Assembly (NCBI GenBank): GCA_002772645.1
Contig: PFDK01000003.1
Coordinates: forward strand, 1 to 40,492
Reading direction: 5' to 3'
From: Candidatus Pacebacteria bacterium CG10_big_fil_rev_8_21_14_0_10_56_10
GTDB lineage: Bacteria > Patescibacteriota > Microgenomatia > UBA1400 > PJMF01
DNA: 40,492 nucleotides
Shown here: positions 1 through 40,492 of the stretch, piece by piece
How positions within the stretch are numbered: the stretch's first letter is position 1
Layout of the letters: the number at the start of each line of letters is the position of its first letter
Notes under the pieces: model-generated
Database searches by the model: none
The model's input: the letters and a program-made list of their open reading frames with translations, nothing else
Told to the model about the DNA's origin: nothing
Program-made: the position numbers and the translations under genes

Positions 1-1601
1 TCGAAGGCGTTGAAGTCCTTGACGTGGAACGAGACGGTGAAGCGGCCCGGCGGTACCTTGCCTGTTAAAGCGTACAGCGGGGCGTTGGTACCCCAGATGA
101 ACAGTTGGGGGTCCTGACTGCCAGCGATGATAGCCGCCGCCCGGTAGTTGTCGGCCGTCAAAGCGTCAAACGAGTTGAAGTAATCCGTTCGAGAAAGCTG
201 GCCGCCGACAAACTCCAAGCTGCGCCGATAGTAGCTCAAGGTGGGGTAGAAACCTACTTGCAGCAGTTGCAGAACTTGCCACAGGCCGGCCAGCAGGACC
301 AGGCCGATAGTTGTCTCGGCGAGCAGGTAGCGGCGGTACTTGAGGAGTTGACTAGACTTGCGGGCGGCAGACTTTTTGGCAGCGGCAGGGCCGGCCCAGC
401 CAAGGTGCTGGCCGATCAGTCCCACCACCAGTCCCCCGCTCAAGGCCAGTCCTGGGACAACCTGCTGAAAGTAGTGGGGGTAAGGCCGGTTAGACAGCAG
501 GGCGGCGAACAAGGCCAGCACCAGCCAGCTGGCCGCGAACTGGAAAGCCGGTCTGACCCGGCCGCGCAAAATTGTCAGCAGCCCCACCAGGCCGCCGGCC
601 AGCGCCGCTTTGCCGCCCAGACTGAACAGCCCGACCAGCAGCGGTCCGTCGAACGGCAGTCCGAAGGCTTGGGAGTAACGGAAGTTGTACAGCAGGCCGA
701 ACTCCAGGTAATCTGGTACGGCGCCCAGCAGGGCAAAGTAGCCGATCGAAGCGGCAATAGCTGCCGCCATGCCTACCCCAATCAAGCTAGTCCGGGCCAG
801 TACTTGGCGGGCTAGCCGCCGCCAGTTGGCAAACTGCTGTTTGGTCCAGGGCCAGCGGTTGGGCACGGCGTTGGTAAGCGTAAACCAGCTGACGCTGATC
901 AGCGCCACCGCGTCAAACACTGCCGGCACTTTAGTCAGCACCGCCAGCCCCAGCAACAGACCGGCCGCCAGGTAAAGTACGGCATCGTGGGTGTTGGTCA
1001 GTACATCTGCCAGCGCTTGCTGGAGTGATCGGGCCTGGGACTTGACTTGCTTAGCCTGGGCTAATCTCAGGCCGGCCAGTGACAGCTGACCGCTGGCCAG
1101 CCGGCGGCTATCTTCGAAAAATCCCGAGTAGAACTTGGTGTACGACAGCAACAAGGCCGCCACCATCACAAAGCCAATCACGAACAGCTCGCCATTGGGA
1201 ATGTTGCCTTCAAAAGCGGGAATGCTGGTCAAGATGACGAAAGTCAGGGTGGCCAAGAACGCCGGTCCCAGCCGCGAGAAAATTTTGAGGCTTAAGTGGT
1301 AGAAAGCGATGGTGGTGACGATCATCCAGCCCGTCAATAGTACCCGGAAACTGAACTGGTCGGGCACTAAGCTGAGCAAGTAGATGACCGGCGTTTTGTG
1401 GTCGACGATGTCGGTGTAGAGAGTAGCGCCTTGGCGCAAAGCGTTGCCGATGGTCAGGTAGATGGCCTCGTCGCCGTACCAGACCGGCTCCAGGAAATTG
1501 GGCAGGCGCAGTACCACCAGCACTAGCAACAGAACCAACAGCGGCAGCTCACGGTCTAGCGCCGCGTCCCAACCACGCAGTCGGGCAACGAATTTGGTCA
1601 C
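1..1601 (-). CDS. Glycosyltransferase family 39 / PMT-like integral membrane protein (partial, runs off the window start)
   Basis: Read by hand from a GTG at 1601: VTKFVARLRGWDAALDRELPLLVLLLVLVVLRLPNFLEPVWYGDEAIYLTIGNALRQGATLYTDIVDHKTPVIYLL..., typical of the GT39/ArnT N-terminus (acidic motif after TM1), followed by many hydrophobic segments. Confidence 0.75.
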   Translation of the reverse strand, partial: MTKFVARLRGWDAALDRELPLLVLLLVLVVLRLPNFLEPVWYGDEAIYLTIGNALRQGATLYTDIVDHKTPVIYLLSLVPDQFSFRVLLTGWMIVTTIAFYHLSLKIFSRLGPAFLATLTFVILTSIPAFEGNIPNGELFVIGFVMVAALLLSYTKFYSGFFEDSRRLASGQLSLAGLRLAQAKQVKSQARSLQQALADVLTNTHDAVLYLAAGLLLGLAVLTKVPAVFDAVALISVSWFTLTNAVPNRWPWTKQQFANWRRLARQVLARTSLIGVGMAAAIAASIGYFALLGAVPDYLEFGLLYNFRYSQAFGLPFDGPLLVGLFSLGGKAALAGGLVGLLTILRGRVRPAFQFAASWLVLALFAALLSNRPYPHYFQQVVPGLALSGGLVVGLIGQHLGWAGPAAAKKSAARKSSQLLKYRRYLLAETTIGLVLLAGLWQVLQLLQVGFYPTLSYYRRSLEFVGGQLSRTDYFNSFDALTADNYRAAAIIAGSQDPQLFIWGTNAPLYALTGKVPPGRFTVSFHVKDFNAF

Positions 1602-1700
1602 CTTGCCATTATGCCGAATCAAAAGCCGGTTGTCAGCGGGAAACCAGCCAGCTCCGTGCAACCGGCGGCTTGGGAAACCGGCGGCGGCCGAGCAGTACGC

Positions 1701-3197
1701 TCAGACCTTCTCGGTGACCCGGTACTCGATGTAGCGGCCCAACATCAGCCGAGTGTGGGCGTCGATCCCCGGCAGGGCTGAGAAAAAGAAACCGATCACC
1801 GGCAGCATCAGGAACTCGAGCGGCTGGAGGATGACCGACAGCACTCGGCGGCGGCGCGGCCGGGGCGGCCGGTTGATGGCGTCGATCACGAACACTGTCA
1901 CCATCGACACCAACGACAGCGTCAGCAAAGTAGAAGTGACCTGCGGCAAAGTTTTGCCCAGCACCGTTCGGCTGAACTGATCATTGAGCAGCGGCGGCAA
2001 CATTGCCGAGATGGTGATCGCAAACCAGTTGACCGGCCACAAGAAATGGTCCTCGATCACTTTGAACACCCGGATAGTTTTGTCCAGGAACGGCACGTCC
2101 TCAGCCAGGATGTACTGGCGGATGATGTAGGCATCGTCGCTAACTCCCCAGGCCCAGCGCTTGAGCTGTTCGTACTGGTTGATGTACGACTGCCAGGTGC
2201 CCTGGGCCTCAGGAGCGTCGGCGGTGATCGGCAGGAAAATGGGCTTGACCTCAAACTGGCCTTTTTTGGCGAAGTACGACTTAAAGAACAACCGGTAGTC
2301 CTCGGGGATGACGTCGGTGTCCCAGTAGCCGATGTCATCGACGTGCTTGAGCGTAGTGGAGTAAGTGGAGAAGTTGACTAGCCGGTCCTGGCGCATCAGC
2401 ACGTACATCTGGGTCACCGAGAAAATTGAGGCCAGCACCCTGATGGGCGCCGGTACTTGCCAGATGTTGTTGTAAAACACGATCACGCCCTGCCAGATCA
2501 AGTTGTACGGCTGGTCGCTCTTGAGGAACTCGAACGTTAAGTTGGCAAAGTAATGGTGGTGAAGGATGGCGTCGGCGTCTTCGCTGGTGATGGTGATGTT
2601 GCCGATGGGGATACCCTGCCGGTCGACCAGCAGTTTTTTGGCTTGTTTGGCGCCCCAGCTGGTGTTGGCCGACTTGCCTTTAACTTCGCCGGTGATGTCG
2701 GGGTGAAAAGTGGTCCAGAAGTTCCCAAATATCTGGCCGTACTTCTCCTGGAGGTGAGCGGCTTTGTCTCGGGCGGGCTTGCCTTCGCGCTCTTCGAACG
2801 ACACCATTACGTGAAGATTGGTCAGCGGCATCGACTGTTGTAGTAAGGCATCGATAGTTCGCTCCAGGGTGGCTTGCGGCTCGGTAAAGGTAGGGATGAT
2901 GACCAGGTGATGGATCTGGCGCCAACGCTGGGGAAAGGTCTTGTCCAGGTCAGCGATCCAGTCAAAGTTGACGGCGGCCTTGATCTTGAGGTGGGCGATG
3001 ACCGAGCCGACCGCTAACGACACCGACCGGAACAGCCAGTACACGGTAAAAGCGATCACGTAGTAGGCCACCAGAGTAGGCACGATCAGCGATCCCCAGA
3101 TAGGAAAGAGGATGAAAAACCAGGAGAACGCCCCCGGCAGGATCTCGAGGGCGCGTTGGGTCCGGACCGGGTGTCGGCGGACGTATCGCTTGAGCAT
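1701..3197 (-). CDS. Family 2-like membrane glycosyltransferase
   Basis: 498 aa; N-terminal TM pair, VIIPTFTEPQATLERTIDAL, SEDADAILHHHYF, QYEQLKRWAWG and C-terminal TMs, as in GT2 processive-type enzymes. Confidence 0.75.
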   Translation of the reverse strand: MLKRYVRRHPVRTQRALEILPGAFSWFFILFPIWGSLIVPTLVAYYVIAFTVYWLFRSVSLAVGSVIAHLKIKAAVNFDWIADLDKTFPQRWRQIHHLVIIPTFTEPQATLERTIDALLQQSMPLTNLHVMVSFEEREGKPARDKAAHLQEKYGQIFGNFWTTFHPDITGEVKGKSANTSWGAKQAKKLLVDRQGIPIGNITITSEDADAILHHHYFANLTFEFLKSDQPYNLIWQGVIVFYNNIWQVPAPIRVLASIFSVTQMYVLMRQDRLVNFSTYSTTLKHVDDIGYWDTDVIPEDYRLFFKSYFAKKGQFEVKPIFLPITADAPEAQGTWQSYINQYEQLKRWAWGVSDDAYIIRQYILAEDVPFLDKTIRVFKVIEDHFLWPVNWFAITISAMLPPLLNDQFSRTVLGKTLPQVTSTLLTLSLVSMVTVFVIDAINRPPRPRRRRVLSVILQPLEFLMLPVIGFFFSALPGIDAHTRLMLGRYIEYRVTEKV

Positions 3198-3391
3198 TGG
3201 GGGTATTATACGTGGTTGGGGCGGGTAGGGCAGGTAAGGGAGGCAGACGAGTCGAGGTGATCTTCAATCCTGAGGCAATTTAATTATGCCTAATTATGCC
3301 AATGTAGGCATTTTTTAACACCTTTTTTTGGGGTTCTCAAACGATGGGCCGTTAGTGGGCCATTTTGACCCACGCTTTGAAACAGTGTTTT

Positions 3392-4243
3392 TTAAGACAC
3401 TAAAATTTTTGAGGACAAATTGTGAAAGCACGTCAAGGTATTTTGACAAAGTTCGTCGAGTGAAAGGTTGAGTTGATGGTGGAGGTACTGGGCGGTGTCA
3501 GCAACCATCCAGGGTAGGCAAGTTTGGCCGCGGTGTGATTGAGGCGGTAGGAAAGGGGCGTCGGTCTCGACGAGGAGGCGGTCGGGCGGGATCATAGTAA
3601 CCAGCTGGCGCAGGCCGTCGGCACTCGGGTAGGTAACGTTGCCGGCTAGGCCGACGTACGCGCCCAGCTCGAGCGCCTGCTTGAGGTACTTCTCAGGCCC
3701 GGAAACGCAGTGGAGGATGAACGGCCAGCGGCCAGGGTGGTTTTCTTTAAGAATAGATAAAGCGTCCCAGTGGGCCTCGCTGTCGCGGTCCCTGATGTGG
3801 ATGATGACGGGCAGGTCAAGCTTGCCGGCTAGTTCCAGCTGGGCGGCAAAGAGTTGTTGCTGACTGTGCTTGAGCTGTTGGGCCTGGGATGGCACGCTGG
3901 GCAGGCGCAAGTAGTCCAGGCCGGTTTCGCCAACGGCAACAATCAGCTCGCTGCGATCTTTGGCAAGCTCCTCGAGTTCCTGGATGCCGCCGCCATCTTG
4001 ACTATGAATAGGGTGGATGCCGATGACAGCCCCCAGGCCAGGCACTTTAGCGGCGATGTCGATACTACGCCGACTAGTCTCAACGGTAGTGGCCGCCACT
4101 ACTCCACCTACCACCCCTTTTTGTCGAGCGATCTGCCAATGACGGCGCCAATCACCTTCAGGCGGCTGTTGGGACCAAGGCGCGGCCCGACCGCTCCACA
4201 ACGGCTCCAAGTTGTAGTGGACGTGGCTGTCGATGATCCTCAT
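3392..4243 (-). CDS. tatD: TatD family metal-dependent hydrolase/DNase
   Basis: MRIIDSHVHYN, GVVAATT, IGIHPIHS, VAVGETGLDYLR, PVIIHIRD, LHCVSG, LLVETDAPFLPPQ motifs. Confidence 0.9.
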   Translation of the reverse strand: MRIIDSHVHYNLEPLWSGRAAPWSQQPPEGDWRRHWQIARQKGVVGGVVAATTVETSRRSIDIAAKVPGLGAVIGIHPIHSQDGGGIQELEELAKDRSELIVAVGETGLDYLRLPSVPSQAQQLKHSQQQLFAAQLELAGKLDLPVIIHIRDRDSEAHWDALSILKENHPGRWPFILHCVSGPEKYLKQALELGAYVGLAGNVTYPSADGLRQLVTMIPPDRLLVETDAPFLPPQSHRGQTCLPWMVADTAQYLHHQLNLSLDELCQNTLTCFHNLSSKILVS

Positions 4244-4249
4244 GGCCGG

Positions 4250-5752
4250 CTACGACTGCTCCAGGCGAGGGAAAAGTGGCGCCAGCGCAGCGACGCGCTG
4301 TTGGCGAAAATGCTCCAGGATAGCGCGGCTGGTTTGCGGCAGGAAAGGGCGCAGGTTGGTAGCAATCTGGACGATTTGCTGGACGGCCGCCCGCAGTACT
4401 TCGGCTTGAGCTTCGACTCGCTTGGTCCAGGGGGCAGTGTCGCTCAGGAACTGGTCGGCGGCGGCTACTCGCTGGTTGATTATCTCCAGCGCTTCACCGA
4501 GCTCTAGTTCGTCCAGCCGAGCGGCTACCTGCGGACTGAAAGCCGGCAGCTGGTCCGCGCCCGCCTGGCCATCCCCGCCGGCCAGGCCAGCTCGGTGACA
4601 AAGGGCCGCCACCCGTGAACAAAGGTTACCCAAGCCGTTGGCCAGTTCGGCAGTGTAAAGGCGCTCAAAACTGTCGTAACTAAAGTCACCGTCGCCGTGA
4701 CTGGGAATGTAGCGCAGTAAGTAGTAGCGGACAGGCTCCAGGCCGTAGCGCTCGATCAGTTGGAAAGGATCGACCACGTTACCTAGGCTTTTGCTCATCT
4801 TGCGCCCGTCGGCAGTCAGGAAGCCGTGGACCGAGATGGCTTTGGGCAGGGGCAGTCCCGCCGACAGCAGGATAGCCGGCCAGTAGACGGCGTGAAAACG
4901 GAGAATGTCCTTGCCGATGAAGTGAACGTCGGCCGGCCAGAACCGCAGCCAGCGCTGGTGGTCGTAACCCCAGCCCAGCGCCGTCATGTAGATCGTCAAA
5001 GCGTCAAACCAGACGTACATCACTTGGCTATCGTCGCCCGGCACTGGTACGCCTACTCCTCGCGCCCGCCCGGCTCGGCGCGAGACGCTGAAGTCCTCCA
5101 GCCCCTGATCGATAAAGCTCAAGACCTCTTTTTTAAACTTCTCCGAGACGATCTTGAGCTGGTCGGTCTCGATCAGCAGACGCAGCTGCCGCTGGTACTT
5201 GGACAGCCGAAAAAAGTAGTTCTCTTCCGAGACTTGTTGGGGCGACTCCTGATGTTGGGGACAACGGCCATCTACCAGCTCTTCGGGCTTGTAGAAACAC
5301 TCACAGCCCACGCAGTACAGGCCGGTGTAGGTTTTTTTGTACAGATCGCCGGCTTGGTCGGTGGCCCGCCACAACTGCTGGACGCCGGGCCAGTGCTTGG
5401 TTTGGTCACTACCGCGGCGAAACTCATCCAGCTCGATACCAAGACGCTGGTAGGCATCTTGAAAAATCTGGGCGTACTTGTCGAGCCAGTCCGAGACCGG
5501 TACACCGGCCTTTTCCGCGGCCTGGACGTTTTTCAGGCTGTTTTCGTCGGCGCCGGAAGTAAACATGACGCGCTTGCCCAGCAGCCGCTGGTAGCGGTTG
5601 ATGACGTCGGCTTGGAACCACTCCAGGACGTGGCCGATGTGCGGCCGGGCGTTGACGTACGGGATGGCAGTGGTCAGGTGGAAGCGGTCGGCGCGTTTAG
5701 CGGGTTTGGTAAGTTTGGCGCGTTTAGTGGGTTGAGCATTTGGTGAAGTCAT
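4250..5752 (-). CDS. metG: Methionyl-tRNA synthetase (short, no C-terminal tRNA-binding domain)
   Basis: TTAIPYVNARPHIGHVLEWFQADVINRYQRL (HIGH), KMSKSLGNVVDP (KMSKS), zinc-knuckle-like CVGCECFYKPEELVDGRCPQH; ATG at 5752 preferred to the longer ORF start at 5944. Confidence 0.93.
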   Translation of the reverse strand: MTSPNAQPTKRAKLTKPAKRADRFHLTTAIPYVNARPHIGHVLEWFQADVINRYQRLLGKRVMFTSGADENSLKNVQAAEKAGVPVSDWLDKYAQIFQDAYQRLGIELDEFRRGSDQTKHWPGVQQLWRATDQAGDLYKKTYTGLYCVGCECFYKPEELVDGRCPQHQESPQQVSEENYFFRLSKYQRQLRLLIETDQLKIVSEKFKKEVLSFIDQGLEDFSVSRRAGRARGVGVPVPGDDSQVMYVWFDALTIYMTALGWGYDHQRWLRFWPADVHFIGKDILRFHAVYWPAILLSAGLPLPKAISVHGFLTADGRKMSKSLGNVVDPFQLIERYGLEPVRYYLLRYIPSHGDGDFSYDSFERLYTAELANGLGNLCSRVAALCHRAGLAGGDGQAGADQLPAFSPQVAARLDELELGEALEIINQRVAAADQFLSDTAPWTKRVEAQAEVLRAAVQQIVQIATNLRPFLPQTSRAILEHFRQQRVAALAPLFPRLEQS

Positions 5753-5775
5753 GGCGCCTTTCGATTGTCTCACAA

Positions 5776-5822
5776 CTAAAAAACCCCGCGGCGCGAGGCT
5801 TTTCACACCAGCACCTCGCGCT
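5776..5822 (-). terminator. Rho-independent terminator-like hairpin downstream of the phosphoribosyltransferase gene
   Basis: Minus strand: GCGCGAGG-loop-CCTCGCGC, then CGCGGGGTTTTTT. Confidence 0.6.
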
Positions 5823-5840
5823 TTACAGTAGCGGCGGTGA

Positions 5841-6437
5841 TTAGTCATCGTTGTCGATAAACACCGGCAGGTGGCCCAGCGCGATGACGTCGGACCACTT
5901 GGCGCGGTCGCCTTCGGTGAATATTGCCGCTTCCGCGACCACATCAGCCTGTGCCTGAATCGTGACGAGCCGCATCCCCTGTAGGGTACTTCCCGTGGAG
6001 ATCACGTCATCAATCAAAATGACGCGCTTACCCACCACCAACTGGCGGTCTTTCTCATCGAGGAACAGTGTCTGCGGCTCACCCGTCGTGATGCTCAGCG
6101 TTTCGGCACTCATCGCGTTGCCCATGTACGGCTTATACTTTTTTCGCAAAACGACGTACGGCAGATCCAACTCAACGGCCAGCGCGTAAATTAAAGGAAT
6201 ACCCTTAGCCTCAGCCGTGACCAGAATGTCCGGTCGATAACTCTTTAACTTCGGCGCCAACTCTTTACTGACGGCCTGCACCAACTCGGTATCCCCGAGA
6301 ATGTTGAGAATGGCGATGCGCACGCCGGGCTTGATTTCAAACAGGCGTAAATCACGCTGAACACCGGCCACTGTGACCGGATAGGTGTCGTGCCGGGGTG
6401 CTGGGGACGGCTCTTTGTGTTGTGATCTCTCAGTCAT
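5841..6437 (-). CDS. Phosphoribosyltransferase (adenine/xanthine PRT-like)
   Basis: PRPP motif RVILIDDVISTGSTLQGM; VTAEAKGIPLIYALA; KKYKPYMGNAMSAETLSITTG. ORF can extend to 6461. Confidence 0.8.
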   Translation of the reverse strand: MTERSQHKEPSPAPRHDTYPVTVAGVQRDLRLFEIKPGVRIAILNILGDTELVQAVSKELAPKLKSYRPDILVTAEAKGIPLIYALAVELDLPYVVLRKKYKPYMGNAMSAETLSITTGEPQTLFLDEKDRQLVVGKRVILIDDVISTGSTLQGMRLVTIQAQADVVAEAAIFTEGDRAKWSDVIALGHLPVFIDNDD

Positions 6438-6489
6438 GCTTAACGACTGATATGGTATCACATCAGGTCAGCGAGCCGGACGCGCTCGA

Positions 6490-6724
6490 TCAGTGTCCAG
6501 CGGTCAAAATAGTCACGACCTTGTCCTGGTGATCAATGCCGTAATAATTCTAAACCGGCCCAACCGATAGACATACTTTCCGGTTAAGGTGCGAGTAAGT
6601 GGCTTGCCGGCCCTGGGGTTTTCTCGAAGTTCTCCGAGCGCTGAGATCACTGCCCGCCGATAAAGACGTTTAAGGTTCTTGAGTTCTGAGCGAGCTTGGG
6701 CAGCGACAACAACCCGGTACATTA
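6490..6724 (-). pseudogene. RelE/ParE-family toxin with a C-terminal frameshift
   Basis: MYRVVVAAQARSELKNLKRLYRRAVISALGELRENPRAGKPLTRTLTGKYVYRLGRFRI in frame; the expected end YYGIDHQDKVVTILTAGH* lies in the -1 frame just past the break (about 6541-6551). Confidence 0.65.
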
Positions 6725-6997
6725 CTTACCGAGCCTGAGTTCTTTTTTCAGCTCTGCTAAGCTGTATACCTTTCCCTGAGATACGTCTTTCTCCCCCTTG
6801 GCAATGGCGCCTAAGAGATGTTGGTCGCTTTCAATCCAGTTCGTTTCTTTCCATGACTCAAACTCATCGGCAGAAATCAAGACAGCCGCCGGTTTACCAT
6901 TAACAGTGATCACATACTCATCCAGCTTACTCTTGGCGTTGTTGACAAGAGTGGCGAGCTGTTCACGCACTTGGCTGATTGGCAGTGTTCTGATCAC
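6722..6997 (-). CDS. Type II antitoxin, Phd/YefM family
   Basis: MIRTLPISQVREQLATLVNNAKSKLDEYVITVNGKPAAVLISADEFESWKET; stop overlaps the toxin start (TAATG). Confidence 0.82.
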   Translation of the reverse strand: MIRTLPISQVREQLATLVNNAKSKLDEYVITVNGKPAAVLISADEFESWKETNWIESDQHLLGAIAKGEKDVSQGKVYSLAELKKELRLGK

Positions 6998-7090
6998 ATC
7001 TTTAATAGTACAAAATTAAGTACAAAAGATCATTCATTAGCTAGTTGATGCCTAGCTTAAGGATTGCGGCGCCGGGCCGAAAAGTAAGAC

Positions 7091-7540
7091 TTAACGACTT
7101 CGAAGTTTACAAAGGATTACAGCCGTAATCTCCACAACTGCTAGTACTATTGCTATCACTGCAAACACTTCGGCAGTCAGCACCACCGCTTGAAGTTTCA
7201 AGAACAGTAGAGTGGTCACTCCCAGCGCCACCAGCAAACCACGGCGAGTGTGGAGCAAGGCAAAGGCGGCACTGAAGAACGCGCCCAGGAACACCACGCC
7301 CAGCAGTGGGAGGTAAGCGGTAGGAACAAGGAAGTCACGGATGGCCGCCGGCTGGACGTTGCCCAGGATAAATCCGGTCAGGCTGTAGAACAGCACCCCT
7401 AGGAACAGCAGTGGCAAGTGGCGCAGGTACCGCTTGGAGCGCGGCGGCGATGGTGTGGCGTGGCGGTCAGAGCGGTCACGGCGGCCGGCTTTGCCCCGAC
7501 CGCTCTTTTTAAGCCGAGATTTACCTTTGGGTGGTGTCAT
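7091..7540 (-). CDS. Hypothetical membrane protein with a basic N-terminus
   Basis: Lys/Arg-rich N-terminus followed by about four hydrophobic segments; internal ATG at 7540 preferred to the TTG at 7600. Confidence 0.55.
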   Translation of the reverse strand: MTPPKGKSRLKKSGRGKAGRRDRSDRHATPSPPRSKRYLRHLPLLFLGVLFYSLTGFILGNVQPAAIRDFLVPTAYLPLLGVVFLGAFFSAAFALLHTRRGLLVALGVTTLLFLKLQAVVLTAEVFAVIAIVLAVVEITAVILCKLRSR

Positions 7541-7713
7541 GTTTTTTTGGTTGCTGGGCGGTAATTGAAATAACTGGAACCTGGCAACCAAGCAGTTCAA
7601 TTTTAGACTAAATGCTTGCCTGCCAATATGGTGAGTCCCGTGTTGCCGCTACTGACTCTTTGGCTCTATCCTAAGTTCTCGCCACCCAGCCCACTTGTCA
7701 GTATACTAAGGAC

Positions 7714-8853
7714 GTGTCTACCGAGCTGCTAATCGTCCTACTCGTCATCGTGGCCGGCTTTGCCGGCTTGTATTGGCTGCTGCGCCAGCACTTGGCCGAC
7801 CAGCGCACCGGACCGGAAGAGCTGGAAAACCTGGTCAACCGCGTTTTTGGCCAGAGCGCTCAGAAAATTGCCGAGCAGAGCCGGCATATTCTCCAGGGAG
7901 AGAAAGAGACCATTAAAGTAGACCTCGACAACAAGCATAAAACCATCGAAAAACTGGTCAAAACTCTCCAGGATGACATCAAAGTTCGTCAGCAGGAGAT
8001 CCGCGGCATCGAGCAGGACCGGACGCGCAAGTTTAGCGAGCTGACCTCGGCGCTGGAACAGCATCGCAAACTGACCGACGAGCTCAACGTCTCCACCCAA
8101 GAGCTGGCCAAGGTGCTGTCCAACAACCAGCAGCGCGGTGAGTGGGGCGAGCGGATTATCGAGGACCTGTTGACCTCCCATGGATTGAGGGAGGGCAAGC
8201 ACTACCGGCGGCAATCCACGATGGGTACTGGACTGCGGCCGGACATTACCCTGCTTTTGCCCAACAACCGGACCGTGCCGATCGACGTCAAGTTTCCCTA
8301 CTCTGCCATCCAGCACATGTCGCGGGCCGATACCAAGGCTGGTAAACTGCAGTACCGCAAGCAGTTTAGCCGGGACGTCCGGCAAAAGATCGACAAAGTA
8401 GCCGAGTACATCAGCCCGGCAGACGACACCCTGGACTACGCCATCCTGTTTGTGCCCAACGAGATGATCTTTTCGTTCATCAACCAGCAGTTCCCAGAGC
8501 TGGTGGATCGGGCCATCGCTCGGCGGGTGCTGATGGTGTCGCCGTTTACGTTCCTGATCGTGGCCCGGACGGTGATGGAGAGCTATCGCAACTTCATGAT
8601 CAGTGATAAGTTAAGAGATGTGATTGGCTACGTTGATGACTTTGTGGGCGAGTGGGGCAAGTTTAAGGACCAGTTCGAGAAGTACGGCCGGTCAATTGCC
8701 ACCCTGCAGAGCGACTACGAAGCGCTGACGGGCACGCGGGTTAGACAGATGGAGCGCAAGGTGAAGCGAATCGAGGACTACGGGGTAGCTAAGCTGGAAG
8801 AGGACAAGCAGCTAGAGGAAACTGGCCAGTTGGGATTGGAGAAGGGGGAGTAA
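7714..8853 (+). CDS. rmuC: RmuC family DNA recombination protein
   Basis: N-terminal TM, coiled coil, NNQQRGEWGERIIEDLL, RPDITLLLPNNRTVPIDVKFP, FVPNEMIFSFI; GTG start. Confidence 0.9.
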   Translation: MSTELLIVLLVIVAGFAGLYWLLRQHLADQRTGPEELENLVNRVFGQSAQKIAEQSRHILQGEKETIKVDLDNKHKTIEKLVKTLQDDIKVRQQEIRGIEQDRTRKFSELTSALEQHRKLTDELNVSTQELAKVLSNNQQRGEWGERIIEDLLTSHGLREGKHYRRQSTMGTGLRPDITLLLPNNRTVPIDVKFPYSAIQHMSRADTKAGKLQYRKQFSRDVRQKIDKVAEYISPADDTLDYAILFVPNEMIFSFINQQFPELVDRAIARRVLMVSPFTFLIVARTVMESYRNFMISDKLRDVIGYVDDFVGEWGKFKDQFEKYGRSIATLQSDYEALTGTRVRQMERKVKRIEDYGVAKLEEDKQLEETGQLGLEKGE

Positions 8854-9717
8854 GTGCGCGCAAGAGATCACAAGGCCATCATCTCCGATTTTGATGGCAC
8901 TTTGGCCGGCGCCGACAGCGTTATTTCTCAGCCGGTTAGCCAGGCGATCGGTCGGTGGCTGGCCGCGGGCAAGCACTTCTCGATCGGTGCTGACCGGCCT
9001 GCTGCGCGTTCGGGGCAGCGTTAAGGAGCTGGGTCTGACCAATCCCCAGATTGTTCGCGGCGGGGCCGAGATTGTCGAGGCCCAGACCGGCAAGGTCCTC
9101 CACGGCGAGTACTTGGACGCCGGCGAGCTGCGTTTGCTGGTCGAGTTCCTGATTGAGCACCACCTGCCGTTTTTCGCTGAGGAGGGAGAGCATATCTACG
9201 CTGACGACGGCCTGGAGAAAATAGTGGTACCTGTAGGTGTCACCGTCAAACCGCTTGACGAAATGCCTGATGAGCGCATCGCCAAGCTGTTGGTGATCAC
9301 CTCTGATCTTGATGAGCGCCGGGTCAAGCACTTACTGAACGACATCATTGGTCAGCGCCTACCTAGCACACACATCGTCAAGAGCTACAGGCCGTTCCTC
9401 AAAGCCTGGACAGCCACCTCGCAGAGAAAGGCACCAAGCACCTGGCAGCACTGCGGCTGGCCCAGCTGCTAGGCCTGGAACCCGATCAGATCGTCGGCAT
9501 TGGCGACAACCACAACGACTACCCACTGCTGACTGCCTGCGGTTACAAGGTGGCGATGGGCAATGCCCCCGACGAGCTCAAGGAGATCTCCGACTGGGTA
9601 GCGCCGCCGTATTGGGAGGACGGGGTGGCGGAGGCGATTGGTAGGCTAATGAACCAAAGCTCAACTTGCTCACTTGACACGACTATTAAAGGTGCTAGCC
9701 ACACATCATGCTCTTGA
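8854..9717 (+). pseudogene. HAD-superfamily (Cof-like) hydrolase split by two compensating frameshifts
   Basis: Frame A AIISDFDGTLAGADSVISQPVSQAIGRWLAAGKHFSI; frame B TGLLRVRGSVKELGLTNPQIVRGGAEIV...; frame A again LDSHLAEKGTKHLAALRLAQLLGLEPDQIVGIGDNHNDYPLLTACGYKVAMGNAPDELKEISDWVAPPYWEDGVAEAI. Confidence 0.8.
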
Positions 9718-9795
9718 TACTTTCAAGCGGTTAATATGTCCCTCAAACCTGTTCGCTACTCCATTGCAATGTCGGATTTGACCCAAACTTGACTC

Positions 9796-11058
9796 TCAAG
9801 TGTCCAGATACGTCCTCAGCACTTGCTTTTGGGCTCGAAGCGCCGCAGGCGTGCCCAACTGGGAGCGCCAGTTCTCAATTGGTACCTGAGCGAGTATGTA
9901 ACTGAGCAGCGCCTCGGCTTCAGGGTCGACGAGGTAGTAGGTTTGTGTCAGCAGGTGAATTGTGTTGACAGCATTAATCAGAATATGACGGTAGGTATCG
10001 AGGGCTTCGATCTGAACCTGCAGAAGTACCGATCCAGACAGAGTTGTTGTGGTTAGACCAAGAACTTCAAGAAACTCTTGGGTTAGAAACTGATAATAGG
10101 GGTATTCACCGTTGGTAACAGGGCTGAAGTTGGCACTTGGGCCATCTGTTCCCAACCTAACCAGCAGTTCGGCCTTGGCACGGGGCAGCGCCCGTTTGAG
10201 AGCGTAGTCGTGGCTAACACCTCTAAAATCTTGAGGGTCATGAATCTTCCTTTGATACAACAGGTCGTATTTGTCCCATGGCGAAAACCCGCCCCAGATG
10301 GTGTTGTAGCGGTCGAATTGCTGATCCAGCACTGACTCAAAAACCTTGTCAAAAGCGTGTCGTAGTTCGTGGCGCACATTCTGCTGATTGAGAAACTCAT
10401 CATGCTGATCGAGGGTGAAAATCACGGGTATCTTCACGATTGTTCCAGGTTGGGTGGGCAGGGGCTGAGGTACCGTTTTTCTGGTATATGTACCACTACT
10501 GCCCGAAGAACAGCCCAGTGCTTGATAGTCTTCATCCAAACTAATCATTAAGCCCAACGCAAACGGAACAGCCATCACTTGGATTTTCCCTTGAGCTTTT
10601 TGCCCTTCTGTCAGAGTACTAAATACCTGCTTGCCAACTTGTTGAAGCTCTTCAGGTGTCCAGTCAATCAGGTGCTTAGCTTTGAAAGAGGCGTCACTCC
10701 TTTCCGGTTTGAATTTAAGGTAGTAAAGATACTGAAGTAGATGGTAGGCGTCACGGTGATCTTCAATCAGTTGCTGAGCAAACCGCAGAGCAGTATCCGC
10801 ATCAGGGAGCGTTGGCAGTAACTGCTCAACGGCTTGGTTGGCATACTTGACGTTTGGTGAGAGGTGAGGTTGATAAAGCAGTCCGTTTTCAAACGCTTCT
10901 CCCATGAATGCCGCCATTATCAGCCTTGTTTTCGCCATTATCAGCCCTGTTTCGACTTGGCGCGACTTATCCCGATCGCTATTTGTGGGCGCAAGCTCGC
11001 TCTCGTGCTCAGGACTCTGGCTGGCTCTCGATAAAATTCGTTCGTAAACTGACATCAA
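9796..11058 (-). CDS. Uncharacterised protein with an HExxH zincin-like motif
   Basis: 420 aa; NVRHELRHAFDKVFE (HELRH codons at 10357-10371) and a downstream ALPRAKAELLVRL. Confidence 0.6.
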   Translation of the reverse strand: MMSVYERILSRASQSPEHESELAPTNSDRDKSRQVETGLIMAKTRLIMAAFMGEAFENGLLYQPHLSPNVKYANQAVEQLLPTLPDADTALRFAQQLIEDHRDAYHLLQYLYYLKFKPERSDASFKAKHLIDWTPEELQQVGKQVFSTLTEGQKAQGKIQVMAVPFALGLMISLDEDYQALGCSSGSSGTYTRKTVPQPLPTQPGTIVKIPVIFTLDQHDEFLNQQNVRHELRHAFDKVFESVLDQQFDRYNTIWGGFSPWDKYDLLYQRKIHDPQDFRGVSHDYALKRALPRAKAELLVRLGTDGPSANFSPVTNGEYPYYQFLTQEFLEVLGLTTTTLSGSVLLQVQIEALDTYRHILINAVNTIHLLTQTYYLVDPEAEALLSYILAQVPIENWRSQLGTPAALRAQKQVLRTYLDT

Positions 11059-11144
11059 CTCATGATTATAAACTAGTCATGTGTTGATAGCATTTGATCC
11101 GATCTTGAATTAAGCAGCCGGATTTTTACTTTGAGGTTGGTATT

Positions 11145-11417
11145 TTGAAGCCTGAAGAGATCACGCGAGTTGGGTACATCGACTTGCCAGACTACCAACA
11201 CGACGCTGTCTACATCATAGACACCAAAACAAGCGACAAGAGCTTCGAGCAATATCTTGACCTAGAAAAGAATCAACATAGCCGTTGGGCAGTGCCTTTT
11301 ACCTATGTGGAAGCAGGCGCATCGTCAACACGCTCTACCAAAGTAGTTTTTGAGACGTCGCGTATAGAAAGTTATTTCAATGCTGGTGTTGGTTCAGGTG
11401 AGCACAACTCGTCTTGA
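11145..11417 (+). CDS. Hypothetical small protein
   Basis: 90 aa ORF from a TTG in a region with no competing ORF; no family recognised. Confidence 0.35.
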   Translation: MKPEEITRVGYIDLPDYQHDAVYIIDTKTSDKSFEQYLDLEKNQHSRWAVPFTYVEAGASSTRSTKVVFETSRIESYFNAGVGSGEHNSS

Positions 11418-11475
11418 CTTGCGGTTTGGTCTTGCCCAAGTGGTGAGCTAACCGAGGGTGTTAGCGGCACCGTAA

Positions 11476-11919
11476 CTACCCCTCAATGATGAGCTTACCT
11501 TCCATCCCCAGATGCCGATGGTTGCCGACGCTGCAGTAGAAAAAGACCTCGTCCTGCTCGAAGTCCTCCGGAATGGTGAAGGTGACAGAGTCTGTCTGGC
11601 CGGCAAAGATCCGCTCACTGCGCACGTCCAGCTCATCGATCACAAAATCGTGGACATTTTGAGTACTGTCCACTTTGACAGTCACGGCCTGGCCGCGTTT
11701 GACTCGGATCTCCGGCTGGGAAAACTCGAAGTTGCTCAGTTCCAGCACCACGACGGCTTGTTCGTCAGAAACTTCAGCTTGCTGAGAGGTAACGTCTGGG
11801 TTGTTCGGGACGCTGGGACGTTGGGCTTGAGTGCAGGCGGCCAAGATGAGCGAAGTAGAGACCAGCGCGGCCCCGGTGATGGCCAGACGGCCGGCAGGCA
11901 GTGGTGGCAGAAGTATCAT
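11476..11919 (-). CDS. Cupredoxin-domain lipoprotein
   Basis: Lipobox-like ILAAC; type-1 copper ligand pattern NVHDF...FYCSVGNHRHLGMEGKLIIE. Confidence 0.8.
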   Translation of the reverse strand: MILLPPLPAGRLAITGAALVSTSLILAACTQAQRPSVPNNPDVTSQQAEVSDEQAVVVLELSNFEFSQPEIRVKRGQAVTVKVDSTQNVHDFVIDELDVRSERIFAGQTDSVTFTIPEDFEQDEVFFYCSVGNHRHLGMEGKLIIEG

Positions 11920-12051
11920 CGCAAAAACTCCAGTCGCGCTTTAAGTGTAGCTATCATAATCAAGGAGGCGGTCGTCGGCAAGAGTCAGGTTACAGGTCAG
12001 GTTGCTACCAGCGACACTGCCGGCTGAGGCCAGTTAATGAGCTGGTGCGTG

Positions 12052-12088
12052 TTGCGCCACCGCCCGATTATGACTACACTACGTAGTA
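12052..12088 (+). promoter_or_regulatory. Promoter with embedded BlaI-type operator upstream of blaI
   Basis: -35 TTGCGC (12052-12057), 17 bp, -10 TACACT (12075-12080); operator GACTACA-CTA-CGTAGTA (12072-12088) reaching the ATG at 12088. Confidence 0.7.
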
Positions 12089-12510
12089 TGAAGGCAACGG
12101 CGGCCACCGGACCAGGATCTCTGGAGCAACTAGTGCTCAATACTTTATGGGAAGGACGCCGATTAAGCTGTGGCCAAGTGCGCCAGTCACTGGGCCGCCG
12201 GCACCGAAAACGACTGGCCTACACTACCGTGCTGACGGTCCTTGACCGGCTGTACAAAAAAGGAGCGGTGGACCGGCACAAAGAAGGCAGGAAGTTTGTG
12301 TATCGGCCAGCGGCCAGCAGGCGCTCGTACGTCAAGTCTTTGATCCAGGGTACCGTCCGCGGCTTAGTCCATCGATATGGCCAGGAAGCGGTGGTGGCTT
12401 TTATTGAAGAGGCTGATGAACTGACAGAGCCCCCGGCTAGTGATGGGAAAGGTGATGGGGGTGGCGGTGAAAGTGCTGGGAAGGGTGACGGGAAGGGCGA
12501 CGGGCGATGA
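12088..12510 (+). CDS. blaI: BlaI/MecI/CopY family transcriptional repressor
   Basis: SLEQLVLNTLWEGRRLSCGQVRQSLGRRHRKRLAYTTVLTVLDRLYKKGAVDRHKEGRKFVYRP; Gly/Lys/Asp repeat tail. Confidence 0.85.
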   Translation: MKATAATGPGSLEQLVLNTLWEGRRLSCGQVRQSLGRRHRKRLAYTTVLTVLDRLYKKGAVDRHKEGRKFVYRPAASRRSYVKSLIQGTVRGLVHRYGQEAVVAFIEEADELTEPPASDGKGDGGGGESAGKGDGKGDGR

Positions 12511-13436
12511 TCATCACCCGGACGCTGGAAGCCTGTTCACTGGCGGTCAAACTGTTGTCTTCGTACTTGATAGCGCCACGGCAGCTGCTGTGGGTAGCAG
12601 TGGTGTGGTTGGGAGTGTGGGTAGGACTGTCCGTGGCTAAAACGCTCGAGGTCAGGCGCGGCCGAGCTCGGTTGGTGGTCAGGTCCGGCAAACTGCACTG
12701 CTACTTGCTATCGGTCTGTATTCGCTTGGGCCTGCCGGCCCACCAGGTTCAGCTGTTTAGCTCTCGCCGACCGGTGGCGGTAGTGTCGGGGTTACTGTCC
12801 CCCAAGATCACTGTCAGTACCGGGCTAGTGAGCAGTTTGGAGAGGTCTGAACTAGAGGCGGTGTTACTGCATGAGCGCTACCACCTTGAGCACGGCCACG
12901 TGTTGCTGAGGTGGGTACTCGGCGTAGCGGCTCGGACAGTAGTGTTTTTGCCAAGTTTGGGCGATGTGGTCCGGTACTGTCGAGACTGGTGTGAGTTCAG
13001 GGCGGACAGGTACGCTTCCCGAGCACAAGGAACCGACCGGTTTTTGCGCCAGGCCCTGGCCAAGTCCGCCGCTGTCCAAGGCGGTGGGCAAAGTTTCTCG
13101 CTAAGGCAGATTGGCCTGAGCGAACCGGCCTTCGCGGCCGCCAACATCACCGAGCGCGTTGGCTGGCTAAGCGGGGTGGGTGGACCGCGGCTGCGGCTGT
13201 CACTGCGAAAGTTAACGGTATCTGGACTGATAGTCTTGGCTATGTTTGCGTACGGTTGGTTGTATGGCCGTGTTGAGGCGCTCGGGCACGACCCGACGGC
13301 TGTCAGGCTGTGCGCGCAGGCCGGTGAAGCACCGGCGGCCAGCCGCCAATCAGTCCCGGCTTCTTCCAGTCCGGTCCCTGCCAGTTCGTCGTCAACAGAC
13401 CAGTCGTTGTTGTTAATGTCTAGCTTTCAGCCATAA
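12507..13436 (+). CDS. M56 (BlaR1/MecR1-like) membrane metallopeptidase without a penicillin-sensor domain
   Basis: LEAVLLHERYHLEHGHVLLRWVLG (HExxH), CEFRADRYA; ATGA overlap with blaI; ends soon after the last TM. Confidence 0.82.
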   Translation: MIITRTLEACSLAVKLLSSYLIAPRQLLWVAVVWLGVWVGLSVAKTLEVRRGRARLVVRSGKLHCYLLSVCIRLGLPAHQVQLFSSRRPVAVVSGLLSPKITVSTGLVSSLERSELEAVLLHERYHLEHGHVLLRWVLGVAARTVVFLPSLGDVVRYCRDWCEFRADRYASRAQGTDRFLRQALAKSAAVQGGGQSFSLRQIGLSEPAFAAANITERVGWLSGVGGPRLRLSLRKLTVSGLIVLAMFAYGWLYGRVEALGHDPTAVRLCAQAGEAPAASRQSVPASSSPVPASSSSTDQSLLLMSSFQP

Positions 13437-13500
13437 TGGCAATGGCCTGAGGCGCGGCAAGCGAAGTATCAAGGCGGACCATCGAAAGCGAACCATCAGC

Positions 13501-13537
13501 TTGACGATGCCGAGGATAAATACTACACTTTGTAGTA
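13501..13537 (+). promoter_or_regulatory. Promoter with perfect BlaI-type operator upstream of the DsbA-like gene
   Basis: -35 TTGACG (13501-13506), 17 bp, -10 TACACT (13524-13529); operator TACTACA-CTT-TGTAGTA (13521-13537). Confidence 0.78.
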
Positions 13538-13574
13538 ATAGTGGGTAATCAACACATTTTTTAGAAAGCCTCTC

Positions 13575-14354
13575 ATGCCAAACAATCAAGCCTACTCTTT
13601 CCGATCAAGTATGTCGTTCCTCAACCGCCACTTTGCCCTACTGGTGATCGGGGCGCTGCTGTTCGCGGGCGGTTTCCTGGTAGGGTCGCTGAGGACCGAG
13701 AACCAGCTGTTAAGTCAAGGCGGCGAACCGTCCAGGTCAGCTGGCACGACCGCGGCGGCCGGCACTGCACCAGCCCAGCCACCGGCGCCAGCCCCGGCCA
13801 ACGTGAGCGGCATGCCGGAGCTGGCCGACCAAGACCACGTCCGTGGGGCAGACAACCCGTTAGTGACGCTAGTAGAGTACTCCGATTTTGAATGCCCGTT
13901 CTGCCAGCGCTTCCACCCGACTATGAACCGGGTGCTGGCAGAGTACGGTGACCAAGTGGCCTGGGTATATCGACACTTCCCTCTGAGTATCCACGCCAAT
14001 GCCCAGAAAGCTGCCGAAGCGTCTGAGTGCGTGGCCAAGCTAGGCGGTGAAGAAGCATTCTGGAACTTTAGCGACTTGTACTTCGAGCGGACCACCTCGA
14101 ACGGCACCGGCTTTCCGTTGGATGGACTGGCCGATCTGGCGGCAGAAGTGGGTGTTGACGCCGCGGCTGTTCAGACATGCCTGGATAACGACGAAATGGC
14201 CGACCGCGTTCAAGAAGACGTTGACGGTGGGGCGCGAGGCGGGGTGACCGGCACTCCGGGCACGATCGTGGTGACCGATGGCGGTCCTCAGGAGCTCATC
14301 CCCGGTGCTTTGCCCTATGAGCAGGTGAGCCAGGTAATAGACCGCTACTTGTAG
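13575..14354 (+). CDS. DsbA-like thiol oxidoreductase, membrane anchored
   Basis: N-terminal TM, VEYSDFECPFCQRFHPTMNRVL (CPFC), GVTGTPGTIV cis-Pro loop. Confidence 0.88.
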   Translation: MPNNQAYSFRSSMSFLNRHFALLVIGALLFAGGFLVGSLRTENQLLSQGGEPSRSAGTTAAAGTAPAQPPAPAPANVSGMPELADQDHVRGADNPLVTLVEYSDFECPFCQRFHPTMNRVLAEYGDQVAWVYRHFPLSIHANAQKAAEASECVAKLGGEEAFWNFSDLYFERTTSNGTGFPLDGLADLAAEVGVDAAAVQTCLDNDEMADRVQEDVDGGARGGVTGTPGTIVVTDGGPQELIPGALPYEQVSQVIDRYL

Positions 14355-14381
14355 CTAGGACCAGTTTCTACCTGCTGGCGG

Positions 14382-15584
14382 CTAACTGCCTAGCAGTTCC
14401 TCAAAAAAGGCGATGTCTCGGGCCACTACCGTGTTCCAGTCCGGCTGGAGGTTGTGATCGGCGCCGGGGTACTCGAAGTAAGTAAGTTCGATGGGCTCGA
14501 GCAAGGCTGCGGGAGTGCCGTCGGTGAGCTGAGTGCCGTCAGCGGAATTGGTGGCGGTGCCTGGGCTGGGTACGTTGTCCGCAGCCGATTGGACGGCCAA
14601 ACCATCCGCTCGATTCTCCATGATCTGCAGCCGACGATCGTTCTCGGCCGCTACTTTGTCCACCAGCTCGTCGCTCCATTCTTTGAGGGCGGCTTGGTCT
14701 GCCCCGCCGTGGTGGAGCTGGATCGGCCCGACCAGCCGGTCCAGGTGCCGCGTCAAACTAAACTCAAAAACATCGTAGACCTGTTCAAACTCGGCCAGCC
14801 AGGCTCGGGCTGCCTTGCCCTCGTCGTCGTGCTCGTCGCTGAAGAACAAGATAGAGTATGGAAACGGTGCGGTCACCGGCGCCCACAAACTGGTGGGGTA
14901 GGGCTGCTGAAGGATTTCGAGGACGCTCAGGGCTATCTGACCGCCGTTGCTGTGGCCCCACAGCCCCAGTTGGCTGCTGGCCGCCACGAACGGCTGGTCG
15001 TCGCTGGTGACGCCAAACTGCTCGACGCTCTTGAGAAGTTCAATGATGTTGATTGGCTTGACGAACCGAGCTTCCCAAGGATCGACAGGCTCTGGGGCGC
15101 TGTTGCCGAAGCCAAAAAAATCAGGGGCCAGCGTGACCAAGCCGGCTTCGGCAAAGATCTCGGCCGCTCGCCGGGTACCCACCCCTGGCTGGTAGATCTC
15201 CGGCGGCACGAAGCCGCGAACCATGACCACCACTGGCGCCGGCCGCTCGGGATCAAGTCTTACTGGCACCGTTAGCCGACCGCTCATCGGCTTGCCCATA
15301 GTCAGGTACTCAAACTCATAGGCCCTAAAGGTGTTTTCTAAAGCCAGGGTTTTGGTGATCCGGATGGGAGCGGCCCGGTAGCGGCGCTGGGCCAAGTTGT
15401 CAAAACTGTACTCCAGCAATGGCCGCGGCACCGGCGAAGGCAAGCCGCTGAGCTTGAGCGGTGACAGCAGGCCTGACGCCCCCGACAGGATGTCATTCGA
15501 GCTGGCCCACCAGCCCAACACAAAGGATCCGGCGGTGGCAAACATCACCGCCGCTAAGAAGAACAACACGACTCGCCAGGACAT
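14382..15584 (-). CDS. Alpha/beta hydrolase (prolyl oligopeptidase/dienelactone hydrolase-like), membrane anchored
   Basis: VVVMVRGFVPP, LGLWGHSNGGQIAL nucleophile elbow (GHSNG), HHGGADQAA, YPGADHNL. Confidence 0.82.
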   Translation of the reverse strand: MSWRVVLFFLAAVMFATAGSFVLGWWASSNDILSGASGLLSPLKLSGLPSPVPRPLLEYSFDNLAQRRYRAAPIRITKTLALENTFRAYEFEYLTMGKPMSGRLTVPVRLDPERPAPVVVMVRGFVPPEIYQPGVGTRRAAEIFAEAGLVTLAPDFFGFGNSAPEPVDPWEARFVKPINIIELLKSVEQFGVTSDDQPFVAASSQLGLWGHSNGGQIALSVLEILQQPYPTSLWAPVTAPFPYSILFFSDEHDDEGKAARAWLAEFEQVYDVFEFSLTRHLDRLVGPIQLHHGGADQAALKEWSDELVDKVAAENDRRLQIMENRADGLAVQSAADNVPSPGTATNSADGTQLTDGTPAALLEPIELTYFEYPGADHNLQPDWNTVVARDIAFFEELLGS

Positions 15585-15617
15585 AGTAGTAGTATTAGAC
15601 CTGTCGCCAAGTAATAA

Positions 15618-16028
15618 TCATCGCTCTTTTGGGCCCACATACACCACCTCAAACAGGATCTTGTCTGGAGACTCGAACATGATTTGGTAGTAAGTACTGT
15701 TTTCATCGCTGGCATACTCGAGCCTATGCCTGGGGGTACCAAACAGCATAGGCACCCTCAAGCTTTCAAGTAGTTCTCGGACGGCATCGACATCCTGACG
15801 CTCAGCCGTGCCCAGCGCCAGGTGATTAATACCTTTGGCGTCGTAGTTGGCACTGTCGTCGCCGTCAGTCTTGACCAGCCACAGGTCACCGTTGGTTTGG
15901 CTGTGGTATCCCACCACGTGATCAGCCGCAACGATCACTTGCCAGCCCATAAACTCCAGCAGTTGTTGGTAAAAAGACAAGTTGGCAAACTCGATGTTGA
16001 GTTGGAGGTGGGAGAAGTAGGTTTTCAT
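15618..16028 (-). CDS. VOC/glyoxalase-fold family protein
   Basis: Start MKTYFSHLQLNIEFANLSFYQQLLEFMGWQVI; GINHLALGTAERQDVDAVRELL; YQIMFESPDKILFEVVYV. Confidence 0.7.
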   Translation of the reverse strand: MKTYFSHLQLNIEFANLSFYQQLLEFMGWQVIVAADHVVGYHSQTNGDLWLVKTDGDDSANYDAKGINHLALGTAERQDVDAVRELLESLRVPMLFGTPRHRLEYASDENSTYYQIMFESPDKILFEVVYVGPKER

Positions 16029-16160
16029 GTCGTCAACCGATTGTACCTTAGACGACGTAGAGAACTGGTTTAAAGTCATCAGCACCAATCGGTGCTTGCG
16101 CAGCGGATCGCCGTTAAAAGTGTGGTACAAAATCAGAGTGAATACTTTTGATACAATTCG

Positions 16161-16754
16161 ATGGTGATGACAACTATGAATCGGGTGGCCAGCACCCTCT
16201 ACCGTTCGGCCTCCGCCTGTGCCAACCGGTTGCCCCGCCGCGGCATCAAAACACTGTACCTAACCATAGTAGGCCTGGGACTGGGCTTTGGATTTTCCGT
16301 GACGGTGTTTAGCCAACCGGGAATGACCGCCGCCCAGGACCAGGGAGTTTTTGACCGGCCCCACCAGGCAGTCACAGCCACTTCCTTAACGCTGGAGACA
16401 ACCGTCGCCAATCAGCCGGTAACTTCGGCGCTCACCCCGGGCTTGGTGCCGCTGTGGAAAAGCAAGCAGGTGGTCCACACCGTCGGCTCGGCCGGCTTGG
16501 GAGAGGCGGGCACGGTAGTGCTGGCAGTGGGTGGGCTTAATCCTGCCCACCAGCCGGTAACTAAGCTATCTCTGGGCGAGCAGATCACCCTGACCGGTAC
16601 CAACCAGGGACGCTACCGCTTCACGGTGGTGGAGCTCTATCGTCGGTCTTTCGGGGAACTTAACTTGGCTACCACACATCAGCGGCCTACCCTGGTGCTG
16701 TACACCCCCAGCTCGTTGATCGACACCAACGTCAATGTTGTCATCGGTCGTTAA
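16161..16754 (+). CDS. Membrane-anchored sortase-like protein lacking recognisable catalytic residues
   Basis: TM plus GEAGTVVLAVGGLNPA...VTKLSLGEQITLTGTNQGRYRFTVVELYRRS...RPTLVLYTPSSLIDTNVNVVIGR aligns by eye to the sortase beta-barrel. Confidence 0.5.
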   Translation: MVMTTMNRVASTLYRSASACANRLPRRGIKTLYLTIVGLGLGFGFSVTVFSQPGMTAAQDQGVFDRPHQAVTATSLTLETTVANQPVTSALTPGLVPLWKSKQVVHTVGSAGLGEAGTVVLAVGGLNPAHQPVTKLSLGEQITLTGTNQGRYRFTVVELYRRSFGELNLATTHQRPTLVLYTPSSLIDTNVNVVIGR

Positions 16755-16828
16755 TAGACCTGTCGCCAAACAACATCTTTTTTGATAACAGGTTTAGTGA
16801 GACCGCCAGGCAGAAATCAGCGTAGAAA

Positions 16829-17317
16829 TCAGCGGTAAGTCGAGCGAATTTCGAAGAGAATATAGAAGCCGATCAGCGTGGAGATCACCAGGCCGAAAAT
16901 ACCGCCCAGCCCAAAAACCACTCCGACCACCGACTGGGCCAAGCCAATCACTGTTACCCAAAAGAGCAACGCCCAGCCGCGCCGACTGTGCTGGCGCAGC
17001 GGAGTGAAAGCCAACAGCATCAGCGCGCCGATGATGACTTGGAGCACACCGACGATTGTCAAGTAGTTGGGATCAAGCGTCACACCCACCTGGGCGGACA
17101 GGCCTTCCAGCACGGTCCCGCCGCGAACGCTGCCCAGGGCAGACAGGCCGCCGAGGGTGTTAAGCACGCCAAACAGACCGGCTACCCAGGGGGCGATGCT
17201 GACCATGAAGCTGACGATGCTGTCGGGCAAGTGAGGAGCGTTTTTAAAGTAACGGCCGATCGAGTCAATGAACTTGATGGCGGGCGCGCCCCATAAAAAT
17301 TCAAGCCGAGAAAACAT
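16829..17317 (-). CDS. Hypothetical four-TM membrane protein
   Basis: 162 aa, four hydrophobic segments, SD-like AAAGGG upstream. Confidence 0.6.
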   Translation of the reverse strand: MFSRLEFLWGAPAIKFIDSIGRYFKNAPHLPDSIVSFMVSIAPWVAGLFGVLNTLGGLSALGSVRGGTVLEGLSAQVGVTLDPNYLTIVGVLQVIIGALMLLAFTPLRQHSRRGWALLFWVTVIGLAQSVVGVVFGLGGIFGLVISTLIGFYILFEIRSTYR

Positions 17318-17479
17318 ACTACCCTTTTTGAGTACCTGGTACCAGTATAGCGGATCGGGGACAGCCTGTCAGGGGACAGCGAGCAGGGACAGTGAACGGT
17401 GTGTCACCGAAGGAGGTGAGCAAGACAGCAGGCAGGGACGGCCGGCCGGACACCACTGCCAATCTTGTACAATACGCGG

Positions 17480-18022
17480 ATGGTTATGCCCTCAGTTTTA
17501 GTACCGATCCTGATGCTGGTGTTGATTGCCTTGTTGTTGTTGCTGATAGCACTACTGGTCTACATTTTGTTCGGCCTGTACATCACCGCCCAAGGACCAC
17601 CGTTCGCGCCCAGTTCCGATGAGCGCGTCGAGCACATCTTACAACTGGCCCGCGTCAGGCCCGGCAAGCGAGTGGCAGACTTGGGCTCCGGTGACGGTCG
17701 AGTGCTGATAGCTTTGGCCTCGGCCGGCGTCCGGGCAGACGGCTACGAGATCAATCCCTGGCTGGTGTGGCGCTCGCGCCGCGCTGTCCGCCGGGCCGGT
17801 TTGGAGGACAGCATCGCTATCCACTGTGCCAGTTTCTGGAAAGCGAACTTGGGCCGTTACGACTTGGTGGTGATTTACGGCATCGGCTACATCATGGAGA
17901 ACTTGGCCGCTAAGCTGGAGCGGGAGCTCAAGGACGGCTCCAAAGTGATCTCGGTTTACTTTGAGTTCCCCGAGTGGCAGCCCAAAAAGGTGTTGGGAGA
18001 CGTTAGGCTGTACCAGGTGTGA
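17480..18022 (+). CDS. Class I SAM-dependent methyltransferase, N-terminal TM anchor
   Basis: GKRVADLGSGDGRVLIALASAGVRADGYEINPWLV motif I/II; TACAAT 6 nt before the ATG. Confidence 0.82.
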   Translation: MVMPSVLVPILMLVLIALLLLLIALLVYILFGLYITAQGPPFAPSSDERVEHILQLARVRPGKRVADLGSGDGRVLIALASAGVRADGYEINPWLVWRSRRAVRRAGLEDSIAIHCASFWKANLGRYDLVVIYGIGYIMENLAAKLERELKDGSKVISVYFEFPEWQPKKVLGDVRLYQV

Positions 18023-18064
18023 TGTACTTTGATTGTTTTAGTATCGAAGCAACGCAAGATTTTG

Positions 18065-18295
18065 ATGACCAAAAAAATTACCATCGCCCTAGCAGTCTTG
18101 CTGGCAGTAGCGGCCTTTGGCTGGTTTGTTGGCCGGCCGCTGTGGGGCCGTCACCGCTGTGGTCAAATCAGAGAGAGCAAGCTCCAGAACCTGCGCGACA
18201 ACAACGTTGATCTTGAGGACCCGCGCAATCAGTACCTGCTCAACATCGTCGACCACGAGAACATTTTTTGCGAACAGTTCTACGGACTGCGATAG
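18065..18295 (+). CDS. Hypothetical small membrane/secreted protein
   Basis: MTKKITIALAVLLAVAAFGWFVGRPLWGR... with N-terminal TM/signal. Confidence 0.5.
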   Translation: MTKKITIALAVLLAVAAFGWFVGRPLWGRHRCGQIRESKLQNLRDNNVDLEDPRNQYLLNIVDHENIFCEQFYGLR

Positions 18296-18403
18296 GGTGG
18301 CCGGTCTAGCTGGTCACCAGTGCCGCTCGCCGTGGCGACAGCTTAAGTCATCAGCCGGTTTAGCGTCTTTACAACCGCGTTCATTTCGGATTTAATTTGG
18401 GTG

Positions 18404-18649
18404 ATGTACCAATCTATTAACGAGCCGGTGACGGTGGTAGGCGTTTACCACCGCGGTCAGTTTACCCCGAGAAAATTCCGCTGGCAGCGGCGCCAGTACG
18501 TCATTGACGAGGTGACGCTGAGCTCAGACACCAAAGACGGCGGGGTTCGCAAGCGCCTGTACAGCGTTACCGCGGGGCCAAACGTCTACCGCCTTGAGTT
18601 CAACCGCGAGACCGAGCAATGGCAGTTGGCGGAGTTATGGGTGGAGTAG
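18404..18649 (+). CDS. Small basic protein overlapping the Y-family polymerase gene (possibly DUF6504-like)
   Basis: MYQSINEPVTVVGVYHRGQFTPRKFRWQRRQYVIDEVTL...; start at 18404 or 18401. Confidence 0.5.
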   Translation: MYQSINEPVTVVGVYHRGQFTPRKFRWQRRQYVIDEVTLSSDTKDGGVRKRLYSVTAGPNVYRLEFNRETEQWQLAELWVE

Positions 18650-19983
18650 CGGTTGGGCGCGCCACCACCGAGCGTACCGCTGTCGGACCCACCACTGGGC
18701 GCACCACTATCGGTCACGCCACCGTCGATGGCGCCACCACCAAGCGCACCATCCTCCACGTTGACATCAACTCCTACTTTGCCACCCTGCTCCAGCAGGA
18801 AAACCCTCGCTTGCGCGGCCGGCCGATCGGCATCATCAAAGATGTTGGCCGCAGCTGCGTGATCGCCGCTTCCAAAGAAGCCAAGCAGCACGGTGTTCGG
18901 ACCGGCAGCAGCCTGGTTGAAGCTCGGCGCCGCTGTCCGGGGCTGATGGCGGTGCCGGCCAGTTTTGACCGCTACCTTGATGCTACCAAACGTCTCCAGC
19001 GCATTTTTTTGGCGATAGCGCCGCCACCGAACGTCTACATCTTCTCGCTTGACGAAGCTTTCATCGACATCACTACTTGCCGCCGCTACCTTTACCGGCG
19101 GCCTCGCTGGGCTGCCGAGCGCCTTCAAGCAGACATCAAAGTAGAGCTGGGAGAGTGGGTGACGTGTAACGTGGGTATCAGCCACAACCGGCTGCTGGCC
19201 AAGATCGCTTCCGAGATCTCGCCCAAAGGCAGTGTCGCCGAGATCAGTCACGCCAACTTGGACGCGGTGCTGGCCAGCATCACTTTCAGTGATGTCTGCG
19301 GCGTAGGCTACCGCCTTGAGAAAAAACTGGCCAAGCTGGGTGTTAGCAGGCCGTACCAGCTTCGTTTTTACTCGGTGGCAGAACTGGAGCCGGTGGTCGG
19401 GCCGTTCTGGGCCAGGGAGCTGCGGCGCATAGCATACGGCCGGGAACCGCACGTACTGCGGTTGATCGACCGGCCCCAACCCCACATGAAGAGCGTCGGC
19501 CGCTCGATCACCGGCTATCGTTTGTACGACGACGAAGCCGAGATCCGCGCTATTCTGCTCAACCTGATGGAGGAAGTTACCGCTAAAGTCAGGCGGATGG
19601 GCCTGGCGGGGCGGCTGGCGTTTATCCGTCTCTACGGTCACGATGATTCCTGGGGCGCCCACCGTACGCTCCGCTACCACCTCCAGCGGACCGACCAGCT
19701 GTTTGAGGTACTGTACCGTCAGCTGTACCAGTCATGGCCGCGCCGCTTTCAGATCATTAAGTTTTGGGTGGGCTTGGGCCTGCTCCAGCCGGTCTCGACC
19801 GTCACGCCCTCGCTGCTGCCCCAGGACGGACAGCGCCAGGCGGTAGCTACCGCCGTCGACACCATCAGCCGCCGCTATGGACTGTTCACGGTTCGTTCGG
19901 GGGCGTTGCTCAACCAGCCGATAATTCGACCGGAAGTAACCGGCTACTTGGGTGACCGACAGTATCAACTTGAGCACGTTTGA
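18619..19983 (+). CDS. Y-family DNA polymerase (DinB/Pol IV-like)
   Basis: ILHVDINSYFATLLQQENPRLRGRPIGI, YIFSLDEAFIDIT, CNVGISHNRLLAKIASEISPKG, DVCGVGYRLEKKLAKLG. Low-complexity N-terminus makes the start uncertain. Confidence 0.87.
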   Translation: MAVGGVMGGVAVGRATTERTAVGPTTGRTTIGHATVDGATTKRTILHVDINSYFATLLQQENPRLRGRPIGIIKDVGRSCVIAASKEAKQHGVRTGSSLVEARRRCPGLMAVPASFDRYLDATKRLQRIFLAIAPPPNVYIFSLDEAFIDITTCRRYLYRRPRWAAERLQADIKVELGEWVTCNVGISHNRLLAKIASEISPKGSVAEISHANLDAVLASITFSDVCGVGYRLEKKLAKLGVSRPYQLRFYSVAELEPVVGPFWARELRRIAYGREPHVLRLIDRPQPHMKSVGRSITGYRLYDDEAEIRAILLNLMEEVTAKVRRMGLAGRLAFIRLYGHDDSWGAHRTLRYHLQRTDQLFEVLYRQLYQSWPRRFQIIKFWVGLGLLQPVSTVTPSLLPQDGQRQAVATAVDTISRRYGLFTVRSGALLNQPIIRPEVTGYLGDRQYQLEHV

Positions 19984-20007
19984 TATGATGTACCAAGATA
20001 CAGTATG

Positions 20008-20046
20008 TGCCCGGGTGCAAACTCTAACCTAGCCTAGACCCGGGCA
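20008..20046 (+). terminator. Stem-loop between the polymerase gene and the paralog pair (terminator or leader hairpin)
   Basis: Perfect 9-bp arms TGCCCGGGT (20008-20016) / ACCCGGGCA (20038-20046), 21-nt loop, short T run. Confidence 0.45.
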
Positions 20047-20064
20047 TTTCCAGACCGCCAGGAT

Positions 20065-20880
20065 ATGTCAGCTAACCGAGAAACACTTGCTCAACTGGGA
20101 CGTGGCCGCCAACTGCCCGACTCATCTTTGGAACCAAAAGAGTACTATCGGTTCGAGTCTGGAGAACCGAGCAGGCTTAGTCGTTCTAATGGGCAGGTCG
20201 ATATCACTTTCGCGCTAGCGGCCGGTGCTGGTCCATCGCCATCGCCCGTTCAGCAGTTATTACTCACTCACGCGCCTGGCCAGCCGCGGCGAAGATTGGA
20301 AATTAACCAAGCTGAGATCGAGATAACAGACCTCAACAACTACTTTCTTGCCCAGGTCATGTTGAAAACATACCTCAATGGAGTTGCCTGCCGCTACCAA
20401 CTTCAACACACCGCAGGCTGGAGGTTGAGCGGAGCGTACATCAACACTCTGGTTCTAGAACTGCGCCAACGACTTGCACGACAACTTAAAGTGCCTATGG
20501 AGTACGCGCACTGCCTACTAAAAACACACAGAAGGATAGGCATAGAGTTTACGCCGATTGCCCAGCCCGACACCGGCCAGACATTAGTCTTAGCTGGCGG
20601 AGACCTACTCTGGCTAGTCGGTACCAGCCTTCACATCAATCAACAAATGGTGGTCCTGAAACCTAGACTTGCCCAGACTATGTTAGTGTTGATGCGCCAC
20701 CGTGGAGTAGTAATATCTCACCTAGATATTGAGTCTCAGGCAAACCACTTCGACGAAAGCTACGACCACAAGGCAGTAGCTCGCCGGTCTAAGGAAAAAA
20801 TAACCAGCCTTAGAAAACTGCACCCGGTACTGAGAGAACATATTATTACCGTTTCTGGTAAAGGATACTTTCTTGAGTAA
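20065..20880 (+). CDS. Uncharacterised protein with C-terminal OmpR/PhoB-like winged helix (paralog A)
   Basis: C-terminus LHINQQMVVLKPRLAQTMLVLMRHRGVVISHLDIESQ...KITSLRKLHPVLREHIITVSGKGYFLE resembles Trans_reg_C. Confidence 0.6.
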   Translation: MSANRETLAQLGRGRQLPDSSLEPKEYYRFESGEPSRLSRSNGQVDITFALAAGAGPSPSPVQQLLLTHAPGQPRRRLEINQAEIEITDLNNYFLAQVMLKTYLNGVACRYQLQHTAGWRLSGAYINTLVLELRQRLARQLKVPMEYAHCLLKTHRRIGIEFTPIAQPDTGQTLVLAGGDLLWLVGTSLHINQQMVVLKPRLAQTMLVLMRHRGVVISHLDIESQANHFDESYDHKAVARRSKEKITSLRKLHPVLREHIITVSGKGYFLE

Positions 20881-21707
20881 TGGCTCATCTGGAAGAATCT
20901 TTACTGACACCGCTGACTCCTTGTGAGTTCAAAGGCTTGCTACCAGAGCTGGGTGCTGATCATCAAAACGGGTTCTGGGCGAATGGCCCGAACGGCTTGT
21001 TCTTAAAGTTTGCCTTGAGGGAAGTGCCAGGTTTAGCTCTGAGCGTACTTCAGCCTCTTATTTTTAGGCGCGACCCCGGTAGTGACCGCCGTGAATTTTG
21101 GCTACGGCTCGGCCAGGAGACAATCCAGCTCGAGGACCGGGAAAGTTTCTTCATGGCCATGTACATCTTTCACACCTTTCGCCAGGGGTACGCTACCTAC
21201 TTTCAACTAGACAATCAGGGTCTCCCTGCTCCTGATAACATAGACGAAAACTTTGACCTGGATTCTGTCCGCAAAAGGTTGACTAATCACTCCGAAGTTT
21301 CCATCAAACAATCTCGCCAGCTGATTGTTCGTCATATAGAGCTAGGTATTGAGGCGGCGTTCATTGACCGGCGGGTGCGGGAGAACACGTTCCAGCTTGA
21401 TAACGGTACCCTGTTGCGACTGCTTGGCAACAGGCTAACCATTGGTAACGACACCGTCTGGCTTAGCAGGCTACAGCGGGAAATATTTAGGTACCTGATG
21501 GATCAGCAAGGCAGAATGGAAGGAGTGCCGTTGCTCAGCCTCGCTCAATTTCTAAAAGGGAGCGGCAAAGAGGATTCATACAGTAGTAATCTAGAACAGA
21601 GATTGTCAGTACCGATATCTACACTTCAGGGAAAACACCCCGCGCTAGCAAAAGTTATCCGCGTGGAAGACAATTATTACTTACTTGATCGTACCGCTCA
21701 AACCTGA
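20880..21707 (+). CDS. Uncharacterised protein, tandem paralog B of the preceding gene
   Basis: Colinear similarity to paralog A; TAATG stop/start overlap at 20878-20882. Confidence 0.6.
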   Translation: MAHLEESLLTPLTPCEFKGLLPELGADHQNGFWANGPNGLFLKFALREVPGLALSVLQPLIFRRDPGSDRREFWLRLGQETIQLEDRESFFMAMYIFHTFRQGYATYFQLDNQGLPAPDNIDENFDLDSVRKRLTNHSEVSIKQSRQLIVRHIELGIEAAFIDRRVRENTFQLDNGTLLRLLGNRLTIGNDTVWLSRLQREIFRYLMDQQGRMEGVPLLSLAQFLKGSGKEDSYSSNLEQRLSVPISTLQGKHPALAKVIRVEDNYYLLDRTAQT

Positions 21708-21719
21708 GATCCTAGCAGA

Positions 21720-22568
21720 GTGACAGATAATCAAGACAACCAGAGCCAACCAGACCGGCAGCTTCGGCCAGACCAACCAGACCCGCCAGCTAGGCAGCCT
21801 CGACCAGACCGGCCGAACGGGCCAGACCGACCGAACGGCTGCGTTTTTTTCATCGACGTTGACAACACCCTGCTGGACAACGATAAAATTAAAGGCTCGA
21901 TCCGCCAGGCTTTGGTGACGGTACTGGGCGAACAAGAGGCTGGCCGGTTTTGGCGCCACCACGATCAGTTCCGCTCCCGCCAGGAACTGGTAGACTTCCC
22001 TAACATCATTAAAGAGTACTGCCAAGATCACCACGCCCAAGACTGCGATGTCAGGCTGGGCCAGATATTCGAGAACATTTTTTTTCAGGCGGCACTGTTC
22101 CCGCGAGCGCTGGAAGTGGTTCGGCACCTCAAGCAGTTTGGCAGTGTCTTTGTTTTTTCCGAAGGCGATGCTACCTACCAGCGTCGGAAGATCGACGCCA
22201 GCGGCATCACCGCGGCGGTTGACGAGGTGTACTGCTACACTCATAAACTGCAGTACTTACCGGAGCTGATCGAGCGCTATGCCGAGTCGCGGCTCTACTT
22301 CATCGACGACCGAGGCGAGAAACTAGCCGACATCAAGCGCCAATACCCTCAAGTGACGACGGTGCTGGTTTGTCAAGGCCACTACAATCAGCAAGACCAC
22401 CAGCCGCATCAGCTGGCCGACCTGATCGTAGAAAAAGTGGGGGAGTTAATCGAGTTTGACCCCACTCGGCCGCTGCCACCCCAGTCAACTCAACCACCTC
22501 AACCACGTCAGTCACCTCAACCACCTCAGTCATCCGCCGACCAGCCCGCGCCGCCCTCCACCTCTTGA
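21720..22568 (+). CDS. HAD-superfamily hydrolase with low-complexity tails
   Basis: CVFFIDVDNTLLDNDKIKGSI, VFVFSEGDATYQRRKID, LYFIDDRGEKLADIKRQYP; GTG start. Confidence 0.72.
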   Translation: MTDNQDNQSQPDRQLRPDQPDPPARQPRPDRPNGPDRPNGCVFFIDVDNTLLDNDKIKGSIRQALVTVLGEQEAGRFWRHHDQFRSRQELVDFPNIIKEYCQDHHAQDCDVRLGQIFENIFFQAALFPRALEVVRHLKQFGSVFVFSEGDATYQRRKIDASGITAAVDEVYCYTHKLQYLPELIERYAESRLYFIDDRGEKLADIKRQYPQVTTVLVCQGHYNQQDHQPHQLADLIVEKVGELIEFDPTRPLPPQSTQPPQPRQSPQPPQSSADQPAPPSTS

Positions 22569-23344
22569 TTCACTCCAGCCACTTCAAGTATCGCTCCGGC
22601 AGCAAAAAGGTGGTGGGTGTCGATCCCCAGCTGGGAGTACACTTGGTCAGGTACCGACAGGTCACACAGGTAGAGCCGACCGACGTGACGGCTGGCGCTA
22701 GCTGTTGTCAGGCCAGTTTTGGGCAGTGCCAGCGTCAGCGTCCAAGTGGCGGTGATACAAGGGGTCCGTGGTTGACCAGTGTCCCCGTCCAGGCCCGAGG
22801 GAATGTCGACCGCCAGCGTGGGCCGGCCAGCCTGATTAGCGGCCGCGATCAGCCGCGCGTACTCGCCGCGCGGATCGCCTTTCAAGTTGTAACCAAGCAG
22901 AGTGTCGATGATTAGGTCTGCCTGGGCCAGCAGCTTAGTCAGCTGATTTCCATCGATGTCGTTCGCCTGGTGGATGGGTACTCCCAGCTTGTCGAGCACC
23001 TGCTGTTGAACGAGGGCATTCTCCCCCAGATCGCGCCGCTCGCTAGCCAGCACCACTGTCACACCGGCCCCAAAGTTTATCAGGTGACGGGCCGCGCCCA
23101 GCCCGTCGCCGCCGTTGTTACCTTTACCAGCCAGCACCAGTATTTTTTTACCAGGGAGAGTGCCGCCTAATAGTCGCTGAGCCAACCGAGCTGTGTTGAT
23201 GCTGGCGTTTTCCATCATCATGATGATGTCGACGCCCACCTCCTCGACCATCAGCCGGTCTACCTGGCGCATTTGCTTAACGGTGACTACCGGCAGCCGG
23301 TGGATAGGCAGGCTGGGCAGCTGGCGGTTGGTGTTGGCAGTCAT
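22526..23344 (-). CDS. nnrE: NAD(P)H-hydrate epimerase (YjeF N-terminal domain)
   Basis: MRQVDRLMVEEVGVDIIMMMENAS, ILVLAGKGNNGGDGLGAARHL, ADLIIDTLLGYNLKG, AVDIPSGLDGDTG, TLTLALPKTGL. Confidence 0.88.
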   Translation of the reverse strand: MTANTNRQLPSLPIHRLPVVTVKQMRQVDRLMVEEVGVDIIMMMENASINTARLAQRLLGGTLPGKKILVLAGKGNNGGDGLGAARHLINFGAGVTVVLASERRDLGENALVQQQVLDKLGVPIHQANDIDGNQLTKLLAQADLIIDTLLGYNLKGDPRGEYARLIAAANQAGRPTLAVDIPSGLDGDTGQPRTPCITATWTLTLALPKTGLTTASASRHVGRLYLCDLSVPDQVYSQLGIDTHHLFAAGAILEVAGVNQEVEGGAGWSADD

Positions 23345-23430
23345 CTTTTTTGTGTCCAGGTTTTGTGCCCACAGCTTTTGTTAAGCTTTACGGTGCGTTT
23401 AAGAAAACGGTTTTATGGTTTAATACTACT

Positions 23431-23757
23431 ATGAATTCTGTGCTGTCACGGCTTTGGCGTCGGTATTGGCTGAGGGTAGCCGCAACCATTATACTGGCTT
23501 ACTTATTCATTGCGATCTACACTTGGCTGGTTAGCCGCAACCCCAACGTCACCAGCGTCCCCATCCTGACCCCGATCTGGCTGATCCCGCTCAATGTGTT
23601 TATTTTTACGCTGGCGGCGCTGGCAGTCTACCTGGCCCGGGGCAGTATCGAGGTCCGTGCCCAGCTCAAGCCCAGTCTCCAGATTGGTGCCGCCACCACT
23701 GCCGGTGTGGCGCTGCTGCTGTTGATCTTAGAGCTGCTGCTGGGTGTTTTTAGGTAG
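23431..23757 (+). CDS. Hypothetical membrane protein
   Basis: MNSVLSRLWRRYWLRVAATIILAYLFIAIYTW..., three hydrophobic segments; TTTAAT 6 nt before the ATG. Confidence 0.6.
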   Translation: MNSVLSRLWRRYWLRVAATIILAYLFIAIYTWLVSRNPNVTSVPILTPIWLIPLNVFIFTLAALAVYLARGSIEVRAQLKPSLQIGAATTAGVALLLLILELLLGVFR

Positions 23758-23899
23758 CGGCCGAGTAGCCACAACTCTATCCTGTAGCTTGCTTGGCGGC
23801 CTGGCTCTGGCTCTTTTCACCGACCATCTTTTTGAGTAAAATTCGCTCGATATCTGGAGACCAGTATGTTTGAGGTATCAAACTTTACAACAAACTGAA

Positions 23900-23972
23900 G
23901 GCGCCTTCGTCTAGCGGCCTAGGACATCGCCCTCTCACGGCGAAAACACGGGTTCGATTCCCGTAGGCGTCA
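23900..23972 (+). tRNA. tRNA-Glu (anticodon CTC), 3' CCA not encoded
   Basis: GGCGCCT/AGGCGTC acceptor stem, anticodon loop with CTC, T arm ACGGGTTCGATTCCCGT, discriminator A. Confidence 0.92.
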
Positions 23973-24145
23973 CCCAGTTGGGTAGGCTACGCGTAGGTGA
24001 TTAATGCTCTGGCACTGAGGAAAGCAAAACTGGCGGTTAAACCCATAGCTCACAACGGGCTTTTTATGTTCCTTCAAAATTAATCACATTTACAGGACAC
24101 AACATCATCACTGTTTAGCATACACAAATCTATTAGTGGTGTTAA

Positions 24146-25552
24146 GTGGATACCCAGATTTCTAAATTGTGTCTACTCCACTGCTATACTAAAACAGCAG
24201 GATTTGTGCCAACCTTAGAGCCGCCGCCAACCAGCAAAGAACGACCTCGGCCTAGTCGGATACTTATTTGGTACTCGGGAGCGTTCGGCACAGAAGCAGG
24301 CGCGAGAGCAATCTTCAGCGGACTGAAAAAAAACTTGACTGACACTTCGGTGCGGGCGGTTCCCTCCAAGGTTTCCAAAGATGCCGCCGGACAGAACTTC
24401 GAGATCGATATTAACTCGGTAGAAGACCAGGTCCGCCAGGGTGGCAAAGTAACCTTGGTGAGCCATTCCAGTGGGGTGATTGAGATGATCAACCACCTAA
24501 GAGTGCTGGAGCGGAACTTGACAACTACCGGCAATACTGAGTTGCTGACCAAAAATGTCGACATTGTGCTGGTGGCGCCGGTGGGATTTGTCCACAGCTG
24601 GTCAGAACTGGCGGCTATGTTTCGCGGTGTGGCAGAAATAGCCAGGTCTAACAAATCTATTCTACCGATTGGTCGGCTGATCTCGTTTCGCCAGGGCATT
24701 GAGTCAATCAACTACTTGCCGCCTACGTTTACCCACTTGAAGCTGGAAGAGTTCAACCAAGTGTTGACCGAGATTTTTAGTCAGCATACTCAACGCCAAC
24801 GGGGAGTGCTGTCGACTGAGTTTGCCCCAGGAGAAGAAAGTTACTTTAATCAACTGGCACGTGAAAAACCTGCCCAGGCTGAACGGACCAGGGCGAAAAC
24901 TCAGGCCCAGCAAGCCAAAGATGCGCCGGCCCTTGATCAGTTGTTAGAGAGCAACGTAGTTGAGTATCTAACGGCTAAGCGCCGTAGCCAGCACCAAAAA
25001 CAGCAGCGCCACGCTCGGGCGATTAAGTCAAATCTCCAGCGTCGTGGCCGGCTGCTGGAGCCGGAAATGACTGCAGCTTATGCAGGTGAGGAAACTGGCG
25101 GCGGTTGGCTAAGTGTGTGGTGGCAAGCACTGCAGGGCTTGTTAGAAATTACTAAGCAAGCTGCTCGCGGTGAACCGTACCGGGCATTGACCAGGTACCG
25201 CGACATGGGTGTTAGGACTAAGTTTGTAGTGCCGGAGTTTGATCCGCTGGTTTCGGTGGAGCAAATCCGCCGCTTTGCGCAGGAAGGCAAGCAAGACGAT
25301 CATCCATACTGGCTGGCCGGAGTGAATTTTCCCGATCAGCACGCGAACGAGCTAAACTTGTTAAATCGAATGACTCGAGAAGAGTGGCAGATGATTAAGG
25401 AGATGGACCTCCAAGACCCCTTCTCGGACATGGATAAAGAAGACCCAGACCTACTGGACATCATGCTGGTAGGCACAGCCACCCACTCTTCGCTGGCGTT
25501 TGATGCCGGCAGCCTCGGTAGGGCCATCCGCCAGTTGCTGCACGGCAAGTGA
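24146..25552 (+). CDS. Uncharacterised protein with possible alpha/beta-hydrolase N-terminal domain
   Basis: ILIWYSGAFGTEAGARAIFSGL, GKVTLVSHSSGVIEMINHL (SHSSG elbow), VDIVLVAPVG. Confidence 0.55.
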   Translation: MDTQISKLCLLHCYTKTAGFVPTLEPPPTSKERPRPSRILIWYSGAFGTEAGARAIFSGLKKNLTDTSVRAVPSKVSKDAAGQNFEIDINSVEDQVRQGGKVTLVSHSSGVIEMINHLRVLERNLTTTGNTELLTKNVDIVLVAPVGFVHSWSELAAMFRGVAEIARSNKSILPIGRLISFRQGIESINYLPPTFTHLKLEEFNQVLTEIFSQHTQRQRGVLSTEFAPGEESYFNQLAREKPAQAERTRAKTQAQQAKDAPALDQLLESNVVEYLTAKRRSQHQKQQRHARAIKSNLQRRGRLLEPEMTAAYAGEETGGGWLSVWWQALQGLLEITKQAARGEPYRALTRYRDMGVRTKFVVPEFDPLVSVEQIRRFAQEGKQDDHPYWLAGVNFPDQHANELNLLNRMTREEWQMIKEMDLQDPFSDMDKEDPDLLDIMLVGTATHSSLAFDAGSLGRAIRQLLHGK

Positions 25553-25610
25553 GCGTCGGCCGCACCGCTCAGGCTTTCTTCTCTTGCTCCGACTTGGCTT
25601 TGTCTTCATA

Positions 25611-26567
25611 ATGATTTACATGAGCTTGGTCGAGACACTGCGGCATTTGTTTCATCCGCGCCGGTCAAACAACCACCGGCCGCGACTACTCCACCCCGAG
25701 GCATACCTTTCTTTGGCGCTGCTGATCGTGGCTTTCTCGGCAGTACTACGGCTACTGACCACTCTCAACCCCGAGTACTCGCAGATCCTGGGCTTTGCCT
25801 CCGATATCACTGCCGAGGAAGTTGTAGCGCTGACCAACCAGCAACGCTTGCGCAGCGGCGCCGGAGCCGTGCAAGCCAACCCTCAGCTGACCGCCGCGGC
25901 GACGGCCAAGGCCAGGGACATGTTCGAAGATCAGTACTGGGCACACGTAGCGCCGGACGGGACCGAGCCGTGGACGTTCATCCAACAGTCGGGCTACTCG
26001 TACCGGTTCGCGGGAGAGAACCTGGCGCGCGATTTCGACCACACCCCGGCTATGATCGCCGCTTGGATCGCTTCACCTTCACATCGGCAAAACTTACTTA
26101 ACTCGCGCTACACCGACATTGGGGTGGCGGTGGTTGATGGCGTACTCAACGGCACTGAGACCACCTTGGTAGTTCAGATGTTTGGTACCACCCCTGCCCA
26201 GGCTGCCCAGCTGCCGCCGCGGTCGGCGGCCATCGACATCAACACCGAGTTCGTCCGGCCCGTCCAGCCACAAGCAGGTATCAACCCCAGGGAGCTGGCG
26301 TTCTTGTCTACCGACCAGGAGGTTTTGGCGGGTGCCGACCCTCAACAACTGGCTGCCCAGCTGCCGCCGCTGATCTCACCGCTCGAACTCAGCAAAGCCT
26401 TCTTTTTAGCTCTCATTTTTGTGCTGGTAGTGACGCTGATATACGATACGGTAGTGATCACCAACAGCAACGTGGTTCGGCTGGTGGGCAAAAACATCGC
26501 CCACATCATGCTGTTGACGCTGGTGGCGTACATCTTGATCTTTTTTGAAGCGGGAGTAGTTGGGTAG
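25611..26567 (+). CDS. CAP/SCP (PR-1-like) domain membrane protein
   Basis: VVALTNQQRLRSGAGAVQANPQLTAAATAKARDMFEDQYWAHVAPDG...GENLARDF...AAWIASPSHRQNLLNSRYTDIGVAVV plus C-terminal TMs. Confidence 0.88.
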   Translation: MIYMSLVETLRHLFHPRRSNNHRPRLLHPEAYLSLALLIVAFSAVLRLLTTLNPEYSQILGFASDITAEEVVALTNQQRLRSGAGAVQANPQLTAAATAKARDMFEDQYWAHVAPDGTEPWTFIQQSGYSYRFAGENLARDFDHTPAMIAAWIASPSHRQNLLNSRYTDIGVAVVDGVLNGTETTLVVQMFGTTPAQAAQLPPRSAAIDINTEFVRPVQPQAGINPRELAFLSTDQEVLAGADPQQLAAQLPPLISPLELSKAFFLALIFVLVVTLIYDTVVITNSNVVRLVGKNIAHIMLLTLVAYILIFFEAGVVG

Positions 26568-26586
26568 CGGCTGGAAAGCAAGCAAA

Positions 26587-26859
26587 ATGAGAGAGTTTAT
26601 TATCAACCGCGAGCTCAATCGCCACCGGCTAGCGTACGCCGTTTTAATGATCGGCTTGTTGATGGCGATGGCGTCGTTCTGGCTGGCTTGGCCGAACCGC
26701 TTTTATCAGCGGTTGATCGTGTTGGGCCTGGTAGCTTTTTACGTAGTCTGGGGAACGCTGGCCCATCTGCACACCGATCACGTCACTCGCCGAGTAGTGT
26801 ACGAGTACTTAGGGGTAGGGGTGGTAGCCGGCTTAGTGCTGCTGCTGGTGACCCTGTGA
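26587..26859 (+). CDS. Hypothetical small membrane protein
   Basis: 91 aa from internal ATG, three hydrophobic segments. Confidence 0.5.
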   Translation: MREFIINRELNRHRLAYAVLMIGLLMAMASFWLAWPNRFYQRLIVLGLVAFYVVWGTLAHLHTDHVTRRVVYEYLGVGVVAGLVLLLVTL

Positions 26860-26910
26860 ACTCTTAAGTTGTAGAATAGCGACGGAGTATCAACGCCACA
26901 GAAAGGACGG

Positions 26911-27642
26911 ATGAAAGGTATTATTTTGGCGGGCGGCAGCGGCACGCGCCTCCGGCCTCTCACCCGAGTGACCAGCAAGCAGTTGTTGCCGGTGTACAAC
27001 AAACCGATGATTTTTTATCCGCTGGAAACGCTGATCCAGGCCGGCATCAAGGACATTCTGATAATTGTGGCCCCCGATCACGCCGGTGACTTTTTGAAAC
27101 TACTGGGCAGCGGTAAAGAGTTTGGCTGCCGATTTACATTTGAAATCCAGGACAATCCGGAAGGTTTAGCCCAGGCGTTCTTGATCGGTCGCAACTTTAT
27201 CGGTGGCGACCAGGCAACGCTCATCCTGGGAGATAACTTGTTTGAGGACGACTTTAGCTCGGCTATTCAGGGATTTGAGTCCGGTGGCAGGATTTTTGCC
27301 AAACAGGTACCCGACCCTAATCGGTTCGGAGTGGTGGAGTTTGACGATCAGCGGCGGGTGCTGTCCATCATAGAAAAACCTCAGCAGCCCAAGTCCAATT
27401 ACGCGGTCACCGGTATGTATATCTACGACAACAGCGTGGTGGACAAAGCCGCTTCTCTCCAGCCCTCTGAGCGAGGTGAGCTGGAGGTGACCGACATCAA
27501 CAACCTGTACCTCAAGGAAGGTAAACTGGACGTGGCGTTTGTGGAAGGGGAGTGGTTTGACACCGGCACGTTTGAGTCGCTGTTTGCCGCCACTCAGTTC
27601 GCTCGGCGCCAAGCTTTGGCCGCGCAGCCGGACGGCGGATGA
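26911..27642 (+). CDS. rmlA: Glucose-1-phosphate thymidylyltransferase-like nucleotidyltransferase
   Basis: [68 protein letters not shown]-like AAAGGACGG upstream. Confidence 0.9.
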
Positions 27643-27654
27643 CGTGAGGATGAC

Positions 27655-28572
27655 ATGATGGTACCGTTTAGCGCTGTCCGTTTCTGGTTGGTTGGCAGTG
27701 TAGTTGTTGGTTTGTTGATCGGCTGGCAAGCGGCGGTGACAGGTTTGGCAGAGGCGAGCAGGGTGAACAATCTGATCGGGGTGATCTCGGTGCGGGCCCA
27801 GTCACCGCGAAACAGCGGCCCTGGAAGTACTTCAACCGTGTTGCGCAAAGAAGGCCTGGCGGACGAGATCGCCCAACTTCGCCAGACTTACGGCGGACAA
27901 CTGGCCGAGTACCGAGCTGCTTACAACGACTATCAAGTCAGCCGAGCCGAGCTCCAACAGCTCAACACTCTCAAGTCTCTCGAGAAAGCGGTCCAGTCTA
28001 CCAAGGAAGCGATGCGGCTGCGCGACATGGTGCTCAAAACTTACTTAACGCTGGTCAGGTTGGAGCTAATCGATACTTTTGGAGTGACCGCCGAGTACCG
28101 GCAACTAGCTGTGGACAACATCGATGCCACCATCGCCCAGCTCGACAACCATCAGTTCGAAGCTGAACAGATCGGAAACAGGGCCGAAGTAGTGGCCCTA
28201 GCTGACCGGTTTGGTCCGATCGGCACTGCCGCTGATCAGAACGCGGCTTACGCCAAGATTTTGCTCAAGTTAGGCCGGCTGCAGAATGTTTTTGAGCTAG
28301 CTGAGTCACTCAATGAACGGATACAAGCTACCGACATTACGGACTTGCCGCAGCTCACTCAAAACGAGCGGTTACGCGCTTATGACCAGACCAACCTGGA
28401 GTTCAGCCGGGTTGAGGTCAAGCTGCGAGAAACAACAGCAGGGTTGGCGCCCGACGACGGCAGGAACCGACTGCAAACTGACCTTAACCGAAGGCTATCA
28501 GAAGTGTTTGCCGAGTTGTCCAGGTTGGTGGCGCTACTGGACGAGCTAGCGGGGGAGGTTAGTGATGGCTAA
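27655..28572 (+). CDS. Hypothetical secreted/anchored helical protein
   Basis: N-terminal TM then about 250 aa predicted helical by composition. Confidence 0.55.
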   Translation: MMVPFSAVRFWLVGSVVVGLLIGWQAAVTGLAEASRVNNLIGVISVRAQSPRNSGPGSTSTVLRKEGLADEIAQLRQTYGGQLAEYRAAYNDYQVSRAELQQLNTLKSLEKAVQSTKEAMRLRDMVLKTYLTLVRLELIDTFGVTAEYRQLAVDNIDATIAQLDNHQFEAEQIGNRAEVVALADRFGPIGTAADQNAAYAKILLKLGRLQNVFELAESLNERIQATDITDLPQLTQNERLRAYDQTNLEFSRVEVKLRETTAGLAPDDGRNRLQTDLNRRLSEVFAELSRLVALLDELAGEVSDG

Positions 28573-29029
28573 GCGCAACAGCGACAGTCAGACTGAGTTT
28601 CAGGCCCAAGCCCCGTTGTACGAGCGGGCGGGGTCACTGGACGAGCTGACGGCCGGGGACGGGACCGGACCTGGCCCGGACCAAGCCGATCCAGCCAACC
28701 ATGCCGATCAAGCCGATCAAGTCGATCGAGCGGACCAAGCTCGGCAGCTGGCCGCCGCCCGCTCGCCGACACGCCGCCGTCGGTGGTTAATACTGGGTGG
28801 GGCGGTAATTGTGTTGATGACGGTAGCGGCGGCGGCGCTGTTACTGTTGTCCGGTCCCCAGCAGTCGGTTTCCACCCAACCGCCGCCGCTCAAAGTTACC
28901 CCTCCGGCCCAGCCGTCCAGCTTGGAGGAGCGCGTTGTCCAGCTGGAGCAGCTGCTCGATGAGGCCGATCCCTCCGGCAGCGAACTGCCGTTCCCACCGG
29001 TAGATATGGACATCCGCTTGGAGCAGTGA
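28565..29029 (+). CDS. Hypothetical single-TM protein with repetitive acidic N-terminal region
   Basis: ATG at 28565 overlaps the upstream stop; DQADPANHADQADQVDRADQARQ, then one TM. Confidence 0.55.
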   Translation: MAKRNSDSQTEFQAQAPLYERAGSLDELTAGDGTGPGPDQADPANHADQADQVDRADQARQLAAARSPTRRRRWLILGGAVIVLMTVAAAALLLLSGPQQSVSTQPPPLKVTPPAQPSSLEERVVQLEQLLDEADPSGSELPFPPVDMDIRLEQ

Positions 29030-29077
29030 ATCAGTGATCTTTATCAGCCGGCTCCACTTCACCGCTGCTCGCACTCA

Positions 29078-29998
29078 CTACTTTTGTTTGGGCGTCGTCC
29101 CGCCCATCGAAAATCGCCACCAGAGAGTGACATAACTCAAGATCAGCCAGAAAGCCACTACAAACACCGGCAAACCGGCCCGGACCAGTTGGGGAGCGAA
29201 GGCCCAGACAGTTAACTGGGCAACAAGTTCGGCTACTACCATCACGTGCAGGAGAAGCTGGATGATTTCTCGCCTTGATAATCCCAGGCTCAGTAACAGT
29301 ACCAGCACGTACGCCAGCACTAAGTCGAGTAAGGACGTCACTAACCGAAAAGGCAGCAGTAGCAGTGGTAGGACCACCACCCCGCCCGCCCGCAGTACCG
29401 GTGTCACCATCATTACTTGTGCTGTCCAGGTGTTAACCGCTTGGCCCAGCGATCCACTGGTGACAGACCAGGCTTGTTCACCCAGCACTGTATCGAGTCC
29501 CAGGCTACGTTGAGCACCAAGTTGGTCTTTGATCAAGATTTGGTCAGCGCTCAACACCACCAAAGCGGAGGCGGTTGCCAAGCCATCGGACCGGCTGGTG
29601 TCAATGACGGCCAAAGAGTCCAGCCGACGGCTGACCGGCTCGAGCACCAGCGGCACGGCACTCAAAGGGAACGGTACTTTGATCACGGCTGGCGGCTCGG
29701 TTTTTAGCCGCCCCTCATCCCAGCTCAAGGTAGTACTTTCAGGGAAAGCCTGTTGAAACTGTTGGCCCACGGCCAGGCTAAACTGGGACCAGCTGGGCGC
29801 GGTGACCACCGCGAACCTGGCCCCGGCTACCAGTCCCAGCAACAAGTAACTAACCACCACAAACCCGAGGGCCTCTGTCCACCTCAGTCGGGCCAGGCGC
29901 GAATAGCTGGCGGCCGAGCTCAAGCTAGCCAGCCAGATCTGCCGGAACTGTTGCCAAAATTGCTGCCAGCTACTTAACCAGCTTCTCAGGATTAACAC
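29078..29998 (-). CDS. Polytopic membrane protein (DUF1189-like organisation)
   Basis: N-terminal amphipathic region, TM, extracytoplasmic domain, three C-terminal TMs; GTG start with TATACT 6 nt upstream. Confidence 0.55.
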   Translation of the reverse strand: MLILRSWLSSWQQFWQQFRQIWLASLSSAASYSRLARLRWTEALGFVVVSYLLLGLVAGARFAVVTAPSWSQFSLAVGQQFQQAFPESTTLSWDEGRLKTEPPAVIKVPFPLSAVPLVLEPVSRRLDSLAVIDTSRSDGLATASALVVLSADQILIKDQLGAQRSLGLDTVLGEQAWSVTSGSLGQAVNTWTAQVMMVTPVLRAGGVVVLPLLLLPFRLVTSLLDLVLAYVLVLLLSLGLSRREIIQLLLHVMVVAELVAQLTVWAFAPQLVRAGLPVFVVAFWLILSYVTLWWRFSMGGTTPKQK

Positions 29999-30062
29999 CT
30001 GGTGAGTATAACGTGTCTACTAGGCCTAAACAAACTCTGGTAAACTCTGGTAAAATTGGCCC

Positions 30063-30617
30063 ATGGCGTTTGACTTTAGTAATTTTTCGGGCAAGATTGA
30101 CAAAACCATTGATCACATCCACGCCGACCTGGCCAGCTTGCGCTCTAGCAAAGCGGTTCCTCAACTCCTGGACCCGGTCCGAGTAGAACTGTACGGCAAC
30201 CGGCTAAAAGTTCAGGAAGTGGCCTCAATTTCGATCCCTAACGCCGAGTTGTTGCTAGTGTCACCCTGGGACAAGAACGTTATTGGGGAACTAGAGCGGG
30301 CCATCGCCAAAGCGGGCCTTAACCTTAACCCGGTGGTGGACGGCGATGTCATTAGGATTGTTGTCCCGCCGCTGACAGCGCAACGGCGCCGAGAAATGGT
30401 TTCATTGCTGCACCAAAAAACCGAGGACGGTAAAGTGATGCTGCGCAACATCCGTACCGCTACAAAACAGGCTATCGAAGCACAGCGGGGCCAGGCTGGG
30501 GTGAGTGACGACGACGTGGAGCGCGACCTAGCTCGGCTGGACGACCTGCTCGGACAAGCGATGACCACCATCGACAAGCTAGTTGAGTCCAAAGAATCAG
30601 ACTTGATGAAAGTCTGA
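30063..30617 (+). CDS. frr: Ribosome recycling factor
   Basis: HIHADLASLRSSKAVPQLLDPVRVELYG, LLLVSPWDKNVIGELERAIAKAGLNLNPVVDGDVIRIVVPPLTAQRRREMV. Confidence 0.94.
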   Translation: MAFDFSNFSGKIDKTIDHIHADLASLRSSKAVPQLLDPVRVELYGNRLKVQEVASISIPNAELLLVSPWDKNVIGELERAIAKAGLNLNPVVDGDVIRIVVPPLTAQRRREMVSLLHQKTEDGKVMLRNIRTATKQAIEAQRGQAGVSDDDVERDLARLDDLLGQAMTTIDKLVESKESDLMKV

Positions 30618-30649
30618 CCGGCCACCTTAGGACAGCCTGGATACACCTC

Positions 30650-31888
30650 ATGACACTAGTCAGTATTATTACCTTCAGTTTAGTTCTATCGCTGATTGTG
30701 TTTGTCCATGAACTGGGACATTTTTTGGCGGCGATGTGGGCCGGCGTCAAGGTTGAGGAGTTTGGACTGGGTTTTCCGCCGCGAGCAGTCAGACTGTTCA
30801 AGCGTTGGGGGGTGGAGTTTAGCTTAAACTGGGTGCCGTTTGGCGGGTTTGTGAAGATGGAGGGAGAGGAACCGCCTGATGACGCCGGTTGGCCGTCGCG
30901 TCCTCGGCAGTCAGATAAACGGCTGACTCAGCTCTCTGGTCGGCGACAGCCGTTTTACGCCTTGTCTGCGGGCAAGCGGACTGGGGTGATCGTGGCCGGG
31001 GTAGCAGCCAACTTTATTTTTGGGTTGGTGGCGTTCACAGTAGTCTTCTCCCGGGTGGGTATTCCCACTCAGTTGGCAGAACCTCGGGTAGGCCAGGTGG
31101 CGGAGGACTCGCCGGCGGCCCAGGCAGGACTGCCGGCCGATGTGACGATCACCGCTATCCAAGTGCTAGGACCAGACAGTGCTCCTGACCAGTCAGCCGG
31201 TCAACCGAGCGACCAGTCAGCCGACCAGCTACCCGACTTGCCGGCTATCCCAGTCAAGACCCCAGACGATGTTATCGCCGTGGTCAACACCCACCGCGGC
31301 CGGCGGCTGCGGCTGAGCACCACCGGTGAGTGCAACAACCACGTGGCCTGCTCGTCCCAAGCGCAGCAGTTTGACATTTATGCCAGAACGGCCGAGGAAA
31401 CACCCCAGGGCGAGGGCTCGCTGGGAATTGGGTTTACCAACTCAGCGCTGAAGTTCTTCCCGTGGTACGAGATGCCGGTCAGGAGCGCTTGGGTAGGTTT
31501 TCAACAGACTACTATCCTGATCCTGTTAACACTTCAAGGATTGGGACGGGTGTTCCTTCAACTGTTCGGTGGCGTTGTTCCCCAGGATGTGGCCGGTCCG
31601 ATCGGCATTGTTCACCAGGCCCAGCAGAGCGGGATTTTTGAAGAAGGGGCGCTGGCCCTGCTCAATTTTGCCGGCATCATCTCGGTCAGCATCGGAGTGA
31701 TGAACTTACTGCCCATCCCGATTGTCGACGGTGGCCGAGCAGTGTTTGTGGGCTTAGAGCAGGTATTGGGGAGGTCCCGGGCCAGTCGGATCGAGGGCTA
31801 TGCCAACTATGGCGGAATGGCGCTGATTGTGGCGCTGATCGTGGCTGTCACGGTGCTCGACATTTCCCGAATTATCAGCCCGTCTTAA
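30650..31888 (+). CDS. rseP: RseP-like site-2 (M50) metalloprotease with PDZ domain
   Basis: VFVHELGHFLAAMWAGVKVEEFGLGFPPR, GGFVKMEGE, NLLPIPIVDGGR. Confidence 0.9.
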   Translation: MTLVSIITFSLVLSLIVFVHELGHFLAAMWAGVKVEEFGLGFPPRAVRLFKRWGVEFSLNWVPFGGFVKMEGEEPPDDAGWPSRPRQSDKRLTQLSGRRQPFYALSAGKRTGVIVAGVAANFIFGLVAFTVVFSRVGIPTQLAEPRVGQVAEDSPAAQAGLPADVTITAIQVLGPDSAPDQSAGQPSDQSADQLPDLPAIPVKTPDDVIAVVNTHRGRRLRLSTTGECNNHVACSSQAQQFDIYARTAEETPQGEGSLGIGFTNSALKFFPWYEMPVRSAWVGFQQTTILILLTLQGLGRVFLQLFGGVVPQDVAGPIGIVHQAQQSGIFEEGALALLNFAGIISVSIGVMNLLPIPIVDGGRAVFVGLEQVLGRSRASRIEGYANYGGMALIVALIVAVTVLDISRIISPS

Positions 31889-32053
31889 CTTTAGTATGAT
31901 AGGCAGACGGACAAAGTATCAGCTAAAAAATGTCTGGCCGCGGGTATCGGCAACCTAGCTTGCCGCAGTCGCAGTCATTGATAAATGCTCAGCAATTGGG
32001 GACAATAAGATTTAAGAGCGTTATAATACAGCCTCCGGAAAGGTATAAACTCA

Positions 32054-33244
32054 ATGTCAAAAAAGAGCTTAGTGATAGTGTTGCTGTTGTACGTAGTCTC
32101 CGCGGCGCTGTCTTTTGGAGCTTTTTCTATTTTGGCGAGTCGGCCGGTGCCCGCCCAAACCGGGCCCGAGCCGGAGGTGACGGCCAGCAGACTGTCCAGT
32201 CTGCTTGTCATCGACCCTAACGAACCGCTCGACCAAGCTTGCCCGCTTAGCGGCCAGCTTTATACCCAGACTGAGCGGAACGCCTGGGAAGAGAAACGGC
32301 CGCTGGCGGTGATGATCGAGAACGCGCCGGACGCCCGGCCCCAATCAGGCTTGTCTCAGGCAGACGTGGTGTTTGAGGCAGTGGCCGAAGGCGGGGTAAC
32401 CAGGTTTATGGGCCTGTTTTACTGCGATGTCCAGCGCGAGGACACCACTTTGGCTCCGGTCCGCTCAGCCCGAACCTATTTTGTGGACTATGCCTCTGGT
32501 TTTAACTTGCCGCTGTACGTCCACGTGGGCGGGGCCAACGTTCCCGGTCCCACTGACGCGCTGGGCCAGATCAGCGACTACGGTTGGAACGGCCGCAACG
32601 ACCTCAACCAGTTCTCGATTGGTTATCCCACTTTTGTTCGCGACTACAATCGGTTAGAGGGCAAGGCACTGGCTACCGAACACACCATGGTAGCTACCAC
32701 TGAAGGTCTGTGGAAAGTGGCTGCCGAGCGAGGATGGGGCAATGTTGAGCCTGATCGGACCGTTCGCGGCCAAACTGTCGAGGGCAAGCCGTGGCAAGAG
32801 GGCTACCGGAGTTGGCAGTTTGAGGATGGGGAGACCGCCACCGAACCTGTCCAGACCATCAGCTACGAGTTCTGGACGGGCTATGACCAGTACGCCGTTG
32901 ACTGGCAGTACGACCAAGCCACCAATACTTACCTTCGCAGTCACGGCGGGGAGGCCCACATCGACCTTAACAATGATCAGCGAGTGGCGGCAGCCAACGT
33001 CATTGCCCTGCTGACAACCGAGAAGGGCCCGATTAACGAGAAAAAACACATGTTGTACGGCACCACCGGCACCGGAGATGCTCTGATATTCCGCAATGGA
33101 GAAGCGATCGAGGGCAGTTGGTCAAAGCAAGACCGAGAGTCAGAACTAAAGTTTTTTGACGACCGCGGCCGGGAAGTGTCGCTGGCCAGAGGCATGGTGT
33201 GGATCTCGGTGCTCAACGAAGCTACTCAGGTGCAGTACCAATAA
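32054..33244 (+). CDS. DUF3048 (YerB-like) extracytoplasmic protein
   Basis: RPLAVMIENAPDARPQSGLSQADVVFEAVAEGGVTRFMGLFYCD, PVRSARTYFVDYA, GTGDALIFRNGEAIEGSWSK. Confidence 0.85.
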   Translation: MSKKSLVIVLLLYVVSAALSFGAFSILASRPVPAQTGPEPEVTASRLSSLLVIDPNEPLDQACPLSGQLYTQTERNAWEEKRPLAVMIENAPDARPQSGLSQADVVFEAVAEGGVTRFMGLFYCDVQREDTTLAPVRSARTYFVDYASGFNLPLYVHVGGANVPGPTDALGQISDYGWNGRNDLNQFSIGYPTFVRDYNRLEGKALATEHTMVATTEGLWKVAAERGWGNVEPDRTVRGQTVEGKPWQEGYRSWQFEDGETATEPVQTISYEFWTGYDQYAVDWQYDQATNTYLRSHGGEAHIDLNNDQRVAAANVIALLTTEKGPINEKKHMLYGTTGTGDALIFRNGEAIEGSWSKQDRESELKFFDDRGREVSLARGMVWISVLNEATQVQYQ

Positions 33245-33322
33245 TTGCCAGCTGTGGCAGTTGGCCGATTTACAGCGTATACATTGACAGCATGAGTAGA
33301 CAGCATCAGTAAACAGAACATC

Positions 33323-33339
33323 GGCATGGATACCATGCC
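33323..33339. promoter_or_regulatory. Perfect inverted repeat (candidate operator) before a wHTH gene
   Basis: GGCATGG-ATA-CCATGCC ending 9 nt before the ATG at 33349. Confidence 0.5.
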
Positions 33340-33348
33340 CATCGGCAT

Positions 33349-33948
33349 ATGAGTAAACTTCAAGACTTTATGATCTCTCGGACTCGAGCGAGAATGATGG
33401 AGTTGTTCTTCCGGCAACCAGATGAGATGTTTTATGTTCGCGAAATTACCCGAGCAACCAAGGAGGAAATTAACGCCGTCCGGCGCGAGCTGGGGCGGAT
33501 GACCGGCTACGGCCTGTTGCTGAGCGAGCGGCGCGGCAACCGGCTGTACTATCGGCTCAACAAAGCCTACACATACTACCCGGAGTTGTTACAGATGGTA
33601 GCCAAATCAATCGGGCTGGGCGCCAAGATCCGCAAACTGCGCCGCAAGCTGGGTAGTGTGGAGTTCGTGGTGTTCTCGACCAAGTTTGTTCGCGGCCAGC
33701 GACCGCTCCAGGATGAAGTAGATATCTTAGTGATCGGTGACGTGGTTTTGCCCGAACTCCAGGCTTTGGTCAAAGAACAAGAAGAAGAGCTGGGCCGTGA
33801 GATCAAGTTTGCCGTTTTTGACAATGGTGAGTTCACTTTCCGCAAGAACCGCCGAGACCCGTTCATGATGGACATTCTCTACGGCAGCCGGGTAATGGTC
33901 ATCGGCAGTGAAGAAGAGTTCGTGGAACGCCAACGGGCCGGGTTCTAG
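33349..33948 (+). CDS. Winged-helix transcriptional regulator with a nucleotidyltransferase-like C-terminal region
   Basis: MISRTRARMMELFFRQPDEMFYVREITRATKEEINAVRRELGRMTGYGLLLSERRGNRLYYRLN; C-terminus DEVDILVIGDVVLPEL resembles an NTase strand. Confidence 0.65.
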   Translation: MSKLQDFMISRTRARMMELFFRQPDEMFYVREITRATKEEINAVRRELGRMTGYGLLLSERRGNRLYYRLNKAYTYYPELLQMVAKSIGLGAKIRKLRRKLGSVEFVVFSTKFVRGQRPLQDEVDILVIGDVVLPELQALVKEQEEELGREIKFAVFDNGEFTFRKNRRDPFMMDILYGSRVMVIGSEEEFVERQRAGF

Positions 33949-34023
33949 AGTTCTAGGGGTTGTTGGAGTTCTTAGGAGTTGTGGGGTCGCGGTTGATTAT
34001 CAAAGTTTTGCCGGCAGTAGCGC

Positions 34024-35667
34024 TTACTGCTGACGTTGCCTGGCTGCCGAGAGCAGTTGGTCACGGGTGTTCTTTTCTGGTTGCTCTAAGACCACTTCAA
34101 ATAAATGATCGAGAATAGTCCCGATTTCTGGCCCCGGTTTGAGCCCCAGCTCGCGTATCAGGTCGTGGCCGTTAATAGCTAGGTCTGTTACCTCCAGCGG
34201 TTGGTGAAGTTGGGCGATCATTCGTTGCTTCATTTCCTCGAGACGCCAGCTTGTCCGCTTGGCACCGGAGCCCAGTCGGTCAGCCTCACGCAAGTCAAGG
34301 ATGTCGTCGAGATTGTCGAGGTTGACTTTGCGCATAAAGCGGCGAATAGCACCATCAGTATTTTCCGGCTGGTAATGGAACATGTGGTAGCGCACCAGGG
34401 TGAAAACTCGGTCCTGATCTTTCTTTGACAGTCGCAGCCGCTTGGCAATGCTCTTGGCAATCCGGGCGCCGACGACTTCATGGTTATAAAAAGTGATGGT
34501 GTTTTTCTGAAACTGCTGGGTTTGCGGTTTGGAGATGTCGTGAAAGAGGGTGGCCAGTCTGACCACCGCGTCGGGCGAGGGGCACTCACGAAGCGAGTCC
34601 AGGCTGTGCCTCCAAACATCGGTAGTGTGATGGCCACCTTGCTCAACGCCTTTCGTCTCGAGCAGTTCCGGTATAAGCTTGGCCAGCAGCCCGGTTTCGT
34701 CCAGCAGTTCGATGGCCTCAGCGGCAAAATTAGTGGCCAGCATCTTCATAAACTCGTCACCGATCCGCTCCCAACTGACGTGGCCGATCAAGTCCCGGTG
34801 CCGGCAGATGGCGTCAAAAGTCTGCTCGTCGATGCCCATGTTGAGCTGGGCTGATAACCTGACGGCTCTGAGCATCCGCAGGGCATCTTCTTGAAACCGC
34901 TGATGGGGGTCACCGACGGTTTTAATGGTGCCCTGCTGTATGTCGGCCTGACCGCCAAAGGGGTCGATTAGCTGGACTGCTTCTGCTGGAATCGCCAGCC
35001 GCTCGGCAGCGGACCGCCAGTCGGTCCGGTTTATTTGGTGTTCCAGCTGATCAGGGCTGATGGCCAGCGCCATGGCATTGATGGTGAAGTCTCGCCTGGC
35101 CAAATCTTCCGAAAGAGAACTGCCCCAGCTCACTTGGCTGGGTCGGCGATGGTCGTGGTACGAGCTTTCCGAACGGAAGGTAGTGATCTGGTAGTTGGGG
35201 TGGTTTTGGCCGGGCCCAGAAGCCGTGGCGTCATCGTCAGCTTGGTTTGCTGAGCGCTGAAGAGAGCGATGGACTTTGCCGGCCCTGGCCAAGTCAATGA
35301 TCCGGTCCGAGGCCGGTCGCGAGCGGTGGTGGGCCGGCTGCTGTTGCTCAGCATTCTCGGCCGTGTCTCGGCCCAGCTGGGCTAGGGCTTGCCGGTGAGT
35401 CAGGCTGACTGTCCCAAACTCGTTTTCGTAAAAACTTTCCGGGAACAAAGCCATGATCTGGTCAGGGGTAGCATCGGTAGTAAAGTCAAAGTCGATCACA
35501 CCACTGGGCTCACTGGGCGTCCGCTCACCGCTTGTTGGCCCAGGTAAGCGGTGACTGACCAGCACGTCGCGGACCGCCCCGCCCACGATGTAAGCCTGGT
35601 GGCCGGCCACCGTTAGGGAACGGAGGATAAACAACACCGGTAGAGGAAGGATGAGATCTTGCTCCAT
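34024..35667 (-). CDS. cca: CCA tRNA nucleotidyltransferase / poly(A) polymerase family with HD domain
   Basis: AYIVGGAVRDVLV, IDFDFTTDATPDQIMALFP, SEDLARRDFTINAMALAI, RFQEDALRMLRAVRLSAQL, LATLFHDISKPQT. Confidence 0.88.
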   Translation of the reverse strand: MEQDLILPLPVLFILRSLTVAGHQAYIVGGAVRDVLVSHRLPGPTSGERTPSEPSGVIDFDFTTDATPDQIMALFPESFYENEFGTVSLTHRQALAQLGRDTAENAEQQQPAHHRSRPASDRIIDLARAGKVHRSLQRSANQADDDATASGPGQNHPNYQITTFRSESSYHDHRRPSQVSWGSSLSEDLARRDFTINAMALAISPDQLEHQINRTDWRSAAERLAIPAEAVQLIDPFGGQADIQQGTIKTVGDPHQRFQEDALRMLRAVRLSAQLNMGIDEQTFDAICRHRDLIGHVSWERIGDEFMKMLATNFAAEAIELLDETGLLAKLIPELLETKGVEQGGHHTTDVWRHSLDSLRECPSPDAVVRLATLFHDISKPQTQQFQKNTITFYNHEVVGARIAKSIAKRLRLSKKDQDRVFTLVRYHMFHYQPENTDGAIRRFMRKVNLDNLDDILDLREADRLGSGAKRTSWRLEEMKQRMIAQLHQPLEVTDLAINGHDLIRELGLKPGPEIGTILDHLFEVVLEQPEKNTRDQLLSAARQRQQ

Positions 35668-35874
35668 GAGCCGATTAGTTCAGGGTGGCGTCAGGTCCAA
35701 CAACATCTCAAGTATACCAGGGCAACCCGGTGGCAAGTGGCCCAGACACTCACCTTTGCAGCATCATTTTGTTGAGGTGATTGGCGTGTGAAGCGCGCTT
35801 AGGTTCAACCCCGCCAGATTTAACGCCAGATTTAACTCTCCTCAGATATCCGGTAATTGGTTACACTTAGGCCG

Positions 35875-37572
35875 ATGCGCTGGCACCTTTCCCAACCGTC
35901 CCTGCCGCGTGGCCCCGACCAGGTGATTGATCTAGTGTTGGCCAACCGCGGCGTCAGCGACCGTCAGTCGTTCCTTGGCCCAGCCCATCCTAGTTCGCTC
36001 AGCCCGGCCAGGGTAGGAATTGACGACGACCAGCTGCGCCGGGCGGTGGACAGACTGGACCAAGCCCGCCGCCGCCGGCAAAAAGTGGCGGTGTTTGGTG
36101 ACTACGACGTGGACGGCATCTGCGCTGCCGCGGTGCTATGGCAAACCCTATACCGAGGCGGGTGGCAGGTAATGCCGTTTATTCCGCACCGACAGCGTCA
36201 TGGCTATGGTCTGACCGATGCTGCCCTGCGCTCGGTGCGGGCCGACCACCAACCGGACCTGATCGTGACGGTGGACAACGGCATCGTGGCCTTAGAACAG
36301 GTCAAACGGTTGGTAGACCAAGGCATCGACGTCATCGTTACCGACCACCACCTGCCCGAAGAGCGGGCCGGCCGGCAGCTGCTGCCGCCGGCCACGGCGG
36401 TAGTTCACACCACCCAGCTGTGCGGGACGACGGTAGCCTGGGTGCTGGCTCGGGAAGTGGCCCGGCAGTTGCTTGATGAGAGTGATGATCAGGCCATCAA
36501 CGATCAGCTAGACTTGGCCGGCTTAGCCACCATCGCTGACCAGGTAAAGCTCCATGACGCCAACCGGTCGTTTGCGTTCCACGGCATCGAGGCCCTGCGC
36601 CGGACCGGGCGGCCGGGCTTGACGGCGCTGATCGCTCAGGCCGGGATTGACCAACAACGGATCTCGGCCGGTCAGGTTGGCTTCGGGCTGGCGCCCCGGA
36701 TCAACGCTATGGGCCGGCTCGATGATGGGCTGGCGGCGTTGAGAATGCTGTGTACCGGCGACCCGGCTCAAGCCAATCGCCAAGCCGCTCTTCTTGACCA
36801 GACTAACTTAGACCGGCGCAACCTGACTAAAGAAGCGATCGACACAGCCCTGGCCCAAGCCGATGACTGGCAAGATGAGCACTTGATCGTGGCGGCGTCA
36901 CCCCTGTTTCACCAAGGCGTGGTGGGGCTGGTGGCCGGTCGGCTAGTCGAGCAGTTTGCTAAGCCGGCTATCGTGATGAGCGTTGATGACAAGGTTGTCA
37001 AGGCCTCTGCGCGGTCCATTCCGGGTGTGGACATCGTCGAACTGGTCCGCCAGGTTAGGGATGACTTGTTAGACGTTGGCGGCCACCCAATGGCGGCCGG
37101 TTTTTCGTTGGCGCCCGCCAAACTGGAGGCGGTCACCAGCCGGCTCTACGAACTGGCCCGGCGGCAGATCAGTCCGGAACTGCTCGAGCCCGCGGTGGTG
37201 ATTGACTGCCGCTTGCCGCCGGAGTTGGTAGGGCTGGAGCTGGTTGGGGAGCTGGAGCGGCTGGAGCCCCACGGCAGCGGCAACCCCCGACCAACTTTTT
37301 TGCTGGAGGGCTGGCGCCTCGACCAGTTTTCCACCGTTGGTAAAGAAAACAGCCACTTGAAGTTGCGGTTGAGCCGCGGCGGCCAGCGGGTTACTGGTAT
37401 GGGGTGGAGACTGGCTAGGTTGTCCGGTTTGCTGACGGCCCCGGGGGATGTCCCCGGCCACCCCCAGCTGGACTTGGTAGTAGAGCTGGAGCGCAACCAC
37501 TGGAACGGCCGGACTAGCCTGCAGTTGGTGGTCAGGCAGTTTCGGCTTGACCGACAGCGCCGGAGTAGCTAA
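35875..37572 (+). CDS. recJ: Single-stranded-DNA-specific exonuclease RecJ
   Basis: VAVFGDYDVDGICAAAVL, LIVTVDNGI, DVIVTDHHLP, GFGLAPRINAMGRLDDGLAAL, VGGHPMAAGFSL; start at 35875 preferred to 35857. Confidence 0.92.
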   Translation: MRWHLSQPSLPRGPDQVIDLVLANRGVSDRQSFLGPAHPSSLSPARVGIDDDQLRRAVDRLDQARRRRQKVAVFGDYDVDGICAAAVLWQTLYRGGWQVMPFIPHRQRHGYGLTDAALRSVRADHQPDLIVTVDNGIVALEQVKRLVDQGIDVIVTDHHLPEERAGRQLLPPATAVVHTTQLCGTTVAWVLAREVARQLLDESDDQAINDQLDLAGLATIADQVKLHDANRSFAFHGIEALRRTGRPGLTALIAQAGIDQQRISAGQVGFGLAPRINAMGRLDDGLAALRMLCTGDPAQANRQAALLDQTNLDRRNLTKEAIDTALAQADDWQDEHLIVAASPLFHQGVVGLVAGRLVEQFAKPAIVMSVDDKVVKASARSIPGVDIVELVRQVRDDLLDVGGHPMAAGFSLAPAKLEAVTSRLYELARRQISPELLEPAVVIDCRLPPELVGLELVGELERLEPHGSGNPRPTFLLEGWRLDQFSTVGKENSHLKLRLSRGGQRVTGMGWRLARLSGLLTAPGDVPGHPQLDLVVELERNHWNGRTSLQLVVRQFRLDRQRRSS

Positions 37573-37616
37573 GTGGCAGCTGGGGAAATAAATTAGTTCA
37601 GCCCTTCGGCCGCTGA

Positions 37617-38135
37617 TCACTGATCAAAGATTGAGGGTTTTCGTTTTTTTGGAGGTCTATCAGTCCAATTAGGCCAGTTTCCGTTCGGCCCAAGCGACAA
37701 AATCTCCACCAAGGTCAATACCGAATCAATAAGCTCCGCCTGTTCTTGCTCTAAAAACTGCTTGCCAACCCTGTTTTCCAAGCTTTCAATCCTCCGGCCC
37801 AAATCCTCACTGTGACCCGTATTGTCACCGGAAACCGTCTTCACTCGGAGCCGTAAATTATTCAGAAATATAAGCAGGATTAGGCCAATTTCGTATTGAT
37901 ACTTTTGTTGATACTCTTGCCCATCTTTTTTTGTTTCGGCATTCTCCATAGCCACACCGGATGCGGAGTCTATGAATTCACTCTGCCGAACTTCAGTGCT
38001 GTTGACTTCTTTAATTAGCTCGACCGTCTCTTTAAGTAGCTGTTGTTGCTCGAGGGTTAAGAGAGTCCGGAACGCTTGATCAGCGGTTAACCGCGCCTCG
38101 GGTGGCAGCTGGGAGGGGTAAGGCGTCTCGGACAT
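37617..38135 (-). CDS. Hypothetical protein
   Basis: 172 aa, helical, no recognised family. Confidence 0.45.
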   Translation of the reverse strand: MSETPYPSQLPPEARLTADQAFRTLLTLEQQQLLKETVELIKEVNSTEVRQSEFIDSASGVAMENAETKKDGQEYQQKYQYEIGLILLIFLNNLRLRVKTVSGDNTGHSEDLGRRIESLENRVGKQFLEQEQAELIDSVLTLVEILSLGPNGNWPNWTDRPPKKRKPSIFDQ

Positions 38136-38399
38136 TGGCTGTGGTCACTTAGAAACCATGGTACTTAACGGGCTGTACCACTTTACTTGATTTTCTTAGG
38201 CTGGTGACGGTCAGCGGTGATCATTAGTAACCAATATTTCGACTACCCCAGCCTGACGAAAAAAGTATTATAACAGTTTTTGACAGCCATATAGCTTTAT
38301 TTTGGAGGCAGGCTGGAAATCCTGCTACAATCAACTGTCTGTTGCCTGAGGTGGCAGCGGGAAGTACTAGTAACCACTCTACCGCAGTAAAGACAAGAG

Positions 38400-40265
38400 A
38401 TGTCCAGAACACTGGCAAACAACACAGTCGATCAAATTGGTCAGCAGGTCACCCTGGCCGGCTGGGTGCAGACCAAACGCGATCACGGCAAAATTACCTT
38501 TATTGACTTGCGTGACACCAGCGGCGTGATCCAGTGCGTCGGAGCGGGCACCATGGGCGAGCTGACAACCGAGTCGGTGGTGGAGATTGCCGGCCAGGTC
38601 AGGGAAAGGCCCGCCAAGATGGCCAACCCCAACGTGCCAACTGGCGCCATCGAGATAGAGGTGCGTTCATACCAAGTGCTCAACCCGGCTGAAGAACTAC
38701 CGATCCAAGTAGAGGGTGACGGCCGCCAGCTCGGGGAAGAGGTTCGCCTCAAGTATCGCTATCTTGACCTGCGCCGCCAGCGGCTCGGGCAGATGCTCAG
38801 ACTACGCTCGCGCTACTTTCAAGCTTTGCGCCAACAGCTCTACCAACGCCAGTTCACAGAGGTAGAGACGCCGCTGCTCACCAAGTCCACTAAAGAGGGG
38901 GCTCGCGACTTCGTGGTGCCGTCGCGCTTCCAACCAGGCAAGTTCTACGCCCTGCCCCAAAGCCCCCAGCAGTACAAACAGTTGTTAATGGCCGCCGGCG
39001 TGGAGCGCTACTTCCAGTTTGCTCGGGCAGTCCGGGACGAAGACTTGCGGGCCGACCGCGGTTTTGAGCACACCCAGCTGGACCTGGAGATGAGCTTTGT
39101 TTCTCAGCAGGAAGTGATGTCGATGGTTGAGGAAGTAGTTACGGCCGCGGTACAAGAGGTCGGCGGCCAGATTAAAGACAGCCCGTTCCCGGTGATTGAG
39201 TACGACGACGCTCTCAAGCGTTTTGGCGACGACAAGTTTGACCTGCGCTCTGAAGACGAAAAATCTCGGGGAGTGTTAGCCTTTACCTGGGTGACCAAGT
39301 TCCCGTTCTTCAAGAAAGTGGACCGCACGGACGCCGCCGAAACGGCCGATTCCAAGAGTGGCTGGACCTTCACCCACAACCCGTTCAGCCAGCCCCTGCC
39401 GGAATCCCTGGCCGATCACCTGGCCGGCCGGCGGCTGGACGGTATCGTTTCAGCTCAGTACGATCTGGTCTGCAATGGCTACGAGGTGGGCGGCGGCAGC
39501 ATTCGCGCCCATCGGCCGGAAGTACTCCGGGCTACCTTTGCCAACATGGGTTACTCGGACCGGCAGATCGAAGAGAACGTGGGCCATATGTTGACAGCTT
39601 TCAAGACTGGTACTCCGCCTCACGGAGGGATTGCGCTGGGACTCGATCGGCACGTGATGATCTTGTTGGGCGAGAGTTCTCTCAAGGAAGTGATTGCTTT
39701 CCCGATGACGTCGACCGGCCGGACGGCGGTGATGGACGCGCCCAGCGACATCTCCGACCAGCAGCTCTCTGACCTAGGCTTAGAACTGGCTGAGCGCCGC
39801 CAGTCCGCGCACGACGCGATTCTCAAAAAACTGGCCGATCACAGGGTGGCCCACCAATACCTTGAGCACCAGCCAGTGAGTACCAGCCGGGAGGCGGCTC
39901 AGCTGCGTGGCACCGCTCTGGACCAGTCGGCTAAAGCGCTGGTGCTGCAAGCCGATGGTCAGTTTTTGGTGTACGTCCTACCGGGTGACCAACGGGCAGA
40001 CCTGGAACACCTGCGCGCCGCACTGGGCGCGCGCAAAGTAGCCATGGCGTCGAAGGACTCAGTACTGGCCAAGACGGGCTTGGAAGTCGGTTCGATCCCG
40101 CCGTTTGGCTCGGTCTTGGGACTGCCTACCTATGTTGACGAGCGAGTCGCTAAGCTTGAGGAGATCGCTTTTAACGTGGCCGCCCTCGACAGATCGGCGG
40201 TCATCAAGACGGCCGATTATCTGCGGCTGGAAAGTCATGAGCTACTGCCAGCGCCCCAAACCTAA
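38400..40265 (+). CDS. aspS: Aspartyl-tRNA synthetase (no GAD insertion) fused to a C-terminal YbaK/ProX-type editing domain
   Basis: GWVQTKRDHGKITFIDLRD, LTKSTKEGARDFVVPSR, QSPQQYKQLLM, ARAVRDEDLRADR, HGGIALGLDRHVMILLG; then VAHQYLEHQPVSTSREAAQLRGTALDQSAKALVLQADGQFLVYVLPGDQRADLEHLRAALGARKVAMASKDSVLAKTGLEVGSIPPFGSVLGLPTYVDERVAKLEEIAFNVAALDRSAVIKTADY. Confidence 0.9.
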   Translation: MSRTLANNTVDQIGQQVTLAGWVQTKRDHGKITFIDLRDTSGVIQCVGAGTMGELTTESVVEIAGQVRERPAKMANPNVPTGAIEIEVRSYQVLNPAEELPIQVEGDGRQLGEEVRLKYRYLDLRRQRLGQMLRLRSRYFQALRQQLYQRQFTEVETPLLTKSTKEGARDFVVPSRFQPGKFYALPQSPQQYKQLLMAAGVERYFQFARAVRDEDLRADRGFEHTQLDLEMSFVSQQEVMSMVEEVVTAAVQEVGGQIKDSPFPVIEYDDALKRFGDDKFDLRSEDEKSRGVLAFTWVTKFPFFKKVDRTDAAETADSKSGWTFTHNPFSQPLPESLADHLAGRRLDGIVSAQYDLVCNGYEVGGGSIRAHRPEVLRATFANMGYSDRQIEENVGHMLTAFKTGTPPHGGIALGLDRHVMILLGESSLKEVIAFPMTSTGRTAVMDAPSDISDQQLSDLGLELAERRQSAHDAILKKLADHRVAHQYLEHQPVSTSREAAQLRGTALDQSAKALVLQADGQFLVYVLPGDQRADLEHLRAALGARKVAMASKDSVLAKTGLEVGSIPPFGSVLGLPTYVDERVAKLEEIAFNVAALDRSAVIKTADYLRLESHELLPAPQT

Positions 40266-40325
40266 CCGCTAAAAAAGTACTCCCCAGCATAGACGTAGTG
40301 AACAGATTGTAGCTACAATGACTGC

Positions 40326-40492
40326 ATGGCAGGACTGAGGCCCGACCAGTACATCAGTGTAGCGGCCGTGACGGTAGGTATGTTGTTGACGGCGGCCGAG
40401 TACCAACCTGTTACCGCTCCTCCACAACTGGAACTCAGCTTTATCGAGCCAACCGCGCTGGCGGTTCCCCGCGCAACCGCGGCCAGTATGGC
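40326..40492 (+). CDS. Partial ORF, hypothetical (runs off the window end)
   Basis: MAGLRPDQYISVAAVTVGMLLTAAEYQPVTAPPQLELSFIEPTALAVPRATAAS...; TACAAT 6 nt before the ATG. Confidence 0.5.
   Translation, partial: MAGLRPDQYISVAAVTVGMLLTAAEYQPVTAPPQLELSFIEPTALAVPRATAASM

Follow-up and report, generated by a model that had tools for sequence, protein, structure and literature searches.

A putative BlaI regulon with a BlaR1-type membrane protease and a DsbA-like target in Candidatus Pacebacteria and other Microgenomates

The stretch of Candidatus Pacebacteria DNA that was analysed (40,492 nucleotides, hereafter the window) carries a blaI gene, a gene for an M56-type membrane protease and a dsbA-like gene, which likely form a two-promoter BlaI regulon under a BlaR1-type anti-repressor, retargeted to thiol-redox homeostasis here and to copper in a sister module. 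The predicted membership of blaI-M56 and dsbA in this regulon was well supported by sequence comparison, and BlaI very probably represses both promoters. A preliminary description of the window had proposed BlaI control of its own operon and of the thiol oxidoreductase gene, which class-wide operator conservation and co-occurrence with BlaI support. The features concerned are as follows.

11476..11919, minus strand: cupredoxin gene, divergent neighbour of blaI, context only (PF00127, E=5.7e-07)
12052..12057, plus strand: -35 element TTGCGC of the blaI-M56 promoter, with the -10 following after 17 bp
12072..12088, plus strand: operator O1, GACTACACTACGTAGTA (GACTACA-CTA-CGTAGTA, two mismatches), including the -10 TACACT at 12075-12080; its final base doubles as the A of the blaI ATG
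12088..12510, plus strand: blaI, encoding a 140-aa Penicillinase_R repressor, predicted leaderless (PF03965, E=1.3e-22); start by alignment with relatives
12507..13436, plus strand: gene of an M56/BlaR1-type membrane zinc metalloprotease, 309 aa (PF01435/PF05569), overlapping the blaI stop (ATGA)
13501..13506, plus strand: -35 element TTGACG of the dsbA promoter, with the -10 following after 17 bp
13521..13537, plus strand: operator O2, perfect palindrome TACTACACTTTGTAGTA (TACTACA-CTT-TGTAGTA), including the -10 TACACT at 13524-13529
13575..14354, plus strand: dsbA-like gene of a membrane-anchored thioredoxin-fold oxidoreductase, 259 aa (PF13462, E=1.5e-19; PF01323, E=1.8e-18)

Both palindromes were found exactly where the preliminary description had placed them, and the promoter geometry that it had described as shared was identical at blaI and dsbA: TACACT begins at operator position 4 in O1 and O2 alike, and the -35 to -10 gap is exactly 17 bp at each. 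The window was scanned with up to 3 mismatches to the palindrome, which gave 3 matches against 0.53 expected, a count that by itself is weak evidence against chance. The genome (949,651 bp in 29 contigs, 93.8% complete) was scanned with TACTACA-N3-TGTAGTA, as the same description had suggested, and exactly two sites within 2 mismatches were obtained, O1 and O2. The pattern ACTACANNNTGTAGT with 1 mismatch was too loose for genome-wide use, controls being as frequent as matches, and a promoter-anchored pattern was therefore used; exact TTG-N19-CTACAMTNNGTAG occurred exactly twice in the genome, at the blaI and dsbA promoters. A terminator was sought between M56 and dsbA and none was found, so dsbA may also receive readthrough transcription.

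The winged-helix domain of Penicillinase_R was present in BlaI with a PF03965 score of 80.8 bits (cut-off 22.6), and blaI was the single gene of this family in the genome of the window. The BlaI profile matched the structures 2g9w, 1okr and 1sd4; among solved structures, the one closest to the family profile was 2g9w, M. tuberculosis BlaI (Rv1846c), a repressor whose targets differ from those of the window. The long blaI reading frame opens at 12037, and the Pfam match and the alignment of relatives fit the ATG at 12088-12090, so the start is most likely 12088, with O1 overlapping the start codon. From the position of the -10, transcription of blaI would start on the AUG or directly beside it, and the mRNA would be leaderless. 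The likeness to BlaI, MecI and CopY operators with TACA...TGTA cores, noted in the preliminary description, was borne out by O2 (TACA-N3-TGTA) and by the dyad of BlaI's own promoter, O1 (TACA-N3-CGTA), with a spacing of N3 as compared with N2 in CopY. The C-terminus of BlaI, GDGGGGESAGKGDGKGDGR, is cysteine-free and so has no CxC metal motifs of the CopY type.

Conservation was examined in 374 genomes, an evenly drawn sample of the class (Microgenomates/OP11), of which 71 encode BlaI by profile. The region from -45 to +6 of 82 blaI genes was surveyed, and the operator CTAC-N4/5-GTAG was found at the start codon of 67, being perfect in 54 and having one mismatch in 13 more (shuffled stretches, 0.13% and 2.7%, respectively). 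Among these 67 operator-bearing genes, 61 have the -10 hexamer TACA(A/C)T at an identical place in the operator, 43 have TTG 17 bp upstream of the -10, and in nearly all the ATG follows GTAG by 1-9 nt. The dominant spacing was TACA-N3-TGTA (54/67), with the classical spacing in 12/67. At the blaI sites of spacing 5 the central base on the coding strand was T in 46 of 46, which points to a -10 element, because the -10 demands this T and the dyad does not.

With target types assigned by sequence motifs and Pfam checks made on representatives, a second operator was found before the adjacent DsbA-like gene (membrane-anchored Trx/DsbA) at 34 of 36 loci and before the adjacent HMA-type gene (heavy-metal/DsbD/cupredoxin) at 13 of 16. 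Within the 60 nt upstream of genes the operator density was 2.2 per kb, a figure that applies to loci chosen for BlaI and is no genome-wide density, against 0.036 per kb within genes. The combined promoter-operator pattern was present in 37 of the 71 BlaI genomes and in 4 of the 303 in which BlaI was not detected, 2 of these 4 sites preceding genes that resemble BlaI-linked targets; this class-wide comparison makes a chance origin of the operators untenable. An accidental palindrome was ruled out by the shuffles and by the positional distribution of the sites.

The preliminary description had stated that its proposal would be refuted by an operator not conserved before blaI and dsbA in relatives; the operator proved to be conserved. 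Besides the class-wide counts, two family relatives, G006 and G028, have it at both genes (in G006, GACTACAATCTGTAGTATG and CACTACACTTCGTAGTA), and three others (G038, G039 and G010) have it at blaI. No other genome of the genus of the window was found in the family search. The search of named genomes gave no relatives of the M56 protein, and a search with a closer BlaI alignment gave matches in named Microgenomates. The start-fused operator was rejected as a general trait of BlaI: blaI genes of Poribacteria, Planctomycetes and Bacteroidaceae have mostly purine-rich leaders without it, and those found outside Patescibacteria have mostly ordinary leaders.

The M56 protein of the window scored 28.3 bits against PF05569, borderline and just under the cut-off of 31. 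Its structure was predicted with a mean pLDDT of 82, and in Foldseek the best solved match was S. aureus BlaR1 (8exp, E=1.5e-4), as it was again for an M56 homologue of the class (8exq, E=4.6e-6). The catalytic residues (HExxH, E163 and D167) were invariant across 56 homologues. The protein is a short form with about 60 residues beyond its final predicted transmembrane helix, a low-confidence tail where no Pfam match to a penicillin-binding sensor domain was found. With topology and sidedness inferred from hydrophobicity and from BlaR1, its outside cysteines are predicted to be C10 and C269; the column of C269 is Cys in at least 90% of the 56 homologues, and the tail has one cysteine as against the usual three. 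Each of the 34 DsbA-linked M56 proteins combines one or more tail Cys, mostly arranged as C-x3-8-C-x2-4-C, with a Cys in the TM1-TM2 loop, predicted to lie outside, or, in short forms that lack TM1, in the N-terminus. In the copper type, on the other hand, the tail motif is CxHLxxC in 11 of 11, the loop Cys is absent in 9 of 11, and the other 2 have one that is differently placed. On the BlaI tree this split in cysteines arose once, the HMA type being one clade with a single change, and for that reason the association of sensor tail with target (Fisher test, p=1e-10) was not taken as independent evidence.

The DsbA-like protein, whose gene has a leader of about 38 nt, has an ECPFC active site and a hydrophobic N-terminus (anchor), and appears by family, CxxC and anchor to be a thioredoxin-fold thiol oxidoreductase, predicted to form disulfides. 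The genome of the window has four DsbA-like genes, and the operator precedes the one beside blaI only; the three paralogues (G000:C2:776-1552, C11:16082-16618 and C1:20907-21410) are 40-59% identical to that of the window and none has an operator before it.

The usual order in the class is a leaderless blaI, M56 (often overlapping), the operator and the target. For the HMA type, the representative target is an HMA-DsbD_2-cupredoxin protein by Pfam, and in G059, G062 and G063 (loci L093, L094 and L095) two paralogous BlaI-M56 modules, one DsbA-linked and one HMA-linked, lie within about 8 kb. The divergent cupredoxin of the window had been taken as a hint of a copper/redox signal: the copper/redox part was strengthened by this sister module, and inclusion of the cupredoxin gene itself in the regulon was not supported, as no operator was found at it in the scans of window and genome. 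Further operator-bearing genes encode heavy-metal-domain, Met-rich and DUF3105 proteins and an ArsR-like regulator (Met-rich and ArsR-like labelled by eye). Three operator-preceded genes, L104 5919-6998, L126 2947-4434 and L113 6355-7572, had a weak Pfam match or none, and the products of L104 and L126 have a common CCxNSxxFxDCNHG motif and a C-terminal GGGC. In G039 (L008/L015), blaI has a multicopper-oxidase-like gene as its divergent neighbour, and M56 is followed by a response-regulator-like gene (labels by eye).

The module is not complete everywhere. In G006 and G028, blaI and dsbA are present and an adjacent M56 is absent, the sensor there being either dispensable or located elsewhere. 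In G008 (99% complete) the dsbA operator is kept (L151 4417-4429) and BlaI was not detected, so this may be an orphan operator, a recent loss or an assembly gap. Some other BlaI of the class have no M56 neighbour, and an N-terminal cysteine cluster (e.g. MSCNCHCNSKCG; MSCNCHCNxKCG type) was found in 10 BlaI without adjacent M56 (nine by script, and L148 by eye from upstream DNA, its start codon having been set too late by the script) as compared with 0 of 64 M56-paired BlaI. These loci (L161, L162, L163, L165, L167, L130, L134, L138, L148 and L166) are near heavy-metal-domain genes. The cysteine-cluster proteins are possibly direct metal-sensing repressors that replace the protease, and the pairing of cluster with M56 absence may be one evolutionary event.

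The S. aureus systems BlaR1-BlaI and MecR1-MecI (PMC9834060; 8exp, 1okr) have in common with the window the repressor family, a co-encoded M56 zinc protease with the BlaR1 fold and an operator of the TACA/TGTA type; BlaI of S. aureus is reported to be cleaved between Asn101 and Phe102 (PMC9834060). In contrast, the M56 protein of the window has no penicillin sensor and its tail is short and cysteine-bearing, the targets here are DsbA or copper-handling genes, and the dominant operator spacing is one base longer, with the operator fused to the -10 and to the start codon. CopY/CopR of Gram-positive bacteria belong to the same repressor superfamily and have copper-related targets, as the sister module has; BlaI and MecI have been reported on TACA/TGTA operators, and the CopY consensus was given as TACANNTGTA and later as RNYKACANNYGTMRNY (PMC7253601). 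Unlike CopY/CopR, BlaI of the window lacks the C-terminal CxC and has an M56 partner, and its spacing is N3, not N2. According to work cited in PMC7924339, the BlaI regulon of M. tuberculosis extends beyond beta-lactam genes, for example to ATP synthase genes. No description of a system like that of the window was found in the literature searched, subscription journals being mostly outside its scope.

A BlaI dimer would bind O1 and O2, covering the -10 and the start site, and would block RNA polymerase at dsbA and at blaI-M56, the autoregulation of which would make the response self-limiting. M56, with its active site predicted to be cytoplasmic, would respond to an envelope signal and, once activated, would cleave or otherwise inactivate BlaI, by which both promoters would be released; relief of repression through proteolysis by M56 is quite probable. 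The chances are about even that the inducing signal is thiol redox and/or copper. It would be the balance of thiols and disulfides in the envelope, which copper may disturb, with the DsbA output closing the loop; such a signal is most likely because the penicillin-binding domain is absent and C10 and C269 are predicted to lie outside. It is tentatively proposed that M56 is a transmembrane disulfide sensor whose outside cysteines are DsbA substrates, so that low disulfide capacity would leave these cysteines reduced and the protease active, BlaI would be removed and DsbA raised (a proteolytic homeostat), and that the copper-sensing sister arose by joint change of cysteine set and target gene.

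Copper might instead be the direct signal in the window, with M56 sensing Cu(I) via its outside cysteines and DsbA induced for the repair of copper-oxidised thiols. This is possible though doubtful: it is favoured by the target and CxHLxxC tail of the sister module, by the operators at Met-rich and heavy-metal-domain genes in relatives and by the cupredoxin and multicopper oxidase genes adjoining blaI in the window and in G039, respectively, whereas the cysteine sets of DsbA-linked and copper-linked M56 differ, the two modules stay separate where a genome has both, which suggests two signals, and the cupredoxin gene of the window has no operator. It is most improbable that the system is a classical response of the beta-lactam or cell-wall kind, with a thiol oxidoreductase as a mere addition. 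The repressor and the protease do belong to the families of the bla/mec systems, and regulons of BlaI that include wall genes have been reported (PMC8457756), but the M56 protein has a short C-terminal tail in place of the penicillin sensor, no beta-lactamase or penicillin-binding genes were seen beside the operators and no link to beta-lactams was found. Redox or copper is likelier than antibiotics as the signal, because M56 lacks that sensor and some copies in the class control copper-handling genes.

It is also improbable that BlaI controls blaI-M56 alone and that the dsbA palindrome is a relic or the site of another regulator. The dsbA site kept in G008 and the four pattern-bearing genomes without detected BlaI would fit such an explanation; against it, O2 is the better site of the two, nearly every adjacent Trx/DsbA gene has a site before it, and the combined pattern goes with the presence of BlaI. 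Counted against the two-promoter regulon were the two mismatches of O1, G008, the missing M56 in G006 and G028, the one-cysteine tail and the lack of a terminator.

Members of the candidate phyla radiation are mostly uncultured and little is known of their gene regulation; here an operator, a promoter, a repressor, a protease and a target are defined that recur class-wide. The findings suggest that the protease-repressor mechanism of BlaR1/BlaI, known from antibiotic resistance, serves to control envelope redox and copper as well, and that the sensor part of such a system can be a short cysteine tail.
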